64,000 bases of DNA from assembly GCA_029067085.1 (NCBI GenBank), contig JAIEFE010000017.1, positions 124,001 through 188,000 on the forward strand, in the 5' to 3' direction. Under the pieces are notes generated by a model, which was not told where the DNA came from, searched no databases, and saw nothing but the letters and a program-made list of their open reading frames with translations. Positions 1 to 64,000 of the stretch are shown here, piece after piece (the stretch's first letter is position 1; each line of letters starts with the position of its first letter). The DNA comes from Lachnospiraceae bacterium. GTDB lineage: Bacteria; Bacillota; Clostridia; Lachnospirales; Lachnospiraceae. A program made the translations under genes and the position numbers.

Positions 1-689
1 AAAACGGCAGCCTCACATCGAATAATACCGTAATGATAGCGCAGGTCATCTTTCCTTTTGCTGAAAACAACCTTGCCCTGGTGGATAAAGGTAATATAAT
101 CGGCAACTTTCTCTAAATCGGTTGTAATGTGGGATGACATCATAATAGAATGATTTTCGTTCTGCACAAATTCCAGAAACACATCCAGAATATCATCCCG
201 CATCACCGGGTCAAGGCCGCTGGTGGCTTCGTCTAAAATCAGCAGTTTAGGTTTGTGGGAAAGGGCAGCGGCAATGCACAATTTTACTTTCATGCCCTTA
301 GACATTTGTTTGATCTCTTTATCCGCAGGAAGTTGAAAACGTTTCAAATATTCCTTGTATAAATGATCATCCCACCGACTGTATGCTGCCTTTGCAATTT
401 TTCCGACCTTAGCGGGGGTCAGCGTTTCATAGAAGTTGATACCATCAAATACAACGCCAATATCCTCTTTAAGCTGCTTCGCAGAAGATAACTCCTGTCC
501 CCAAAAAGTAACCATGCCGTCATCCTTGTGGATGAGGTCAAGAATCGCATTGATCGTTGTACTTTTTCCTGCGCCGTTCTCACCAATCAATCCCATAATC
601 GTACCCTTAGGGACAGAAAACGAAACATGGTCCAATGTAAAATCAGGGTAGTGCTTCGTCAAATTCTCTACTTGCAAAATAGCATCCAT
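1..689 (-). CDS. ABC transporter ATP-binding protein (3' end beyond window)
   Basis: ATPase subunit of an ABC exporter of the BcrA/YtrB type. Translation from the ATG at 689 shows Walker A (GENGAGKST), a signature-like MSKGMKVKL, Walker B (LLILDEATSGLDP) and an H-loop SSH. The start follows a GAGGAGG ribosome site by about 7 nt; an ATG 6 nt upstream overlaps the GntR stop but sits too close to that site. The frame runs off the left edge, so the C-terminus is missing. It lies 2 nt downstream of a YtrA-like GntR gene, the usual arrangement in ytr-type operons, where the regulator controls its own transporter. A permease should follow beyond the window. Substrate unknown. Confidence 0.9.
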   Translation of the reverse strand, partial: MDAILQVENLTKHYPDFTLDHVSFSVPKGTIMGLIGENGAGKSTTINAILDLIHKDDGMVTFWGQELSSAKQLKEDIGVVFDGINFYETLTPAKVGKIAKAAYSRWDDHLYKEYLKRFQLPADKEIKQMSKGMKVKLCIAAALSHKPKLLILDEATSGLDPVMRDDILDVFLEFVQNENHSIMMSSHITTDLEKVADYITFIHQGKVVFSKRKDDLRYHYGIIRCEAAV

Positions 690-691
690 GG

Positions 692-1069
692 TCATTCCTC
701 CTCTTGATAAAACATAGTCAGAAGTTCAATCAGTTTCTCTAAGGGTATCCCACTTGTTCGTCCAATATCGGCGGCTTCCTGTAAATGTTCTTCCGCCAAT
801 CGCTGTTGTTCTTCTTGATAAAAGTCTTTATTCTGCGCCGATACAAAACTGCCACGGCCTACTGTTGTCTCAATAAAGCCATCCCTTTGTAAATCTTCAT
901 ACGCTTTTTGAACGGTGAGAACGCTTACATGAATGGACTTTGCCAACGCTCTCATAGAGGGGATAGGATCGCCGGTATGTAATTCGCCGCTCATGATCTT
1001 GGCCTTTATCTGTGAAGTTATCTGCTCGTAAATCGGCTTGCTGGTATTACTGCTTATGATGATCTCCAC
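692..1069 (-). CDS. GntR family regulator, YtrA subfamily
   Basis: A short (125 residue) one-domain GntR repressor: N-terminal winged helix (PIYEQITSQIKAKIMSGEL, then VSVLTVQKAYEDLQRDG) and only a small C-terminal helical dimerisation segment, as in YtrA. The GTG start at 1069 is chosen because AAAGGAGGGG precedes it by a few bases and the family motif begins within ten residues; a longer ATG frame from 1114 would run through the promoter. It overlies a 12-bp-arm palindrome immediately upstream, so autorepression is likely, together with the downstream ABC ATPase. The ligand cannot be read from sequence. Confidence 0.88.
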   Translation of the reverse strand: MEIIISSNTSKPIYEQITSQIKAKIMSGELHTGDPIPSMRALAKSIHVSVLTVQKAYEDLQRDGFIETTVGRGSFVSAQNKDFYQEEQQRLAEEHLQEAADIGRTSGIPLEKLIELLTMFYQEEE

Positions 1070-1085
1070 AATGCCCCTCCTTTGT

Positions 1086-1118
1086 TCTATATTGTACTTA
1101 TTGTACAAGTACAATATA
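1086..1118 (-). promoter_or_regulatory. GntR promoter with overlapping palindromic operator
   Basis: On the minus strand TTGTAC (1114-1109) and TATAGA (1091-1086) are separated by 17 nt. Arms 1088-1099 and 1107-1118 are perfect 12-base inverted repeats with a 7-nt spacer, so a bound dimer would cover both the -35 and the spacer. Likely the autoregulatory site of the adjacent YtrA-like repressor (inference). Confidence 0.75.
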
Positions 1119-1196
1119 TCACACCAGGGTCATCGTGTCAATGAACTATTTGAAATCAACAATGAACTGTTTTTAGAGAAATTTTCAATCATTACA

Positions 1197-1228
1197 GAAA
1201 AAAAGCCCTCCGAAACCGGAAGGCTTAT
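1197..1228 (-). terminator. Rho-independent terminator after the YczE-like gene
   Basis: Read on the minus strand, AAGCCTTCCG and CGGAGGGCTT form a stem with a short GTTT loop and one bulged pair, followed by a run of T. It lies about 65 nt past the stop of the gene at 1294. Confidence 0.75.
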
Positions 1229-1293
1229 GTTGTATGAAATTTTGCTACATTAGACACTGTCTGCTATATTCTCGTATTCTCTCTACAGCTTCC

Positions 1294-1938
1294 TCAACAA
1301 TATTTATCCAGAATACGCTCTATATTCCGCCTGTGAACAGGAAGAAAGATCTGAACTACCGGCCCCACCAGAAAAGCGGCGGTCACCGTACCAATACCCA
1401 CAACACCACCAAGCAGCCATCCGACAATAATAAAGAAGAGATCACAGCAAATGCGGACGGTACGAAACTGAAATCTGTGCAGTTTATCCGTAAGGATAAC
1501 CGCCACCAGATCATTGGGCCCGGTACCCGCATCGGAAACAATGACCAAAGCCATGCCGATGGAAAGAATGATACAACCCAGCGCCATAACAGTAAGACGC
1601 AGAACGAACGGGGAATCCACCGTCACAAATCTACCCAAAAGCCAGTTAAAAACATCGATAATGGGACCGCCCAAAAGACAGCATATAAACGAGCCGGTTT
1701 TTATATATCCTTTCGTAAACAGGATCATCAGCACGATCAACACACACTGGATACCACTGTGACAAAGCCCTACCGAAATCCCGGTGATATGAGAAATGCC
1801 GGCTGCAAAAACAGTGAACGTATCTGTTCCCAGATTGCTGATCAAAAACAGTGTCACGCCCAGATGCGCAATGACAAGGCCGACAGTCAAAAAACACAGA
1901 CGCAACAGCCATTCCCGACGATTGATTTGTTGTTTCAT
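1294..1938 (-). CDS. YczE/YitT-like integral membrane protein
   Basis: A 214-residue polytopic protein with about five hydrophobic segments, starting MKQQINRREWLLRLCFL. Glycine-rich stretches such as ISNLGTDTFTVF and VSDAGTGPNDLVAV are typical of the YczE/YyaS family, whose function is not established. The start at 1938 is 14 nt past the gpmI stop; longer upstream readings would lie inside gpmI. The ribosome site is weak, so translation may be coupled to gpmI. A terminator follows at about 1.2 kb. Family assignment is from memory. Confidence 0.72.
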   Translation of the reverse strand: MKQQINRREWLLRLCFLTVGLVIAHLGVTLFLISNLGTDTFTVFAAGISHITGISVGLCHSGIQCVLIVLMILFTKGYIKTGSFICCLLGGPIIDVFNWLLGRFVTVDSPFVLRLTVMALGCIILSIGMALVIVSDAGTGPNDLVAVILTDKLHRFQFRTVRICCDLFFIIVGWLLGGVVGIGTVTAAFLVGPVVQIFLPVHRRNIERILDKYC

Positions 1939-1952
1939 GATCCGTCGTGCAC

Positions 1953-3497
1953 CTATTTCACGAGCAGGGACTTCCCTGTCATCTCCGCAGGCTGCTCCAT
2001 TCCCATCAGTTCGATGATGGTGGGAACGATATCTGCAAGGCATCCGCCCTCACGCAGCTTATAAGCGGGATCCGCATTCACTAAGAGGAAGGGAACCGGA
2101 TTGGTTGTGTGCGCCGTGAAGGGTGCACCCGTCTCCTCATCGATCAGCTGCTCCGCATTGCCGTGGTCAGCGCAGATAAACATCACGCCGTCCACCTCTT
2201 TGATGGCATCAACAGCCTTTCCAACGCACTCATCCACCGCCTCAACAGCCTTGATTGCCGCCTCCTGCACACCGGTGTGTCCTACCATGTCGGGGTTTGC
2301 AAAATTGATGATGATCACGTCATAGTCGCCGGATTTGATCGCTTCCACTAATTTATCGCAAACCTCATAAGCGCTCATCTGAGGCTTCAGATCATAGGTC
2401 GCCACATCCTTGGGGGAATTCACCAGAATACGGGTCTCTCCCTCATTTGGCTCCTCCACGCCGCCGTTGAAGAAGAAGGTCACATGCGCGTACTTCTCTG
2501 TCTCCGCAATCCTCGCCTGCTTCATGCCGTTCGCCGCGAGCCACTCGCCGAACGTGTTGGTGACGGAAATCTTGTGGAACGCCACCTCCTTATTCGGGAT
2601 TGTAGGATCGTAATCCGAGAAGCACACATAGGTCAGATCCAGTCTCTTCTCTCTGGCAAAGCCCTTGAAATCATCGTCACAGAAGCTTCTGGTGATCTCT
2701 CTGGCTCTATCCGGACGGAAGTTAAAGAACACAACGGAATCACCGTCCTGAATGGTAGCCACCGGCGCACCGTTTTTCTTTACCACCGTGGGCTTTACAA
2801 ACTCATCTGTCTCGTCCCTGTCATAGGAAGCCTGAATGCCGGCAGGACCGCTCTCCGCCTCAAGGCCTTCGCCCTTGGTAAGCGCCAGATAAGCCTTCTC
2901 CACTCTGTCATAGTTATTGTCCCGGTCCATCGCATAATAACGGCCTGTCACAGTTGCCACTTCGCCTACGCCGATCTTCTTCATCTCTGCCTCCAGATCC
3001 TCCACGTAGCCCTTGCCGCTGGCAGGGGGTGTGTCACGCCCGTCAAGAAATGCATGCACATATACTTTGTTTAAGCCGTTTCTCTTTGCCAGTTCTAAAA
3101 GGCCGTAGAGATGAGTGTTGTGACTGTGCACGCCGCCGTCCGACAGCAGACCGAACATGTGCAGCGAAGAATCGTTCTTCTTACAATTATTCACCGCATC
3201 AAGCAGGGCCGGATTTTCAAAGAAGGTACCGTCCTGAATCTCCTTTGTGATTCTGGTGAGTTCCTGATATACGATGCGTCCCGCGCCCATATTCAGATGT
3301 CCCACCTCGGAGTTGCCCATCTGCCCGTCCGGCAGGCCTACCGCCATACCGCTGGCATTACCCTTCATGAAAGGGCACTCAGCCATCAGCTTATCCATCA
3401 CCGGCGTTTTCGCCAGTGCCACTGCATTGCCCTCCTTCTTCTCATTCAGGCCGTAGCCATCCAAGATCATCAATACTGCCGGTTTCTTACTTCCCAT
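1953..3497 (-). CDS. gpmI: 2,3-bisphosphoglycerate-independent phosphoglycerate mutase
   Basis: Interconverts 3- and 2-phosphoglycerate in glycolysis through a phosphoserine intermediate with two manganese ions. At 514 residues it is full length. The first metal-site Asp lies in MILDGYG (residues 10-16), the catalytic serine is Ser63 in GNSEVGHLNMG, and the C-terminal phosphatase part has CADHGNAEQ. An AGGAG site precedes the ATG. A 63-codon gene lies 20 nt upstream and a YczE-like gene 14 nt downstream, so this is probably a three-gene transcript rather than the usual gap-pgk-tpi cluster. Confidence 0.97.
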   Translation of the reverse strand: MGSKKPAVLMILDGYGLNEKKEGNAVALAKTPVMDKLMAECPFMKGNASGMAVGLPDGQMGNSEVGHLNMGAGRIVYQELTRITKEIQDGTFFENPALLDAVNNCKKNDSSLHMFGLLSDGGVHSHNTHLYGLLELAKRNGLNKVYVHAFLDGRDTPPASGKGYVEDLEAEMKKIGVGEVATVTGRYYAMDRDNNYDRVEKAYLALTKGEGLEAESGPAGIQASYDRDETDEFVKPTVVKKNGAPVATIQDGDSVVFFNFRPDRAREITRSFCDDDFKGFAREKRLDLTYVCFSDYDPTIPNKEVAFHKISVTNTFGEWLAANGMKQARIAETEKYAHVTFFFNGGVEEPNEGETRILVNSPKDVATYDLKPQMSAYEVCDKLVEAIKSGDYDVIIINFANPDMVGHTGVQEAAIKAVEAVDECVGKAVDAIKEVDGVMFICADHGNAEQLIDEETGAPFTAHTTNPVPFLLVNADPAYKLREGGCLADIVPTIIELMGMEQPAEMTGKSLLVK

Positions 3498-3517
3498 GAT
3501 TTTTCTCCTTTTCTCTC

Positions 3518-3709
3518 TTACTCTTTTATTCTATCAATCTCTGTAAGATTAACTCCCAAGCTTGTAAGCAGCGCTTTTAATGAAACATAATCCTCCTTGA
3601 GATCAGCATATGTTCTCACTGCATTTTCTTCTTTTGCCAACAACATACGTTTCTGCACCTTCTGGAAATCGTTTATGGCATCTCTGATAACCGCTAAGTC
3701 GTCTAACAT
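3518..3709 (-). CDS. Small helical hypothetical protein
   Basis: A 63-residue charged, probably coiled-coil protein (MLDDLAVIRDAINDFQKVQK at the N-terminus) with no recognised domain. It is retained because it fits tightly upstream of gpmI in the same direction and its codon use resembles its neighbours. A weak GAGCAGG lies upstream. Its mRNA would begin with the stem-loops at 3747-3844. Confidence 0.5.
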   Translation of the reverse strand: MLDDLAVIRDAINDFQKVQKRMLLAKEENAVRTYADLKEDYVSLKALLTSLGVNLTEIDRIKE

Positions 3710-3746
3710 ACGATCGCCTGCTCTCTCTCCGTGATCTAACCTCCAT

Positions 3747-3844
3747 ACGGAGAATGCTGTATTTCAGGCATTCTCCCGTGTGAGATTTAGTACTTCTTGG
3801 CGTCCCGTCCTATGGCGGGACGTCTTTAGAAGTACTTCTCACAC
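3747..3844. repeat. Two adjacent strong stem-loops between divergent genes
   Basis: The first hairpin pairs 3747-3757 with 3768-3779 (11 bp, one bulge). The second is compound: 3778-3785 pairs with 3837-3844, 3789-3797 with 3828-3836 (AGTACTTCT/AGAAGTACT) and 3801-3807 with 3816-3822 (CGTCCCG/CGGGACG), giving about 24 bp with small internal loops. Neither is followed by a convincing T run. They lie in what would be the leader of the 63-residue gene and gpmI, or could be an extragenic palindromic repeat. Confidence 0.6.
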
Positions 3845-4000
3845 CATTATAGCCGTTTTAGGAAAAAGTGTAAAGTCATTCCGCAACTGCGGCATAAAAG
3901 AATCCGAAATGGAATTGTGTCGTTTCCTGTGATAAAATGATAACGTTGACAAACATATCCGATGTATGCCGCAGAAGACTGCTTTGAGATGGAGGCAACT

Positions 4001-4597
4001 ATGGAGCACCTATTCCGTATCAAGTATCAGAGCCAACTATATGAACTCCCCTACGAAGTGGTCTACAGCCGGCGTAAAACCTGTGCTGTCAGCATTTCTG
4101 CCGAAGGAAAGATCACCCTGCGGCTGCCCCTTCGCACCTCCGAATCCCAGATCCGCCGTCTTCTGTTGGACAAGCAGCACTGGATCATCACGCACTATCT
4201 GGAAGCCATTAAGCGCACCGCAAGCCGCCCTGTATCTGATCTGACAGACGCGCAGCGAACCGCCCTGGAGAAACGCTACATCGCAGCCGCAAAAGACTAT
4301 TTCCCGAAGCGGGCCGCCTACTTTGCGCCGATCACGGGTGGGAATTATCAGCGCATCACCATCCGCGACCAGAAGACCCGCTGGGGAAGCTGCAGTGCGA
4401 AGGGCACGCTCTCCTTCAACTGGCGTCTCATGCTGGCGCCTCCCGCCGTCCTCGACTATGTGGTTGTCCATGAACTATGCCATCTGACGCACATGAACCA
4501 TTCAAAGGCTTTCTGGGCGCTTGTGGAGAGCGCCTGCCCCGATTACCGCGCGCACCGCAAGTGGCTGAAGGAGCACGGACAGGAGCTTATTCTCTAA
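4001..4597 (+). CDS. YgjP-like (DUF45) zinc metallopeptidase
   Basis: A 198-residue member of the M48-related YgjP/DUF45 family. The zinc motif VVHELCHLTHMNHSKAFW contains HELCH followed by a third His. The preceding RWGSCSAKGTLSFNWRLM block is the other family hallmark. The ATG at 4001 is preceded by GGAGG five bases away; two upstream in-frame ATGs lack a site. The stop codon overlaps that of the convergent helicase by 4 bp. Substrate unknown. Confidence 0.88.
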   Translation: MEHLFRIKYQSQLYELPYEVVYSRRKTCAVSISAEGKITLRLPLRTSESQIRRLLLDKQHWIITHYLEAIKRTASRPVSDLTDAQRTALEKRYIAAAKDYFPKRAAYFAPITGGNYQRITIRDQKTRWGSCSAKGTLSFNWRLMLAPPAVLDYVVVHELCHLTHMNHSKAFWALVESACPDYRAHRKWLKEHGQELIL

Positions 4598-6405
4598 TCC
4601 CATTTTGTTTTAATGCGGAGACCGCCGTAACGTGGCTCGTAGTCGGATTCCCGCCTGTTTCCGTGCGGCATGCCGTCTTTTCTCTTCCCATACGGTGTGC
4701 CGTCCCGTCTGACATCCTTCGGCTTGCCGTTTTCATATCTGTTTTTATCTTTCTTCTTCTCACCCTTTGTGATGTAACTGTCCCAGTCTCTTTTATTTTT
4801 ACCGCCGTTATTCCGTGCGCTTCTGCTGCCAAATGTATTCATGCTGCCGTTTCGACTGTCTTTTGCGCCGGAAGCATTCTTTCCGCCATTTCGACCGTCT
4901 TTCCCACCGGAAGCGTTCTTGCCTCCGTTTCGACCGCTCTTACTGTCACGACCGCCTCTGCCGGGTTTCTTCTCAAAGAAAAATTTCTCCGTGCGGATGT
5001 CCTTGGGTTCATCTCCCAGCTTCATTTTCATAAAGGCCGCCGCGATCTGAACGGCACTGTACTGTCCCAGAGCCACGGCATCCAGAATACTCTCCATCGC
5101 CCTGCTGACATCCTCGTTCTCGATCACAGCATAGGCTTCTTTTAATATCTTCTCCGACTTTCTGGCCGTGATATCCGCAGCATTCGGTATCTTGCGCTCC
5201 TTGATCTTTGTGTGGCAGATGCGTTCAATATCCCGGATCTTATAAGCCTCCCTGCCGACCACAAGTGTAAAGGATCTTCCCGTCTTGCCGGCACGCCCGG
5301 TTCTGCCGATGCGGTGCACATAGTATTCGATATCTTCCGGCACATCATAATTATAGACTGCTTCCACGTCGCTCACGTCGATACCTCTTGCCGCAACATC
5401 GGTCGCGATCAGAATATTCGTTTTACCGCCGCGGAACAGATTCATCACCGTGTCGCGCTGGCCTTGCGTCAGATCACCATGGAGTCCCTCCACCTCGTAA
5501 CCTCTACCCTTCAAATGCTCCGTCAGCTCATCCACCATGCGTTTCGTGTTGCAGAAGATCAGCGCGCGCTTGGGGTCATAGTAATCGATCAGGCGGCAGA
5601 GCACTTCCTCCTTATCCTGCTTGCGCACCTGATAGTATGCCTGCTTGATCAGGGGAATGGTGACCTCTTTCGGCGTCATCTTGATATAGGCCGCATCCCG
5701 CTGATAAGTTTTCGTGATATCCAGAATAGGCTTCGGCATGGTAGCGGAGAAAAGTCCCGTCTGTCTGTCGTCCGGCATCTCCTTTAAGATCGTCTCGATA
5801 TCCTCCCGGAAGCCCATGTTTAACATCTCGTCCGCCTCATCTAAAACGACGGTATGGACTTTCTCAAATTTCAACGTGTGCCTGCGCATATGATCCATCA
5901 CGCGGCCCGGTGTTCCCACCACGATCTGCACGCCTGTTTTCAGATTTTTAATCTGCTTATAGATCTCCTGTCCGCCATACACCGGAAGCACCTTGATACT
6001 GTCCATGTATCTGGCAAACTTGCGCAGTTCATCCGCCGCCTGCATGGCGAGTTCTCTGGTCGGACAGAGGATCAGCGCCTGAAGCGAACGATCCGCAGGA
6101 TCGATCTTTTGCAGGATTGGAATGCCGAAGGCCGCCGTTTTGCCGGTACCGGTCTGGGCTTGTCCGATGATATCCCGCCCCGTCATAAAAAGCGGAATGG
6201 CCTGCTCCTGAATGGGGGTCATATGCTCGAAGCCAAGCTCCTTTACGGCCCGCAGGATCCTTTTGTCGATTCCCGCCTCCTCATAGCGAAGCCCCTCCGC
6301 CTTATCCTCTGTCTCGTCATCGCCGTCATAGCGGTTTGCCGTCAGGATCTCCTTCTCCAAAAAAGCGTCAAACTCCTCGTTACTGTTCTTTTTGTTCCTG
6401 CTCAT
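4594..6405 (-). CDS. DEAD-box ATP-dependent RNA helicase
   Basis: A 603-residue helicase of the CshA/DeaD group. In order: Q motif FEHMTPIQEQAIP, motif I AQTGTGKT, PTRELA, TPGR, DEAD, SAT, then the second RecA domain with ARGIDV and HRIGRTGRAG. After about residue 440 the tail becomes Gly/Asn/Lys/Arg rich with repeated RNGGKNASG-like units, a disordered RNA-binding tail expected to help unwind structured RNA (ribosome assembly, mRNA decay, cold adaptation). No DbpA-type RRM is obvious. It ends by overlapping the convergent peptidase stop. Confidence 0.95.
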   Translation of the reverse strand: MSRNKKNSNEEFDAFLEKEILTANRYDGDDETEDKAEGLRYEEAGIDKRILRAVKELGFEHMTPIQEQAIPLFMTGRDIIGQAQTGTGKTAAFGIPILQKIDPADRSLQALILCPTRELAMQAADELRKFARYMDSIKVLPVYGGQEIYKQIKNLKTGVQIVVGTPGRVMDHMRRHTLKFEKVHTVVLDEADEMLNMGFREDIETILKEMPDDRQTGLFSATMPKPILDITKTYQRDAAYIKMTPKEVTIPLIKQAYYQVRKQDKEEVLCRLIDYYDPKRALIFCNTKRMVDELTEHLKGRGYEVEGLHGDLTQGQRDTVMNLFRGGKTNILIATDVAARGIDVSDVEAVYNYDVPEDIEYYVHRIGRTGRAGKTGRSFTLVVGREAYKIRDIERICHTKIKERKIPNAADITARKSEKILKEAYAVIENEDVSRAMESILDAVALGQYSAVQIAAAFMKMKLGDEPKDIRTEKFFFEKKPGRGGRDSKSGRNGGKNASGGKDGRNGGKNASGAKDSRNGSMNTFGSRSARNNGGKNKRDWDSYITKGEKKKDKNRYENGKPKDVRRDGTPYGKRKDGMPHGNRRESDYEPRYGGLRIKTKWD

Positions 6406-6454
6406 GTTATCCTTTCCTTATATTTGTCAGCACATTAATGGTTTACATAACAAT

Positions 6455-6482
6455 TGCTGCCAGCCTATATGGCATGGCAGCA
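6455..6482 (-). terminator. Stem-loop after mecA
   Basis: TGCTGCCA (6455-6462) pairs with TGGCAGCA (6475-6482), with an inner GCC/GGC stem and one bulge. On the minus strand it is followed by an AT-rich but imperfect T tract. Probably ends the mecA transcript just before the helicase start. Confidence 0.55.
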
Positions 6483-6513
6483 TGATTGCCCTCTTCTATA
6501 TAGTTTTTCAGGT

Positions 6514-7152
6514 TTAAGACTGATAAATTCTGCGAAGCTTGCTCACCGCACGATTCCTGATCAGACACTCTCCATGTTCCTCCAGATACTGAAGCCGCTC
6601 CTCGGAAACTGCGATCAGATTGCCGAATTCCACGGCCTCTGCGCTGATCTTGTTGAAAGACTTGTAGGAAAGTCTGTTTTTCTCAAGGACCAGATAGTAG
6701 TCCTCCCCTTCCTTAAAGAGATGGCTTCTCACAGAATATGTATTGGGGATCGCAGCCGCATACTGCATGGTCTGGTGCAGAGATGAAAAGACGAACATAC
6801 GACGATTGTCATCAAATGTCCGTGGTACCGCTTCCTCTTCAGTTAGTTCCTCACTCAGGCTTTGCAGCGCCTCCTTGATATGCTGGAGCATTCCTCTGAA
6901 ATCGGCAGGCCGCTCATCGGTGAAAGTGACTACCAGTCCGTCATTTTTGAGGGGCGTGATCTGCATAGCGATATTGCCCCCGCTGATCTGATAGCCGACC
7001 TCATCGTGTGCCCGTTCGATGATGATCCTTAAGAACTCCTCGCCTCTCTCACTGCGCTCAAAGATGTCCGACAACGCAAGTCCGTATTCGGCCATATCAT
7101 CCGCCGAGACGATACACTGTACTGTTGCATCATTGATCTTCTTATATTTCAT
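6514..7152 (-). CDS. mecA: MecA-type adaptor protein for ClpCP
   Basis: A 212-residue adaptor that in Firmicutes delivers substrates (ComK, Spx and others) to the ClpC/ClpP protease. The N-terminal substrate-binding half starts MKYKKINDATVQCIVSADDM; the C-terminal ClpC-binding domain contains LFKEGEDYYLVLEK and ends in VSKLRRIYQS. An acidic low-complexity linker (SLSEELTEEEAVPRT) separates them, as in the family. It appears to be a single-gene unit with its own terminator. Confidence 0.85.
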   Translation of the reverse strand: MKYKKINDATVQCIVSADDMAEYGLALSDIFERSERGEEFLRIIIERAHDEVGYQISGGNIAMQITPLKNDGLVVTFTDERPADFRGMLQHIKEALQSLSEELTEEEAVPRTFDDNRRMFVFSSLHQTMQYAAAIPNTYSVRSHLFKEGEDYYLVLEKNRLSYKSFNKISAEAVEFGNLIAVSEERLQYLEEHGECLIRNRAVSKLRRIYQS

Positions 7153-7237
7153 ATGATCTTTTATCCCCTATTCCAAAGTAAACGTTCTCGTCCGCGGTCT
7201 TCACACCTATTCCACCACAGTACTGCGCTCATTATAC

Positions 7238-7276
7238 CACAAAAAAACGCGATAAGGAAGAATCTTATCGCGTTTC
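7238..7276 (-). terminator. Rho-independent terminator of the blaI-blaR1 operon
   Basis: Perfect 12-bp stem 7245-7256/7264-7275 (AAACGCGATAAG / CTTATCGCGTTT) with a 7-nt loop; on the minus strand the arm continues into seven T. It lies 13 nt past the blaR1-like stop. Confidence 0.9.
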
Positions 7277-7288
7277 CTGCAAAAAATC

Positions 7289-9910
7289 TTAATTTAGGTC
7301 CAAAAAGTAAGGTTCTTCCCAGTTATCTTCTCTGCTGATCGCAAAGTGCAGGAAGGATCCGGTTGCCCTGCCTGTATGTCCCACAGTGGCGATTTTCTCT
7401 CCCTGCGCCACCTGCTGTCCTATTTCCACCTCGACCGTCTTACAGTGCTCATAGTGAGTCATTCGCCCGCTCTGCTCATGCCAGAGCACCACATAATTTC
7501 CCATCTCCGCGTCAAATCCCGTCATGGAGACCGTGCCGTCCGCGGCAGCCAGGATGTCAGCACCTTCGTCCGCAGCAAGATCCACACCATCGTGCCGCCT
7601 GACTTCCCCTGTAACAGGATGGGTTCGTTCGCCGTACGGATCCGAAATGCGATTATAATCGGGACAGGGATTGATAAAAGCGATCTCATCCCGCAGCTCT
7701 GAAAGCTCCTTCTCCTGCCAGGGTGTCTGCACCACATAAGTTTCATCTATTCTCGGGTGCGCCAGACGGAAACCGGATGCGCTGTTCTCATCCTCCACAA
7801 CCTGTACCGTCAATACCGGCAGACCATTATTCCAGAGTCCCTCGACGCCCTTCAGCTTCAGTCCCACCGCAAGATGCACCGCCGTTCCTTCATGCAGTAC
7901 ATCGGAATAGAGCCCCGCAAACGGATCATCCAGTACAAAGTCGGTGACATCGGGTACGATCCGCACTTCCTCCGTCTCCCAATCCCGATAGTCGGAAATA
8001 TCAACTGCTCCCAGATACATGTCCCCGTCGCACGTCACGTATACCTTAGCTTTCTCCTGATCGACCGCAAAAGTCAGATACTCTTTCGCCCAGGCCAGGC
8101 ACTCCTCCTCCGAGAGCATCTTCACATCCACCGTACCCGTGTCATACCGGTAGGCGCTGTAAAGCCGCCAGATTTCCACCGTCGAGCTTTCCTCCGCAAG
8201 CAGTTTCCACACAAACCGTCTGGGAAGGCCGTCATCCCCCTGCTCCAGCACCCGGATATTCCTGCTTACATTCATCAGGGAGGCGCACCATTTTCCGTCA
8301 AAAGTGTTCACATCATCGTCGATCAGGGTCTTCAATCCGCGGAACCCAAACTCCTCCGTATAAAGCCCGTAAAGAGATATCCCCGCCTCTTCATTGCGGC
8401 AGAGCAGATACCAGCCGTTCTCCATGGGATTCTCCGCTTCACCTCTGGTAAAAGCAAAATAGCTCTGGTAATCCACTTCCCGGTTAAGGAAAAGTTCACT
8501 ATCGTCCTTTCCCTCCATCACGCCGTGATAATTCAAGGCTTCCTCAAAAGCTGCTTCATCCGTCTCACGGCTCGGCACTTCCGCAGGCTCGTTCGGCGTC
8601 TGCCCAGAGTCACCGCTCCCTCCTTCGGAAGCATCCTGTCCTAAAGCCGTTTTGTCCTCGCCCGCAGTATCCCGCCCGCCGGCCGCTTCGTCCCGGCTTG
8701 CAGCGTCCTGCCCTTCAGCTGCTTCTTCCTTCACTTCTTCCAAAACTGCCAGCGCTTCCTCCGCGTCACCCTGCGCCGCACCCGTAAAGGCACAGCCGCA
8801 AAGGAAAAGTGCTGCCGCAAGCGCCAGTACAGGCGCTACACCCTTTCTCCTGCCGCATCCGGCCAAAGCGCCGATCCGCTCCCTAACGCTCTTTTCTCCC
8901 CGATTCAACATAAAAGTCAGCCCCGGGCATTCCTCTCTTCCATCTCCGCTTTCCAAAAGATACAAGAGCGTCCTGCCATACATAAACCGTTCCGATTCTC
9001 CAAGCAGATTGACCGCAGCTTCGTCGCAGGCAAGCTCGCTGTCCTGTCTCGCCGCATAGGCCGCCGCCCAGACAAGCGGGTCAAACCAGTAGACCGCCGT
9101 GAGAAAACTGCGCAGAAATGCCCAAAATCTATCCAGATGCCGGACATGGCTGTACTCATGAGCAAGGATGTGTGAAAGACTTTGCGGGTCATCCGCCGCC
9201 CGTCCGCCGACGTAGATATGCCCTCCCACCAGACAGGGACTGGGAAGTCCCTGTACCTGATACACCTTCATATCTCGCGCGGAAAGACATTTTGCAAAAT
9301 CTTCGGGAAGCATATCTTCCGAAAGAACGCTCCTGTTCTTTTTCAGATACCTCATAAAGCGATACACGGAAAGCAGCATATAGCAGCCCACCGACAGAAA
9401 ACCGATCAGCCAGACGCCGCCGAGAACTATCCTCAGAATATAAGGATGATTTGACAAAACACTTGCCTGTCGTTCCGTATCCGTCCGCTTTGTGCGCTCT
9501 ACCGCCTCCGCGCTCTGTCCGGAAACACGATTTTCTGCCGACCCACTCTGCCGGAGCGCGCCATACCCTCCCGTGCCGTCTTCGAAAGCAGTTGCTCCTT
9601 CCAAGGCGTCTTCGCTTTTTATCATAAGATCCGCAGCCTCCCTGCCGATTCCCACAGAGGATTCAGCCCGAACGGTATCGCGTTCTTTCGCTCCTGCCTG
9701 TATCTGCTGAATCTCGGACAGTCCGGCGGAAAACACATTCATCACACTGATCGGACTTTCTCCCATCGAAAAAGGAAAAAGTAACCTGAGCGCCACCGGA
9801 AGCCACAGCGCATAGCGGACCCTCATGGTGATTCGCCCGAAAGTCAGCTTTCTCAGACAGAAAATCCCCAGAATCAACACCGACGAAGTGATCAACAGCA
9901 TCCGTATCAT
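7289..9910 (-). CDS. BlaR1/MecR1-type M56 sensor protease fused to an M23 peptidase domain
   Basis: An 873-residue membrane protein. Residues 1-200 hold TM segments; residues 251-255 are the gluzincin motif HEYSH (HEYSHVRHLDRFW), the M56 protease that cleaves the partner BlaI repressor in homologues. A further TM with a lipobox-like LFLCGC lies near 370-385, followed by an acidic Glu/Asp/Gly-rich linker, an unrecognised extracellular domain, and from about 743 a LytM/M23 fold: RRHDGVDLA (HxxxD zinc pair), THYEHC, and SFLHFAIS. The last should be HLHF; the first His of HxH is Phe here, although the zinc-ligand His remains. The gene overlaps blaI by ATGA. The exported M23 part may sense or bind peptidoglycan. 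Confidence 0.9.
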   Translation of the reverse strand: MIRMLLITSSVLILGIFCLRKLTFGRITMRVRYALWLPVALRLLFPFSMGESPISVMNVFSAGLSEIQQIQAGAKERDTVRAESSVGIGREAADLMIKSEDALEGATAFEDGTGGYGALRQSGSAENRVSGQSAEAVERTKRTDTERQASVLSNHPYILRIVLGGVWLIGFLSVGCYMLLSVYRFMRYLKKNRSVLSEDMLPEDFAKCLSARDMKVYQVQGLPSPCLVGGHIYVGGRAADDPQSLSHILAHEYSHVRHLDRFWAFLRSFLTAVYWFDPLVWAAAYAARQDSELACDEAAVNLLGESERFMYGRTLLYLLESGDGREECPGLTFMLNRGEKSVRERIGALAGCGRRKGVAPVLALAAALFLCGCAFTGAAQGDAEEALAVLEEVKEEAAEGQDAASRDEAAGGRDTAGEDKTALGQDASEGGSGDSGQTPNEPAEVPSRETDEAAFEEALNYHGVMEGKDDSELFLNREVDYQSYFAFTRGEAENPMENGWYLLCRNEEAGISLYGLYTEEFGFRGLKTLIDDDVNTFDGKWCASLMNVSRNIRVLEQGDDGLPRRFVWKLLAEESSTVEIWRLYSAYRYDTGTVDVKMLSEEECLAWAKEYLTFAVDQEKAKVYVTCDGDMYLGAVDISDYRDWETEEVRIVPDVTDFVLDDPFAGLYSDVLHEGTAVHLAVGLKLKGVEGLWNNGLPVLTVQVVEDENSASGFRLAHPRIDETYVVQTPWQEKELSELRDEIAFINPCPDYNRISDPYGERTHPVTGEVRRHDGVDLAADEGADILAAADGTVSMTGFDAEMGNYVVLWHEQSGRMTHYEHCKTVEVEIGQQVAQGEKIATVGHTGRATGSFLHFAISREDNWEEPYFLDLN

Positions 9911-10344
9911 TGCGATCCACCATCCTTTCCGTCTCTCGCAGTCTTTCCCTTTACAGGCGCTGTCTCAGCATCCTGCCTCTTCGTTTCCGCACGGCGCAAA
10001 ATCTCATAGAGCTCCGAAATCTCCTCTCCCGACAAAGCCTTCCGCTCCATCATGGTGATCAACATCAATCCCATCCGTCCGCCAAAGACTTTATCTAAAA
10101 ATTCTTCCGTCTCCTGAAGTGCAGCTTCCTGCCGATCTATCTTCGGAAAATAATGTTTTGCACGCTCTCCCGTCTCATGATAGATAGCGCCCTTCTCCTC
10201 CATCCGCTTCAAAAAAGTCATGACTGTATGCTTTGTCCATCCCGTCGTCTCCTGAAAATGTCGGGTCAGCTGCATGATCGTCCGGGGTGCCTCCTCCCAC
10301 AGAACATCCATGACCTTCCATTCTGCCTCCGATAATCTGATCAC
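9907..10344 (-). CDS. blaI: BlaI/MecI family transcriptional repressor
   Basis: About 145 residues of winged-helix repressor: RLSEAEWKVMDVLWEEAP, then WTKHTVMTFLKRMEEKGAI, with a C-terminal dimerisation helix region. The GTG at 10344 is preferred because AGGGAGG lies 6 nt upstream; the ATG at 10368 precedes that site. The stop overlaps the sensor start (ATGA), the standard two-gene layout in which the sensor inactivates the repressor by proteolysis. A large inverted repeat over the promoter at 10.45 kb is the likely operator. Confidence 0.92.
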   Translation of the reverse strand: MIRLSEAEWKVMDVLWEEAPRTIMQLTRHFQETTGWTKHTVMTFLKRMEEKGAIYHETGERAKHYFPKIDRQEAALQETEEFLDKVFGGRMGLMLITMMERKALSGEEISELYEILRRAETKRQDAETAPVKGKTARDGKDGGSQ

Positions 10345-10434
10345 GCTTTCCTCCCTTCCACGCCTCATACTGCGCCTGTATCCTGTTCGTTTTCTCTATT
10401 TTCCTTTCCTACCCGCACAGGGTGGAAAGATTTT

Positions 10435-10494
10435 GGTTGACAAACGCCTACCTCTTTTTCTTCATCTTACGCGAAAGGTAGGCATTTGTCAACC
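10435..10494 (-). promoter_or_regulatory. blaI promoter inside a 19-bp-arm inverted repeat
   Basis: Arms 10435-10453 and 10476-10494 match at 18 of 19 positions with a 22-nt spacer. On the minus strand TTGACA is followed after 17 nt by TAAGAT, so the arms lie over the -35 and downstream of the -10. Each arm contains GTTGACAAA and GCCTACC. Inferred BlaI operator; sequence differs from the staphylococcal TACA/TGTA site. Confidence 0.75.
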
Positions 10495-10642
10495 CATTTT
10501 TTCAATTCTTTTTTTGACTTACTTCTTTAATTTTGTCTGTTTTTATCGTCATAACGTTTTATTTTTCAGACATTTTGTACTTTTTTTGTATTTTTTTAGT
10601 CTTCTCCCTTTTATTTGTTGAAAAAAACTGCTAAGATAGGGT

Positions 10643-10668
10643 TAAGGAAACGTGATTCCTGCCGATAT
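10643..10668 (+). promoter_or_regulatory. Sigma-28 (SigD/FliA) type promoter
   Basis: TAAG at 10643-10646, then 14 nt, then GCCGATAT at 10661-10668, matching the flagellar sigma consensus TAAA-N15-GCCGATAA. It faces the short ORF at 10782. Confidence 0.6.
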
Positions 10669-10745
10669 CTTTAACAGAACAAGGAGTTCGCTGTGCAGTT
10701 AAAGATATGGCCATATCGCAAGCACAAATATGAATCCAAGGAGGG
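10661..10745 (+). other. Structured leader downstream of the sigma-28-like promoter
   Basis: ATATCTTTAAC (10665-10675) is perfectly complementary to GTTAAAGATAT (10698-10708), and a 14-nt palindrome GATATGGCCATATC overlaps the right arm. AAGGAGGG follows near 10738-10745. No known riboswitch class was recognised. The next 250 nt upstream (10345-10640) holds only the blaI operator and AT-rich sequence. Confidence 0.4.
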
Positions 10746-10781
10746 ATCACCGCAGTTTATGCAAATGAATGGAATTATAAA

Positions 10782-11009
10782 GTGGAAGCGGTTATGGCGG
10801 TCAACCCGTTGAAGAAGGCAGCTTCAGAAGACAAAAACCGTCAGTCCAAGCAAAACTCATCCAAAACTCTCGCCAGAATGTTCTTTTCAGAGGTGTTGGA
10901 CGAGGCCTATGAAAAGGAGAAAAGTCGAAATATCGAAATCCGTACCAATGGGTATACGAAAAACGCTCTTCCTTTTCAGAATTTTGTGAATTTGCGAGAA
11001 TATTCTTAG
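10782..11009 (+). CDS. Small hypothetical protein, start uncertain
   Basis: A 75-residue hydrophilic protein (MEAVMAVNPLKKAASEDKN at the start, GTG codon) with a conserved-looking LARMFFSEVLDEAYEKEK segment; family not recognised. The AAGGAGGG site lies 38 nt upstream of this GTG, and the reading frame stays open back to it but contains no ATG, GTG or TTG there; the closer ATG at 10759 is in another frame and reads only 17 codons. Either translation starts unusually, or a small indel has damaged the 5' end. The sigma-28-like promoter suggests expression with motility genes. Confidence 0.45.
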   Translation: MEAVMAVNPLKKAASEDKNRQSKQNSSKTLARMFFSEVLDEAYEKEKSRNIEIRTNGYTKNALPFQNFVNLREYS

Positions 11010-11028
11010 AATTGCAAAAAATACAAAT

Positions 11029-11072
11029 GAAATCAGAAAGCTCAGCGCGTCCGTACTGAGCTTTCTGATTTC
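11029..11072. terminator. Convergent terminator stem-loop
   Basis: Perfect 17-bp stem: 11029-11045 pairs with 11056-11072, loop 10 nt, with short T/A tracts outside on both strands. It separates the short plus-strand ORF from the convergent Rrf2 gene. Confidence 0.8.
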
Positions 11073-11101
11073 TTTATGGGATAGAAAATTGCGACGATTT
11101 T

Positions 11102-11536
11102 TTATATGATATAATCTACTCCCTTCTGCTCGTGCCACTCCACCAGATCCGCCAGCGTTATCTGATCCACCACATCGCTGACTGCCTGATTTAACATTTT
11201 CCAAAGTCGGAGGGTGACACAATTCTCCTGCCGTTCACAGGTATTGACATCACCATCCAGACAGGCAACCGGCGCAAGAGACCCTTCTGTCAGACGGAGT
11301 ATCATCCCCACCGTGTACTGTGCGGGCTTCTTCATAAGATGATAGCCTCCCTGCGGGCCTCTGACACTTCTCACATAGCCTGCCTTATTCAAGATGGAGA
11401 TGATCTGCTCCAGATATTTCTCCGATATCTCCTGTCTCGCCGCGATATCCCGAATCCTGACTGGTTCCCCCGTATCGTGGATCGCCAGATCCAACATCAA
11501 CCTGAGCGCATATCTGCCTTTCGTGGATATTTTCAT
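11102..11536 (-). CDS. Rrf2 family regulator with a probable Fe-S site
   Basis: A 144-residue winged-helix regulator beginning MKISTKGRYALRLMLDLAI, the typical Rrf2/IscR start; GGAGG lies 12 nt upstream, and a longer frame to 11575 has no support. Three cysteines in CLDGDVNTCERQENC (spacing X7, X5) lie where IscR/NsrR bind an iron-sulfur cluster, so it may sense Fe-S status, NO or redox; CymR-type members lack these. No isc/suf genes are adjacent, so the target is unknown. Confidence 0.88.
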   Translation of the reverse strand: MKISTKGRYALRLMLDLAIHDTGEPVRIRDIAARQEISEKYLEQIISILNKAGYVRSVRGPQGGYHLMKKPAQYTVGMILRLTEGSLAPVACLDGDVNTCERQENCVTLRLWKMLNQAVSDVVDQITLADLVEWHEQKGVDYII

Positions 11537-11627
11537 AGTTACCGATTTCCTCCGTTCTCTGCGACGCAACGTCAAAATCTACTATATTCCTATCGTGTTA
11601 ATATGTTTTATAAGAATGTTATACAAT

Positions 11628-11653
11628 AAAAAGAGCGCACTGTCAAGGTGCGC
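11628..11653 (-). terminator. Terminator of the nucleoside phosphorylase gene
   Basis: GCGCAC (11635-11640) pairs with GTGCGC (11648-11653), 7-nt loop; the minus strand continues into TCTTTTTATT. Confidence 0.8.
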
Positions 11654-11673
11654 CCATCTGATTTACATCCCTT

Positions 11674-12435
11674 TCATTCCGCCACATACCGCGCAAGTTC
11701 CAATGCAATATCAAAATGACCTGCATCGTGCTGCGTGCCTTTCGTCTGCCCTTCTTTTTTCCTTTCATCCCATTTGGGCGCATCGAGCAGATCTCCGCTT
11801 GTAAAAAAGGTGTATAGATTCAGTCCCCTGAAATCACACATCGCCTGCAAAGCAGCACATTCCATTTCTACTGAAATACAGCCATCCGCTTTATGCTTTT
11901 CAAAATTATTAACAGTCTCTCTGTAAAAAGAATCGGTTGTCCATGTCTTTCCTTTCACATAGGGAATCCCGTTTTCTTCCATGAAGGCAGCAACAATGTC
12001 CGCATTTTTTACGGTAATATAATCCGATGCAGGCGCATAATGGTAAGAAGTGCCCTCATCCCGCCAGGCCTGTGTGGGTATCATAATCTTTCCGTGCGCG
12101 ATTTCCTTATTCAGGCAGCCTGCACCACCGAATACAATGTATTTGTCCGTCTTTATCTCCGCCAAGGTATCTTCCACTGTTCCGACGCACGCCGGAGCAC
12201 CCACATATGTTTTATAAAATGCAAACTTCTTCCCTTTATGCTCTAAAGCATAAATCGGCGTGCTGCCCGTCGCAAACCAAAAGGACGCAATCTGTCTACA
12301 GTCGTAATTCTCCAGAACAAACTTTTCGATCACATGGGAAAACGTCAAAATACACGCATCGACCTGCGGCACATTTTCTTTAATCTGCGGATTGATGATC
12401 GCTGGTGATTGGTTGTCAAAAGCTTCTGTTATCAT
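11674..12435 (-). CDS. Nucleoside phosphorylase family protein
   Basis: 253 residues of the PNP/UDP phosphorylase fold. Motifs: a phosphate/ribose region VFGGAGCLN, and VEMECAALQAMC, the conserved ribose-binding Met-Glu block. These enzymes cleave nucleosides with phosphate (or AMP/methylthioadenosine with water in related groups); exact base specificity cannot be told. Good ribosome site (AGGAGG) before the ATG and its own terminator, so monocistronic. Divergent from the LytTR operon. Confidence 0.85.
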   Translation of the reverse strand: MITEAFDNQSPAIINPQIKENVPQVDACILTFSHVIEKFVLENYDCRQIASFWFATGSTPIYALEHKGKKFAFYKTYVGAPACVGTVEDTLAEIKTDKYIVFGGAGCLNKEIAHGKIMIPTQAWRDEGTSYHYAPASDYITVKNADIVAAFMEENGIPYVKGKTWTTDSFYRETVNNFEKHKADGCISVEMECAALQAMCDFRGLNLYTFFTSGDLLDAPKWDERKKEGQTKGTQHDAGHFDIALELARYVAE

Positions 12436-12515
12436 GTATCTTCCTCCTGAAATTTTGAAATGATTATATGGGAATCAGCTTTGTTTTGTCAACTGAAAAC
12501 CAAACTGCCCTCTGT

Positions 12516-12585
12516 GGCATCTTATGTCTCTCATCCGGCAACTTATGTTTCAGGCGATTGCTTCACAGACTCTATTCTGTATAAT
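12516..12585 (+). promoter_or_regulatory. Promoter with upstream direct repeats for the LytTR operon
   Basis: GGCATCTTATGT (12516-12527) and GGCAACTTATGT (12537-12548) repeat with a 21-bp period, two helical turns. Then TTGCTT (12558) and TATAAT (12580-12585) spaced 16 nt. Placement just upstream of the -35 fits an activator dimer, presumably the LytTR protein itself. Confidence 0.65.
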
Positions 12586-12607
12586 GTTTTTGAAGGGCGG
12601 TGAAATA

Positions 12608-13048
12608 TTGAAGATAGAAATTAATGTAGATGAAAATGCGGCAGACATGGAAATAATCGTCACCTGTAAAAAACTGACTCCGAAAGTGGAAAAGATTCTG
12701 GCCACCCTGCGAATGATGGACTCCCAGATGGTCGTTCGAAAAAATAACGAGATCTATTTGCTCGATATTGCCCGGATCATATATATAGAAAGCGTGGAAC
12801 GAAAGTGCTTTGTCTATACGGCCGACGAAGTTTACGAGTCCGAGTTTCCTCTCTACGAATTGGAACAGCAGCTTGCGGAGTACGGCTTTTTCCGGGTCAG
12901 TAAATCCTTTCTCATTCACCTGCCAAGCATACAGTCACTAAAGGCCGATATCAACAGGCGAATCCGCATTACCATGTCAAACGGCGAAGAGATCATTGCA
13001 TCCAGACAATATGCCGACGAACTGAAAAAGAGATTGGGGGTGAAATAA
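12608..13048 (+). CDS. Stand-alone LytTR DNA-binding regulator
   Basis: 146 residues without a receiver domain: a short N-terminal region, then LytTR from about residue 50 (IARIIYIESVERKCFVYTA, FFRVSKSFLIHL, SNGEEIIASRQYADELK). The TTG at 12608 is chosen because GGGCGGTG precedes it and the -10 box lies at 12580, excluding the ATG at 12524. The DUF3021 gene follows immediately. In known LytTR-DUF3021 pairs the membrane protein antagonises the regulator. Confidence 0.88.
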   Translation: MKIEINVDENAADMEIIVTCKKLTPKVEKILATLRMMDSQMVVRKNNEIYLLDIARIIYIESVERKCFVYTADEVYESEFPLYELEQQLAEYGFFRVSKSFLIHLPSIQSLKADINRRIRITMSNGEEIIASRQYADELKKRLGVK

Positions 13049-13534
13049 ATGGATGAGAATAATGGTATTTTTGACTATTTGACGCGGGTGATGGTCGTCT
13101 TTGGATTTTCCATGCTGGTTCTGAATATCTTCTGTGTTATGTTTGGCGACTCCGCACAGGGATTATCCTCGATGTTCGCAATGGGCAGCAATGGACTTCC
13201 CGTGGAAATGGCATTTCAGTATCTCGCCATATCCGCATTGATCGTGGGAATGCGCTTTTTGTTCTTCACGGACAGACTGATCAAAAATATGGCGATCCCG
13301 ATGCGAACCGTCTGTATGCTGGGAAGCGTGGTATTGATCGCTGTGGTGTTTATTATCCGCTTCCAATGGTTCCCGGTAGATATGTGGCAGGCATGGGCAA
13401 TGTTTCTCCTCTGTTTTGTCATATGCTTCCTCGGCAGTTATTCTGTGATGCTGCTAAAGGAAAAAACAGAAAACCGAAAACTCAATGATGCGCTCAGCAA
13501 ATTAAAGAAAAAGGAAGGATCCGAAGATGAATGA
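13049..13534 (+). CDS. DUF3021 family membrane protein
   Basis: 161 residues with four predicted TM helices and a charged C-terminal tail (ENRKLNDALSKLKKKEG). Starts directly after the LytTR stop and overlaps the ABC ATPase by 8 bp. DUF3021 proteins are regularly encoded with LytTR regulators and are thought to hold them inactive at the membrane; that role is inference here. Confidence 0.85.
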   Translation: MDENNGIFDYLTRVMVVFGFSMLVLNIFCVMFGDSAQGLSSMFAMGSNGLPVEMAFQYLAISALIVGMRFLFFTDRLIKNMAIPMRTVCMLGSVVLIAVVFIIRFQWFPVDMWQAWAMFLLCFVICFLGSYSVMLLKEKTENRKLNDALSKLKKKEGSEDE

Positions 13535-14387
13535 TACCATCATAACAGAGAACCTGTCTCACAATTTTGGAACGCACACGGTCTTAGAGAATATCTCTTT
13601 CAAGGTGCAGGAAGGAGAAGTTTTTGGTCTGTTAGGGCCGTCCGGTGCCGGAAAAACGACGCTGATCAAAATTCTGACGGGTCAGCTCAAACAAAAAGGC
13701 GGCAATGCCAAGCTGCTCGGAACGGATACGGGAAAGCTGGGCAAAGACGAACACGCCAAAATCGGCACCATGATGGATAACTTTGGCCTGTATGAGAGGT
13801 TGTCCGTCTATGATAATCTGGCTTTTTACGCGGAGATCTACCATGTACCTCACAGCGCGATATCGGATATGATAACGGATATCTTAAAGAACATGGGGCT
13901 GTATGAGGCCCGAAAGACGGCAGTCTCAAGACTCTCCAAAGGCATGAAGAACCGCTTATCTTTAGCAAGAGCCCTGATGAACAATGCAAAGATCCTCTTT
14001 TTGGACGAGCCGACCTCCGGACTTGACCCGGCCACAACACGGGAAATCCACACTGTTTTGCAAAAGCAGCGGGCAAAGGGAACAACCATATTCCTTACCA
14101 CACACAACATGTTTGAGGCGGAAACCCTTTGCGACCATGTGGGGCTGCTCAGCAACGGAAGGATCATCGAATACGGGGAGCCGAGGAAGGTATGCAGAAA
14201 GTACAATCACTTAAACAGGATTCAGATCACATTAAAGAACGGTGAAGTCGTTTCTCTCGAAAACAATAAAGCAGCCGCTGCGCCGCTTACAGAATATCTG
14301 GAAAAGGATGAGATCTCTGCGATCCATTCGACAGAGCCTACACTGGAAAGCGTATTTATCGAATTAACGGGAAAGGGGTTGGACTGA
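13527..14387 (+). CDS. ABC transporter ATP-binding protein
   Basis: 286 residues: Walker A GPSGAGKTT, signature-like LSKGMKNRLSLARAL, Walker B ILFLDEPTSGLDP, H-loop TTHNM. The C-terminal part (EYLEKDEISAIHSTEPTLES) is the DrrA/BcrA-type extension. Acts with the next gene as a two-component exporter controlled by LytTR/DUF3021. Substrate unknown; peptides, antibiotics or lipids are typical of the group. Confidence 0.94.
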   Translation: MNDTIITENLSHNFGTHTVLENISFKVQEGEVFGLLGPSGAGKTTLIKILTGQLKQKGGNAKLLGTDTGKLGKDEHAKIGTMMDNFGLYERLSVYDNLAFYAEIYHVPHSAISDMITDILKNMGLYEARKTAVSRLSKGMKNRLSLARALMNNAKILFLDEPTSGLDPATTREIHTVLQKQRAKGTTIFLTTHNMFEAETLCDHVGLLSNGRIIEYGEPRKVCRKYNHLNRIQITLKNGEVVSLENNKAAAAPLTEYLEKDEISAIHSTEPTLESVFIELTGKGLD

Positions 14388-14388
14388 T

Positions 14389-15081
14389 ATGAATCATGCG
14401 ATCACCATCTTCAAAAAACAGATCAAAGACACTTTAAAAAATAAAGCTATTTTTATTCAGTTTGTTATGTTTCCAATCATGACTCTCATTATGAACAATA
14501 CGATTCAGTTCGATGAAATACCGGAGAATTTCTTTGTCCTGCTCTTTGCCGCAATGTACATAGGGATGGCTCCCCTCGTCAGTATTTCCGCCATCATATC
14601 GGAAGAGAAAGAACAGAATACGCTTCGGGTACTGCTGATGTCAAATGTGAGACCACACGAGTATCTGCTCGGGATCGGCAGCTATGTATGGCTTTTTTGT
14701 ATGCTTGGTTCCGGCGTTATCTGCATCGCAGGCAATTACAGTTTAAAGGAAAGCGCTTACTTTATGCTCGCCATGGCTGTCGGCATTATAGCGTCACTGC
14801 TTCTTGGCGCAGCAATCGGCACCTTTAGCAAAACACAGATGATGGCCACCTCCCTGTCTGTGCCGATCATGCTGCTCTTTTCCTTTCTGCCCATGCTGTC
14901 CCTCTTTAACAACACGATCGCAAAGGCTGCAAAATTTACCTATTCCGAACAGATCCGGCTGACGCTTGCCGGAATCAGCGACCCGCGTTTTTCCGGGGAG
15001 AGTGTCTGCATCCTTGCAGCAAATATGCTTCTCTTCTCCGGGTTATTTGCAGTTGCCTATAAAAAGAGCGAATTGGCGTAA
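14389..15081 (+). CDS. ABC-2 type permease
   Basis: 230 residues with six hydrophobic segments, starting MNHAITIFKKQIKDTLKNK, with the conserved cytoplasmic SEEKEQNTLRVLLMS block (EK..T...LL) of ABC-2 permeases. One base separates it from the ATPase stop. Last gene of the operon; its stop codon lies inside the terminator stem. Confidence 0.9.
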   Translation: MNHAITIFKKQIKDTLKNKAIFIQFVMFPIMTLIMNNTIQFDEIPENFFVLLFAAMYIGMAPLVSISAIISEEKEQNTLRVLLMSNVRPHEYLLGIGSYVWLFCMLGSGVICIAGNYSLKESAYFMLAMAVGIIASLLLGAAIGTFSKTQMMATSLSVPIMLLFSFLPMLSLFNNTIAKAAKFTYSEQIRLTLAGISDPRFSGESVCILAANMLLFSGLFAVAYKKSELA

Positions 15082-15110
15082 GTTTTGTACTACGCCAATT
15101 CATCTTTTTT
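15071..15110 (+). terminator. Terminator of the LytTR-ABC operon
   Basis: Perfect 10-bp stem AATTGGCGTA/TACGCCAATT (15071-15080, 15091-15100) followed by CATCTTTTTT. The stem includes the permease stop codon. Confidence 0.9.
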
Positions 15111-15111
15111 C

Positions 15112-15963
15112 CTACTCCTCTCCCGTGATCCGATTCATCCTCTCAATGATCCCGTCTATCTTCCCCAGATCGATCTTCAAGCGCCCCTCGTAGAGCTGCA
15201 CACCGATTTCTCCCTGCAAAGGATAGATATGAGGCGTTCCTTCCTCCTGCGCCAGATAGACGATGAGGATCCGCCGCTCCGGATCGATCACCCAATACTC
15301 TTTCACGCCCGCTTCCAGATACTTTGCAAGCTTGATCATCATATCTTTTTTCTTCGTGGAGCGGGATAAGACTTCCATCACGAACTCCGGTGCGCCGAAA
15401 ATTTTAATCTTTTTAAGCTTTTTCAGATCACACAGAATAAACAGATCCGGCTGCAGCATCGTCCTGTCGTCGCAATCCAGCTGCACGTCTGTAGGCGCCA
15501 AGAAAGGAAGGCAGTCACCTCCATTTTTCTCCACAAAATCCAGCACCTCCGCATATACCCTCCCCAGGATCTGCTGATGCAGGGGAATCGGCGCATTCAT
15601 GTCATAAAACACCCCATCGATCAGCTCCACCCTTCTTTCCTCAGGAAGGGCATAATAATCCTCCACTGTATACTCTCCCTGTTTTTTCACAGTCTTTGTA
15701 CCATAAGCGGCAGCGGGTTCCATCACCATACCCGGCTGATTGCTCTCTGTCTGGTACATGTACGCTTTGCCGGGATAGAGACTCTCATCCCCATACAGCA
15801 CGCGTTCCAGGGCCGCCATCGTTGCTTCCCTGGGATTGGCACTATCTCCCCGCAAAAGCTTCTGCAGTGTCCCGACAGGGACACCGCTGTACTCAGAGAG
15901 CTTAGCCACACTGTAACCTCTCTCTTCCTTGATCCTCAGAATTTCCGTTAGAGTTATACCCAT
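15112..15963 (-). CDS. Helix-turn-helix plus Uma2-like nuclease fold protein
   Basis: 283 residues. The N-terminal ~60 form an Xre-like HTH (ILRIKEERGYSVAKLSEYSG, VPVGTLQKLLRG). From ~95 on is a Uma2/DUF820 domain of the PD-(D/E)XK superfamily: HQQILGRVYAEVLDF, LQPDLFILCD, PEFVMEVLSRST and KEYWVIDPERR. The Asp and Glu-x-Lys-like positions for a nuclease core seem present. Function of Uma2 proteins is poorly known; they are common in cyanobacteria and clostridia. The fused HTH suggests DNA targeting or autoregulation. Apparently monocistronic. Confidence 0.82.
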   Translation of the reverse strand: MGITLTEILRIKEERGYSVAKLSEYSGVPVGTLQKLLRGDSANPREATMAALERVLYGDESLYPGKAYMYQTESNQPGMVMEPAAAYGTKTVKKQGEYTVEDYYALPEERRVELIDGVFYDMNAPIPLHQQILGRVYAEVLDFVEKNGGDCLPFLAPTDVQLDCDDRTMLQPDLFILCDLKKLKKIKIFGAPEFVMEVLSRSTKKKDMMIKLAKYLEAGVKEYWVIDPERRILIVYLAQEEGTPHIYPLQGEIGVQLYEGRLKIDLGKIDGIIERMNRITGEE

Positions 15964-16098
15964 ACTGTTTCTCCCTTATATCATTTCTTTTTGTCCTTTT
16001 TTAATATTATATAATCCTTTTTATTGTTTTTCAACCTTTTGTCGTCATATTTCTTTTTACCAGCCACAAAAATGCTACTTTTTTCCTATCTTCCCTAT

Positions 16099-16125
16099 TA
16101 AGTAAAACCTGCCCGCTGGCGATAT
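16099..16125 (+). promoter_or_regulatory. Sigma-28 (SigD/FliA) type promoter
   Basis: TAAGTAAA (16099-16106), 11 nt, then GGCGATAT (16118-16125), one base from the GCCGATAT core. It precedes the DUF6033-like gene, with a ~85-nt leader that ends in small hairpins and TAAGGAGGG. Confidence 0.55.
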
Positions 16126-16211
16126 ATATGATAAGAGGGGACTCTGTGCGAATCCCAAGACAGGTAAACGGATTTACGGCTTAAACAGCGAAAGCTAAGG
16201 AGGGCGAAAAC

Positions 16212-16940
16212 ATGAACAATATGAACGGTATCGGCAGCTACAATGCAATGCAGAAAAACGTCTACAGTTCCACAACGCAGAGCAGAAGGGCTGCAAAGGC
16301 CGACGACAAAAAGACCAACGACACAAAAAAGGCAAACAATAATTCCGTACAGTTGAGCGATAAGGCAAAGGCTCTTTTACAGGAATTGAAAAAAACCTAC
16401 AACAATGCGGACTTCTATGTGGCTGAATACGAATCCGAGGAGGAAGCTTCAGAGTATATGTCCCGCGGTTCCAAGGACTACAGCGTCCTGATCGATCCCG
16501 AAGAGCTGGAGCGCATGGCGAACGATGAGGACGTAAAGAAGCAGAATCTCTCCCTTCTGGATGAATCTCTGGGCAAGCTCAGCGAGATGAAGGAAGAATT
16601 AAAGAAGACCGGCCGCGAGGACGAGATCGTATCCCTCGGCGTGAACATCGGCAAGGACGGAAAGGTATCTTACTTTGCAGAGCTGGAGAAAGCCGGTGAG
16701 CGTCAGAAAGAATTCGTAGATAAGATCCGTGAGGACAAGAAGGAAGCTGCAAAGGAGGCTGAGGCTGAGAAGGCGGCAAAGGGGAAGGACAAATATAACT
16801 ACGAACACAGCAAACGCGCTACCGTCTCCTCCGACAGCGTGGAAGACCTGCTCGAGCAGATCAAGAACTTCAACTGGGACAATGTAAAGGAAGAGACCAC
16901 CATTCCCATGCCCGGCAGGAATTTTGATTTCACAGTATAA
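16212..16940 (+). CDS. DUF6033-like hydrophilic protein
   Basis: 242 residues, no signal peptide or TM. It begins MNNMNGIGSYNAMQ, has a Ser/Lys/Asn-rich linker, a VQLSDKAKALLQELKKTY helix, a central mixed domain (NADFYVAEYESEEEASEYM) and a long Lys/Glu/Ala coiled coil. Family name given from memory and not certain; role unknown. The sigma-28-type promoter hints at a motility or chemotaxis-linked regulon. TAAGGAGGG supports the start, and a terminator follows. Confidence 0.7.
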   Translation: MNNMNGIGSYNAMQKNVYSSTTQSRRAAKADDKKTNDTKKANNNSVQLSDKAKALLQELKKTYNNADFYVAEYESEEEASEYMSRGSKDYSVLIDPEELERMANDEDVKKQNLSLLDESLGKLSEMKEELKKTGREDEIVSLGVNIGKDGKVSYFAELEKAGERQKEFVDKIREDKKEAAKEAEAEKAAKGKDKYNYEHSKRATVSSDSVEDLLEQIKNFNWDNVKEETTIPMPGRNFDFTV

Positions 16941-17020
16941 CTGAGGTAAATTCCTTCGGAATTAACCTCTCGAGATCCGCTTCGCGGACTCGGTCATAGC
17001 TTAACATTTAAGGAACAAAA

Positions 17021-17059
17021 GAACCGCTCTCCTGCGACATCGCGGAGGGCGGTTTTTTT
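17021..17059 (+). terminator. Terminator after the DUF6033-like gene
   Basis: AACCGCTCTCC..GCG pairs with CGC..GGAGGGCGGTT (two small bulges) followed by seven T. Two lesser hairpins lie at 16950-17005. Confidence 0.85.
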
Positions 17060-17097
17060 ATGTTTATTACGCAGTCCTATCAAATCTTGACTGATTT

Positions 17098-18648
17098 CTA
17101 AAATCTCTTGATCTTCTTCGTAGTGTTCTTCTCAAATTCCTTATCCCGCAGCTTTACACTCGTCACGCGCTTGTAGAGCGGCGCCTTTTCATTATACGCA
17201 TCCACGATCTTCTGAATCTCGGCCTCCACGTCCTTAATCTTTTTCTTGGAAGCATAGTCCATATCCGGGAAGATCTCCGCCTCGATCACGCCGTCCGCTT
17301 CCCGCACCAGAACCTCCTGCACAAGACGCGCGCTGCTGATCTTATTTTCCAGCTCCTCCGGGGATACGTTCTCGCCGTTTGGCGTAATGATCAGATTCTT
17401 CTTTCTGCCCGTGAGGAAGAGAAAGCCGTCCTCGTCCACATAGCCCAGATCTCCTGTTCTAAGCCAGCCGTCCACCAGCGTCTCCGCCGTCTCCTCGGGC
17501 ATCTTGTAGTAGCCCTGCATGACGCTTGTTCCCTTCACCCAAAGCTCCTCGTCCACCACCTTCACTTCGCAGTTTGGCATACACTTGCCGATGGAGCCGG
17601 CCTTTTTCTCCTTCGGCGAGTTGGTGCTGATCACCGGCGAACACTCGGTCATACCATAGCCCTGCAGGATCGTGATGCCGTACTTTTCAAAACGTTTTAA
17701 GTAATCCGGGTTTAAGTACGCGCCACCGCTGCAGATCGTATGAAACTGCTTGCCGAATACCTTGGCTTTTACGAGTGGCGCGGGAATCCAGTCCGTCTCT
17801 TCCAGCTTCTTGGCAAAAGTCTCGATCATCAACGGCACCATGAGAATGATATTGGGCTCAAACAGCTTTATGTTTTTCAGGACCCGAAGCAGGGAATCGT
17901 TGATACAGAGCACCGAACCCAGCGATGCCCCTTTCAGAACATCCAGACTCAGGCAATAGGCATGATGGATCGGCAGTACCGAAAGAAGCACCATCCCCGT
18001 CTCAAAGCCCATATCCTGAGCCGTAGCGTTCTCCGCCTGATTTCTGTGCGTGAGCATGACGCCCTTGCTCTTTCCCGTCGTTCCCGAAGTATACATGATG
18101 GTGGAGAGATCCTCGGGTTTTGGCTCGAAAGCAAAGCCAGGGGACTGCTCCCCTATCACTTCCTCAAAAAACAGCGTTCCCGCCGGAAGCGCTTCCGCTG
18201 TAGAAGCAGGCTCTGTCGTGATCCTGTACTTTAACTTGGGGCATTTTTCCAGCGACATCTCCGCCATAGAAGCCCTCGCCTTGTCAAACACGAGCACTGT
18301 CGCGTCCGCCCTGTCAATAAGCTCACACAGATCCTCGGCAGGAAGGTTAGCATCCAGAGGAACTGCCACACTGCCTCCGTTTACCGTGCCGTAAAAAGAC
18401 ACGATCCAGCCGTAGGAGGTATCTCCCACGATCGCTACATGATTCCCCTGCTCTCCCAGCTTCTCGATGGCCGCTGAAAATCGCTCGCTGTCGTCCTTGA
18501 GCTGGTTGTAGGTCTTCGCCTCCACAACGGTCTCCCGCTTGCCGTTCTTGCCCTCCCGCTTTACCTTGTAGCGGACAGCGTCCTGAGGCCCGTACTGCTC
18601 GGCTGCCTTGACCAAAAGTTCCCTGATGGTACTGCTCATCTCAACCAT
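17098..18648 (-). CDS. AMP-forming acyl/aryl ligase (ANL superfamily)
   Basis: 516 residues, activating a carboxylic acid as acyl-AMP and passing it to CoA or, more likely here, to the neighbouring carrier protein. Motifs: P-loop YTSGTTGKSKGVMLTH (near 170-185), GYGMTECSPVIST, the hinge GWLRTGDLGYVDEDG followed by FLTGRKKNLI, and the catalytic C-terminal lysine in NTTKKIKRF. The ATG at 18648 follows GGAGG by 7 nt. It is the last gene of a five-gene operon with ACP and condensation domain. Acyl preference (fatty acid versus amino acid) cannot be decided from sequence alone; overall layout resembles fatty-acid ligases. Confidence 0.9.
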   Translation of the reverse strand: MVEMSSTIRELLVKAAEQYGPQDAVRYKVKREGKNGKRETVVEAKTYNQLKDDSERFSAAIEKLGEQGNHVAIVGDTSYGWIVSFYGTVNGGSVAVPLDANLPAEDLCELIDRADATVLVFDKARASMAEMSLEKCPKLKYRITTEPASTAEALPAGTLFFEEVIGEQSPGFAFEPKPEDLSTIMYTSGTTGKSKGVMLTHRNQAENATAQDMGFETGMVLLSVLPIHHAYCLSLDVLKGASLGSVLCINDSLLRVLKNIKLFEPNIILMVPLMIETFAKKLEETDWIPAPLVKAKVFGKQFHTICSGGAYLNPDYLKRFEKYGITILQGYGMTECSPVISTNSPKEKKAGSIGKCMPNCEVKVVDEELWVKGTSVMQGYYKMPEETAETLVDGWLRTGDLGYVDEDGFLFLTGRKKNLIITPNGENVSPEELENKISSARLVQEVLVREADGVIEAEIFPDMDYASKKKIKDVEAEIQKIVDAYNEKAPLYKRVTSVKLRDKEFEKNTTKKIKRF

Positions 18649-18675
18649 ATTTCATCCTCCACGCCTGATCCTTTT

Positions 18676-18900
18676 CTATGATATCTTCTGCAGATACTCC
18701 ACTGCTTCCTGCACGGTGCGGATGCCGGCCGCTTCCTCCTGCTCGATCTCCACGTCGAAGGTGTCCTCCACCTCGCCGAGCATACTCATAAAGTCAAAAG
18801 ACGAAAATCCCAGATCTTCCATAAAACGGGACTCCGGCTTAATGTCCTCCTTTTTCACTTCCACATAGTTCGTAATGATTTCCGCTAATTGATCAAACAT
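18676..18900 (-). CDS. Acyl/peptidyl carrier protein
   Basis: 74 residues, acidic, with DLGFSSFDFMSML; Ser34 aligns with the phosphopantetheine attachment serine of the DSL motif (Leu is replaced by Phe). The position between the condensation-domain gene and the ligase, not in a fatty-acid synthesis cluster, says it is a dedicated carrier for this pathway. GGAGG precedes the ATG. Confidence 0.92.
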   Translation of the reverse strand: MFDQLAEIITNYVEVKKEDIKPESRFMEDLGFSSFDFMSMLGEVEDTFDVEIEQEEAAGIRTVQEAVEYLQKIS

Positions 18901-18962
18901 ATTATGTTAACCTCCTTTTCTTTATAAACATAACAGTTCAGCTCACGCCATTCGCAACAGCA

Positions 18963-20360
18963 CTAAATCAGCTTGATAATATCCCCGATCTTCAGATTCG
19001 GGTTCTCCGTTCCCTTGAACATGATCTTGCACATGTAATAGTAGAACTGCTCCAGCGTCTCCCTGCTCACAGCCGCCACCTGATGCTCAAAGTTAAAGTC
19101 CAGCCCGTTGTCATCAGGACGATGCATCACTGTCAGGTACATCGCCTGCGTGGTCGCACCGTTGGGATACCACTTCGTCTTGTAACGGATATCGCCCAGC
19201 TGATCTAATCCCTTATCCTTTAAGGTCAATGGCTGGTATGTCAAAGCTATCGGCTCATAGGTCGCACCCTGCGGCGTGTTGTAGAGTTTACTCCTGTAGG
19301 CGAAATATTCCACCGGATCGTAATTGGTATGACGGAATATCTCATTCTGCCCGTTTCTGATCGCCAGAATGCCGTCCATAAAGGTCTGATCCTTTGACAA
19401 GATCGTGCGAAAAGGAAATGAGTGAATCCTCGTACCCCCGGACTTTTTCTCTGAGAGAGTCGCCCGTCTCGCGTAAGCCACATTGATGGAAACATCGTCA
19501 TTGTCGTTCATCTTCTGCAGATAGGTGCGGATTCCCATGATCAGCAGGCATTGTAAGGAGACATGCTGCTCCTCGCAAAAGCGCATCAGCCGCTGGGTCG
19601 GCTCCTCCTCCAGATGGAAGATATCCAGCGCGGAGTCCACCACGCGGGTCGCAGAAAACGCTGCCCTCGTTCCGGGGAATTTCTTTCGCGCCTCCTCCAG
19701 CTGCCCCGGCCCTTTGATGCCGTTAAAGATAGGCTCCGACTCCCCGATCAATTTTTGGAAATACTCCCTGTCGCGCTCCTGCGCCTTGCTGCCCGCCTCG
19801 TAGGCAAAGTCCTTTTCCAGTTGTTCCAGATAGGAACGCATATCCAGCGGATAGGCAATCCCCTCAAACTTGGCGTTACAGTAAAGCTCAATCACATCCC
19901 GCAAAAAACAGATCAGCGACTGGGCATCCATCAGCATATGATCTCCAAGCACATAGAGCCCCTGACAGCCGTCCGGCGTCTTGATCATTACAACGCGGTT
20001 CATTGGGCTGTCCTCTCTCGGGAAGGGAACCTGTGTCCATGCCGTCATGATCTCAGCAGCTTCCTCCATGGTTTTTCCCGTGAAGTCCACATACTCGATC
20101 TCCCGCTCTTCCTTCTCCACCAGATATTGATACCACTGCTTTTCCTTTTTATCATAAGCGAAGCGCACCCGCATGGACTCGCAGCGCTCATATGCCTTAT
20201 AAACCGCCCGCTTCAGTTCCTCGATATCCAACTCATACTCGATGGTAAGACTGGTTCCGATGTTTAAGACTTCTTTCTTGGGGCAGAAATCCATGTAGTA
20301 GATGTGAAACTTTTGCGCCACCGTGAGCGGATAGGTCTTATAGCCTTTTCTCGTCTTCAT
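18963..20360 (-). CDS. Stand-alone condensation-domain protein
   Basis: 465 residues of the NRPS condensation/acyltransferase fold. The active site DHMLMDAQS (near residue 160) keeps the catalytic second His and the Asp of HHxxxDG; the first His is Asp and the Gly is Ala. N-terminal YPLTVAQKFHIYYMDF resembles the C1 motif. The ATG overlaps the hydrolase stop (TAATG). Expected to join the carrier-bound acyl group to an amine or alcohol acceptor. No adenylation or thioesterase domain is fused, so the pathway is split into single-domain proteins. Confidence 0.87.
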   Translation of the reverse strand: MKTRKGYKTYPLTVAQKFHIYYMDFCPKKEVLNIGTSLTIEYELDIEELKRAVYKAYERCESMRVRFAYDKKEKQWYQYLVEKEEREIEYVDFTGKTMEEAAEIMTAWTQVPFPREDSPMNRVVMIKTPDGCQGLYVLGDHMLMDAQSLICFLRDVIELYCNAKFEGIAYPLDMRSYLEQLEKDFAYEAGSKAQERDREYFQKLIGESEPIFNGIKGPGQLEEARKKFPGTRAAFSATRVVDSALDIFHLEEEPTQRLMRFCEEQHVSLQCLLIMGIRTYLQKMNDNDDVSINVAYARRATLSEKKSGGTRIHSFPFRTILSKDQTFMDGILAIRNGQNEIFRHTNYDPVEYFAYRSKLYNTPQGATYEPIALTYQPLTLKDKGLDQLGDIRYKTKWYPNGATTQAMYLTVMHRPDDNGLDFNFEHQVAAVSRETLEQFYYYMCKIMFKGTENPNLKIGDIIKLI

Positions 20361-21355
20361 TACTTACCTCCTCCATCGTCCTGCATAACCTCTCCGATAA
20401 ACTCCGTCAATGCTGCTTCATACCCTTCCATATCCTTATAGTAACTCTCTGCATGGGCCGCTCCCTCCACGATCAGCTTACGCTTCGGCGAAGCGCAGTG
20501 TTCGTAGACCTCGTCGCACATGCTGCAGGGCACAAAAGTATCCGCACTGCCGTGGATGAACAAGATCGGCACCGTTGCCTTTTCCACCTCTCTCTTCGCA
20601 TTGCACTCATCCATTCCATAGCCCGCAAGACGGCGGTTCATCACATCTGCCCCCGGGATCACCGGAAAAGCCGGCAGATGGTACATTGTGTGCAGCACGT
20701 GGGTGAAAACCTCCTTCGGGGAAGTGAAGCCGCAGTCGGAGACAATTCCCTTCACCTGATCCGGAAGCGCCAGACCGCTCAGCATCAAAAGGGTAGCCGC
20801 TCCCATGGAAGTGCCGTGAAGCAGGATCTCAACGTCCTCGCCAAGCTCCTTGACCGCCCAATCAATCCACACAAGGGCATCCTTCCTGTCAAGACAGCCA
20901 AAGCCCACATACTCGCCCTCGCTTGTGCCATGCGCCCTTGCATCCGGCATAAGCATTGCAAAGCCTCTCTTTTGATAGTAGTCCGAAAGACCGATGTAAT
21001 CCGACAATCCCTGACTGGTGTAGCCATGGAAACAGATCACAATCTTTTTATTTTCTGCCCCAGTTTCCGCCGGAAAATAAGTTGCGTGAAGCTTTAAGCC
21101 GTCGTAGCTCTCCTGCCATAAGTCACTGTGGGGCCTCGCAAGCATGGCGGTCTTCCGCTCCTGAATCATATCCATATACTGATTCCAGTCCGTACCCGCC
21201 ATCTTGATGGTGCGCTCGGTCTTTGCCTTGCCGCGCTTCATGGTTCGCCCGTAAAAGTAAGCGATCTCTCCGCCTGCTGCCGCCGCGGCAATGCCTATGC
21301 CTGCCACTGCCGCCTTTAAAAGACCGTGTCCTTTCTTTCCTGTCTTTTTACTCAT
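20360..21355 (-). CDS. Membrane-anchored alpha/beta hydrolase
   Basis: 331 residues. An N-terminal TM segment (LLKAAVAGIGIAAAAAGGEI) is followed by a serine hydrolase: oxyanion region CFHGYTSQG, nucleophile elbow GTSMGAA, acid IHGSADTFVP and the terminal His in AAHAES. Could release or trim the product of the operon, or hydrolyse a lipid substrate. It starts by ATGA overlap with the SCP2 gene and ends overlapping the condensation gene, so it is translationally coupled on both sides. Confidence 0.88.
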   Translation of the reverse strand: MSKKTGKKGHGLLKAAVAGIGIAAAAAGGEIAYFYGRTMKRGKAKTERTIKMAGTDWNQYMDMIQERKTAMLARPHSDLWQESYDGLKLHATYFPAETGAENKKIVICFHGYTSQGLSDYIGLSDYYQKRGFAMLMPDARAHGTSEGEYVGFGCLDRKDALVWIDWAVKELGEDVEILLHGTSMGAATLLMLSGLALPDQVKGIVSDCGFTSPKEVFTHVLHTMYHLPAFPVIPGADVMNRRLAGYGMDECNAKREVEKATVPILFIHGSADTFVPCSMCDEVYEHCASPKRKLIVEGAAHAESYYKDMEGYEAALTEFIGEVMQDDGGGK

Positions 21356-21735
21356 TTCTTTTTCGCCGCTTTCTTAGCTTCCTTTGCTTCCTTTTTCACC
21401 TGCTTCTGCTTTGCCTCAATGATATCCTTTAAGCGGAGCGCTTTGTCAATGCTGCCCTCCACCTTGAGCTTCTGGGTGGTAAATGCCCAAACGGGATCCA
21501 TCTCCCCCTCCGCGATCTTTATGAGCACCTCCGGCGCGCAGATAAATTTCGCGTCTCTGTCGTAATATTCGTAAGGCTCCACGTAGAGCTGTCCGTCTTT
21601 TACTTCCACATAAAAGGCGCCGCCCGCCTCTTCATCCTCAATGTTAAATTCAAAAGCAAGATGCTCATGAATGTCGCTCACATCCGCCCCCATGAATCTT
21701 CCCTTAATGTCATAAAAGAAATCTGCATACGTCAT
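21352..21735 (-). CDS. SCP2-like lipid-binding protein
   Basis: 127 residues with an SCP2/sterol-carrier-like fold: AGGAFYVEVKDGQLYVEPY, AKFICAPEVLIKIAEGEMDP, KLKVEGSIDKALRL and a Lys/Ala-rich tail ending AAKKK. Such domains bind hydrophobic ligands. First gene of the operon, with GGAGG upstream and TetR operators in the promoter. A lipid-binding protein heading the operon supports a fatty-acyl substrate. Confidence 0.8.
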   Translation of the reverse strand: MTYADFFYDIKGRFMGADVSDIHEHLAFEFNIEDEEAGGAFYVEVKDGQLYVEPYEYYDRDAKFICAPEVLIKIAEGEMDPVWAFTTQKLKVEGSIDKALRLKDIIEAKQKQVKKEAKEAKKAAKKK

Positions 21736-21794
21736 TTTTCCTTTTCCTCCTCCCGGGAGTTATCCTCTCCCATCTTTCCCATTTCAACATTTTT

Positions 21795-21919
21795 CGACCG
21801 TCAGTCGATTTCATCTCACTAAAGATACCACACCTTTCGACCGATGGTCAATATATATCATAAATATTTTACGCAATTCTTATCTGACGATTGTCCAAAG
21901 CGCTGAACTGTGATACAAT
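21795..21919. promoter_or_regulatory. Divergent promoters with two TetR-type operators
   Basis: Palindromic CGACCGTCAGTCG (21795-21807) and CGACCGATGGTCA (21838-21850) have centres 43 bp apart. On the minus strand TTGACC overlaps the second site and pairs with TATCTT 18 nt on, driving the SCP2 operon. On the plus strand TTGTCC (21891) and TACAAT (21914) with 17 nt spacing drive the TetR gene. Confidence 0.7.
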
Positions 21920-21975
21920 CGTCACAAGTTCCGCTCTTCGCATTTTCCTATGTAATAAACAGAAAGGCACTGACT

Positions 21976-22599
21976 ATGGCAGACACACAAAAATATGACA
22001 GAATCCTGGATGCGCTTCAACAGCTCATGGCAGACAAAAGCATGTCGAACATCTCCGTGAGCGACATTGCCGCCAAGGCCGGTATCGGTAAAGGGAGTAT
22101 CTATTACTATTTCCCTTCTAAGGAGGCAATTTTAGACGCGCTGATCAAAAGAAACTACGAAGCTCCCCTGCAAACTGCCAAGAATCTGGCAGACCAGACG
22201 GATATTTCGCCTTTTACGCGAATGGCCATGCTGTTTCAGGCATGCCGCAGCTCCGCCGCTGCATTCTTAAGGCAAGGCAGTGAAAAAAGCAGAACCATCA
22301 CAATTCAGGAATCTGCTTATCTGCATCAGAAATATTTAAATTACCTGATATTTGAATTAAAGCCGAATCTGGCTAAGATCATCAGACAGGGCATTGATGC
22401 CGGAGAGATCCATTTTGACTATCCGGATGCATTAGCGGAGATCGTATTGATCGTTCTTGGCGTTAAACTGAACAACACCTTTCTCTCCACTACGCCGGAG
22501 GACTGCGAGTACACCATACGGGGACTGATCTCTCTGTTAGAGCAGGGTACGGGCGTCGCCGAGGGAACCTTAAACTATTTGAATGCAGGCGAACCGTAA
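21976..22599 (+). CDS. TetR/AcrR family regulator
   Basis: 207 residues. The N-terminal HTH reads ISVSDIAAKAGIGKGSIYYYF, the classic TetR recognition helix; the ligand domain is not assignable. The ATG at 21976 is preferred over 21910 because the latter lies in the promoter -10 region and AAAGG precedes 21976. Divergent from the lipid-conjugation operon, whose operators it presumably binds. Confidence 0.92.
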   Translation: MADTQKYDRILDALQQLMADKSMSNISVSDIAAKAGIGKGSIYYYFPSKEAILDALIKRNYEAPLQTAKNLADQTDISPFTRMAMLFQACRSSAAAFLRQGSEKSRTITIQESAYLHQKYLNYLIFELKPNLAKIIRQGIDAGEIHFDYPDALAEIVLIVLGVKLNNTFLSTTPEDCEYTIRGLISLLEQGTGVAEGTLNYLNAGEP

Positions 22600-22623
22600 A
22601 TAAGGGAAACCCGCCCTTTCCTT

Positions 22624-23331
22624 TCACTCAAACATATGATTAAAATAAGTCTCTTTAAAGATCGTATAACTGTTTCGGGAAATCGGTATGACCGCATTAT
22701 GGATGGTGGTAATCTGTGTCTTCGAGAATTGCTCCACATTGTTCAGATTCACAATATAGCTGCGGTGACAGCAGCAGAATCCGTTTTTCGGCGAAAAGAT
22801 TTCCGCACATTTTGAGAACAATTCCCTGATAATGATCGTTCTGTCATTTGCCAGATGAACGAGAACCTGCTTGTTCTGTGCTTCCAGATAATCTACATCG
22901 GAAATCGCGATCCTGCAAAAGCCCTCTGTCGTCTTCGCCGTAAAAAAAGTTTTCATCGGGTTGAATGTTTTCAGAAAATCATCGAGCATAGGAAATAGAC
23001 TTCCACGGCTAACGGGTTTCATAAGATAATGGAAAGCTTTCACCTCATAGGAATCCACGGCATATTCTCTGGATGAGGTAAGGAAAACGATGGGAACCGT
23101 CTGATTCATATTTCTAAGCTCTCTGGCAGCGTCTATACCGTTTAACAACGGCATGATCACATCCAAAATGATCAAATCCATACATTCGCTCCGATGCGCA
23201 TCAATCAGATCGTCTCCATTCGTAAACCGATAGAGTGTCAGTTTAATGTTACGTTCCTTTGCCCATTCATTCAACAGGAAACAAACCGCATCTATAAATT
23301 GCATTTCATCATCACAAATGGCTATTTTCAT
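22624..23331 (-). CDS. LytTR response regulator
   Basis: 235 residues: receiver domain with phospho-acceptor in DLIILDVIMPL, switch Thr/Ser region VFLTSS and Lys in YLMKPV, then a LytTR DNA-binding domain (VDYLEAQNKQVLVHL, CCHRSYIVNLNNVEQF). AgrA/VirR-type. Lies 35 nt after the kinase gene. Target genes are unknown; no peptide signal gene of the agrD type was seen nearby. Confidence 0.92.
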   Translation of the reverse strand: MKIAICDDEMQFIDAVCFLLNEWAKERNIKLTLYRFTNGDDLIDAHRSECMDLIILDVIMPLLNGIDAARELRNMNQTVPIVFLTSSREYAVDSYEVKAFHYLMKPVSRGSLFPMLDDFLKTFNPMKTFFTAKTTEGFCRIAISDVDYLEAQNKQVLVHLANDRTIIIRELFSKCAEIFSPKNGFCCCHRSYIVNLNNVEQFSKTQITTIHNAVIPISRNSYTIFKETYFNHMFE

Positions 23332-23366
23332 GATTACCTCCGCGTCAGAGCAAAAAGCCTTTCCCG

Positions 23367-24635
23367 CTAAATAATGATTCTTAAAACAAAGGAATGGTCC
23401 GTCAGGGAAAAATCACATTGCCCGCTTAACTGTTCCACATAGTATACAATGCTTTTTACGCCAATTCCATGCCCCTTTTTTCCGGAAGTGGGAATGCCGT
23501 CAATAAATCTGGGTATCTTTACAATCGGATTTTCAATTTGCAGCAAAAGATGATTATTCTTTTCGGAGACAGTGAGCTTTACCCACTTTTTGTCCGCAGA
23601 GATCTCTTCCAATGCATGCATGGAATTTTCCAGGGCATTGGATAAAATGGTACAGATAGCCGTATCCGGGCAGGAAAGCGTTTCTCCCGCACAGATGTTA
23701 TAATCCAGCCTGATTCCCCTGTCGGTAAGTCTTGTCTGATAAATGGAAATAACGGAATTGAGCATTTCGTTTTGGCAATAGGTCGTGATCATCGTATCAT
23801 CATAACTGTTGCCGATTTCCTCAATATAGTCCACTGCCCTCTCTATATTATCATTTTGAAGCTGCGTCAGGATCATATTCAGATGATGACGCATGTCATG
23901 CCTTAATATGGAAAGCTTCTGTTTGCTGTATTCTACCTGTTCAATTTCCTTTTGGATAGAAAGCAGCTGCATTTTCATCAGCTCGCTGTACTGTTCGATC
24001 TCCTGTTTCTTCTCATATTCCCGATAGTATACAAGCAAAAAGGTAAGAAAAAAGATACAAAAAACGAATCCCATAAATTCAATCACCGCTTTGTTGTTGG
24101 AATAAAGCAGGTCAGAAAGCTTGGTAAAAGAATAATCGAAAACATAATATACGGTAGGCAGAAAACCTATAATATAAAGCTCTCGCGTATCCCTTGTAAA
24201 TATGGTTTCCGTTGTGCGGCATATAAATTTACGCAGCAGGAAAAAAACAATAATCGTGATCAGGATTCGTGAAGCAAAATAGCACCACTGTCTTCCCGTG
24301 ATCATCAAGACCAACAATCCGATCCAGTTACTTAGCTGACAGCAAAGATAAGCAGAAAACACAGAAACGCAAGATGAAACAATAGGATATCTATAATATA
24401 GAACCAAAAATAAAATCAGCGGCAAATGTATGATGACTGCATAAAGTCGATCGGTAATAGCCGTGCCCCATAATAAGAAACTGATAATGTATAAAATTCC
24501 TTCACAGGAAAACACCAGAAACAGGATAGAGATATTTTTTCGGTTCTGCTTAACACCCAAAAAGAAAGCGGAAATGTATATTCCGAACAGCATAGTAGTT
24601 AGATTATGTATAAATGATAATATCTGTACCAGCAT
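23367..24635 (-). CDS. AgrC-like sensor histidine kinase
   Basis: 422 residues: about six N-terminal TM segments (to ~residue 200), then a dimerisation helix with LSILRHDMRHHLNMIL (phospho-accepting His), and a GHKL ATPase with N-box SNALENSMHAL and GHGIGVKS. Lacks the cytoplasmic HAMP of classical kinases, as usual in HPK10 kinases that sense peptides. Pair with the LytTR regulator. Confidence 0.92.
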   Translation of the reverse strand: MLVQILSFIHNLTTMLFGIYISAFFLGVKQNRKNISILFLVFSCEGILYIISFLLWGTAITDRLYAVIIHLPLILFLVLYYRYPIVSSCVSVFSAYLCCQLSNWIGLLVLMITGRQWCYFASRILITIIVFFLLRKFICRTTETIFTRDTRELYIIGFLPTVYYVFDYSFTKLSDLLYSNNKAVIEFMGFVFCIFFLTFLLVYYREYEKKQEIEQYSELMKMQLLSIQKEIEQVEYSKQKLSILRHDMRHHLNMILTQLQNDNIERAVDYIEEIGNSYDDTMITTYCQNEMLNSVISIYQTRLTDRGIRLDYNICAGETLSCPDTAICTILSNALENSMHALEEISADKKWVKLTVSEKNNHLLLQIENPIVKIPRFIDGIPTSGKKGHGIGVKSIVYYVEQLSGQCDFSLTDHSFVLRIII

Positions 24636-24821
24636 CTGTCTCTTCTTTCTCTTTTCTTACTGCAATTCTAACATTTCGGCTGTTAAATGTAAACCTTCGC
24701 CAATCGGTAATTCGCACCGTATAATTACCATTCACGCAAAACGGAAAAAGGAGCGGCGGAAATGTGATATATAGTATAGATGTATTTTACTGTTTTACAG
24801 TTTGATGAGGAGGCTCGCGTG
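24636..24821. other. Divergent intergenic region, kinase / GGDEF gene
   Basis: About 185 bp. GAGGAGG lies just before the GGDEF start. AT-rich promoter-like sequence is present, and imperfect ACATTT/AAATGT half-sites near 24670-24690 could be LytTR contacts, but no convincing motif stands out. Confidence 0.3.
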
Positions 24822-25676
24822 ATGAGTAAAATATGGGAGTTTTATGAAACAATGGACGAACTTGTCTATGTTTCAGACATTGACAGCCATGAAATGATCT
24901 ATATGAACAAAAAAGCGCTTCTCACCTACGGCTTTCACACGCTCGATGAATTAGCCGGAAAGAAATGCTATGAAGTACTTCAAAATGCTGCCGCTCCCTG
25001 TACCATGTGCAACAATCATGAGCTGAAGCAGGGTTATTTCATCGAACGGCGACAGTATGATCCCACATTGGATCGACAGGTACTGCGCAAGGACACCCTG
25101 ATAACGGAAAACGGAAGACACTATCGCATGACACTTGCTTTTGACATCAATGATCAGGAGCAGCTGAACAGTCTCATCCGGGAATTAGAAGAAATGAGCT
25201 ACCGTGACCAGCTTACCGGTATCGGAAACCGTCATGCCATGAATAAATGCATTGACAATCTGCAGAGAGAACAAAGTCTGGGAATCGTGTACTGCGATAT
25301 AACCGGACTGAAGCAGACGAACGACCAAAAAGGCCATGTATGGGGTGACAAACTGATCATCGATGCCTGCGACTGCCTGCAAAGAAGTTTTGGCGAATAC
25401 AATTTGTTTCGCATCGGCGGCGATGAGCTGTTAGCGCTCTGTAGCTCGATCGACGAGTCGGCCTTGTGGCAGGGTATCGAACAATTAAAGAAAAATCTCA
25501 GAAAAAAATCCGTTCACATGGCGGTAGGAGGTCTTTGGGAACGGAACAGCTTAGGCGGCGTGGACAGACTGATCTCTGCAGCCGAGAAAAGAATGTATCA
25601 GGATAAAGCGGCTTACTATATGAAATACGGATCAGACAGGCGGCACCCGATGGAGACTGTCTCTAGCTGGATGTGA
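24822..25676 (+). CDS. PAS-GGDEF protein, probable diguanylate cyclase
   Basis: 284 residues. An N-terminal PAS domain (MSKIWEFYETMDELVYVSDI, then KKCYEVL and PCTMCNN cysteines) is followed by GGDEF: SYRDQLTGIGNRHAM, DITGLKQTND (metal/GTP region) and RIGGDELLAL. The signature is GGDEL rather than GGDEF, and no RxxD inhibitory site is seen five residues before it. No EAL domain. GAGGAGG precedes adjacent GTG and ATG codons; the ATG is used. The 3' end overlaps the convergent flavodoxin gene by 14 bp. Confidence 0.87.
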   Translation: MSKIWEFYETMDELVYVSDIDSHEMIYMNKKALLTYGFHTLDELAGKKCYEVLQNAAAPCTMCNNHELKQGYFIERRQYDPTLDRQVLRKDTLITENGRHYRMTLAFDINDQEQLNSLIRELEEMSYRDQLTGIGNRHAMNKCIDNLQREQSLGIVYCDITGLKQTNDQKGHVWGDKLIIDACDCLQRSFGEYNLFRIGGDELLALCSSIDESALWQGIEQLKKNLRKKSVHMAVGGLWERNSLGGVDRLISAAEKRMYQDKAAYYMKYGSDRRHPMETVSSWM

Positions 25677-26409
25677 TCTGACATATATTATTTTTGTCAA
25701 GCCATGCCGATACATCAGACGGCATACCGGAACCTCCTGAATATAAAATCGCAAGCCCTTCTCCGATTGTGGAATCAGGTGCCAGCTTTGCAATAGCTGT
25801 CAAACTTTGTCCGAAACGTCCGCCGCCATGAGAACAGAATGGAACAATGGTCTTTCCCGAGAGATCATACTCCTCCAAAAAAGAGGCAATCGGCATGGGG
25901 ATAGATGCCCACCAGTTAGGATAACCCAGAAAAACAATATCATAGTCCTCCATGTTTTCCACATGGTGAAGCAGTTCCGGTCTTGCGTGATCCGCCTTCT
26001 CATCCGCCGCCCTGTCAAGGCATTCATCATAATCGCTGGAATAAGGTTCCGTCACCACAATAGAAAACAGATTTCCACCAATCTCCTCCTGAATCCATCC
26101 TGCCATTTTTGCGGCATTGCCCGGTGGAAGTACGCTTGCGGATGTCGTCGCATCCACATCCACGGCTTCCGGATTTTCCACATATGTGTTTTCCGCCCAT
26201 GTAAAATAAGCAATCAGTATACGGGAATGTTCCTCTTCATCTGCATTGTTGACGGTCTCCGTATCAGAACGATCCGCCACATTTTCTATGGGTTCCGTAC
26301 CGGCTATATTGTCCGTTACATCCGATAATTTTTCGTTCCCCCTGCCTGCACACGCCGAAAGGGAAATAACCGCTGCAACGGTAACTATTAATAAAACTGC
26401 CTTCTTCAT
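25663..26409 (-). CDS. Lipoprotein flavodoxin-like protein 1
   Basis: 248 residues. Lipoprotein signal with lipobox LSACAG, a ~50-residue acidic linker, then a flavodoxin domain (ILIAYFTWAENTYVE, where FMN phosphate normally binds at the S/T-rich first loop; DIVFLGYPNWWASIPMPI; VPFCSHGGGRFG). Flavodoxins are normally cytosolic, so a surface-anchored form is notable. Last gene of the ten-gene redox operon, 12 nt after the permease. Paralogue of the gene at 29590. Confidence 0.88.
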   Translation of the reverse strand: MKKAVLLIVTVAAVISLSACAGRGNEKLSDVTDNIAGTEPIENVADRSDTETVNNADEEEHSRILIAYFTWAENTYVENPEAVDVDATTSASVLPPGNAAKMAGWIQEEIGGNLFSIVVTEPYSSDYDECLDRAADEKADHARPELLHHVENMEDYDIVFLGYPNWWASIPMPIASFLEEYDLSGKTIVPFCSHGGGRFGQSLTAIAKLAPDSTIGEGLAILYSGGSGMPSDVSAWLDKNNICQITSS

Positions 26410-26421
26410 CCTGCACCTCCA

Positions 26422-27321
26422 TTAAATCAAAAGATCGACCAACAGACCTGTTGCCAGTGAGAACAGCATCACAAATGCAAGGTACAGCACAAAACGCTTG
26501 ATTCCTAACACAATCTTTAATGCTCCGAGGTTCGTGATCTTTGTCGCCGGTCCAGTGATCATAAATGCCGATGCGGACCCCAAGCTCATGCCGGATGCCA
26601 GCCATTGCTGCAACAGGGGAATCGTTCCTCCGCCACAGGCATACAACGGAACACCCACGGTTGCCGCCATAAGCACCCCGAACCCTTTATTCTCCCCAAA
26701 CAACCTGCCAAACGCTTCCGCGGGAACATATCTCTGAAACAGTGCTGACAGCAATACCCCAAATAAAAACCATGGTCCGGTAGCCCTGATATTTCGTCCT
26801 AAATTTTTCAGAAATCTTAAAATCAGATTGGGATCTATATCCCTGCTTTTGGATTCCTCAAACCCTTTGAAGTCAAAATAGCCTTTTCCTTTATAAAAAT
26901 ACCGGACACACAGCCCTGCCCCGATCCCACATAAAAAACAGGAAACAAACCGTATTGCCATTGCTGTGCTCCCAAGCGCTGCACTATAGATCAACAGTTG
27001 GGGATTTAACAGGATGGAACTCATCATAAAAGCGGCAAGCATATCGTCTTTCATCCCTTTCTGCGAAAAGGATGCCGCAATGGGAATCGTCCCGTACATA
27101 CACAAAGGCGAGGCAATTCCAAGCAGGCTTGCAGGAATCAGCCCCAGCGCACCCAGCTTTTTATCCCCAAGGGCGGAAAATGCAGAATGTATCTTATTTT
27201 TTCCAAATACAGAAATGGCAGAGCCAAGCACCATGCCCAGCACCCAATACCGGAATATCTGTTGCAGTTGAACGGTGAAATAGTACCACACATAGACAAA
27301 TTCCCGCCTTAAAATATCCAT
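26422..27321 (-). CDS. UPF0718/YraQ-type permease
   Basis: 299 residues, about eight TM segments. Family signatures: GIASPLCMYGTIPIA, a region of SxxxLNPQL, VPLYACGGGTIPLLQQ and ITGPATKITNLGAL. Related permeases have been linked to organoarsenical or metal(loid) export (ArsP), but CxxC-type arsenic ligands are not evident and the substrate is unknown. Operon member between the DUF362 and flavodoxin lipoproteins. Confidence 0.85.
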   Translation of the reverse strand: MDILRREFVYVWYYFTVQLQQIFRYWVLGMVLGSAISVFGKNKIHSAFSALGDKKLGALGLIPASLLGIASPLCMYGTIPIAASFSQKGMKDDMLAAFMMSSILLNPQLLIYSAALGSTAMAIRFVSCFLCGIGAGLCVRYFYKGKGYFDFKGFEESKSRDIDPNLILRFLKNLGRNIRATGPWFLFGVLLSALFQRYVPAEAFGRLFGENKGFGVLMAATVGVPLYACGGGTIPLLQQWLASGMSLGSASAFMITGPATKITNLGALKIVLGIKRFVLYLAFVMLFSLATGLLVDLLI

Positions 27322-27359
27322 CTGGAATCACCCCGTTCTATTTTGTGCATCATAAAAAA

Positions 27360-28469
27360 CTACTCGTCAATGGACACTAACCGGTATTCCCTGCTTCCGA
27401 GTCCGATGTCCTGTGCGTGTTCCAATGTATGCAGTCCATTCCGGGATTCGATCCTCTTTACCAGAGAATCGCCATCCTCCGCCCCATACACCAAATCAAC
27501 ACAGGCCTGATCTACTGCCACTGGGTCAAAGGATGCCAAAATTCCAATATCATGCATATCCGGCTCAGAAGGGTTCCCGTCGCAGTCGCAGTCCACAGAC
27601 AGGCGGTTCATCACATTGATATAAAGGATATTCCCATTCAGGTAATCCACTACCGACTTTCCTGCTTCTGCCATAGACTCAAGGAATGCATCCTGATCGC
27701 CGCCCCACATGCTGCCGCCGGTTCCTCCGCTGTGGATATGAGCTTTTCCTTCGGAAGATGCAATGCCGATGGATATATTCTTTATCGCTCCGCCAAATCC
27801 TGCCATGGCATGACCCTTAAAATGGGACAAAACAACATAATAATCATAATTGGCAAAATTCGCCCCTACATAATTCTCTGTCAGGTTGCTTCCCCCTGTG
27901 ACAGGCAGTGTCATGGAGCCGTTCTCGTCCATGATATCCACTGTGGCAATGGCTGTATAACCATGATCCTCCGCAACCTGATAGTGCATGGCTGTATTGG
28001 ATCTGGAACCTCCGTAAGCCGTATTGCACTCAACTATGCTTGCATTCAGGGACTGCACCAGTTCCCCGATCAGGTCCGTCCGCAGATAATTGCTTCCGGG
28101 TTCTCCCGTACTCAACTTTACCGCAATGCTGCCTTCCGGTGATGCTCCCAATGCCTTATAGATAGCCATCAACCCATTCGAGCTGATATCTGTGGTCATA
28201 TAAACCACCGGTGCTCCTGTATTTTCCGAAGTAGTGTTTTCCGCGCTGCCGGAATCCTGCACATCTGCATTCTCCTGTGACGATGCCGCCTGCCCGCTGT
28301 CCTGTGTAGTGGACTGGCGGTTTTCTTCTGTCTGACTGGATTCTACTGTCTGCCCATTTCCCTGTGCCTGATCTCCCGCATTCCGGTTTCCTTCGGTCTG
28401 TCCGCAGCCCGCCATACCAAATACTACCATTCCCATCGCCAAAAATAGCGCTAAAAGCTTTCTTCTCAT
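27360..28469 (-). CDS. DUF362 domain lipoprotein
   Basis: About 369 residues. Start ATG at 28469 follows GAGGAG by 7 nt; lipobox GMAGC. A Gln/Ser/Asn-rich linker (residues ~25-85) precedes a DUF362 domain: VVYMTTDISSNG, VLSHFKGHAMAGFGGAIKN, and VDCDCDGNPSEPDMHDIG near the C-terminus. DUF362 proteins are often iron-sulfur associated; here only the DCDC cysteines are obvious and no ferredoxin motif is seen. Surface location fits the other lipoproteins of the operon. Confidence 0.85.
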   Translation of the reverse strand: MRRKLLALFLAMGMVVFGMAGCGQTEGNRNAGDQAQGNGQTVESSQTEENRQSTTQDSGQAASSQENADVQDSGSAENTTSENTGAPVVYMTTDISSNGLMAIYKALGASPEGSIAVKLSTGEPGSNYLRTDLIGELVQSLNASIVECNTAYGGSRSNTAMHYQVAEDHGYTAIATVDIMDENGSMTLPVTGGSNLTENYVGANFANYDYYVVLSHFKGHAMAGFGGAIKNISIGIASSEGKAHIHSGGTGGSMWGGDQDAFLESMAEAGKSVVDYLNGNILYINVMNRLSVDCDCDGNPSEPDMHDIGILASFDPVAVDQACVDLVYGAEDGDSLVKRIESRNGLHTLEHAQDIGLGSREYRLVSIDE

Positions 28470-28470
28470 T

Positions 28471-28803
28471 TTAATTCTCCTCATTCCATACTTCCTTTGC
28501 CAGGCGGAACACGGCCCATCCTTTTGGCCAGCCCACATACATGGTAGCATGGGTTATGATCGCGGCAATTTCTTCCCTTGTCACCCCATGATTTTTCGCA
28601 TTCTGCAAATGGTAGGTCAGGGAAGAATCTGTAATGCCGGATGCCATCAGCGACACCACCGTAATGATGCACTTTGTCTTTACGGAAAGCGTATCTTCAT
28701 TCCATACCTCTCCAAACAGCACATCATCATTCAGATGTGCAAACATCGGTGCAAATTCTCCAAGGCTCTCCCGTCCTGCGGTCTGTACTATTTTTTCACT
28801 CAT
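28471..28803 (-). CDS. Carboxymuconolactone decarboxylase family protein
   Basis: 110 residues, all-helical CMD/AhpD-like fold: TLSVKTKCIITVVSLMASG, YHLQNAKNHGVTREEIAAII, MYVGWPKGW. It lacks the CxxC of AhpD peroxidases and so belongs with the gamma-CMD type, whose substrates are mostly unknown. The stop lies one base before the DUF362 start. Such small CMD proteins recur beside flavodoxin and aldo/keto reductase genes in clostridia. Confidence 0.87.
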   Translation of the reverse strand: MSEKIVQTAGRESLGEFAPMFAHLNDDVLFGEVWNEDTLSVKTKCIITVVSLMASGITDSSLTYHLQNAKNHGVTREEIAAIITHATMYVGWPKGWAVFRLAKEVWNEEN

Positions 28804-28888
28804 GTCTGTTATCCTCCATTTCTGTTTTTACAAACGTTCAACCCATGATTTAAGCGATTCCTTCGTCTGTTTTCCATTCAAATTTCAA

Positions 28889-29593
28889 CTATGCCATTCT
28901 GCTCTTTTCCTTCTCTCTGTTCCCCGCTGCAAGTCTTACAATTCCTTTCTGCACATAATAGCCTGCAAAAATCCATGTTCCCATCATCGCAATATGCTCC
29001 GCAAATACCTGTGCGGCGCTTTTCTCATAATCAAAGAATACAAACTCCACTTTCACAAACATATAGGAAAAGATATCTGCGTGCCGGAAACAGACTGCCC
29101 CATATACGGCAATTGCCACAGCCAGGAAACGTGCAATCCATGCAAGAACCGGTCTCCTTTTCCCTCCTGCGAGTTTATGGAACGTCCCTACCATTATGCC
29201 CCAGTGGAGTCCTATATGCAGGCTCATCAGAACAAAGCCCCAATAGGATGCAGACAGATGCATCACTCTGGCCAATGCCATCCCTCTTGTGATCGGCAGG
29301 AAATCAAATACATGCCGCGACAACACCACCCCGCTATATGCAAGGGAAAGCATTGCTGCCAGAAGCGCCGCGTTCAACACTGTGCTAATGATCCTTTGCG
29401 GCATATATTTTCCTTTCAGCAGGCTCTTATACCATTGGACATTCAGGATGTGGTGTATCAGGAACAGCACAAGCATTACCGTCCCAAATATCTCATGCAG
29501 ATAATCCCCCACAACCTGATAAGCCATAAGGAGCAGAAGCACGACAGACATCAGTATGTCTATGGCAATCTTCCATCTCATTTTTGTATTCAT
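28889..29593 (-). CDS. DUF4405 membrane protein, cytochrome b-like
   Basis: 234 residues with five to six TM helices. Histidines lie inside or at the edge of helices (DYLHEIFG, IHHILNVQW, LSRHVFDF, RVMHLSASYWG, LHIGLHWG), a pattern expected for haem ligands in cytochrome b-type proteins. Haem binding is inference. It overlaps the lipoprotein flavodoxin by ATGA, suggesting the two form an electron-transfer pair across the membrane. Confidence 0.82.
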   Translation of the reverse strand: MNTKMRWKIAIDILMSVVLLLLMAYQVVGDYLHEIFGTVMLVLFLIHHILNVQWYKSLLKGKYMPQRIISTVLNAALLAAMLSLAYSGVVLSRHVFDFLPITRGMALARVMHLSASYWGFVLMSLHIGLHWGIMVGTFHKLAGGKRRPVLAWIARFLAVAIAVYGAVCFRHADIFSYMFVKVEFVFFDYEKSAAQVFAEHIAMMGTWIFAGYYVQKGIVRLAAGNREKEKSRMA

Positions 29594-30327
29594 AGATCCA
29601 ATCCTTCAATCCATGCCTGAACATCAGCTTCGGAAACTCCGCCGCCAAACCTCATGCCTTCCAGCCACTGTGCGCCGCCTGTCAGTTCCTCCAAGTTCCT
29701 TCCGCTGGAACCAAGCCCGCTGCTGGATGAGGTGCAGAATGGGATCAGTGTTTTGCCTTTAAAAGAATAGCTTTCCATAAATGTACTCACAATCCTCGGT
29801 GCCTCACCCCACCAAATCGGATAGCCTATGAACACGATATCATACTGTTCCATATCCTCCACTGCACCGTTAATCTCAGGCCGGCATGATCTGTCATTCA
29901 TCTCAATGGTGCTGCGGCTGCTGTCATCATGCCAGTCCAGATCTGCGTTCGTATAAGGTTCCAGGGGTACGATTTCATAAATATCCGCACCCATATTTCC
30001 CGCTATGATCTCAGCAACTCCTTTGGTCGTCCCTGTCGCTGAAAAATACGCTACTAAGACTTTGCCCCCTTCTTTATCCGGAGCATCCTGACTATCGGTT
30101 GCATCTGTACTTTCCATTTCTGCCACCGCTGTGTCCTCTGATGGTTCAGGTGTGCTGCCTGTTTCCGACTGGACAGATTCAGTTTCCGCTTCCCCTGTAG
30201 GTACAGGGCTTTGTTCCCTGTCCAAAGTATCCGATGAAGAGTTAGCATTTTGTCCGGAATTTCCGCCGCATGCTGTCAGGGATATTACCATAACTGCCAT
30301 AAGCAGCGCCATAACTGTCCTTTTCAC
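29590..30327 (-). CDS. Lipoprotein flavodoxin-like protein 2
   Basis: About 245 residues. The GTG at 30327 is chosen because AAGGAGG lies 9 nt upstream; the ATG inside the ribosome site is too close. Signal peptide and lipobox SLTACGG, a Ser/Glu/Thr linker, then a flavodoxin domain: LVAYFSATGTTKGVAEII (a clear FMN phosphate loop), DIVFIGYPIWWGEAPRIV, IPFCTSSSSGLG. Better conserved at the FMN loop than the paralogue at 25663. Overlaps the DUF4405 start. Confidence 0.9.
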   Translation of the reverse strand: MKRTVMALLMAVMVISLTACGGNSGQNANSSSDTLDREQSPVPTGEAETESVQSETGSTPEPSEDTAVAEMESTDATDSQDAPDKEGGKVLVAYFSATGTTKGVAEIIAGNMGADIYEIVPLEPYTNADLDWHDDSSRSTIEMNDRSCRPEINGAVEDMEQYDIVFIGYPIWWGEAPRIVSTFMESYSFKGKTLIPFCTSSSSGLGSSGRNLEELTGGAQWLEGMRFGGGVSEADVQAWIEGLDL

Positions 30328-30379
30328 AAGGTTCATCCTCCTTACTTTCACATTTTTTTATTTTCTGGTTTCCGGTGAA

Positions 30380-31393
30380 TCATACATGTTTTCCCTTTGC
30401 GCTCTCAGGCTTATTCTGTGCCATGACTCCTGCCAGTGTGTGGGGCACATACGGCTCCTCCAGATAATGTATTTCATCTTCTGTCAACTCCAATTCCACC
30501 GCTTTTGCTGCTCCTTCAATATGGTGGAACTTTGTTGCACCCACCACAGGTGAGGTTACTTTTGTAAGCAGCCATGCAAGAGATACTTCTGTCATGGTGA
30601 CATCCCTCTTTTCCGCAATTTCCTGTACACGGCGGATGATGACCTCATCCTGCTCCTTTGTTGCATCATATTTAAATTTTGCAAAGCTGTCCTGCTGAAG
30701 CCTCTTGCTGTCCTCTCCCGGTTTTCTGGAAAGCCTGCCGCTTGCCAGCGCACTGTATGGCGTGAGAGCGATATCCTCCTCGTAACAAAAAGGCGCCATC
30801 TCCCGTTCCTCTTCCCGGAAAATCAGGTTATAATGCCCCTGGATGGATACGAACTGCGGGAACCCTTCTTTCTCTGCAAGGGCATTTGCTTTGGCAAGCT
30901 GCCATGCATAACAGTTGGAAATACCGATATAACGCACCTTACCTGCTTTTACTACGTTAGACAATCCTTCCAGAATATCATAGATTGGTGTCTGGTAATC
31001 CCACATATGGTAAATATAGAGGTCAATGTACTCCATACCAAGGTTTTGAAGGCTTTTATTGACCATTTTTTCAATATGCTGCTGTCCGGACACGCCTGTC
31101 TCTATTTCCTCCTGTGTCCTGGGCAGAAACTTTGTGGCAATTATAACCTCATCGCGTTTTGCAAAATCTTTCAGCGCCCGCCCCACATACTGCTCGCTGG
31201 TACCGCTCTGATAAGCAATCGCTGTATCATAAAAATTTACGCCAAGCTCAATGCCCCTCTTAATGATCTCCCGTGAATGCTCCTCATCCAAAGTCCACGA
31301 ATGCTGCCCTTCTCCCGCAGCGCCGAAACCCATGCATCCCATACAGATGCGGGAAACGGTCAAATCTGATTTTCCTAATTTTGTGTATTTCAT
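30380..31393 (-). CDS. Aldo/keto reductase
   Basis: 337 residues, AKR (beta/alpha)8 barrel using NADPH. Catalytic tetrad visible: Asp and Tyr in NFYDTAIAYQSG, Lys in IIATKFLP, His in IYIYHMWDY. Cytosolic. 337 residues resembles the YhdN/AKR11-type and plant-like AKR13 enzymes. Between the lipoprotein flavodoxin and the NAD(P)H:FMN reductase-like gene; substrates may be small carbonyls or quinone-type compounds. Confidence 0.93.
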   Translation of the reverse strand: MKYTKLGKSDLTVSRICMGCMGFGAAGEGQHSWTLDEEHSREIIKRGIELGVNFYDTAIAYQSGTSEQYVGRALKDFAKRDEVIIATKFLPRTQEEIETGVSGQQHIEKMVNKSLQNLGMEYIDLYIYHMWDYQTPIYDILEGLSNVVKAGKVRYIGISNCYAWQLAKANALAEKEGFPQFVSIQGHYNLIFREEEREMAPFCYEEDIALTPYSALASGRLSRKPGEDSKRLQQDSFAKFKYDATKEQDEVIIRRVQEIAEKRDVTMTEVSLAWLLTKVTSPVVGATKFHHIEGAAKAVELELTEDEIHYLEEPYVPHTLAGVMAQNKPESAKGKHV

Positions 31394-31412
31394 ATCCTGC
31401 TCCTTTCCTGCC

Positions 31413-31943
31413 CTATATTAATTTTCCAAGATCATACGCTTCTGTATCATAACGCTTCGGCATCATCCCGACCGTCCCTGCCCCTTTTGCAAGGACCATG
31501 CCCCTGTTCTGGAAAGACAGATAGTCAAAAATGATGTCAAAATGAGTCTTGATGCCTTTCATGACAACTTCATCATCGTTCCATGCCGTAGCGATCAGAG
31601 CCGCTTTCATTCTTTTTCGTGTAATCGCACCGTTTCTTGCATAAAAGCGGTCAATCATCATTTTTAATTGTGCACTCATTCCAAAATAATAAACCGGGGT
31701 TGCAAATACCACAGCATCCGCTGCAAGGAGCTTTTTCAGCACCTCGTTCCCATCATCTTTCTGGACGCAGTCCCCGTTCATACCGCAGCATTCACACCCA
31801 AGGCAGGGATGTATATTGCCGCGAGCACAGTCATAGACTGTTGTCCTATGTCCTGCCTCTTCTGCGCCCTTGATAAATTCTTTTACAAGTGTATTGGAAG
31901 TTCCCTCCCTGTGGGGGCTTCCGCATAAGATCAATATATTCAT
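31413..31943 (-). CDS. Iron-sulfur-flavoprotein-like NADPH-dependent FMN reductase
   Basis: 176 residues. N-terminal flavodoxin-like fold MNILILCGSPHREGTSNTL with FMN phosphate loop, then cysteines C-X2-C-X2-C-X5-C in CLGCECCGMNGDC, the compact motif of iron-sulfur flavoproteins (Isf), then ATPVYYFGMSAQLKMMIDRF. The ATG at 31943 overlaps the TetR stop (ATGA). It could pass electrons from NAD(P)H or a ferredoxin into the chain encoded downstream. Confidence 0.88.
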   Translation of the reverse strand: MNILILCGSPHREGTSNTLVKEFIKGAEEAGHRTTVYDCARGNIHPCLGCECCGMNGDCVQKDDGNEVLKKLLAADAVVFATPVYYFGMSAQLKMMIDRFYARNGAITRKRMKAALIATAWNDDEVVMKGIKTHFDIIFDYLSFQNRGMVLAKGAGTVGMMPKRYDTEAYDLGKLI

Positions 31944-32572
31944 GATTCCTTTACCCCCAGCAGTTTCTTCACACAAGTGTATGTCATCTCATAAATGGAA
32001 AGATATACAAACCCTACATCTGCCTGTTCCATTGCCTCTCTCTGCTTATCTGTCACTACCGTATATGGATAGGCACCATACATGAATGGAAAAAAGGTAT
32101 ATAGAAAGTCCTGTCTTTCATCCTCTGCCATTTCCGGGCAGAATTTTTTCAGCAGCCAGTTCACCGCCTTGATGGACGCTCCATATGCTCTCTTGAATTC
32201 CACCAGCCGCTCCATCCTGCTGTTAGTTTCCATATCATAGTGGTTCATGCTCATGATCTTGAGCAGCAATACCCTTTTATCTACCGATTCTGCCAGAGCT
32301 TTTGCAAGTTCCTCCCTGCTCATTGTTTCGTGCTCCGCCGCCAATCCATCCAATTCCTTTACCCACAGCTCATACTCTTCCTGCAGGATGGCAAGGAAGA
32401 TTTCCTCCTTGGTCTCAAAATAATTATAGATGGATGTGCGGGTAAAAGAAGTTTCCTCCGCTATATCTTTGATCGTGATCTCTTTAAAGCCCTTCGTTTT
32501 GTACAATGACTTACAGGCTGCAATAATTTCCTCTCTCCTGGCATTTGTAAGTTCAATCGATCCCTTTGGCAT
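31940..32572 (-). CDS. TetR/AcrR family regulator
   Basis: 210 residues. HTH: ITIKDIAEETSFTRTSIYNYF. It lies inside the redox operon as its second gene, 12 nt after the flavin reductase, and overlaps the next gene by ATGA. It most probably represses the operon through the twin TGACAC-type sites at 33.2 kb, making an autoregulated unit induced by an electrophile or quinone ligand (inference). Confidence 0.92.
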   Translation of the reverse strand: MPKGSIELTNARREEIIAACKSLYKTKGFKEITIKDIAEETSFTRTSIYNYFETKEEIFLAILQEEYELWVKELDGLAAEHETMSREELAKALAESVDKRVLLLKIMSMNHYDMETNSRMERLVEFKRAYGASIKAVNWLLKKFCPEMAEDERQDFLYTFFPFMYGAYPYTVVTDKQREAMEQADVGFVYLSIYEMTYTCVKKLLGVKES

Positions 32573-32583
32573 AACCTTTCTCC

Positions 32584-33138
32584 CTACTCTTCTGTATTTT
32601 CTTTAAATGACAGACACTTTCCAAGAACGTCCCCGGTTTTTAAGTATTCATAAGTGGGGAATTCAAACAGCACGGGCTTTAAGGTATGGTAATTCACTTT
32701 TCCATCGGCATTCAGATGTTCTTCTTCCACATAGGTGTTATCAATCGTACAGATAAAACTCTCAAATCCCGGCGTGTTGTAAATATCCTCCACGGTACAC
32801 ACCAGTGACAGCGGCGCCTTCGTAATGACCGGCGCTCCGTCATCCCCCTTCTCATATGCAAACAGTTTCGACTTATCCGCTTTTGACCCGCTTACGCTTC
32901 CTGCATAATCCGCTTCCGGCAGGATTCCCTCATCCACCACATTGATGGAAAGTTTTCTGGTCTGTTTGATGATCCCGTTAATAAAGTGCGGTGCCGCAAG
33001 GCTGACGAGAACTCTGTCATGCCCGATGATCCCTACATGGGCCACCAGCGTCCATGTAGGCTTATTTCCATTCATTGCACCGACCACTGTAACAGGCATG
33101 GGGTACAGCGCTAATTGTGAACCGATATTTTTCTTCAT
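32584..33138 (-). CDS. Flavin reductase family protein
   Basis: 184 residues of the FMN-binding split-barrel flavin reductase (FlaRed/NADH:FMN oxidoreductase) family: LYPMPVTVVGAMNGNKPTW, LAAPHFINGIIKQTR, LSINVVDEG. First gene of the operon, directly behind its promoter, with AAGGAGG upstream. Could supply reduced flavin or bind FMN as an oxidoreductase. Confidence 0.9.
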   Translation of the reverse strand: MKKNIGSQLALYPMPVTVVGAMNGNKPTWTLVAHVGIIGHDRVLVSLAAPHFINGIIKQTRKLSINVVDEGILPEADYAGSVSGSKADKSKLFAYEKGDDGAPVITKAPLSLVCTVEDIYNTPGFESFICTIDNTYVEEEHLNADGKVNYHTLKPVLFEFPTYEYLKTGDVLGKCLSFKENTEE

Positions 33139-33170
33139 TTATTTTTACCTCCTTATTTTTTCCTGCATTC

Positions 33171-33220
33171 TGACACCATGTCAGCATCTTTATTATACAC
33201 GCATTCTGACACCGTGTCAA
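33171..33220 (-). promoter_or_regulatory. Consensus promoter with two TetR operators for the redox operon
   Basis: On the minus strand TTGACA (33220-33215), 17 nt, TATAAT (33197-33192): a perfect sigma-A consensus. Palindromes TGACACCGTGTCA (33207-33219, over the -35) and TGACACCATGTCA (33171-33183, downstream of the -10) have centres 36 bp apart, each preceded by GCATTC on the plus strand. Confidence 0.85.
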
Positions 33221-33266
33221 TATATTTTGCTATTTCTGTTTCGACAAGAACCTCCAAAATCAAAAC

Positions 33267-33298
33267 GGCCGTACCCTCTTCTCCTTACAGGTACGGCC
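33267..33298 (-). terminator. Terminator of the two-component operon
   Basis: Perfect 9-bp stem GGCCGTACC/GGTACGGCC (33267-33275, 33290-33298), followed on the minus strand by TTTTGATTTT. It lies just past the stop at 33304. Confidence 0.82.
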
Positions 33299-33303
33299 TA
33301 CAT

Positions 33304-33858
33304 TTAAAATAACAGCTTATTTCCCTTCTCACAGATCTCATAGATTTCATCGTACTTTTCTTCTATCAATGGCGTCACCCGCTCTGTCTGGTTCCTCACG
33401 ATCCTTTTATAGAGAAAATACGGGAATATCCATCCCAAAAATCCCGGTACGGCAAGAATGATACACAAAATATAGTTTGGCGACTGCGCTGTCACCGCAA
33501 AGGTGGAGCCTGCCATGAACGCTGTCCCGATCACGCCTAACACAATCCCATACACTGTCGCTGTAGAAGTCTTCTCCCTTTCCAACAGATCTATTTCATT
33601 GACACACGCCTCAAAATTTCTCTCAAGTCTGGTCAATTCCATTTTGTTGACGATCTTACGGTTTCGCTTCAGACGCAGCACTTTTCTCTGCTGCACTGTC
33701 GGATTCCTTCTCTCTCCATTTTCAGGCAGATTTTCATCTAACTCCCACCCAAAACTTTCATACCCATCAAGCAGGAACGAATATCTGCTACCCTCCGTAA
33801 GCAGCTCCTTATACTCATACCCCACAAAATTTCTCTGCTGTCTTTCCATATCACCCAT
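33304..33858 (-). CDS. Membrane protein of unknown function in a two-component operon
   Basis: 184 residues: a charged N-terminal half including LRLKRNRKIVNKMELTRLER, two adjacent TM helices (VYGIVLGVIGTAFMAGSTFA and YILCIILAVPGFLGWIFPYF) and a charged C-terminus with IEEKYDEIYEICEKGNKLLF. Overlaps the kinase gene by 8 bp, so it is co-translated with it. Similar small two-TM proteins follow kinase genes in other clostridia; function unknown, perhaps an accessory to the sensor. Confidence 0.7.
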   Translation of the reverse strand: MGDMERQQRNFVGYEYKELLTEGSRYSFLLDGYESFGWELDENLPENGERRNPTVQQRKVLRLKRNRKIVNKMELTRLERNFEACVNEIDLLEREKTSTATVYGIVLGVIGTAFMAGSTFAVTAQSPNYILCIILAVPGFLGWIFPYFLYKRIVRNQTERVTPLIEEKYDEIYEICEKGNKLLF

Positions 33859-34954
33859 GAATATACACCTCCTGCTCCTGATACATACCAGTCACAGGCA
33901 ACATGACTGTAAAGGTACTCCCCTTCCCTTCCTCGCTGGCAATCTGGATATCCCCATCCATAAGTTCCAACACCCGCTTGACCAGTGCCAGCCCAAGCCC
34001 GTTCCCTTCTTTTGAATGAGAAGTATCACCCTGATAGAATTTATCAAAAATATGTTTCATACTCTCCTGACTCATGCCGCAGCCTGTATCAGAAACAGAA
34101 ACCCTGATATAGTTTTCATCCGATGTCTGAATGACAGTGACGCTGCCGCCCGGTTCCGTAAATTTTATCGCATTGCTTAATAGGTTGTTCCACACCAGTT
34201 CCATAAGGCTTGCATCTGCCCTCACCATTGCCACATCTTCCATTTCTGTTTCCAGTTCAATTTCTTTCTCATCCCACGCATCCTCAAATTGCAGGATACA
34301 CTCACACAACTGCCTGCACACATCATAATCCTCCGCTTCCGGCGTGATCCTTTGGTTTTCCAGCTTGTTCAGTTTCAGTATATTGCCGATCAGGTCTGAA
34401 AGGCGTGTCACAGTGCTCTCAATGGACTCCGCGTATTCTTTTCTCTGCCCGTCTTCTATCTTGTCTGCCCGAAGCAGTTCCGCATAATTCTTTATGATGG
34501 CAATAGGCGTTTTCATCTCATGGGACACATTGGAAACAAAATCCGTTTTCAATGTCTCAATGCTCCCAAGCTCCTCCACCATCTTGTTGAAATCCTTGAT
34601 CATGACATCCACATAATCCATCTTATCTGCCGTATGGAGCGTGGGTATATACACCGAAAAATCTCCTGCCGCCACCTTAGACGTAGCCTCAGCAAGCTGA
34701 TGCATGGGGATCTCATAAGTATTCCTGATCCTGCTCACTGTAAACCATGTAATGGCTGCCGCCACGATTCCCCAATACGCCATAGCCACAGCAGACTGGA
34801 CAACTGCTCCGCACCGGAATCTGTCCATAAGCACCAGCAGTCCGATATGCATCCCTGACATCAGGAATAAAACACCTGTATAAGCCGCAAACAGGGACAA
34901 TATGAATCGTATTTTTTTCATCGTGTTATTATGGCTGACACTTTTCCTTTTCAC
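33851..34954 (-). CDS. Sensor histidine kinase (HAMP-HisKA-HATPase)
   Basis: 367 residues. Two N-terminal TM helices with only a short outer loop, HAMP from ~90 (MHQLAEATSKVAAGDFSVY), phospho-accepting His in FVSNVSHEMKTPIAIIKNY, N-box LVWNNLLSNAIKF, G-boxes SDTGCGMSQ and GNGLGLALVK. A small sensor loop implies intramembrane sensing, as in bacitracin/antimicrobial-peptide sensors. Overlaps the regulator gene by ATGA. Confidence 0.94.
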   Translation of the reverse strand: MKRKSVSHNNTMKKIRFILSLFAAYTGVLFLMSGMHIGLLVLMDRFRCGAVVQSAVAMAYWGIVAAAITWFTVSRIRNTYEIPMHQLAEATSKVAAGDFSVYIPTLHTADKMDYVDVMIKDFNKMVEELGSIETLKTDFVSNVSHEMKTPIAIIKNYAELLRADKIEDGQRKEYAESIESTVTRLSDLIGNILKLNKLENQRITPEAEDYDVCRQLCECILQFEDAWDEKEIELETEMEDVAMVRADASLMELVWNNLLSNAIKFTEPGGSVTVIQTSDENYIRVSVSDTGCGMSQESMKHIFDKFYQGDTSHSKEGNGLGLALVKRVLELMDGDIQIASEEGKGSTFTVMLPVTGMYQEQEVYIHG

Positions 34955-35622
34955 AGCAACACCGCCTTATAACCCAGCCCTCTTACCGTCACAATCTGAA
35001 ACCCGTCACAGGCCGATAATTTATCCCGCAGTTTTGTCACATACACATCCACCGCCCGTAAGCTGGTATCACTGTCCACACCCCAGAACTCATCCATAAG
35101 CTGCGCTCTTGAAAAGGTCTTTTTAGGATATGACAGCAGTTTATAAATAATATTAAATTCTCTTGTAGTAAGACTGACCTCTTCACCATTTATTTCCGCG
35201 CTCATGCCATCTGCATCCAGCACCAGATTCCCCACAATGATCTTCCTCTCCATTTCGATATTCGCCCTGCGCAGAAGCGCCCTGACGCGAAGCAGTAATT
35301 CGTCCAGTTCAATGGGCTTTACCATGTAATCATCTATCCCAAGCTGGAACCCTTTCTGCTTGGAAGGCAAGTCATCTTTCGCCGACATGAACAGGATGGG
35401 AATCGTTTTATTCACCTGTCTGACTATCCGCGCGAACTCAAACCCGTCAATTTCCGGCATCATAATGTCGGAAATGATCAGCTCGTACAGATTGTTATAC
35501 ATTTCATCATAGGCATCTTTAGCATTCAGACATCCTGTTGCATGAAACCCGCTGTCATTTAAATAAGTACACACGATCTGGTTCAATTTTGCATCATCTT
35601 CCACTACAAGAATATTTATCAT
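34951..35622 (-). CDS. OmpR/PhoB family response regulator
   Basis: 223 residues: receiver with phospho-acceptor Asp in LIISDIMMPE, Lys in DYMVKPIELDEL; winged helix with LTTREFNIIYKLLSYPKK, RAVDVYVTKLRDKL and VRGLGYKAVL. Partner of the kinase at 33851 (ATGA overlap). Confidence 0.95.
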   Translation of the reverse strand: MINILVVEDDAKLNQIVCTYLNDSGFHATGCLNAKDAYDEMYNNLYELIISDIMMPEIDGFEFARIVRQVNKTIPILFMSAKDDLPSKQKGFQLGIDDYMVKPIELDELLLRVRALLRRANIEMERKIIVGNLVLDADGMSAEINGEEVSLTTREFNIIYKLLSYPKKTFSRAQLMDEFWGVDSDTSLRAVDVYVTKLRDKLSACDGFQIVTVRGLGYKAVLL

Positions 35623-35625
35623 GCC

Positions 35626-36540
35626 TCAAATCTCCTTTTCCTGTTTGCACTGCTTCAACTGCTTTGTGGAGCGCCATATCATAAAGACTGCCATTCCAAG
35701 TACGATCATACTAATACCGGCCCCTGTGGATGCCGTCATGATCAGCCTGAACATCTGATCATCATCTGACCCGAATTGTGCCAGCATGGCTATTTCCAAT
35801 GAAAGCATGGACACCAGGGCCGCCGTCAGACTGATCACTTTGGCGGCGGACATAACAGGACTTCCATATCTTCTGAATTTTACCACATTCCAAACAGCTG
35901 TGATCGTCGCATAAAAAGCATACATCGACATGACATAGATCAATACTCCCGGATATACAAACCCTCTGTTCTGATGGATCACCAGAACGATAATACCTGC
36001 CAGCGCAATATTCATAAACAATAAACTAATTCCGCATAAGCGGTATTTATGCCATTCGGAAATCTTATTTTTTCCATCTTTCCTCACATAATAAAGCAGG
36101 GAGGCGCGCATGGTCGCAAGCAGAATATAATAAACAGCCAATGTAGCAAACCATACGGATCTGTAAAAGATTCCGGAAAACATTTTTATCCCTGCATACA
36201 AAAGATTAATGAAAAATCCCTGATATAGAGCAGCCTCTGCCCGAAACATGTCTTCCCTCAGATATCTGCCCACCAATGGATCATCCAACGCCTTCTTTAC
36301 AAGCGGATGTTTGTCTATTCCCTCCCTGATCAGGCGCACTATCCCTGCCATACCTGTAATCGTAATGATCAAGGCATATGCCGACAGTAAGTAGGCAGCA
36401 TATGAAATTGCCTGATTCATCATACCATTTGCGAGTACATAAATGACCAGTACATATGACGGAATTGCAATCAAAAGTGTAGGAACCGGCGGGAGTATAA
36501 AAATCTTCTTTAAAATTTCTTTCATTTTTTGTATGTTCAT
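35626..36540 (-). CDS. Polytopic membrane protein of unknown function
   Basis: 304 residues, about eight TM segments, N-terminus MNIQKMKEILKKIFILPPVP. No domain recognised. First gene of the operon with the response regulator 3 nt downstream, so it may be the transport or sensing partner of this two-component system. The ribosome site before 36540 is weak; a strong GAGGAG and ATG at 36592 open a different frame, which may act by coupling. Confidence 0.7.
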   Translation of the reverse strand: MNIQKMKEILKKIFILPPVPTLLIAIPSYVLVIYVLANGMMNQAISYAAYLLSAYALIITITGMAGIVRLIREGIDKHPLVKKALDDPLVGRYLREDMFRAEAALYQGFFINLLYAGIKMFSGIFYRSVWFATLAVYYILLATMRASLLYYVRKDGKNKISEWHKYRLCGISLLFMNIALAGIIVLVIHQNRGFVYPGVLIYVMSMYAFYATITAVWNVVKFRRYGSPVMSAAKVISLTAALVSMLSLEIAMLAQFGSDDDQMFRLIMTASTGAGISMIVLGMAVFMIWRSTKQLKQCKQEKEI

Positions 36541-36629
36541 GACCCAGTCTCTCGCAGCTTTTGTATTTATTCTGCATTTCTGTTCTTTTCATCGTACTCC
36601 TCTATTGTTTGTGTTTTGTTTATGGTTTG

Positions 36630-36648
36630 TGAACAAATTATGAACAAA
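36630..36648 (-). promoter_or_regulatory. Tandem repeats upstream of the two-component operon
   Basis: TGAACAAA occurs at 36630-36637 and 36641-36648, an 11-bp period typical of OmpR-family regulator sites, about 90 nt upstream of the first gene. Read on the minus strand as TTTGTTCA twice. Probable autoregulatory site. Confidence 0.5.
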
Positions 36649-36655
36649 CAATAGA

Positions 36656-36688
36656 AATGTGCAGCAGATCTGTTTTCTGCTGCACATT
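36656..36688 (-). terminator. Terminator of the small membrane-protein pair
   Basis: 13-bp perfect stem AATGTGCAGCAGA/TCTGCTGCACATT (36656-36668, 36676-36688), 7-nt loop, followed on the minus strand by TTCTATTGTTTG. Confidence 0.72.
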
Positions 36689-36698
36689 GCACCCGCTA

Positions 36699-37070
36699 TT
36701 ATTTCAGACCTTTGATAAATGGAATCAGACACAGGAGAACTACGATACCCACGATTCCGACTATGATGCCGACTACCATGTAGCCGGTCCAAACCATGGA
36801 CAGACACATGCCGACGCCTAAGAGCAAAGCTCCGAAAATCCCGATCAACGTTGCACCGATTGCCTTTCCCGACAGCTTGATAGGTTCCTTATTTTCCATC
36901 TTCCTCCACACTGCTACCATAACGAGTAACACAACCAGACCGATTATTCCCATAATAATGCCTTCACTGCGTGCATTCCATTCCTCTACCAGCCCCATAC
37001 ACATGCCAAGTGCGAAAAGAATTCCTCCTATTGTTCCTAAAATCATTGCTACAAATGTACTCTTTTTCAT
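36699..37070 (-). CDS. Four-TM membrane protein with internal duplication
   Basis: 123 residues made of two similar halves: GTIGGILFALGMCMG and GIFGALLLGVGMCLS both start a Gly-rich helix pair, each closed by a GIIxGIxGxVVLL helix. Function unknown. Start overlaps the end of the 85-residue repeat protein upstream, so they are coupled. Confidence 0.72.
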   Translation of the reverse strand: MKKSTFVAMILGTIGGILFALGMCMGLVEEWNARSEGIIMGIIGLVVLLVMVAVWRKMENKEPIKLSGKAIGATLIGIFGALLLGVGMCLSMVWTGYMVVGIIVGIVGIVVLLCLIPFIKGLK

Positions 37071-37327
37071 TATTTCATACCTGCCTTTCCTTTTTCTTCT
37101 CTCTCCTTCTGTTCTGCTGCCAACCGCACCTTTGCTTCTTCTACAGACTCGCCTTCCCTCGTCAGAAAATTGTCCACGAACTTGTCGGCAATTTTGTTAA
37201 AGCCGCCCACTGCTCCTTCTTCGATTTTCTTATAACCGCTGACCACTCCATTCTCGATTTTCTTGTAGCCTCCAACTACCCCTTCTGCAATTTTTTCATT
37301 TGCCTCTACTAACTTTGATTTTGCCAT
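37070..37327 (-). CDS. Small repeat protein (GVVGGYKKIE repeats)
   Basis: 85 residues, hydrophilic. Three tandem 11-residue repeats: EGVVGGYKKIE, NGVVSGYKKIE, EGAVGGFNKIA, then a charged tail. Amphipathic helix of apolipoprotein-like spacing; may lie on the membrane with the four-TM partner. AGGAG precedes the ATG. Function unknown. Confidence 0.72.
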   Translation of the reverse strand: MAKSKLVEANEKIAEGVVGGYKKIENGVVSGYKKIEEGAVGGFNKIADKFVDNFLTREGESVEEAKVRLAAEQKEREEKGKAGMK

Positions 37328-37468
37328 AATTCTATTCTCCTTTTCTTTTTGAATGATTTTGCTTCAGTTGATGATGCAAGAATAACAAGGCATTATTTGT
37401 GGATTGTTTCGTTTTTGTTTCGGAAATATTAATCCTACATATTTATCTCACTGTAGTTAACAAAAAAG

Positions 37469-37499
37469 AGGAGTCCACCTTTCACTCCGGTGAACTCCT
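37469..37499. terminator. Bidirectional stem-loop terminator
   Basis: AGGAGTCCACC pairs with GGTGAACTCCT (one mismatch). The minus strand then reads CTTTTTTG, ending the gene at 37543. The same GGTGAA-C-CC hairpin style recurs beside both truncated reductase copies (40.5 and 50.6 kb). Confidence 0.7.
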
Positions 37500-37542
37500 G
37501 TGCTCAATTTTTATGATCCTTTGCTTTCCACCAATTTTACAA

Positions 37543-38034
37543 TTACTTTACCACCTGCACATCAAACACTTCCTTGAAAAAGCGATGGTACGCCTGATTT
37601 ATAATATCATCATGACGCCCTCTGTTTCCTGTGAGCCAATTCGTATTTCTGTTTTCTTCAAAGGATACTCTCATGATAATATCCTTCTCACGCTGTTCCA
37701 GTTTGATCCTATATGCGTAGCCTGCGCCAAGATTCCGGCTATTCCCGATGTCTTTCGAATTTAAAGTATAATTAACACCGCCAAATATAAGAATGCCTTC
37801 CCTTTCACCTACAACCTCAAACTCTTTGTCCTTTATATTCTTACTGATACAGGTAGAGCTTAACTTATACATCACATAATTAACATCCGTATCTCTGATG
37901 AGATATGTGATACCGTCTATGTTTTTTACCCCATCCATCATTTCGTTGTTCTTGATAAACCGTATTATAGAACAAATGCCAGCTATGCCAAAAATCACGG
38001 CATAAATCAACATTAACGCAGCTCCGTCATCCAT
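37543..38034 (-). CDS. Hypothetical protein with one N-terminal TM helix
   Basis: 163 residues. TM helix ALMLIYAVIFGIAGICSIIR, then a soluble alpha/beta domain (KNIDGITYLIRDTDVNYVMY, GILIFGGVNYTLNSKDIG). No family recognised. Apparently alone between terminators. Base composition is slightly more AT rich than neighbours. Confidence 0.68.
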   Translation of the reverse strand: MDDGAALMLIYAVIFGIAGICSIIRFIKNNEMMDGVKNIDGITYLIRDTDVNYVMYKLSSTCISKNIKDKEFEVVGEREGILIFGGVNYTLNSKDIGNSRNLGAGYAYRIKLEQREKDIIMRVSFEENRNTNWLTGNRGRHDDIINQAYHRFFKEVFDVQVVK

Positions 38035-38137
38035 TTAATGTTCCTCTCCTCATGGGTGGTTTTTGATAAAATCTTACGTTTTCAATCAAAGTATACAACA
38101 GTATCTGTCTCAAATAAATAATGATTTTGTTACTTAC

Positions 38138-39325
38138 TTAACGGATTTTTACCATTCTTTTCAAAACAAATAATACGAAGATTAATACTACAGGAAATAT
38201 AGCGGCAAAGAGCAGGCCAATCTTAAGATCGCCGCCGGCCATGCCGGAAAAGCGCCCTACCATTGACGGTCCCACCGTACCACCCAGATCTCCGGCCAAA
38301 GCCAAAAAAGCAAACATGGCCGTGCCTCCCATGGGACACTTCTGTGCGGAGATACTGATCGTACCCGGCCACATAATACCTACCGAAACGCCGCATAGTG
38401 CGCAGCCTGCCAACCCTATGATCGGCAAAGGTGATAGAGATGCCATCAAATAGCAAATCACACATAGTATACCGCACACTAACATAGTCTTGGTCAAATC
38501 CAGCTTCTCGCTCATCTTCCCATACAGTATACGGGATGTTCCCATAAACACCGCAAACAAACAGGGGCCTGCCAGATCACCAACGGTTTTTGAAACACCC
38601 ATTGCCGACTCTGTGAACGCGGATGCCCATTGCGCCATAGATGCCTCGGACGCACCAGAACATACCATAAGCAACACCAACAGCCAAAACAGCGGTAACC
38701 TAAGCAGCTGCCCGGTGTGCATACTCTCACCGTCTTCTACCAACCGTTCAATAGGACAGGTAATAAAATTGAATGCATTATATAACGGCACCAGTGCCCA
38801 GATCAGTGTAAGAATCTTCCAATGTGCCAAGCCAAATATTGCAAAAAAAAGTGTCGAACCCAAAATCACGCCTACTGCACCCCAACAGTAAAAAGAGTGT
38901 AGAAGGCTCATCATACCTTCTTTGTTTTCAAAGGGGCAGGCTTCAACAATCGGACTTACCAATACTTCAACAAGACCGCTGCCCAAAGCATAAAGCACAA
39001 CTGCAATTAGGATTCCTATAAGTGGAACAGGAAGCAGTTCCGGCAAGATAGTCATTAAGGCAAGTCCTGCTGCGGACACCACCTGGGAAACTACCACACA
39101 GATCCGGTAACCTATCCTGTCCACAAATTTTACGGCAGCAAAATCTATCAGTAACTGCGTCAGGTAGAATACCGTCGGAATCAGTGCAATCTTTTCCAGC
39201 GGAATCCCATAAGTACTCTTAAATGTCAGAAACAAGAGTGGTGTAAAGTTGGCGGAGATAGCCTGCGTGATAAAGCCGAGATAGCAGGCCAAAAGCGTCT
39301 TACGGTAGCCTAGTTGTTTGGTCAT
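38138..39325 (-). CDS. Major facilitator superfamily transporter
   Basis: 395 residues, 12 predicted TM helices, starting MTKQLGYRKTLLACYLGFIT. FucP/GGGtp-like MFS appearance: PTVFYLTQLLIDFAAVKFVDRIGYR (loop with D-RxGxR) and SGRILYGK-like TSRILYGKMSEKLD. Likely sugar or drug transport, not decidable. The AraC regulator 130 bp upstream on the same strand probably controls it. Confidence 0.9.
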   Translation of the reverse strand: MTKQLGYRKTLLACYLGFITQAISANFTPLLFLTFKSTYGIPLEKIALIPTVFYLTQLLIDFAAVKFVDRIGYRICVVVSQVVSAAGLALMTILPELLPVPLIGILIAVVLYALGSGLVEVLVSPIVEACPFENKEGMMSLLHSFYCWGAVGVILGSTLFFAIFGLAHWKILTLIWALVPLYNAFNFITCPIERLVEDGESMHTGQLLRLPLFWLLVLLMVCSGASEASMAQWASAFTESAMGVSKTVGDLAGPCLFAVFMGTSRILYGKMSEKLDLTKTMLVCGILCVICYLMASLSPLPIIGLAGCALCGVSVGIMWPGTISISAQKCPMGGTAMFAFLALAGDLGGTVGPSMVGRFSGMAGGDLKIGLLFAAIFPVVLIFVLFVLKRMVKIR

Positions 39326-39456
39326 GTCATTTTTTCTCCGTGTAATGCCTGTTTAAAACCTCCTCAATACGAAAACTTAAGCTTTTTTCATTGGTCGAAT
39401 GCATTATATCATCTAAAATAGAGCACAAAAAGATACAATAGCGTCTAAAAGCAGCA

Positions 39457-40347
39457 CTATTTTCCCAAAGTGCGATTTTGACTGGGTGCATATCCATAAG
39501 TTCGTCGGAATTGACGGCTGAAATAGTTTACAGAGTTGAAGCCGCAGGCATGGCTGATTTCCTGAAGAGTCAGCGTTGTATCACCAAGCAGCCTGTAAGC
39601 AGTTTGAAGCCGGAACCGGATTAAAGCGTCTACCGGCGAACATCCCAGATATGCATTGAAACAACGTCCTGCTTCACTGCGGCTGATTTCAGCGGCACGG
39701 GCAATATCATTAAGGGTGACAGATTCAGCATAGTGCGTATAAATGTAAGTCAGCATCTGCTGGATACGTATCTGGGTATTGATCTGTATGCGTGTGGCCT
39801 CGGACTTGGGTAAGTCATCAAAATGTCGGAATAAGTATTCAAAAATACTGTTGAGGTCACGTTGAACGACCATTTCATAGCAGACGCCACGTTCCCGCAG
39901 TTGACAGTAAATATCCTCCACCAGACGGTTTACCTCATCGTGCCAGCCGTTTCCGTGTCGGAACATAATAAAAGGTAATGCATCAGAGCCCGCGATGGGG
40001 CGAATATATTTCTGGTAGATTACACTGGTTCCCGGTGCGAATATAGAATCGGAAAAGACGATATTGGGCATCAGGTCAGGTACATCGCCGGATACCTGTC
40101 GAAATCCATGCAGTATATTACCGTTAATAAATATGCTGTCCCCTGCTTCCAATGTGAGGTGTTCTTGTCCCACTTGAAAATCCAGGATACCGCTCTTAGC
40201 TGTGGCAATCTCAAATTCGGGATGCCAATGTAAAGGCCCCGCCCAATTCGGCAATGTGGCAAGTTCATCATGAAAGTATGTGATAGGAAAAACGGATGCG
40301 TCGTGAGTTATTTGCTCCCGCAGCTGATGGTCAATTGTTATAGGCAT
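39457..40347 (-). CDS. AraC family regulator with cupin sensor domain
   Basis: 296 residues. The N-terminal cupin (LHWHPEFEIATAKSG, LEAGDSIFINGNILHGF) carries His residues typical of sugar- or small-molecule sensing. The C-terminus has two HTHs: VTLNDIARAAEISRSEAGRCF and LTLQEISHACGFNSVNYFSR, with the family end RTYGYAPSQNR. Probably regulates the MFS gene downstream. Confidence 0.93.
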   Translation of the reverse strand: MPITIDHQLREQITHDASVFPITYFHDELATLPNWAGPLHWHPEFEIATAKSGILDFQVGQEHLTLEAGDSIFINGNILHGFRQVSGDVPDLMPNIVFSDSIFAPGTSVIYQKYIRPIAGSDALPFIMFRHGNGWHDEVNRLVEDIYCQLRERGVCYEMVVQRDLNSIFEYLFRHFDDLPKSEATRIQINTQIRIQQMLTYIYTHYAESVTLNDIARAAEISRSEAGRCFNAYLGCSPVDALIRFRLQTAYRLLGDTTLTLQEISHACGFNSVNYFSRQFRRTYGYAPSQNRTLGK

Positions 40348-40476
40348 AATTTACCTCTCCTATGTGCAATGCGTGTTCTATAACAGCCTAAAATTTTAGC
40401 AGTTTCAAATTTAATATGTCTCTCTAAGACATTATGATTGTATCACGCATCCCCCTCCAGTCACAACAGAATAACA

Positions 40477-41286
40477 AAAGAGAGGCTCACCAGTCGTCCC
40501 GATGAACCCCTCCAAGCCTGAAAACCCTTGATTTCAAGCAATTTATATATACGGTCTCCGCGTTTAAGCAAACGTCATAAACCATTCTACTGTTTTAGGA
40601 TCGTAGTGGGAAAAGAACAAACTCTCTCCGCCGTCCAACGCTTCCACTCTTGCCATCTCGTCTGCTGTCAGTTCAAAATCAAACACATTGAAATTCTCCT
40701 CCATCCTTTCTTTATGTGTGGATTTCGGAATGACCACCACATCACTCTGGATCAGAAACCGTAAGGCAACCTGTGCTGCTGATTTACCGTGACTTTCACC
40801 GATTTTTTTCAAAACAGAATTATTGAAATAATCATTCTTTCCCTCTGCAAACGGTCCCCACGACTCGATCTGTGTGCCGTTTTTCTTCAGATATTCTTTC
40901 GCAATCTTCTGCTGCTGGAATACATGGGTTTCCACCTGATTGACAGCCGGTTTGATCTCTGCAAAATGGTGAAGATCAATAAATCTGTCAGGATAAAAGT
41001 TGGATACACCGATCGCTCTTACCTTCCCTTCTTTGTATGCCTCCTCCATTGCCCGATAGGTTCCATAATAATCGCCAAACGGCTGATGGATGAGCAGCAG
41101 ATCAATGTAGGAAACCTGCAGCTTTTTTAAAGATTCCTCAATAGAGGCTTTCGCCTTCTCGTAACCCGCATTGGATATCCATACCTTGGTGGTAATAAAA
41201 AACTCTTCTCTCGGCAGCCCGCACTTTGCTATGGCATTTCCTACACCTTCCTCAGAGAAGTATTGTCAAGTGTTTTTGTAAACTTT
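40477..41286. repeat. Direct repeat copy 1 (~0.8 kb)
   Basis: Matches 50569-51378 base for base in register (offset 10092, no gaps seen). 40503-40793 appears identical to 50595-50885; the rest is roughly 90% identical. It includes a terminator hairpin, the truncated reductase and ~20 nt beyond the break (GTTTACAAA region). Confidence 0.9.
40564..41265 (-). pseudogene. 5'-truncated aldo/keto reductase, copy 1
   Basis: The open frame covers the C-terminal ~233 codons of an AKR: SEEGVGNAIAKCGLPREEFF, TTKVW (Lys), LLLIHQPFGDYYGT (His), GVSNFYPDRF, WGPFAEGK, LIQSDVVVIPKST, ending VEWFMTFA. A TGA stop lies directly upstream of the Gln-Tyr codons, and the first ~45-50 residues with the catalytic Asp and Tyr are absent. 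An internal ATG at 41049 would give only 161 residues. Hence non-functional remnant. Confidence 0.85.
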
Positions 41287-41659
41287 TAGGACAAAATGAC
41301 TCTCCCCAAATGTCTGTTGCCAACAAAAATATGGATAAAAATACCAAAACCCTCTAAATTCCATTAAAAAAAGTGTACCGTGCCGAAGCTCTCACTTCAT
41401 CACGATACACCTTTTATTGTGTGGCAATCCGCCGATACTTTTCTTTGTACGCTTTCGTACATTTCCATGCCCTTTTATCATAATACTCTCCCTTTGCACA
41501 TCAAACCGTTATAGATAATTCATAGATGCTCGACAGTTCATTACCCCAAAAAACTCTAATAATTGGTTCCCTTTTATCGTTTGTGCATTATAGCTTTTCT
41601 TCATGTGCCTCAGATATAAAAGAGTTACTTATGTAATAAATCTGCTACCATTCCCGTTT
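41287..41659. other. Non-coding stretch
   Basis: 370 bp of AT-rich sequence without a supported gene. A terminator-like hairpin lies at about 41376-41412 (GTGTACCGTG with CACGATACAC, one mismatch), flanked by A and T runs. TTTGTACG/CGTACA near 41440 is a short palindrome. Possibly debris from the event that truncated the reductase. Confidence 0.4.
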
Positions 41660-42772
41660 CTATCCAAGTTTCTCTGCCGTCTCTCCCATCAATTCCATAA
41701 TAGGCAGATGCTGCGGGCATACCCTCTCACACTGCCCGCATCTTATACAGTCACTGGCCTTGCCAGAATCACTGGTCAGTCCATTATAAAACAGTCCCAC
41801 TCTGAAATCATCAGGGTACAGCCTCTTCATATTCAACCCCCGGAATACATCCGGAATCTTTATCCCCGCCGGACAGCCCGTACAGCAATAACGGCAGGAA
41901 GTACACTGAATCTGCGGCAGAGCCTGTATTTTTTTCACCACCTCTGCTATGGTATTTTTTTCATCTTCCGACAACAGTTCAAAATCCGTAAACGTATTCA
42001 GGTTATCCGCCATCTGCGCTTCATCCGACATGCCGCTCAAAATCGTCATAATGCCGTCAAGGGAACCCACAAACCGCAGCGCCCAGGAAGCTGCACTCGC
42101 ATCAGGGCGCATCGCTTTCAGGATACTGTCAATCTCCGGCGCAAGATTTGCCAGGATACCGCCTTTGACCGGTTCCATGACAATAATCGGGATATTTCTA
42201 CTGTGGAGAATCTCGTAAAGCTCACCGGAACGGGAAATCTGATTATTCCAGTCCGTATAGTTAAGCTGAATCTGGACAAACTCCACCTCCGGATGTTTAT
42301 CCAGAACTTTTTCCAACAGCTCCGGCGTGCCATGATAAGAAAAACCAAAATGTTTGATCTTCCCCTCATCCTTTTTCCTCATCGCCCATGCAAAACAGTC
42401 ATATTTTTCATAAATATCGTAGTTTGCCCCATCCTCAAGGCTATGTAACAAATAGAAATCAAAGAAATCCACCCCGCACCGCTCCAACTGCTCCCCAAAA
42501 ATACGGTCGCGGTCTTCCGGTCCATTCATAGCCCACGCAGGAAGTTTGGTAGCCAGATAGTAGGAATCCCTTGGGTAACGCTCCACCAGAGCCTTCCTCG
42601 TGGCCTGCTCCGATTTTCCATAGACATAGGCAGTGTCAAAGTAGTTGAAACCTTTTTCCATATAGGCATCCACCATATTGCACACCTGGGGAATATCAAT
42701 CTCCCCGTTTTTTTCCGGCAGGCGCATCAAGCCAAAACCGAGTTTTGAAATTTTGCTGACATCAACTGACAT
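41660..42772 (-). CDS. Aldo/keto reductase with C-terminal 4Fe-4S domain
   Basis: 370 residues. AKR barrel with Asp/Tyr in NYFDTAYVYG, Lys in LATKLPAW, His in YLLHSLED; then a ferredoxin-type tail CTSCRYCCTGCPAGIKIP and CIRCGQCERVCPQHLPI with two cysteine clusters. Members of this family are oxygen-sensitive and may couple carbonyl reduction to ferredoxin. Last gene of the minus-strand operon starting at 47.8 kb. Confidence 0.94.
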   Translation of the reverse strand: MSVDVSKISKLGFGLMRLPEKNGEIDIPQVCNMVDAYMEKGFNYFDTAYVYGKSEQATRKALVERYPRDSYYLATKLPAWAMNGPEDRDRIFGEQLERCGVDFFDFYLLHSLEDGANYDIYEKYDCFAWAMRKKDEGKIKHFGFSYHGTPELLEKVLDKHPEVEFVQIQLNYTDWNNQISRSGELYEILHSRNIPIIVMEPVKGGILANLAPEIDSILKAMRPDASAASWALRFVGSLDGIMTILSGMSDEAQMADNLNTFTDFELLSEDEKNTIAEVVKKIQALPQIQCTSCRYCCTGCPAGIKIPDVFRGLNMKRLYPDDFRVGLFYNGLTSDSGKASDCIRCGQCERVCPQHLPIMELMGETAEKLG

Positions 42773-42792
42773 GATTATCTCCTCCTTAAAAT

Positions 42793-43461
42793 TTAATTCT
42801 GTGTTTTTTCTGCTTTTACTTGGTATAGCATCTTCGGATGGGAGTAGTATGCTTCCTTACGGGTCATGGATGTCTCCATGTAAGTGCATCTTCCGATAAT
42901 CCCAAAAAAGCGTTCCACATCCCCTTCGTCAAAATATCTCTGGGCATACGAGCCATGGTCATAAAAATGCGTCTGTATTTCCCTGCCGCTTCCCGCACCA
43001 TAATAAGTGTCATTCATGCTGGAAACCCGCGCTAGGAGAAGCCCTCCCGTTTTTAGGACCCGCCTGATTTCCCCCATCAGGGAAATGGTTGCCGATTCCG
43101 CAAAATAATGTAGCGAGATATCAGCTACAATGATATGGAAACTCTCATCACTGAAAGGAAGCGTCCTGTTCATGTCCACATATTCCGTCCTGCTGCCCGG
43201 AATATACCTGCGGACATTTGCAAGTGCTTCTCTGGAATAATCCGCCGAAAGAACCTGAAACCCTCTTTCCACCAGATAAAGCGTGTTTGCGCCCGTACCG
43301 CACCCAAGATCCAGGATGACGCTGTCCCTGTGCCGTTCCAGCGCCTCTTTATAGCCGTCAAGCCATGTGTCATATACCGGGACTCCCCTTCTGGCCCCAG
43401 ACCAACTCTCCCACATCGGAAGCCCTTTTGTGTTCCACTTTTCCTCTGCAGCTTTAGCCAT
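42793..43461 (-). CDS. SAM-dependent methyltransferase
   Basis: 222 residues, class I fold: motif I ILDLGCGTGANTLYL, acidic loop after LSADYSREAL, post-motif IIVADISLHYF, and LKTGGLLLARVSS. Substrate unknown. It resembles tellurite/thiopurine-type small methyltransferases in size; detoxification would suit the MATE and acetyltransferase neighbours (inference). Confidence 0.9.
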   Translation of the reverse strand: MAKAAEEKWNTKGLPMWESWSGARRGVPVYDTWLDGYKEALERHRDSVILDLGCGTGANTLYLVERGFQVLSADYSREALANVRRYIPGSRTEYVDMNRTLPFSDESFHIIVADISLHYFAESATISLMGEIRRVLKTGGLLLARVSSMNDTYYGAGSGREIQTHFYDHGSYAQRYFDEGDVERFFGIIGRCTYMETSMTRKEAYYSHPKMLYQVKAEKTQN

Positions 43462-43471
43462 AAGGCACCTC

Positions 43472-44143
43472 CTACTTAAACAGTTTTACAAGCTGCTTTT
43501 CTGATACCTCCGGAAACAGCTTTTTTATATGCCCGTACACTGCTTTCCTTGACAGTTCCGGCTCCTTTTTATATTCCCCGTAGAAGAAGTCTTCTCCGGC
43601 CAGCCTCTCCGGTGTGGAGTATCTTGCCACTCCCCAGCCATATGTATTTCCCGCCTTGTCCCGCATATATTCAAAATCTTCCACCACAAGGTATGTCTCC
43701 ATCTGCAGCCTTGTGATGACTGTCTCAAAGCCTTTGTTTCCGCCTTTCACATAATTACACTTTTTCTTCAGTTCACCTGTCAGGAGGCTTCCGCTCTCCA
43801 TAACTGTATCATAAATGTATTTATCCTTCCTTGCGGCTTTTCCGTCATCATAAAGGGCGTCAAAATCATAACCGTCCCGGCGGTAATTCGCAAAGGCAGG
43901 GAACCATTCCTTACTGATAAACCCGGCTTTTCCTGCAAAAAATTTCCCATAGAAGCAATCGCCCATCCGGATAATGGGGCCTTTCCATTCCCACGGGCCC
44001 GGGTCCGTATCCGAAAACCAAAGGCGGGGAGGCGTACATTCTTCAATGGAAAACCCTTTTATTTCATTTTGGAACAGTGGCAGGAAACCCGTCTCCTGTA
44101 CCAATTTCCAGATATCCTCCGCATTTTGAATTTTCCGCAGCAC
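43472..44143 (-). CDS. Uncharacterised protein, possibly AlkZ-related
   Basis: 223 residues. The GTG at 44143 is chosen because AAGGAGG lies 9 nt upstream and the domain begins at once (VLRKIQNAEDIWKLVQETGF); the longer frame starts inside the preceding gene. Contains LPLFQNEIKGFSIEE, WKGPIIRMGDCFYGKFF and a C-terminal VYGHIKKLFPEVSEKQ. It resembles proteins labelled AlkZ/YcaQ-related in clostridia, but I am not certain. If so, DNA-repair glycosylase-like. Confidence 0.6.
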   Translation of the reverse strand: MLRKIQNAEDIWKLVQETGFLPLFQNEIKGFSIEECTPPRLWFSDTDPGPWEWKGPIIRMGDCFYGKFFAGKAGFISKEWFPAFANYRRDGYDFDALYDDGKAARKDKYIYDTVMESGSLLTGELKKKCNYVKGGNKGFETVITRLQMETYLVVEDFEYMRDKAGNTYGWGVARYSTPERLAGEDFFYGEYKKEPELSRKAVYGHIKKLFPEVSEKQLVKLFK

Positions 44144-44214
44144 AGCCTTCCGCCTCCTTAATCCCTGTATTTTAATTCTATCTATCTTGACCGTATCTTC
44201 CTTACTATTTTTTC

Positions 44215-44778
44215 TTAACGGCCTTCCAGCCATTCATTGTATTCCTTAATCGGCGGTGCCCCGTCAATATAGGAAAGCTCCGGAATATCCGGTCTCTTTT
44301 CTATCAATATCTCATAAGCCGGGACGGATACGACGCCTGCCCCACAGTGCAGGATGACAGGGCATCCTTCCGGTATCTCATCATACCTCTCTGCCATTTC
44401 ATCATGTGGAATCCACATAGCTCCTATAAATGGCGTTTCTTTCTTCCACTGCGCCGTATTCACTTCCACTATCACAAGCCCTTCCGTAGTTTTCATATAT
44501 TCCAACGCATCTTCCGGGGACAGCCCTCCCAGAAGATTTGTCTGTCCGCTTTCTGCCTTTCCTGCCATTTCTGATTCCTCCTCTTTTTCCGTCATGTGAT
44601 CGCCATTCTCTTTATCGGCCATATCCACCTCCGTGGCCATTTCTGCATCTGAGCTTGGCTCCACAGAAACAGATCCTGTACTCTTGTCATCCACCTCTGC
44701 ATCTCTTTCCGTCCTTCCGCAGGAAGAAAGCAACGCTATCAGGGACAAGCTTATAAACATCACCATCATGCGCTTCAT
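44215..44778 (-). CDS. Rhodanese-domain lipoprotein
   Basis: 187 residues. Signal peptide with lipobox LLSSCGR, a Glu/Asp/Ser/Lys-rich linker, then a rhodanese domain: [37 protein letters not shown], and active-site loop [15 protein letters not shown] with catalytic Cys. Surface rhodaneses may carry persulfide sulfur. It overlaps the acetyltransferase gene by ATGA. Confidence 0.88.
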
Positions 44779-45350
44779 ATTCTTCTCTCCACATCGTCTT
44801 CAATCGTTTTAATGATTTTTGCCGGCACGCCTCCAACAACGCAGTTATCCGGCACATCCTTTGTCACAACGGCCCCCGCAGCCACAACCACATTATTACC
44901 AATAGTCACACCGGGAAGAATTGTCACATTGCCGCCAATCCACACATCATCCCCGATGATGACAGGCTTCGCAATTCCAGTATGCATCCTGCGCTTTGCA
45001 GGGGATAGCGGATGCCCTACGGTTGTGATCAGCGTATTGGGACCTATCATGCAGTGGTCACCGATGCGGACCTCCCGGATGTCCAGTATTGTCACATTGA
45101 AATTGGCAATAAAATGCTTCCCCACATGGATATTCTTGCCGTTATCACAGTGGAAATTTGGCCCTACCCAGGGAATCTCCCCCGCGCTTCCGAACAGCTC
45201 CCGCAGCGTGTCCGCGATCTTTTCCTCATCTTTTGGGTCCTGCTCGTTCAGACGTTTGCAGATGTCCATGGCATTTGCTTTTCTTGCGTTCACTTCGTCA
45301 TCCCAAAAATCATACTCCATTCCTGCTTCCATTTTTTCAAGTTCAGTCAT
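44775..45350 (-). CDS. Sugar O-acetyltransferase (maltose/galactoside acetyltransferase type)
   Basis: 191 residues, N-terminal MAT-type helix domain ([20 protein letters not shown]) then left-handed beta-helix hexapeptides ending [20 protein letters not shown] and [12 protein letters not shown]. The active-site His lies in TVGHPLSP. Acetyl-CoA dependent; physiological substrate uncertain. Operon member upstream of the rhodanese lipoprotein. Confidence 0.94.
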
Positions 45351-45372
45351 ACTGCTTTGCCCTCCTGCTCTT

Positions 45373-46842
45373 TTATTTTGTACATATGCCCAGCCTTGTG
45401 CTTGCGCATGTATCTATTGCCTCTTTTTCAAATATCCCTTTTTTATTTTTTTCTCCAGTATTTATCTGATCCAGTTCCATCGCCTTTTTTAACGGATTCT
45501 TTACCACAAAAACCACAATCAGAAATGCCATGCAGACCACCCAGATGATTGGTTCTGTCAGGCATACCCAAAGATATCCGAATGCCGGAATTAAGACAAA
45601 TCCGGTTACAATTTTCCCTGCCAGTTCAAGGCTACTTGCAATGATAGGCACAAATTTGCTGCCCATTGCCTGCAGGCTGGTCCTTAAGGCAAGCAGGATG
45701 CCAAGCGCTGGATAACAGATAAAATGGATACGGATGCTTAAAACCGCATTCCAGATTACCTCTTCGTCTTTTGTATTCGTGAGGAACCGGATTGCCAGCC
45801 TGCCGAACAGATATACAAGAGCACATGACAATACGCCCCACAAAACTTCCATCCCGAGAACTTTCCGAATGGATTTCTCAATACGCCTATACTGCTTTGC
45901 TCCGAAGTTCTGGCTCACAAAAGTGGAATTTGCGGTAGCAATGGAAGACAGCGGCATCATCAGCGTCTCGATGATCTTCCGCGCTGCTGTATGCGCCACA
46001 ATCAGGGTATCGCCAAGCCCGTTAATTGCCCTCTGGTAAAGTACAGACCCCAAGGACACCACACACAGCATGAATGCCATAGAAGATCCAGTTCCCAACA
46101 TTTCCATCAGGAAAGTCTTCTCAAACCGGAAATGCTGTCTTTCCGGCAGAATATCCTTGTAATACTTCATAATATAGCCGCCTGCCAACAGGGCGCTGAC
46201 ACTCTGCGCAATCACTGTCGCTGCTGCCGCCCCCTGCACGCCCCAGCCCAGCCCCATGATGAACAGCACATCCATTGACAGGTTCAGGATACTGGAAAAT
46301 ATCAGGAAATACAAAGGTGTCCTGCTGTTACCAACTGCGCGGAGGATTCCTGCGCACATATTATACAAAATTGTGGCAATCATCCCTGCCACGATGATAG
46401 CGAGATAATCATAAGCCTCCTCAAATATCGTTTCGGGAACATTCAGCCCTCTCATAAATACCCTTAAGAAAACCAGTGCAGCCACGGATATCAGTGCTGT
46501 AATAACTGTATTTAATACAATCATCGCTGCAATGCTGGACTTTAATCCTTCTTCATCCTTTGCACCGAATTTTCTCGCCACCACAATCCCAAAACCGCTG
46601 TTGAGACCCCATGCGAAATTGACAAGCAGCCCATACAGGGAACTGGTAGCCCCGATTGCTGCGATTGCGGAATCACCAAGATTGTATCCTGCAACCATGG
46701 TATCCACGATATTGTAGACTTGTTGAAAAATATTCCCTATAAACAGGGGGATTGCAAAGGTAAGTATATGCCTGACCGGGTTCCCCTGAGTCATATCCAC
46801 CGTACCAGATTCTTTTTTATTATGCCTTTTCTGCCATTCCAT
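45373..46842 (-). CDS. MATE family efflux transporter
   Basis: 489 residues, twelve TM helices in two halves, starting [17 protein letters not shown]; family blocks [33 protein letters not shown] and [16 protein letters not shown]. Na+ or H+ coupled export of drugs or metabolites. Centre of the detoxification operon; GGAGA upstream. Confidence 0.94.
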
Positions 46843-46887
46843 AGTATCATTCTCCTATTTGCTTTTTCTTCCAAACTTCCCCGCTCT

Positions 46888-47322
46888 TTATCTCGTAAAA
46901 TCAGAAGTTCCCATAATGCCCTTCGGACAATAATTTCCAGCTATCTCCGCCGCCAGCTTCACTTTTGCCCCGCATTTAAAAGGCTGTGGCTGTGCACCGC
47001 CTAACACTTCCCGGCAGACCACCGATCCATACTCTTTCTTAAAATATTCAGCCGCTTCCCTTATCTTTGCATATGTTTCCAGCTTTGTCTGCCCGCCCTC
47101 TATTTTACCGTCACTGCTATAATAACTGATAACCGCAAAAGCTGCCGACAATGCGCCACACACCTCCTGCATCCCGCCAAAACCTCCGCCGAACCCCTCT
47201 ATCATCTTGTATGCCGTTTCCATGTCCAGTCCCATATCCTGCGCATATGCACAAAGAACCGCCTGAGCGCAAGTATAACCTTTCCCGTAATTCTGTAATG
47301 CCTGTGTCACATGTCTTTCCAT
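46888..47322 (-). CDS. C_GCAxxG_C_C family protein 1
   Basis: 144 residues. Signature cysteines: GYTCAQAVLCAYAQ, GGFGGMQEVCGALSAAF, SVVCREVLG, FKCGAKVK and NYCPKG. This family is thought to bind an iron-sulfur or metal centre and is often next to redox or metal genes in anaerobes; function is not established. Paralogue of the next gene upstream. Confidence 0.88.
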   Translation of the reverse strand: MERHVTQALQNYGKGYTCAQAVLCAYAQDMGLDMETAYKMIEGFGGGFGGMQEVCGALSAAFAVISYYSSDGKIEGGQTKLETYAKIREAAEYFKKEYGSVVCREVLGGAQPQPFKCGAKVKLAAEIAGNYCPKGIMGTSDFTR

Positions 47323-47340
47323 CCGTATTCCTCCATTCCT

Positions 47341-47793
47341 CTATTCCTTTTCTAATTCCATCTCATACAGAACCCTGTCAATCATAATTACCATGTCTTT
47401 GACCTTCATCCCGCAATCTATCTCCTCCGGATTTGTTCCCCGCAGGATATCCCTGCAGGTAACCCCGCCGTATTCCCGCCTGAAAATTTCCATAACATAC
47501 TTTACCTGTCCATATGTTCCCAAGCTGCTGCATCCGTCTTTAACCCCGCCGCATCCTTTTTGCGGCATACCTTCGCTTGCATGAAAACCTATCACGCAGA
47601 TTGCTGCAGCTAAAGCACTGCATAATTCCTGCATCTCTCCCATGCCACAGCCGAATCCTTCCATCATACGGTAAGCTGTTTCCTTCTCTATCCCCATCTC
47701 ATCCGCATAAGCACAGAGAAGCGCCTGCGAACATGTGCAGCCCTTTCTATAACAGTCACTCGCCGCCTTCATCCTATCTAACATCACGCACAC
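47341..47793 (-). CDS. C_GCAxxG_C_C family protein 2
   Basis: About 150 residues. GTG at 47793 fits the GGGAGG site 8 nt upstream; ATG at 47784 is the alternative. Cysteines: GCTCSQALLCAYAD, GCGMGEMQELCSALAAAIC, VTCRDILR, IDCGMKVKD. The usual CGA is CSA here. First gene of the operon that continues to 41660. Confidence 0.85.
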   Translation of the reverse strand: MCVMLDRMKAASDCYRKGCTCSQALLCAYADEMGIEKETAYRMMEGFGCGMGEMQELCSALAAAICVIGFHASEGMPQKGCGGVKDGCSSLGTYGQVKYVMEIFRREYGGVTCRDILRGTNPEEIDCGMKVKDMVIMIDRVLYEMELEKE

Positions 47794-48015
47794 AATCCAT
47801 TCCTCCCTGTGTTGCCACACAGCCATAGCACAAACCACAGCTTCTTTCCTTGTCTGCCAAACCGAAACGGGGTTTTCAATCCAACACCTATTTTATACTT
47901 ACATTTTCTATTTTACAGCGCTAAATCTTAATACTAAATATGGCTTTTTTTAAGATAGCATGATATAATGTCCCTGAAAATGAAAAAGAATGCAGGTAAG
48001 GAGACAAATCCTTTT

Positions 48016-48972
48016 ATGAAAAGCGAACGTCTTTTGTCCGCCATAGACAAACTGGCAGAAATCTTTGACCATATTGACTGGAAATATATCGAAGCCCCTC
48101 CTGGCAGCAACCTGGAGAAAACAGAACTCTGGCCGGGCGAACCGGATGAGGATGTCATGATCTGCGTCTACAAAGGCCGCTATATCAACCAGCTTTTCCA
48201 CAGGCAGGATTTTTTCTTTTTTAATTTTGCCTATCAGGGGGATTACGGCGCATTAAGCTACCATTTCGACAACCGTATTGTTGTCCGGGAAGGCGAATGC
48301 TACATCGGACAGCCGGGAGCCGGGTATGCCCCCAACGGAAGAAGCGAACAGGAAATCATCATTATCGGAGTGCTGATACAGAAGGAAGCCTTTTTCAAAA
48401 CCTTTTTCCATGCACTTTCGGCAGACCGGAAAATGTTCCGGTTCTTCTTAAACCCGCAGATGGACGAATCCTCTGATGAATATATCCACCTCAGATTCGA
48501 TGACGAATATACCGTCCGCTGCCTGTTGGAACTGATGGTAATTGAATATGGAAATAAAACAGATGACACGCAATATATCCTAAAGCCCCTTGTACTGTCC
48601 CTCTTTATGCAGATAGCAAGGCAGTATGCTGCCTCGCAGTATGCAGAAACGAATGGCTCAGACAGAGAGGAGACGCCATGCGAGAAAATTGTAAAATACA
48701 TCAGCGAACACTATGATACAGTCACTCTCTCCGACATCGCTGCAAAATTTTCCTACCACCCAAATTACATCTCATCCCTGCTCTCAAAGGAAACCGGAAA
48801 AAAATTCTCCGAAATTCTTCTGGAGCAACGGATGGACCGTGCCGCCGGGCTGCTTAAAGCCACAGAGCTGTCCGTGGAGGAGATCGCCTATATGCTCGGC
48901 TACAGCAACTCCAGTAATTTTTACAAAGCATTCCGTGGGTATTACCATACATCCCCAAGGGAATACCGGTAA
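48016..48972 (+). CDS. AraC family regulator
   Basis: 318 residues. N-terminal sensor region with REGECYIGQPGAGYAPNGR, C-terminal double HTH: VTLSDIAAKFSYHPNYISSLL and LSVEEIAYMLGYSNSSNFYKA, ending HTSPREYR. The ATG at 48016 is used because a TATAAT-like -10 lies over the earlier ATG at 47968, and AAGGAG lies upstream. Divergent from the eight-gene operon and 140 bp ahead of the alcohol dehydrogenase; probably controls both. Confidence 0.9.
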   Translation: MKSERLLSAIDKLAEIFDHIDWKYIEAPPGSNLEKTELWPGEPDEDVMICVYKGRYINQLFHRQDFFFFNFAYQGDYGALSYHFDNRIVVREGECYIGQPGAGYAPNGRSEQEIIIIGVLIQKEAFFKTFFHALSADRKMFRFFLNPQMDESSDEYIHLRFDDEYTVRCLLELMVIEYGNKTDDTQYILKPLVLSLFMQIARQYAASQYAETNGSDREETPCEKIVKYISEHYDTVTLSDIAAKFSYHPNYISSLLSKETGKKFSEILLEQRMDRAAGLLKATELSVEEIAYMLGYSNSSNFYKAFRGYYHTSPREYR

Positions 48973-49112
48973 CATAATCTTAAGATATGCCACTCTTTCC
49001 CTTTAGATTTAGCGTTACAAAATCCGTCCTTTCCGGTTATGATGGTTGCAGAAACGAAGAAGCGGGGCGCTTCTCTGTTTCCACAGACAGCAAACATAAG
49101 GAGGATTTTTCC

Positions 49113-50276
49113 ATGTACAACTTTAATTTCTACATGCCCACCAAAGTGCTATTCGGCCCCGGCAAACTGAATGAACTGCACACAGAGCAGCTTCCCGGAA
49201 AAAAAGCACTGATTGTAACCACAAATGGCCAGTCCGTAATAAAGTACGGCTATCTTGACAGGGTAAAAAAGGAGCTTGACCTTGCCGGTATAGAATATAC
49301 AGTTTTTGCCGGAATACGTCCGAACCCTACCGATCTCAACGTCATGGATGGTGCAAAAGCCGTTAAGGAAAACGGCTGTGATTTTGTCATCGCCCTTGGC
49401 GGCGGCTCCGTTATGGACTGCACAAAATGCATTGCCCTCATGGCCGCCAATCCCGGCGACATCTGGGACTACTCCTTAAGCGCAAACGGCGGAAAAAAGA
49501 ATGCGGAATTTCCCGCCATCCCGATTGTCTGTATCACCACATCAGCAGGCACGGCAAGCGAAGTGGATATTGCATCCGTCATCACTAACGATGCAACACA
49601 GGAAAAAACAGGGATTTTTTTCCCATCCATGTTCCCGACCCTTTCCGTCGTTGACAGCGACCTCATGATGAGCGTACCGCCCAAATTTACCGCCTACCAG
49701 GGCATGGATGCCTTCTTCCACGCTTCCGAAACAGTGGTCAATAAAAACGTACACCCCATGGCAGAGATGTTCGCCTTAAAGACGATTGAGCTTGTGGCAA
49801 AATACCTCCCGGTTGCAGTAAAAGACGGCAGCAACAAGGAAGCACGCGCTTACATGGCTCTTGCAAATACATTTGCCGGTTATTATATGATGTGTACCTC
49901 CGCTCACACAATGGAACATGTCATGGGCAGCTTCCACGATGACCTTGTCCATGGTGCGGGACTGATCGAGATCGCACACGCATACTATAATTTCTTTGCA
50001 GAACGTCAGGCTGCCGAAGAACCTATGAAAAAAATGGCAAAAGTCATGGGCATCGAGAACCCGGCTTCCGGAAAAGATTTTATCAAAGCCTTAGACAAAC
50101 TGATTGCAGACGTTGGATGCGCCGATCTTAAAATGAGCGAGGAAGGCATTACAGAAGATGAACTAAAGCTATACCCCGCAAAAGTACATGAGGTTCTCGG
50201 CGGAGACATCACTGCTGACCCGTTGCCGCTTTCCGATGCAGACTATTTGGAAATCTTCCAGAAAGCATACTGCTAA
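49113..50276 (+). CDS. Iron-containing alcohol dehydrogenase
   Basis: 387 residues, YqhD/BdhA-like group III ADH: N-terminal FYMPTKVLFGPGKL, NAD(P)-binding GGGSVMDCTK, TTSAGTASEVD, metal ligands in GMDAFFHASE and AHTMEHVMGSFHDD followed by VHGAG. Reduces aldehydes or ketones to alcohols. ATG at 49113 follows AAGGAGG by 8 nt. Terminator follows. Aldehyde detoxification would match the aldo/keto reductases nearby. Confidence 0.94.
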   Translation: MYNFNFYMPTKVLFGPGKLNELHTEQLPGKKALIVTTNGQSVIKYGYLDRVKKELDLAGIEYTVFAGIRPNPTDLNVMDGAKAVKENGCDFVIALGGGSVMDCTKCIALMAANPGDIWDYSLSANGGKKNAEFPAIPIVCITTSAGTASEVDIASVITNDATQEKTGIFFPSMFPTLSVVDSDLMMSVPPKFTAYQGMDAFFHASETVVNKNVHPMAEMFALKTIELVAKYLPVAVKDGSNKEARAYMALANTFAGYYMMCTSAHTMEHVMGSFHDDLVHGAGLIEIAHAYYNFFAERQAAEEPMKKMAKVMGIENPASGKDFIKALDKLIADVGCADLKMSEEGITEDELKLYPAKVHEVLGGDITADPLPLSDADYLEIFQKAYC

Positions 50277-50305
50277 CCTGATTTTTGATTAAATGAAAAA
50301 TCGTG

Positions 50306-50353
50306 AGAGGACGTTGCTCTTTGACTGGAAACAATCAATTTGCAGCGTCCTCT
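50306..50353 (+). terminator. Terminator of the alcohol dehydrogenase gene
   Basis: AGAGGACGTTGC (50306-50317) pairs with GCAGCGTCCTCT (50342-50353) with one G-U, loop 24 nt, then TTATATG. From here to 50568 the sequence is AT rich with no gene; a short ACAATT/AATTGT palindrome lies near 50501-50519. Confidence 0.65.
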
Positions 50354-50568
50354 TTATATGCTACATTTTGATTTTTCCTTAAGAGGGTTCATTTTCCAAA
50401 TCAACGATAAAAACAGATAACTACCCCATTGTTTTAGGATGAAAAGTAATTCTACCATACACTATTTGGCAAAACCTCTATACTTTTCGGTAAAACCCTA
50501 TACAATTGAAATAATTGTATCCATTAATCCCCAATTGCTATGTTATCAGCGGTATCAAAAAACAATAA

Positions 50569-51378
50569 AAAGAGAGGCTCACCAACCACTCCGGTGAACC
50601 CCTCCAAGCCTGAAAACCCTTGATTTCAAGCAATTTATATATACGGTCTCCGCGTTTAAGCAAACGTCATAAACCATTCTACTGTTTTAGGATCGTAGTG
50701 GGAAAAGAACAAACTCTCTCCGCCGTCCAACGCTTCCACTCTTGCCATCTCGTCTGCTGTCAGTTCAAAATCAAACACATTGAAATTCTCCTCCATCCTT
50801 TCTTTATGTGTGGATTTCGGAATGACCACCACATCACTCTGGATCAGAAACCGTAAGGCAACCTGTGCTGCTGATTTACCGTGACCCGCACCGATCTCTT
50901 TCAAAACCGGATTATTAAAGTAATCATTCTTTCCCTCCGCAAACGGTCCCCACGACTCGATCTGTGTACCGTTTTTCTTCAGATATTCCTTCGCAATCTT
51001 CTGCTGCTGGAATACATGAGTCTCCACCTGATTGACAGCCGGTTTGATCTCTGCAAAATGATGGATATCTATATACCTGTCAGGATAAAAGTTGGATACG
51101 CCGATTGCTCTTACCTTTCTTTCTTTGTATGCCTCCTCCATTGCCCGGTAAGTCCCATAATAATCGCCAAACGGCTGATGGATGAGCAACAGGTCAATAT
51201 AAGAAACCTGTAACTTCTTTAAAGATTCCTCAATAGAGGCTTTCGCTTTCTCGTAACCCGCATTGGATATCCATACCTTGGTGGTAATAAAAAACTCTTC
51301 TCTCGGCAGCCCGCATTTTGCTACGGCATTTCCTACGCCTTCCTCAGAGAGATATTGACAAGTGTGTTTGTAAACTTT
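50569..51378. repeat. Direct repeat copy 2 (~0.8 kb)
   Basis: Same orientation as copy 1, exactly 10092 bp to the right. Homology ends within the same few bases (AACTTT) on the far side of the truncated reductase; beyond it the flanks are unrelated. Confidence 0.9.
50656..51357 (-). pseudogene. 5'-truncated aldo/keto reductase, copy 2
   Basis: Same C-terminal AKR fragment as copy 1: YLSEEGVGNA to VEWFMTFA, missing the N-terminal strand with the catalytic Asp and Tyr. Differences from copy 1 include PVLKEIGAGHGK for SVLKKIGESHGK. The longest ATG frame gives 177 residues from inside the barrel (MLIHQPFGDYYGT). The frame itself shows no internal stop, which suggests recent loss or selection for the fragment. 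Confidence 0.82.
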
Positions 51379-51745
51379 GGGTAAAATCTTGTAACTCCAA
51401 CAAGGATTTTGGACTCAGGATTAAGCCCGTACCGCTGACCTTACCAAAATACTGTACAACTACCTTTAAGAGCAGGCAGACGTTTTTTGATATCTCCCAA
51501 TGTCCTTCTCCCCACACCGATATGTAACAAGGGAACCCGACAGGCGTATGATTCTATCTCTGCTTGGTTCCCTTTTTCTTCTGCAACCTATAAATCTCTT
51601 CCTATATAGAATCACACAATCTCATCCTTAAACTCTAAGGTTGAGCATTTCTATATCCTCTGAATGTAACATATAGACGGTCAAAGAAAACAAACGTAAA
51701 TACTCTGCAATAAATAGGAATCTTTATCAATATTTCCGTTACTCT
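51379..51745. other. Intergenic region with a plus-strand terminator-like hairpin
   Basis: AGGGAACC (51529-51536) pairs with GGTTCCCT about 23 nt on, followed by TTTTTCTTC. A minus-strand open stretch (51.45-51.6 kb) of ~50 codons without a start ends at 51447; it could be a transposase tail but I cannot identify it. Otherwise nothing supported. Confidence 0.35.
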
Positions 51746-52060
51746 TTATTCGGCAACACTAATGCTGTAAACATTGGTAATTTGTGCTGGATATGATTCC
51801 GCAATCGCACCGTCATATACAATTTCCAGAATATCTCCCACTTCTGGTTCCGATGAAACATCAACGTTTGTCATAAGAACAGTTATCTGGTCTGCGCTGT
51901 TCAACTCTGCGCTTCCTTCAACCGGTTCGACAAGATAACAATCATCATGTATCTCTAATAAGACCGCCCGAAATGTTGCCGCATCATCTGTTTTTCCGTT
52001 ACAAGCCGTGAACGAAAACAATACGGCAAGAGTTATAAATATGCAAACAACCTTTCTCAT
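51746..52060 (-). CDS. DUF3221-like lipoprotein
   Basis: 104 residues, lipobox SFTACNG, then a small beta domain (FRAVLLEIHDDCYLVEPVEG, EPEVGDILEIVYDG) resembling the YobA/DUF3221 OB-like fold. Third gene of an ECF sigma operon, 18 nt after the anti-sigma gene, so probably made in the same envelope response. Confidence 0.75.
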   Translation of the reverse strand: MRKVVCIFITLAVLFSFTACNGKTDDAATFRAVLLEIHDDCYLVEPVEGSAELNSADQITVLMTNVDVSSEPEVGDILEIVYDGAIAESYPAQITNVYSISVAE

Positions 52061-52078
52061 TTTCTATCTCCTTAAATA

Positions 52079-53230
52079 TTATTCTGAGATCGAAATCTCA
52101 ACCTTTTCATCCTTAGACGAGATTCTGACAATTAACGCAGCTACCTCATCAACCTCAATAACCCGATCATAACCTGCCATTTGATACGCGCTGGTCTTGC
52201 TGCTGTCTGTATATCCCACTGCGCCTCCATTCGTTAAGTATAGAATTCTCGTTCCGTCTTTTAATACAACTCCTACTACTTCAGGAATGCCAAGATCATC
52301 CTCATGTTCCTCCGGAGCCGCACTGACAGAATAATTCACCTTCATGGAAATGGGAGAGATATCGATATCCTCCATCGTGAAATCCGTTCCCTCCACTTTC
52401 TGTCCCACCTCAATCTTTTGGGATGAGCTTACATCAGAAAGACTTATTGTAAAATTCCAGTTCCCCTCCACCACCGGAGTAAACGCTGCTTTTGAGAGTG
52501 TTCCCAAATTTTTGAATTCAACGTGCATTGTCTTGCCCAGAAATGAATCATTCTCATCTACAACACTTGCCTGAATAATGTATTCCAGATTTCCATTATC
52601 ATCAGTATAATGGCTGATAATACTTCCGTCTTCATAACTCTCTAAAGGAGTGCCGTCTTCATACACCGGCTTACCGTTTTCATCAGGAATAACTCCATCA
52701 TACATGGTTCCGCTCATATCAACCCATGCGCTTTCAGCCTCCGGATCATCTCCCAGATACACATTTACCATGTCAAATCCCGGCTCCAATCTATCCGCTA
52801 CGCTATAACCGGAAATACGAAATGCCATATATACAAACCTTTCATCTACAATAACTGTGTCCGGTTCTATTGTAACACCGTTATCTGTCACAGCAAGTGA
52901 CGAACTGTCCGGCTCTTCACTGTACACTTTGGCTATCTTCCTTTCTGTAAGAACCTGCTGCTGTTCTTCAGTCGCCTGAATATTTCCGCTCATGCCTCTC
53001 CCCCAGTAATGACGTATTGCGGCAACGGCGCTTATACTGCTGACTGCCAATATACAGACACCTGCGATAACTGCAGCCTGTGATTTAAACATTATTTTCC
53101 CTCTGGTATTTGTTTTTTTCATACGAACAACATCCTCCTGCCTGATCATCTCAAAGGCATGATTTGTTTTCTCCAACACAATTTCCGATAATTCTATTTC
53201 TTCAGAAAATACATTTTTTCTATTTGCCAT
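52079..53230 (-). CDS. DUF4179 anti-sigma factor-like protein 1
   Basis: 383 residues. Cytoplasmic N-terminus MANRKNVFSEEIELSEIVLE, one TM helix (AAVIAGVCILAVSSISAVAA), and a large extracellular region with DUF4179-type beta repeats. The ATG at 53230 follows AGGAG; a longer frame runs into the sigma gene. Placement after an ECF sigma gene marks it as its membrane anti-sigma factor, without a zinc HxxxCxxC motif. Confidence 0.85.
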   Translation of the reverse strand: MANRKNVFSEEIELSEIVLEKTNHAFEMIRQEDVVRMKKTNTRGKIMFKSQAAVIAGVCILAVSSISAVAAIRHYWGRGMSGNIQATEEQQQVLTERKIAKVYSEEPDSSSLAVTDNGVTIEPDTVIVDERFVYMAFRISGYSVADRLEPGFDMVNVYLGDDPEAESAWVDMSGTMYDGVIPDENGKPVYEDGTPLESYEDGSIISHYTDDNGNLEYIIQASVVDENDSFLGKTMHVEFKNLGTLSKAAFTPVVEGNWNFTISLSDVSSSQKIEVGQKVEGTDFTMEDIDISPISMKVNYSVSAAPEEHEDDLGIPEVVGVVLKDGTRILYLTNGGAVGYTDSSKTSAYQMAGYDRVIEVDEVAALIVRISSKDEKVEISISE

Positions 53231-53240
53231 TTTTATTCTC

Positions 53241-53747
53241 CTAACAATCGCGATAATACTCTTCCAGTTGTTTTCTTCCTCTTGAAAGCCTCGTCTTGAC
53301 GGTATTTTGCGGTATTGATAACATTTCCGCAATTTCTCTTATCTTGAATCCCTGACTGTAATACAATTCCATAGGCAGTCGATATCGTTCGTCCATAGAA
53401 GCATATGCCTCTTTCAATTCAAGATTATACTCATCGCACTTTGACGGTTCCTCATACGATTCCATATTCTCGTAAACTGCATTGTCCCTTCTGATATCAT
53501 AGCAATGGTTTATCAATATTCTTGTCATCCATGTCTTAAAAAACTCCGGCTTCTTGAGTGTATATAACTTTTCCCAACAAGTGAGAATGGTATCCTGAAG
53601 AGCATCTGCTGCATCTTCCTCATTCATTAGAATTGCAATGGCAGTTCTATACATATCCTTCATATAGAACTGCATTAATTCGGTAAATGCGTCTTTATCA
53701 TGCCTTTGCGCCTTCTTTACCCAAAACTTTGTTTCACTGCTTTTCAT
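53241..53747 (-). CDS. ECF-family RNA polymerase sigma factor 1
   Basis: 168 residues. Region 2: FTELMQFYMKDMYRTAIAIL and DAADALQDTILTCWEKL; region 4: YYSQGFKIREIAEMLSIPQN, then TVKTRLSRGRKQL. The ATG at 53747 follows AGGAG by 7 nt. Directs transcription of its regulon when the downstream anti-sigma releases it. An ECF promoter lies 67 nt upstream, implying autoregulation. Confidence 0.95.
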   Translation of the reverse strand: MKSSETKFWVKKAQRHDKDAFTELMQFYMKDMYRTAIAILMNEEDAADALQDTILTCWEKLYTLKKPEFFKTWMTRILINHCYDIRRDNAVYENMESYEEPSKCDEYNLELKEAYASMDERYRLPMELYYSQGFKIREIAEMLSIPQNTVKTRLSRGRKQLEEYYRDC

Positions 53748-53813
53748 TAGCTTTCTCCTACGCGCGTATGAATGTAAAACAAATAAAGCGTCCTTCATTT
53801 TGTTTTACATTCA

Positions 53814-53843
53814 TTAGACGTCTAAAAATCTCTTTTGGTTTCA
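53814..53843 (-). promoter_or_regulatory. ECF-type promoter of sigma operon 1
   Basis: On the minus strand TGAAACC (53843-53837), 16 nt, CGTCTAA (53820-53814), the classical ECF pattern. The block is repeated almost exactly at 59510-59539. Confidence 0.75.
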
Positions 53844-53973
53844 AAAGTATCAGAAAAATATGTTCTATCCCCCTTTATCTATCATGGCCTGGTTCGTCTT
53901 TTTAAATTAGTTGCATCTGAGACAAAGTCAATTCTGAGGGAAAAGAAAGTGTAATATTATTGTTAAATGCACA

Positions 53974-54008
53974 AAAGCACTCATTAGATTTTTCCAAACA
54001 AGTGCTTT
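53974..54008 (-). terminator. Terminator after the secreted protein gene
   Basis: AAAGCACT/AGTGCTTT stem (53974-53981, 54001-54008) with 19-nt loop; the minus strand continues TTTTGTG. One of three related hairpins (see 57161 and ~59555). Confidence 0.65.
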
Positions 54009-54039
54009 CATACTTTAATCTTATGCCAAACTCAATTTA

Positions 54040-54906
54040 CTACTTTACCACTCTCGTTGTCCATGTTACTGTGCTGCCATCAATATTTTCTGCCTCAATA
54101 TCCACTACCTCCCCAACAGCATTGTCCAGTGCCGATTCCGTTACTTTTCGTGAAGTGTCTGTAATGAATCCTAAAAACATCTGATCGTACCGTGAAAAAG
54201 ACATATTGACAATTTCTCCGTTCTTCCCAATAACATCCACTGCAATCGTCGGATCATTTCCGGCATATCCCTGACAATTGTACTCTACCCTGTCTACCGG
54301 ACTATCTATCAGTCTACATTCCTCTGTTTTCTTTTTGGCAAGTTCTGCATATATGCTGTAGTCCTTTTCCAGTGCTGCATCAAGCCCCAGTGGGACGCTT
54401 ACATCTAACTGTCTGTCATAGCCAATATTGAAAAGCTCTCCTGTCACGGCATCCACCATATATGTCCATCTTGTGCTCTCAGGTGTCTGCTCTTTCTGAA
54501 ACAGAACATCGCCTGACCAAAAAGCACGGGGGAATGTTTCGGTTCCCGGACAATAGCTCATATATACATAAGCACCTTCTAAATCCAGACCGAAAATATC
54601 CCTCAAATACCCCGTTCCTGCTTCAGCCGCCTCTTCCATCGTTAAATCCACATTCGTAGGCGTTCCGGTATTCAGGCTGTCCATACTTACAGAATAGTTT
54701 GCTTTTCCGCCGCTTTCCCCTTTTATTTCAGATTGTGGCAATGCTGTTTCCAGACTGTCCGAAACCTGATAGCTGGTTGGAACTTTCTCCACCTTTCCCC
54801 CATTCGCTGCAAGGGTCACTTCTGCCGCTGAATTAAAAATAATAGTACCTGCGCCAATAATGGCAAGTGTTGCTGCTGTCAATTTTAAAATGTTTTTTTG
54901 TTTCAT
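54040..54906 (-). CDS. Secreted/anchored hypothetical protein downstream of a two-component system
   Basis: 288 residues, start at 54906 after AAAGGAG. An N-terminal hydrophobic signal (LTAATLAIIGAGTIIFNSAA), then PepSY-like alpha/beta segments: LTMEEAAEAGTGYLRDIFG, WTYMVDAVTGELFNIGYD, SFSRYDQMFLGFITDTSR. No firm domain. Third gene after regulator and kinase, about 105 bp downstream of the kinase, so likely their target or accessory. Confidence 0.7.
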   Translation of the reverse strand: MKQKNILKLTAATLAIIGAGTIIFNSAAEVTLAANGGKVEKVPTSYQVSDSLETALPQSEIKGESGGKANYSVSMDSLNTGTPTNVDLTMEEAAEAGTGYLRDIFGLDLEGAYVYMSYCPGTETFPRAFWSGDVLFQKEQTPESTRWTYMVDAVTGELFNIGYDRQLDVSVPLGLDAALEKDYSIYAELAKKKTEECRLIDSPVDRVEYNCQGYAGNDPTIAVDVIGKNGEIVNMSFSRYDQMFLGFITDTSRKVTESALDNAVGEVVDIEAENIDGSTVTWTTRVVK

Positions 54907-55011
54907 AGTGAAACTCCTTTCTTGTTTTGATAGATACACTATAAAACCTCTCTGTATCAGAAAAATATCAGAGTTATTATGAAATTGTAAAATAATTTAT
55001 TTTTTTAGTTT

Positions 55012-56415
55012 TCATGACGCAGGAAAAGACAGCTTCACTATCGTTCCTACTCCCGGTTCAGAAATAAATGACATATCTGCATGATGAATCTGTATGATTT
55101 TCTCGCAGATAGCAAGCCCAAGCCCTGCCCCGCCAGCGGCACGGCTGCGTGCCTTATCAACACGATAAAAAGCCTCCTTTATACGGGGTACCTGCTCCGT
55201 CTCCATGCCAATCCCATGATCCTCCACTTCCACTATAATATTAGATTCCTCCAAATACGCCCAAATACGGATTTCTTCTTCCGGACGACTCGCCTTTATT
55301 GCATTATCTATCAGGTTATTTGTCAGTATCAGAAGCTGTTCCATATTTCCCCTCACAATATAATCTTGAGATAAAGCATAAATCAGCCGTATTCTCTTTT
55401 CCGCTGCCCTCATATGCATAGCCTTTTCTGACTGTGCAAAAAGCTCTTTCAAAGAGCAATCGCCGTTTTTCATTTCATCTCTGCTAAGTAATGCCATATC
55501 AAGAAGCTGAAAAGCCATATTCTGGAGTCTGCTGCACTCTGACATGATAAATTGAGTACATTCAAAACGTTCTTCCTCTGACATATGCGCTTTTTGAATA
55601 TATTCTGCATATCCGTAAATTGCTGTCAGCGGAATCCGTAACTCATGGGAAAAATTATCAATAAACTGCTGTTTCTGTTCTGCGGCATCCTCAAGCTGCT
55701 GAATCTGAATTTCTACCTGCTTGGCCATAAGATTAAAATTGCTTGCCACACTGGAAATTTCATCCTTTCCATGAACCGGAATCCTGCTCCCATAGTTTCC
55801 ATTTGCAATCTTCGCGGATGTACTGGAAATCTGCCTAAGTGGACGAAAAATAATATTCAGGAATTGAAACAGAAAAAACGACATGATAAATATCACCACA
55901 GTGCCTGTAAGAAAAAGAACATTTTTCGTATGACGCCATGACTGAATGGTATCACTCAGATTCCCAATATACATAAGTCCGTAATCCTGCCACGGAGCTG
56001 GGAAACTGCCATAAACGCAAAGAATAGGATTACTCCCATTTTCCATATAAACAAGCCTTTCCTGGCTGTATCCTGTATCCGGCGGTAAAATTATGTTTTC
56101 TTCCGCTGCAAATGCAGGACTTTCATAAATCCATTCTCCTGCAAATGCCACCGCAAGTCCGCTTCCTTTTCCTTGCAAATACCGGGAATACAAGCGAATC
56201 AGGCTGTCTATATTTTCTTCCGCATTATTTCCCCGCTGTTCCAGTGCCTGCATATCTCCAATCAAAGATGACGCAATAACGTAATGCTCCGCCAGGCATT
56301 TATCACGTGCAGCAGACAGTTTATCCGTCAGTATAACAACGGATACAATTAGGATCATCGAATTAAGAAATACGATAAATAGAATCAACGCAACAAAAAA
56401 AATCTTTTTCTTCAT
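55012..56415 (-). CDS. Sensor histidine kinase
   Basis: 467 residues. TM1 at 5-27, an extracellular domain of ~130 residues, TM2 (VLFLTGTVVIFIMSFFLFQF), HAMP (RPLRQISSTSAKIANGNYGS), phospho-accepting His in FIDNFSHELRIPLTAIYGY (the usual K/R-TP is RIP), N-box LTNNLIDNAIKA, G-boxes EDHGIGM and GGAGLGLAIC. Overlaps the regulator by ATGA. Confidence 0.94.
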   Translation of the reverse strand: MKKKIFFVALILFIVFLNSMILIVSVVILTDKLSAARDKCLAEHYVIASSLIGDMQALEQRGNNAEENIDSLIRLYSRYLQGKGSGLAVAFAGEWIYESPAFAAEENIILPPDTGYSQERLVYMENGSNPILCVYGSFPAPWQDYGLMYIGNLSDTIQSWRHTKNVLFLTGTVVIFIMSFFLFQFLNIIFRPLRQISSTSAKIANGNYGSRIPVHGKDEISSVASNFNLMAKQVEIQIQQLEDAAEQKQQFIDNFSHELRIPLTAIYGYAEYIQKAHMSEEERFECTQFIMSECSRLQNMAFQLLDMALLSRDEMKNGDCSLKELFAQSEKAMHMRAAEKRIRLIYALSQDYIVRGNMEQLLILTNNLIDNAIKASRPEEEIRIWAYLEESNIIVEVEDHGIGMETEQVPRIKEAFYRVDKARSRAAGGAGLGLAICEKIIQIHHADMSFISEPGVGTIVKLSFPAS

Positions 56416-57065
56416 TCATGAACCTCCAGCCGATATCCAAGCTTAAATACTGTCTTAATATCATTTTCCAAATGCAGCTTATGGCGCAGTCTCTGTATAT
56501 GGACATCAACGGTACGAGTACCCCCGTCAAAATCATATCCCCACACCATATCTAACAGCTTTTCTCTGGAAAGAGCAATGTTACGGTTTCTGATCAACAC
56601 CTCCAACAGCTCATATTCTTTGGGTGTACATTCGACAACTGTTCCATTTAGGAAAACCTGATGTCTGTCAAAATCACATTTCAGATCACCCATCATAAAT
56701 TCTGCCTCAACTTTTTTTGTCCGTCGCAGCACTGCTTCCACTCTGGCTGCCAGTTCTAGCATCTGAAAAGGTTTTGTCAGAAAGTCATCCGCCCCCATAG
56801 CCAGCCCCTTCAGCTTATCAGTTAATTCGCTTTTCGCTGTCAGAAAGATGGTCGGAGTTCCGGAAGCTCTTTCAAACACTTGATAGCCGTCCAGCCCGGG
56901 CAGCATAATATCCAGAACAACCAAATCAAAGCTTCCATTTTCCAACAATGTAACCGCAGATACTCCATCAAAAGCCTGTGTGCAGTGATGCCCTGTAAGA
57001 CCTAGATTTTTGCGTATCAATTCATTAATGGAAAGTTCGTCCTCCACAATTAGTATTTCAGCCAA
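56412..57065 (-). CDS. OmpR/PhoB family response regulator
   Basis: 217 residues: receiver with Asp in LVVLDIMLPGLDG, Thr in IFLTAKS and Lys in DFLTKPFQM; winged helix with CTPKEYELLEVLIRN, RTVDVHIQRLRHKL and FKLGYRLEVHE. First gene of the regulator-kinase-secreted protein operon. Confidence 0.95.
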   Translation of the reverse strand: MAEILIVEDELSINELIRKNLGLTGHHCTQAFDGVSAVTLLENGSFDLVVLDIMLPGLDGYQVFERASGTPTIFLTAKSELTDKLKGLAMGADDFLTKPFQMLELAARVEAVLRRTKKVEAEFMMGDLKCDFDRHQVFLNGTVVECTPKEYELLEVLIRNRNIALSREKLLDMVWGYDFDGGTRTVDVHIQRLRHKLHLENDIKTVFKLGYRLEVHE

Positions 57066-57160
57066 TTTTTATCCACTTCCTTTCAAGTAATTATAAGTAT
57101 ACCTCAAAAATGTTTCTAAATTGTAAAAAACAAAATTCTTATGTATCAGTGTGTACACAG

Positions 57161-57191
57161 AAAAGCGCTCATTGGTTTCCCAACAAGCGCT
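57161..57191 (-). terminator. Terminator after the HTH-zinc ribbon-GNAT gene
   Basis: AGCGCT (57164-57169) and AGCGCT (57186-57191) pair, with an inner TTGG/CCAA stem; minus strand continues into TTTTCTGTG. Second member of the hairpin family. Confidence 0.6.
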
Positions 57192-57269
57192 CATCAAAAT
57201 CCATGTCACTTAGCTGCATATTTCGGTGCACGGCTCATGAACGGCGGCTGAAGCCCATCTTTATTACCA

Positions 57270-58193
57270 TTACTGTAGATTCGACTCCATTGCCCAATAT
57301 CCATCATATGCGTATCCTGTCTTTCCAATCAATAAATGCCCTGATCTGGAAAAACCTGCTTTCTGAATGGCCTTAATCCTTTCTACGGCATATATCGGCG
57401 CCTTGGTAATTATACCGGTACACCCCAGTAGTTGCGGAATACAAGGGGTTATGAGAGTGATGATTTCAAACAATTCTTCTTCTTTTTCATAATCGCTTCG
57501 TACATCAACCCTTAATATTCCCATATTATTAAACTCATCTGCGGAAACACGTAAGCATAACTCGATTGTTCCAATGATGTCTGATGCTGCTTTATCAACA
57601 ATGGAAAGTCTGGCAAACCAGCCGTTTTCGTAAGATGAATTCCAAAAGTCAACAGCCTCTTTCATTCTTTCTTTTGTCTGGTAGTAAAAATTATCCCCGT
57701 CACAATTATCACTGTTAAAAAAAGGCAGGGCATTCTTATCACTGTAAACCTTTACCAAAGCATCACAATCTTCATCTCTAACTAATCTTACTAAGAAATT
57801 ATCACTTTCTAATACAGGGCATGTTTCATAGATACTCATATCTTTTTTTCTCCAATTCGGTTTTAAAACTGTTCTTTTTAAGCTAATGTCTGCATGACAC
57901 CATTTACAATAATCCTCATTATAGCTTCCATCCGGTTCACGACTGATCAGGTCATCTTCGCTTAATATCATTCCACAGCATCTACAGACAAGCTGTCTGG
58001 GAGAACCAAGAAGGGTATTGATCGATATATCAAATTCTCGTGACAAGAACTTCAGCGCTTCTGTATTTGGCTGTGTCTCACCGGTCTCCCAACGGCTGAC
58101 CGCCTGTCTGGTGACCATTATGCGTTCAGCCAACTGTTCTTGTGTGAGTCGGTTTTTCTCACGCAGGCTTTTAAGAATGTCCTTGACCTCCAT
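57270..58193 (-). CDS. HTH - zinc ribbon - GNAT fusion protein
   Basis: 307 residues in three parts. An Xre HTH at 1-62 (LTQEQLAERIMVTRQAVSRW), a zinc ribbon with CRCCGM and YCKWCHAD at ~70-105, and a GNAT-like acetyltransferase from ~125 (LVRLVRDEDCDALVKVYSD, ARLSIVDKAASDIIGTIELC, GILRVDVRSDYEKEEELFEI). The acetyl-CoA loop (Q/RxxGxG/A) is not well conserved: VRSDYEKEE, so enzymatic activity is uncertain. Probably a sensor-regulator. GAGG lies upstream. Confidence 0.85.
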   Translation of the reverse strand: MEVKDILKSLREKNRLTQEQLAERIMVTRQAVSRWETGETQPNTEALKFLSREFDISINTLLGSPRQLVCRCCGMILSEDDLISREPDGSYNEDYCKWCHADISLKRTVLKPNWRKKDMSIYETCPVLESDNFLVRLVRDEDCDALVKVYSDKNALPFFNSDNCDGDNFYYQTKERMKEAVDFWNSSYENGWFARLSIVDKAASDIIGTIELCLRVSADEFNNMGILRVDVRSDYEKEEELFEIITLITPCIPQLLGCTGIITKAPIYAVERIKAIQKAGFSRSGHLLIGKTGYAYDGYWAMESNLQ

Positions 58194-58372
58194 AACTGTT
58201 TCCCCTCAATAATGATATGCATTTATTTTAATCGAATACTGTACTTTCAACAAGCAACTTACTGTTGCTATACCTTCAGCTATAAAGAATTTATAATACT
58301 TTTTGATATATTCAAGTTTATTAATATCGGAGAGAAACCCCTTTACAAGTGCACTATACGGTCTGACCGCCA

Positions 58373-59350
58373 TTAAAACTCTTTATATGCTGAAACATCC
58401 CGAAGCAGGTGTTCCCACGCGTCCTCATGTTCCACATAATATATGGGACACTTCTTACCGCCGCAGTCATAATGCCGCAGAATATCGTTTACCGTCAGAT
58501 CATATTTGTCTATCAGCCACGCCAATGTATGTACCAGTGTATCATAAGTTTCCTGTGTAAAAGAACCATCATCGGAAACATAGCAGCATTCTATGGATAT
58601 GGAATCATTATTCCTTGTCATCACCGCGTATGCCTGTTCGTCAAAGGGAATACACTGCACAATCTCTCCGTCATAACCGATGATAAGATGTGCGCTCGCT
58701 GATGTTTCGTGTGTCAGCGCCAGATTGGAAAAATAGCTTCTGTTCTGTGCCGCCGACGTACCCGGATTTGCCGTATAATGCACAAAAATACTTTTTACGT
58801 TCTCCAATTCTGTCCCCGGACGTGAAAAATCATTGATTTCCAAAAAGTTTTTAATGATCTCTGGTGATGCCACCCGCTCTTCCACAACCTCATCCGATAT
58901 GCGCTCGGTTTGTTCCATGCTACTGTCATCACGCGGTGGCTCTAAAACATGACGCTGCACACACTGATAAATCGCTCCTGTCAAAAAGAAAATCAGAGAA
59001 AAAAAAATTGCAAAAATGATTGCTGCTGTCATTCTCGCAAGATATTCCTTTCTTTTCCTTGCCCTGCGCCGTCTATAATTGCCGCTGTTGCTGCCAACCT
59101 GATTTCTCCCGTCTACCCTATAACGGATGCTGTTCCCATTTATTCTATGATTTTTGCTGTTTTCGCTCGCGGTATCGCTTCTGCCACCCCTGTTCCCTGT
59201 GCAGTATTGACTTACCATCTCATTTCTTCTTGCTGTACGTTTCCTATGATTCTTGTCAGAATAACCCCTTCCACTGCTCCAATCTCTATATATAATTTCC
59301 GCTTTCCTATGCGGTACATTTCGCTGTCTGTTTACTTGTGCCTGCCCCAC
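58373..59350 (-). CDS. Membrane-anchored N-acetylmuramoyl-L-alanine amidase (PGRP/amidase_2)
   Basis: About 325 residues with a long basic Arg/Asn-rich cytoplasmic N-terminus, one TM helix (MTAAIIFAIFFSLIFFLTGA) and an extracellular amidase_2 domain. Zinc ligands: His in IFVHYTANPG, His in ILRHYDCGGKKCP and the Cys in the same loop. Cleaves peptidoglycan stem peptides. The start is uncertain: GTG at 59350 fits AGAGGA six bases upstream, whereas the GTG at 59413 falls inside a perfect hairpin. An ECF-type promoter lies at 59.5 kb, so the amidase is probably in the sigma 1 regulon. Confidence 0.82.
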   Translation of the reverse strand: MGQAQVNRQRNVPHRKAEIIYRDWSSGRGYSDKNHRKRTARRNEMVSQYCTGNRGGRSDTASENSKNHRINGNSIRYRVDGRNQVGSNSGNYRRRRARKRKEYLARMTAAIIFAIFFSLIFFLTGAIYQCVQRHVLEPPRDDSSMEQTERISDEVVEERVASPEIIKNFLEINDFSRPGTELENVKSIFVHYTANPGTSAAQNRSYFSNLALTHETSASAHLIIGYDGEIVQCIPFDEQAYAVMTRNNDSISIECCYVSDDGSFTQETYDTLVHTLAWLIDKYDLTVNDILRHYDCGGKKCPIYYVEHEDAWEHLLRDVSAYKEF

Positions 59351-59412
59351 TTTTCTTCCTCTCTTCTGTGTTTCCCACGTGAAAAAATACGCCAATCCTC
59401 TCGTTCCTGTCA

Positions 59413-59447
59413 CAGAATCGGAAAAGCTGTCACCTTTTCCGATTCTG
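59413..59447. other. Perfect 14-bp stem-loop in the amidase leader
   Basis: CAGAATCGGAAAAG (59413-59426) pairs with CTTTTCCGATTCTG (59434-59447), 7-nt loop. Neither side has an immediate T run; the plus strand reaches TTTTT six bases on. It lies between the ECF promoter and the amidase start. Confidence 0.65.
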
Positions 59448-59509
59448 CCCGCATTTTTCTAAAGTTAGTGCTCATACCCATAAATCCGCGCGCCACCTTT
59501 TTACATTCA

Positions 59510-59539
59510 TTAGACGTCAAAAAATCTCCTTTGGTTTCA
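59510..59539 (-). promoter_or_regulatory. ECF-type promoter upstream of the amidase gene
   Basis: Minus-strand TGAAACC (59539-59533), 16 nt, CGTCTAA (59516-59510), with flanks matching the sigma 1 operon promoter at 53.8 kb over more than 40 bp (ATTCATTAGACGTC and CTTTGGTTTCAAA shared apart from few bases). A degenerate copy of the 53974/57161 hairpin lies at ~59548-59600. Confidence 0.72.
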
Positions 59540-59622
59540 AATAAATGCTCAAAAATGCTCATTAGTTTTCATCCAAATAAACACTTTCATACTTGGTTTT
59601 TCCAACAAACGCTTTCGCTTAT

Positions 59623-60804
59623 CTATTCTACGCGTATCTCCTTTGCAATGACCGCCTTGTCTGCGACACTGCTGTTCATTCCCTCCGACTCCATTCGATC
59701 CCAGTCATCAAGATTATCAAAAATGAAGATATGCAGGGTTTTTATTTCTTTTCCCTGAACGGCAAATCCCGCCCAGCCTGCCATTTCCATATCCGGGTGA
59801 AGAATTTCCCCATCCTGATTAAATACGATTGTATAACAGGGTTCATAAGACCACCCAAGAAGTTCATACATCTCTGCATCCATCATATCGGGATCTTTTG
59901 AAAGCAGTTTTTCCCTCCTGTCATCTGTCAGTTCTCTCTGCTCTCCCGGTGTTGTCGCATGAACAATTACCTGATACGGAGATACCATTATATCTTCAAG
60001 CGTAATATTCTCTTTTTTCTCACCCACCTCAATAACCTTTACATCTGTCCTGTTCACTTCAAACGGAATGACAATATTCCAACTGCCGTCCGTCCAATGG
60101 GATGCAGATATTTCTTCACTGTCGAGCATCCTGTCATCGTCATAACCAAGACCGTCTACATTTAGGTTAAGTTCGCCGCTGCCTGAAACTTTCTCCGCAA
60201 GGTCCATCTTCAACATGCCTGCAAATGTATGGCTGTCGATTATCTCTCCCTCAAATGTATTTTTTAGCATCTCAGGTGAACTTCCATCAACACTCCATGT
60301 TCCGCCTATATAAAATCCTGCAGCTGTCCGGTCATCTGCGACATTCATGCCTGTATAATGCTCCGGAATATGAGTAAAATCTGCATCTTCTGCTTCAATA
60401 TTTACCGTGAGAAATATGGAATATCCATCACAGTAGATCTCCGATGCAGTCAGTTTGATTCCTTGATCAGATACGGAATAGTCCGAAGTATCCAAATTGC
60501 CTGCATGATCCTCATTCGTCAGGACAGTTTCCTTATCCGTATAGTCGCCGGAATATGTGACATCATCCTCAACTTTCTCGAAAATTTTGCCAATCAGCGG
60601 AATCTTTGCTGCAAGCACCGGATTAACATAACCCAGTCCACCGATTCCAATAACAGCCACTGCAACAGCCGCTGCTGCAACTTTTCCTATTTTACTAAAT
60701 TTCTTCACTTTACCCTTCCTCCTTCTGTGTACCCGGATTTCTCTGTCACTAATTTCAGGAGCAAGGGCCTGCTTTAAGATTTGATCCAATTTTTCATCTG
60801 TCAT
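59623..60804 (-). CDS. DUF4179 anti-sigma factor-like protein 2
   Basis: 393 residues. Cytoplasmic N-terminus MTDEKLDQILKQALAPEISD with basic patch RVHRRRKGKVKKF, one TM helix (VAAAAVAVAVIGIGGLGYVN), then an extracellular DUF4179-type region (KLTASEIYCDGYSIFLTVNI, SHWTDGSWNIVIPFEV). Overlaps the sigma gene by 11 bp. Membrane anti-sigma of module 2. Confidence 0.87.
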   Translation of the reverse strand: MTDEKLDQILKQALAPEISDREIRVHRRRKGKVKKFSKIGKVAAAAVAVAVIGIGGLGYVNPVLAAKIPLIGKIFEKVEDDVTYSGDYTDKETVLTNEDHAGNLDTSDYSVSDQGIKLTASEIYCDGYSIFLTVNIEAEDADFTHIPEHYTGMNVADDRTAAGFYIGGTWSVDGSSPEMLKNTFEGEIIDSHTFAGMLKMDLAEKVSGSGELNLNVDGLGYDDDRMLDSEEISASHWTDGSWNIVIPFEVNRTDVKVIEVGEKKENITLEDIMVSPYQVIVHATTPGEQRELTDDRREKLLSKDPDMMDAEMYELLGWSYEPCYTIVFNQDGEILHPDMEMAGWAGFAVQGKEIKTLHIFIFDNLDDWDRMESEGMNSSVADKAVIAKEIRVE

Positions 60805-61333
60805 ATCCTATCGCCTCCAATTCTTCCTTTAACTGTTTCTTTGCTTTCCGCATCCGGCTTTTGACGGTTCCTTCCGGTAGCCCAAGAATCTTAGATACCT
60901 CATTTATCTGCATATCTGCTGAATAATACAAATAGATTGGAATTCTGTACTTCTCCGGCATAGCTGCCACTAATTCCTGAAGCATATCTACCTCATTTTG
61001 CTGCATAATAATATGTTCCGGCGAGGCTTCCATATCATGATCGGAAATCTCGTAACCCTCTTCGGACATCTCATCCATACTGTCAATCGGAACCAGTCTC
61101 ATCCTGTTTGCATATTTTTTCTTTTTATTCTTCCAAAGATAAATTGAAGTGGATAAAGCGTAACTCTTTGTATTCTGCGTAGAGTCCAGCCTTTTCTTTT
61201 TCTCCAGCAGTTTGAGCATTGTGTCCTGATATAGTTCGTCCCCATTTTCTGCGTCTCCGGCTGTCATCCGGCAGAATCGCAGGATATCCTTTCCAAACTT
61301 CAGGACAAACCGCTCGAATTCATCATTATTCAT
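60794..61333 (-). CDS. ECF-family RNA polymerase sigma factor 2
   Basis: 179 residues. Region 2: FGKDILRFCRMTAGDAENGD, DELYQDTMLKLLEKK; region 4: YYSADMQINEVSKILGLPEG, then TVKSRMRKAKKQLKEEL. The ATG at 61333 is favoured since GGAGG lies 9 nt upstream; the ATG at 61342 falls on that site. Distinct in sequence from sigma 1. Confidence 0.94.
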   Translation of the reverse strand: MNNDEFERFVLKFGKDILRFCRMTAGDAENGDELYQDTMLKLLEKKKRLDSTQNTKSYALSTSIYLWKNKKKKYANRMRLVPIDSMDEMSEEGYEISDHDMEASPEHIIMQQNEVDMLQELVAAMPEKYRIPIYLYYSADMQINEVSKILGLPEGTVKSRMRKAKKQLKEELEAIGYDR

Positions 61334-61363
61334 AGCAGCCATCCTCCTTCTTCCTTCAAGTCG

Positions 61364-61422
61364 ACTTGCAAAGATTTGCCCTTGCATCTATATATTGTCG
61401 TGGCTTAAGAAAAAGTTTTCAG
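61364..61422 (-). promoter_or_regulatory. Sigma 2 operon promoter block (copy A)
   Basis: 59 bp aligned without gaps to 61685-61743 with 50 identities, much higher than flanking DNA. On the minus strand it contains TGAAAACTTTT, then GACAATATAT about 16-17 nt on; the -35-like TGAAAAC fits an ECF promoter, so sigma 2 probably drives its own operon. Confidence 0.6.
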
Positions 61423-61470
61423 TTTACTTTATATTTTTTAATTATAAAACCAAACTGAATTACAAAAACA

Positions 61471-61503
61471 GGCATTGCCGCTTCTGAACCGAATGGCAAT
61501 GCC
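61471..61503. terminator. Stem-loop between sigma 2 and the micropeptide gene
   Basis: GGCATTGCC (61471-61479) pairs with GGCAATGCC (61495-61503); A-rich and T-rich sequence flanks it on both sides (GTTTTTGT on the minus strand). Likely ends the micropeptide transcript. Confidence 0.6.
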
Positions 61504-61547
61504 CATCTTCATTTTTGTTTCTGTATTTGCTTTTTATACCCGTCAAT

Positions 61548-61655
61548 TTATTCTTTATCATCTCCATCTTTTTTCTTTTTGTTTTTAGCAATCAAAGCAG
61601 CACTGCTTACCACAAGTAACAAAATCGCAATTACACCTATTGTGTCCATATCCAT
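61548..61655 (-). CDS. 35-residue single-TM micropeptide
   Basis: Too short for routine gene calling. GGAGG lies 8 nt before the ATG. The product MDMDTIGVIAILLLVVSSAA followed by LIAKNKKKKDGDDKE has one TM helix and a basic-acidic tail. Its promoter block (61685-61743) is a close copy of that of the ECF sigma 2 operon, and a terminator follows, so it is a separate transcription unit of the same regulon. Possible regulator of the anti-sigma/sigma pair or a stress membrane peptide. Confidence 0.72.
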   Translation of the reverse strand: MDMDTIGVIAILLLVVSSAALIAKNKKKKDGDDKE

Positions 61656-61684
61656 ATATCCTACCTCCTGCTTCTTCTAAGCCT

Positions 61685-61743
61685 ACTTGCAAATATTTAC
61701 TCTTACACTTATATATTGTCATGGCTTAGGCAAAAGTTTTCAG
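61685..61743 (-). promoter_or_regulatory. Sigma 2-type promoter block (copy B) for the micropeptide
   Basis: Same block as 61364-61422 (50 of 59 identical), with TGAAAACTTTT and GACAATATAT in the same spacing, about 30 nt upstream of the micropeptide ribosome site. Confidence 0.6.
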
Positions 61744-61781
61744 ATTTTCAAAAAATTATATCCTTCCTTGTAAAATGGGAC

Positions 61782-62495
61782 TTAAACTCCACTACCCATT
61801 TGTGTCTTTGTTGAAATCAAACGTGCTCTGCCTTCAACCTTAACCATATTTTCCAATTCCTTTATTGCATCTTTGGCAATCCATATCTGTGTTTTATTAC
61901 CGTTTTCCAACAGTTCATGCGCAACCAAAATTGCTTTTTCATTATAATCAAAATCTCTTTTTCCGATTTCTTTTAAAGCCCATGCTACAGCTTTCTTTAT
62001 ATGCTCATGTTCAATGTCCTGCGCTTCTCTTATCAATTTCAAATACATATCCAAAGTATCATTTGACAGTTTTTTATCATGTATAGCAGACGTAGCTATC
62101 AATGTGTAAGCAGCACGTTTTTTGTAAATATGGGCAGAGGTAATCCATTTATAAACAAATTCCTCATAGTCCTTCATTTTGGCTATCAGATTTTTGCATA
62201 AATGGTCACACAAATCCCACGAAACAACTTCACTCATAAGTTTCTCAATATCTGAATGTGTTATGCCTTTCTTATCAAATACAAGAACCGCCAAAAGTCT
62301 TGCTTCATGATAACCAGTATTCCATAGTTCAAATGCCAGTTCATTAGATTTTCCTGCTTTTCTGGCAATATTTCTTACTTCCCCTGTCGGTACACCTATA
62401 CAATGTTCCTCTGGTATGCCCATTTTTACCACATTTGCCTTATACTTTTCCGAAGCCAGTGACTGCAATTCTTCTATTATATCTCTGCTATTCAT
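61782..62495 (-). CDS. DNA alkylation repair protein, AlkD-like HEAT repeat
   Basis: 237 residues of helical HEAT-like repeats: GVPTGEVRNIARKAGKSNEL, LWNTGYHEARLLAVLVFDKK, VSWDLCDHLCKNLI, HIYKKRAAYTLIATSAIHDK, EHIKKAVAWALKEIGKRD. AlkD-type glycosylases remove alkylated bases, using Trp and Asp in the WDLCD region. Many clostridial homologues are uncharacterised. Monocistronic appearance. Confidence 0.87.
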   Translation of the reverse strand: MNSRDIIEELQSLASEKYKANVVKMGIPEEHCIGVPTGEVRNIARKAGKSNELAFELWNTGYHEARLLAVLVFDKKGITHSDIEKLMSEVVSWDLCDHLCKNLIAKMKDYEEFVYKWITSAHIYKKRAAYTLIATSAIHDKKLSNDTLDMYLKLIREAQDIEHEHIKKAVAWALKEIGKRDFDYNEKAILVAHELLENGNKTQIWIAKDAIKELENMVKVEGRARLISTKTQMGSGV

Positions 62496-62582
62496 AAACC
62501 CTCTCCAATTCCTTTGTTAAATCATTTTTATATAAGCCTTGCTATTTTTTCAGAAATGCTTTTATAAATGGCATACCCAAAT

Positions 62583-62909
62583 TCATGAATGTCTTAAAAG
62601 AATATTTTTGTATATCCTCCATACAACATATATTCCCAATGTACTTTCAAGTAAAACACAAATCATTCCGAACCAAAAAAATATCAAACAAAGTATCCCT
62701 GTTGCCACAAATACCAAGGCACATTTTATATATAACTTTGATATTTCATTATTATATCCCTGAATATCTTTCACTTTTTCTTTTAAACACTTATCTCCTG
62801 CCCAAAAAATAATGGGTTCTCCACTATTTTTATTGTAATGCCCCATTATAATAAAAGGAAATGCACATAAAATACAACAAATCAATCCAACTATTCCTTC
62901 CATAATCAC
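62583..62909 (-). CDS. Small membrane protein (DUF3784-like)
   Basis: 108 residues, GTG start after GAGGAAG. Three TM segments (IVGLICCILCAFPFIIMGHY, IKCALVFVATGILCLIFFWF, a third beyond) with a soluble loop including KCLKEKVKDIQGYNNEISKL. The layout and FxxxGxY..KxxGxxxIxG-like N-terminus resemble DUF3784 proteins. Function unknown. Confidence 0.62.
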   Translation of the reverse strand: MIMEGIVGLICCILCAFPFIIMGHYNKNSGEPIIFWAGDKCLKEKVKDIQGYNNEISKLYIKCALVFVATGILCLIFFWFGMICVLLESTLGIYVVWRIYKNILLRHS

Positions 62910-63121
62910 AATTCTTCCTCACTCCGCTTAGCCCTGCCTTGCTGTCTGCTCTCGTTCTGTTCCACACGTTCAAGATTGACTTTATTATAGCTTATCACTT
63001 CCGCAAATACAAGGTCGTGGCACACCCTCACCCGTTCGTTTGAAGTGTCGGCACTTCTTCAAGCTGTTCCCTTTCCGTCCTCCACCACATTTATTTCAAT
63101 ATGAAAACAATACTATTAACA
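62910..63121. other. Intergenic region
   Basis: About 210 bp without a supported gene. Contains GAAGTG-TCGG-CACTTC, a tetraloop hairpin near 63038-63053, which may terminate the DUF2268 gene. Confidence 0.35.
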
Positions 63122-64000
63122 TCACGTTTCCCAAAATTCTTCAACCTCTTTCAATATTTCTTCGCGGGGAAGAATTGTAGCTTCCTCAATGCTGATACCG
63201 GTTTTTTGCAGATAATATTTAATCAGATGGTATCCGACAGCATATCCCGCACAATAGGGAAGACCTACTTCGGGAAAGCATTGTATTCTCGCCATTTCAT
63301 CGCCATACAAATAGGCTGTGATATTTTCAAAGCCGGTTGTATTTAAACCGTCATAGATGATCTCTTTTATCAGCGGTAATAATTCGGGATCTGTTTTGCT
63401 CACCCATGGTCCGAGAAATTCTTCGCCATGTATTGCCGTAGCATAGTTCTCCGCCAAACCCTCTCCCACAAGCATCTCGCCTAAGGTAATATCATTCGTC
63501 CATTTGATAAACTGGTATCTGACATTATGATTTGTTTCATGTGCAAGCGCAGCAGGGAGCTTTTTCAAAGTTTTTTCATTTGGTATCAACCATCCCATCA
63601 CAAAGCCGGGGATACCTCCGTCTCCACAATAGCCCTCATTCATTTTCGTATAAGCATTCTCTGGATCTGCCAGGAAAACAGAGAACAAATACTCCTGAAC
63701 TTTGAGTTCAATCCCCTTGTTGATAAAGCGTTCCAGCGCAATTTCGATGGATTTTTGACAGACATCCCATAGACTCTGATCAGAAATGGCTTCAATCCAA
63801 TCCTTTGTCGTCAAATTCATTTTGGACGGAGGTAAAAGCCCCATCCTGTTATTCGCCATGATGATGTCATAAGCGCCTTCTTTAGACGCTTTAATGGGGA
63901 TATGGTAACAATCCCATTTACCCTTAAAAGGGAGCATCAATTCGTAGCGGTATATATCATCCTTTTTATCCTGATCTGCATTCATTATTTTAAAGTAAAC
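63122..64000 (-). CDS. DUF2268-type putative zinc protease domain (5' end beyond window)
   Basis: At least 287 residues. The zinc motif is HETNH in AALAHETNHNVRYQF, followed by a third ligand region GEGLAENYATAIHG, as in DUF2268/YjaZ-like gluzincin proteins. The first ATG in the window is at 63985, but the frame is open to the right edge (reading VYFKI before it), so the protein may continue upstream, perhaps fused to a regulator. C-terminus complete at 63122. Confidence 0.8.
   Translation of the reverse strand, partial: VYFKIMNADQDKKDDIYRYELMLPFKGKWDCYHIPIKASKEGAYDIIMANNRMGLLPPSKMNLTTKDWIEAISDQSLWDVCQKSIEIALERFINKGIELKVQEYLFSVFLADPENAYTKMNEGYCGDGGIPGFVMGWLIPNEKTLKKLPAALAHETNHNVRYQFIKWTNDITLGEMLVGEGLAENYATAIHGEEFLGPWVSKTDPELLPLIKEIIYDGLNTTGFENITAYLYGDEMARIQCFPEVGLPYCAGYAVGYHLIKYYLQKTGISIEEATILPREEILKEVEEFWET

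Follow-up and report, generated by a model that had tools for sequence, protein, structure and literature searches.

A ten-gene redox operon of a Lachnospiraceae bacterium with two kinds of predicted surface flavodoxin and a DUF4405 membrane protein

The operon and its promoter

The window analysed, a 64,000-nucleotide (64-kb) stretch of contig JAIEFE010000017.1 from a Lachnospiraceae bacterium, carries at 25663..33138 on the minus strand a ten-gene set which is a genuine operon. Read from 33138 down to 25663, its products belong to the Pfam families Flavin_Reduct, TetR_N, FMN_red, Aldo_ket_red, Flavodoxin_4, DUF4405, CMD, DUF362, ArsP_1 and again Flavodoxin_4, all ten scoring above the respective cut-off, with gaps from -4 nt (TetR/FMN_red) up to 85 nt (DUF4405/CMD). 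These coordinates and matches bear out an earlier note on this DNA, which had described a ten-gene redox operon on one strand with this order and spacing. The features are as follows:

33171..33220, minus strand: operon promoter with two palindromic operators (from sequence; layout common to relatives)
32584..33138, minus strand: flavin reductase (PF01613), which may donate electrons to the cytochrome in the membrane (family from Pfam)
31940..32572, minus strand: TetR-family regulator (TetR_N, TetR_C_34), presumed to bind the operators
31413..31943, minus strand: NADPH-dependent FMN reductase, Isf-like (Pfam PF03358 and Cys motif)
30380..31393, minus strand: aldo/keto reductase (AKR; Pfam)
29590..30327, minus strand: Fld1, lipoprotein Flavodoxin_4 (Pfam, loop SATGTTKG)
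28889..29593, minus strand: DUF4405 membrane cytochrome b (Pfam, conserved His; haem b shown for a relative)
28471..28803, minus strand: carboxymuconolactone-decarboxylase-like protein (CMD; Pfam)
27360..28469, minus strand: DUF362 lipoprotein with a possible LarA-like fold (Pfam, invariant Cys, Foldseek)
26422..27321, minus strand: ArsP_1 permease, the usual DUF362 neighbour in these loci (Pfam, locus counts)
25663..26409, minus strand: Fld2, lipoprotein Flavodoxin_4 with an insert bearing an ApbE-type motif (Pfam, motif, model)
26134..26154, minus strand: predicted flavinylation motif of Fld2, DATTSAS, residues 86-92, acceptor Ser92 (motif position)
25908..25929, minus strand: recombination junction of Fld2 (LGYPNWW), joining a motif-class half to a short-loop-class half

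The DUF362 gene starts at the ATG at 28469 (369 aa), the start of the longest ORF at 28550 being wrong; the FMN_red gene starts at the ATG at 31943, and Fld1 probably at the GTG at 30327, with AAGGAGG upstream. Compared with between one and three of the relatives L085, L086 and L087, nine of the genes (all except Fld2) give dN/dS values in the range 0.05-0.27. L085, L086, L102, L106 and L117 also carry most of the set, so that the co-occurrence check proposed earlier found the set kept together elsewhere; on both grounds the operon is more than a chance arrangement. The FMN_red protein, which matches PF03358, contains CX2CX2CX5C as CLGCECCGMNGDC, a motif that we take to be the mark of the Isf iron-sulfur flavoproteins, and by fold family and Cys motif it appears to be one of them. 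No Rfam family matched at gathering score anywhere in the window.

The promoter consists of TTGACA (33220-33215), a 17 bp spacer and TATAAT (33197-33192), with 13-bp palindromic operators at 33207-33219 and 33171-33183, separated by 36 bp. The full pattern of promoter and double operator occurs only once in the bacterium's own genome, and in relatives the same layout precedes TetR or flavin reductase genes. This conserved pair of operators covers the promoter and presumably serves the operon's own TetR. In the stretch examined of L092 (Schaedlerella arabinosiphila, a cultured relative), the profiles detected no TetR of this kind.

Two kinds of flavodoxin

The two lipoprotein flavodoxins appear to differ in the way they hold FMN. 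Between its strand 1 and helix 1, Fld2 (Flavodoxin_4 at 78.5 bits, cut-off 24) carries an insert with DATTSAS, placed as in the Flavodoxin_4 that Huang et al. (2024; PMC11334425) describe as flavinylated, and the predicted structure of Fld2 matches the FMN flavodoxins 4ici and 3klb (TM 0.83 and 0.81 of target length), which upholds an FMN-type fold; the model pLDDT for block 81-90 is just 61. Fld1 (197.2 bits) has a short canonical FMN loop, SATGTTKG, with no insert and no ApbE motif anywhere in its sequence; its domain aligns with 4ici, 3klb and 4j8p, and it is under purifying selection (dN/dS 0.19-0.27). It would thus be a plain Flavodoxin_4 of the ordinary, non-covalent kind, outside the ApbE-flavinylated class, that should nevertheless sit outside the cell. 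In the published view, unflavinylated members are cytosolic, and PMC11334425 links export with flavinylation.

Lipoboxes were read by eye as LTAC in Fld1, LSAC in Fld2 and MAGC in the DUF362 protein, while signal-peptide and transmembrane calls generally were made by regular expression and hydropathy. Both flavodoxins have predicted export signals, and the lipoboxes claimed in the earlier note are borne out by eye, although that note overlooked that the ApbE motif is present in Fld2 and not in Fld1. A conserved lipobox Cys was also found in an alignment of 27 of the 33 listed motif lipoproteins, Fld1 and Fld2 of the window and three plain lipoproteins, but its invariance is circular because the rows were chosen as lipoproteins.

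Among flavodoxins linked to DUF4405, the ApbE motif occurs in 62 of 148 extracytosolic proteins and in none of 37 called cytosolic, at least five of the latter (L049, L039, L103, L106 and L114) having been misassigned by the rule, with their true loops unscored because the first strand was mis-set, and the other 32 being without the motif. About half of the exported proteins (79/148) have a short plain loop, and a loose FMN phosphate loop pattern fits 74 of these 79. The two classes cluster in a flavodoxin tree from which those five misassigned proteins were left out, yet each requires 5 to 7 changes and Fld2 is misplaced; it was therefore recognised as a chimera, and no claim on origin is rested on the tree. 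Fld2 of the window is a recombinant of the motif and short-loop kinds.

In relatives, many single exported polypeptides hold both motif and plain flavodoxin domains, and 97 of the best 120 matches to one such mixed protein also mix both kinds, in a sample biased to the query. There are also fusions of DUF4405 to Flavodoxin_4, mostly via an FGE-sulfatase domain; DUF4405, FGE-sulfatase and Flavodoxin_4 were all present in 109 of the best 120 matches to L060 (L060 included). Such fusions have an extra membrane helix, with seven called in L046, L058, L068 and L117 and six in L060, where one was seemingly missed, and this further helix places the flavodoxin outside. The flavodoxins as cytosolic proteins were ruled out by the lipoboxes and these fusions. 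DUF362-flavodoxin fusions occur in both domain orders. In L151 the first flavodoxin domain is just a half.

DUF4405, ApbE and DUF362 in related loci

The DUF4405 protein matches PF14358 at 44.3 bits (cut-off 26.7). Haem b was demonstrated for one member of this family in 2024, in a study that also found the family grouped with ApbE and flavinylated Flavodoxin_4 (PMC11334425); this is in keeping with the cytochrome-b-like, His-rich membrane protein named in the earlier note. His 33, 47, 112, 126 and 130 are invariant in an alignment of 26 sequences chosen from 46 matches. Hydropathy calls five transmembrane helices, with a sixth seen by eye, and six are called in 71 of 101 unfused relatives. 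Across the phylum, a scan of 299 genomes found DUF4405 in 92 at E 0.001, and in 69 above the cut-off.

In sampled Lachnospiraceae genomes, 34 of 45 DUF4405 loci (own-profile calls around Pfam matches) include a flavodoxin, either fused or encoded at most 5 kb away, against a chance expectation of about 0.9-1 computed from Pfam counts and rounded genome sizes; in the other 11, some on short contigs, no flavodoxin was found nearby. Wherever both lie inside 5 kb they are on the same strand. Of the flavodoxins encoded no more than 60 nt from DUF4405, 30 belong to the exported plain and 12 to the exported motif kind (duplicates not removed). A second set, the best 80 of 424 loci and near to the window's DUF4405, shares members with the first (L053 with L149, L050 with L105), and tests of apbE against motif were therefore deduplicated. 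A flavin reductase on the same strand within 8 kb of DUF4405 is rare (5/45 loci, and 10/80 of the best 80 of 424), so it is not an obligatory donor.

Motif flavodoxins occur in 17 of 22 loci with apbE nearby (profile score of at least 60 bits) versus 29 of 103 without (p 4e-5), plain flavodoxins show no association (p 1.0), and in the deduplicated tests apbE again goes with motif and not plain flavodoxins. The motif flavodoxin is thus still present in 29 loci lacking a nearby apbE. No ApbE domain was found by Pfam among the ten operon proteins; the published cases usually have apbE in their own cluster, although a substrate does not require this. In the own genome one ApbE was found, outside the operon, and two FMN_bind proteins are possible other clients of it.

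DUF362 is accompanied by ArsP in 5/6 loci of the first set and in 15/16 from the best 80 of 424, and two of the six lack a flavodoxin nearby, namely L036 (its DUF362 without export signal) and L041. The operon's ArsP is nearest to the SO_0444 Cu/Zn efflux family and SaoE, with scores far under their cut-offs. Pfam places DUF362 in clan CL0471 with the LarA superfamily of nickel-pincer racemases (PMC11770544), and Foldseek ranks 1-16 are all LarA-type; however, the TM scores are only 0.28-0.44 and the protein appears to be extracytosolic. Its Cys148, Cys294 and Cys296 (DCDC) are invariant, and a PDB sequence search found no DUF362 relative. A search of the own genome (83.6% complete) did not detect LarC (PF01969, the nickel-insertion enzyme), so that a LarA cofactor is unlikely; a standard LarA enzyme was accordingly dropped as a candidate here. 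The fusions to flavodoxin suggest that DUF362 belongs to the chain, and it is a likely partner in electron transfer.

A candidate electron relay and its alternatives

We consider it fairly probable that the operon encodes an inducible, TetR-controlled trans-membrane electron relay, running from cytosolic reductases through haem b to mixed surface flavodoxins and perhaps on to DUF362. Cytosolic reductases would reduce flavin at the expense of NAD(P)H, and DUF4405 would move the electrons across the membrane on haem b, as shown for a homologue as regards the haem. At the outer face the two lipid-anchored flavodoxins would accept them, Fld1 holding FMN non-covalently and Fld2 holding FMN that may be fixed in trans by the single ApbE identified in this genome. 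They would probably pass electrons to the DUF362 lipoprotein, working with the ArsP permease, and the likeliest final acceptor would be an electrophile or quinone-like compound which also releases TetR. In favour of the relay are the DUF4405-flavodoxin linkage, the fusions with an extra helix, the motif confined to extracytosolic flavodoxins, its association with apbE, the polypeptides holding both kinds, the DUF362-flavodoxin fusions, the single ApbE, the operators and the Fld2 model. Against it stand the 11 of 45 DUF4405 loci with no flavodoxin found nearby (two of the six with DUF362 among them), the scarcity of flavin reductase in these loci, the lack of apbE in the operon, the 29 of 103 loci that have a motif flavodoxin but no apbE nearby, the two FMN_bind proteins and the published view that unflavinylated members are cytosolic. 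The haem-b family, export signals and conserved set support the membrane and surface part of the relay sketched in the earlier note, whose external acceptor and TetR signal are only candidates; that note had missed DUF362 as a likely partner and the published core of the idea.

The same genes might instead serve the detoxification of electrophiles or quinones, with surface flavodoxins reducing the toxin, AKR, CMD and FMN_red clearing what enters, TetR sensing the compound, and DUF362 and ArsP standing apart. In its favour, an AKR gene lies on the same strand within 8 kb of DUF4405 in 23/45 loci and 47/80 (best 80 of 424) and a CMD gene likewise in 9/45 and 18/80 (best 80 of 424), Fe-ADH, MATE-like transporters (MATE by eye) and regulators of the LysR or MerR type are repeatedly found close by, and one strong promoter lies beneath two operators; but the DUF362-flavodoxin fusions speak for DUF362 within the chain, and we regard this account as rather unlikely. 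Metal handling, with the chain passing electrons to a metal at the DUF362 centre and ArsP transporting that metal, would suit the DUF362-ArsP pairing, the nearest relatives of ArsP, the invariant DCDC and Cys148, and the possible LarA-like fold, but is clearly unlikely overall; against it, LarC was not detected in the 83.6% complete genome.

Fld1-type lipoproteins might also carry no FMN outside the cell and have a structural or regulatory role, as non-covalent FMN could be lost there and export is tied to flavinylation (PMC11334425). This is very unlikely, as the FMN phosphate loop is kept, the domain aligns with known structures and is under purifying selection, and mixing recurs among the matches to the mixed protein, albeit query-biased. 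Repair of oxidised surface proteins after the manner of MsrPQ recalls the similar haem layouts of MsrQ and DUF4405 (PMC11334425) and the feeding of MsrQ by Fre (PMC11031084), but no sulfoxide reductase family was found by Pfam among the ten proteins, and such a role is highly improbable. The MsrQ-MsrP and Fre system does share with the proposed relay the plan of a cytosolic flavin reductase, a haem-b membrane protein and an extracytosolic acceptor (PMC11031084, PMC11334425), though the acceptors here are flavodoxins and the flavin reductase is of PF01613, Fre being of the FNR family (PMC11031084).

Since the clustering of DUF4405, ApbE and flavinylated, extracytosolic Flavodoxin_4 was reported in 2024 (PMC11334425), the core idea of the relay is already published. 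Those clusters share with the window the membrane cytochrome and flavodoxin families and, in Fld2, the strand 1/helix 1 insert with ApbE motif, and Desulfosporosinus lacus, the source of one tested substrate, is our locus L129. The window's operon differs in lacking apbE and in having an insert-free exported flavodoxin, the DUF362-ArsP arm and the double operator; the available text of that paper makes no mention of mixed tandem proteins or of DUF4405-FGE-flavodoxin and DUF362-flavodoxin fusions, found here in relatives. Multi-flavinylated proteins (PMC8238504, PMC11334425) likewise have several FMN sites per exported protein, and their PF07833 domain is also found in L204, but theirs are FMN-binding domains with flavinylation sites, whereas motif and motif-free flavodoxins are mixed here. 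Open-licence PMC titles and abstract starts included none that names plain flavodoxins with export signals, tandem proteins mixing the two kinds, or fusions of DUF4405, FGE and flavodoxin. What appears to be new is the mixing of motif and plain kinds among exported flavodoxins, the association of apbE with the motif kind alone, the fusions, the DUF362-ArsP arm, the conserved double operator and the recombinant nature of Fld2.

It is possible, with the balance somewhat against it, that gut clostridia build extracellular flavodoxin wires which purposely mix covalent and exchangeable FMN, side by side and inside one polypeptide, are fed by haem b and deliver to DUF362 as a LarA-fold metalloprotein. 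If so, the exchangeable FMN sites could take up flavin from the surroundings. With about half of the exported DUF4405-linked flavodoxins lacking the flavinylation site, and many proteins pairing a domain of either kind, the reason for attaching flavin covalently can be put to a direct test, and DUF362 probably finds its role within an electron chain.

Operon, promoter and operators

The ten-gene, same-strand redox operon with two lipid-anchored flavodoxins proposed in the earlier note is borne out by the annotation, with gaps between genes of -4 to 85 nt and a Pfam family match above cut-off for each of the ten proteins. The features concerned are:

33220-33192 (-), operon promoter, TTGACA-17-TATAAT
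33138 to 25663 (-), operon, in gene order by Pfam: flavin reductase, TetR, Isf-like FMN reductase, aldo/keto reductase (AKR), Fld1, DUF4405, carboxymuconolactone-decarboxylase-like protein (CMD), DUF362 lipoprotein, ArsP_1 permease, Fld2
29590..30327 (-), Fld1, short-loop lipoprotein flavodoxin (Flavodoxin_4)
25663..26409 (-), Fld2, motif lipoprotein flavodoxin

The palindrome TGACACGGTGTCA sits on the -35 box of the promoter and a second, TGACATGGTGTCA, lies 3' of the -10 box, 36 bp from the first. The pattern TGACA-N3-TGTCA has 21 matches across 2.04 Mb of loci fetched from other genomes (L handles), against about 1.7 expected, and is present in 9 of the 12 with a TetR above 200 bits, being missing from L037, L046 and L085, the last of which has a contig beginning at the first gene. 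Operator pairs spaced 36 bp were identified in L060, L063, L086, L102, L106 and L115. The window's own genome has three copies, two of them at this operon, and six of the reversed control pattern, so the informative features there are just the paired arrangement and the promoter context. The complete operator-promoter pattern is found once in this genome. The regulator seems to act locally. Operators also lie ahead of a cytosolic flavodoxin gene in L060 (6405-6453) and of DUF4405 itself in L152 (922-934), with no TetR found in the fetched stretches of either.

A histidine kinase and response regulator (33851-35622, minus strand, by eye) lie directly upstream of the operon, and a very similar histidine kinase precedes that of L106. 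At the other end, a sensor gene (24780-25676, plus strand), GGDEF-like by eye, is convergent with the Fld2 gene, the two sharing 14 nt at the 3' end of the latter.

Conservation of the gene set

Of 150 family genomes searched, 36 have DUF4405 (PF14358), the window's own among them. In a first set of 45 DUF4405 loci, the window's own left out, our own profiles found, in 34, a flavodoxin that was fused or no more than 5 kb away, against 0.92 expected under random placement; pairs within 5 kb were always on the same strand. With the limit at 8 kb, a same-strand flavodoxin accompanies 33/45 of these loci and 69/80 of a second set of named loci (best 80 of 424). DUF362 lies within 8 kb in 6/45 and 16/80 (again the best 80 of 424), accompanied by ArsP in 5 and 15 of these respectively; by our own profiles no flavodoxin was found in two of the first six (L036 and L041).

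The closest named loci among the matches listed (DUF4405 identity 86-91%) come from MAGs recorded as Lachnospiraceae, Acetatifactor or Clostridiaceae. L085 runs from flavin reductase through to ArsP in the same order as the operon; it lacks Fld2 and carries two additional genes, one AKR-like and one for a flavodoxin. L106 and L117 share the greater part of the gene set, in other orders. Profiles detected no Fld2-like gene 3' of ArsP in L085 or L086, and the sequence of L087 ends there. The other nine operon genes gave dN/dS values of 0.05 to 0.27 against one to three of L085, L086 and L087. Within 8 kb of DUF4405 in L084-L163 are also LysR (41/80 loci), MerR (26), MATE-like (26, named by eye) and lipoprotein esterase-like (25) genes.

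Exported flavodoxins with and without a flavinylation motif

A total of 194 flavodoxin domains lying no more than 8 kb from DUF4405 were classified by their first loop, out of 205 identified; five without a recognisable first strand and six further off were left out. A lipobox or membrane helix marks 148 of the classified domains; in 62 of these the loop holds an ApbE-type flavinylation motif, and in 79 it is short and plain. The remaining seven have a long loop unmatched by the motif pattern, L095, L101 and L104 showing the motif further along. The motif is in none of 37 domains called cytosolic (p 4e-8), at least five of which are misassigned, and nine domains could not be called clearly or lay at a contig edge. 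Of 338 control windows taken from other parts of the domain, 3 matched. The window holds one of each kind, Fld1 having a short loop and the motif nowhere, and Fld2 having DATTSAS at residues 86-92.

The motif kind occurs in 17/22 loci with apbE within 8 kb versus 29/103 without (p 3.8e-5), and the plain exported kind in 9/22 versus 45/103 (p 1.0). With near-duplicates removed at 97% and 70% DUF4405 identity, p is 2e-4 and 1.5e-4 for the motif kind and 1.0 and 0.38 for the plain kind, none of these values being tree-corrected. This independence of nearby ApbE is consistent with non-covalent FMN in the plain kind, and Fld1 may well hold such FMN outside the cell. The genome's only ApbE likely flavinylates Fld2 in trans; two FMN_bind proteins of this genome are other possible substrates. 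Within 60 nt of DUF4405 there are 30 exported plain versus 12 exported motif genes, and the window agrees, the Fld1 gene overlapping that of DUF4405.

Both kinds can share a polypeptide, as in the lipoprotein of L134 (plain, then motif) and a 921-aa protein of L103 with a signal-like start (plain, motif, plain); in L151 a half domain precedes a motif domain in a protein truncated near the contig end. Among the best 120 protein clusters matched with L134 as query, 97 combine the two (52 motif-plain-motif, 38 plain-motif), forming nine groups at 70% identity, and 94 of these 97 have a lipobox or signal-like N-terminus, which shows that mixing is common despite a sample biased to the query. Among proteins from homologue searches (P handles), P0335 has two flavodoxins and three S-layer stretches. 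One 1058-aa reading frame of L206 (8278-11451) combines three S-layer stretches, three flavodoxins and an FGE-sulfatase (FGE) domain. The three-flavodoxin protein P0289 was found in 378 contigs; its N-terminus is dockerin-like by eye, with no dockerin match in a Pfam search.

Judged by its sequence, Fld2 is a recombinant of motif-class and plain-class flavodoxins. Residues 61-160 share 87/100 positions with motif-class L155, residues 161-240 match plain FGE-class L093 at 19, 19, 14 and 16 of 20, and the likeness switches at LGYPNWW. P0122, from another record, has the same make-up (97/100 and 59/75), P0136-P0138 look alike, and P0123-P0135 are similar mostly in the first half. Since both parent kinds are adjacent in L093, 3' of ArsP, a deletion between such neighbours would yield the Fld2 gene.

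Candidate electron donors, fusions and DUF362

DUF4405 was assigned by sequence to the cytochrome b family in 2015 (PMC5898192). PMC11334425 describes six helices with bound haem b, clustering of apbE and flavinylated Flavodoxin_4 genes with DUF4405 genes, and a flavinylated serine within the insert between strand 1 and helix 1 of Flavodoxin_4; a cytochrome feeding exported flavodoxins is therefore already known. DUF4405, FGE and Flavodoxin_4 are fused in one protein in L046, L058 and L060 (Pfam-confirmed) and in 109 of the best 120 matches to L060; the L068 fusion lacks the FGE part, and that of L117 was judged from our own profiles and by eye. By hydropathy, six helices were called in 71/101 unfused DUF4405 proteins and in L060, seven in L046, L058, L068 and L117, and five in L071. 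The extra helix of the fusions would place the flavodoxin on the outer face. Electrons quite probably cross the membrane to the exported flavodoxins. The flavin reductase is a plausible upstream donor by analogy with Fre, which donates to MsrQ (PMC11031084).

Fusions of DUF362 with a short-loop flavodoxin, both orders occurring, were seen in L142 (a lipoprotein; fusion called from profiles only), L200 and L204. Cys148, Cys294 and Cys296 of DUF362 are kept in 21/21 rows. LarA-type structures fill the first 16 places among the matches to its model (mean pLDDT 75.6), with low TM scores, as expected from its membership of clan CL0471 (PMC11770544). A nickel cofactor is unlikely, since LarC was not found in the window's own genome, which is 83.6% complete. 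We see an even chance that DUF362 is the next carrier or enzyme in the chain.

Long C-terminal parts with CTGCGKQC-type cysteine motifs, repeated in L054, were observed in the DUF4405 proteins of L054 (8710-9891) and L066 (7888-9465), and are possibly extra metal or Fe-S carriers.
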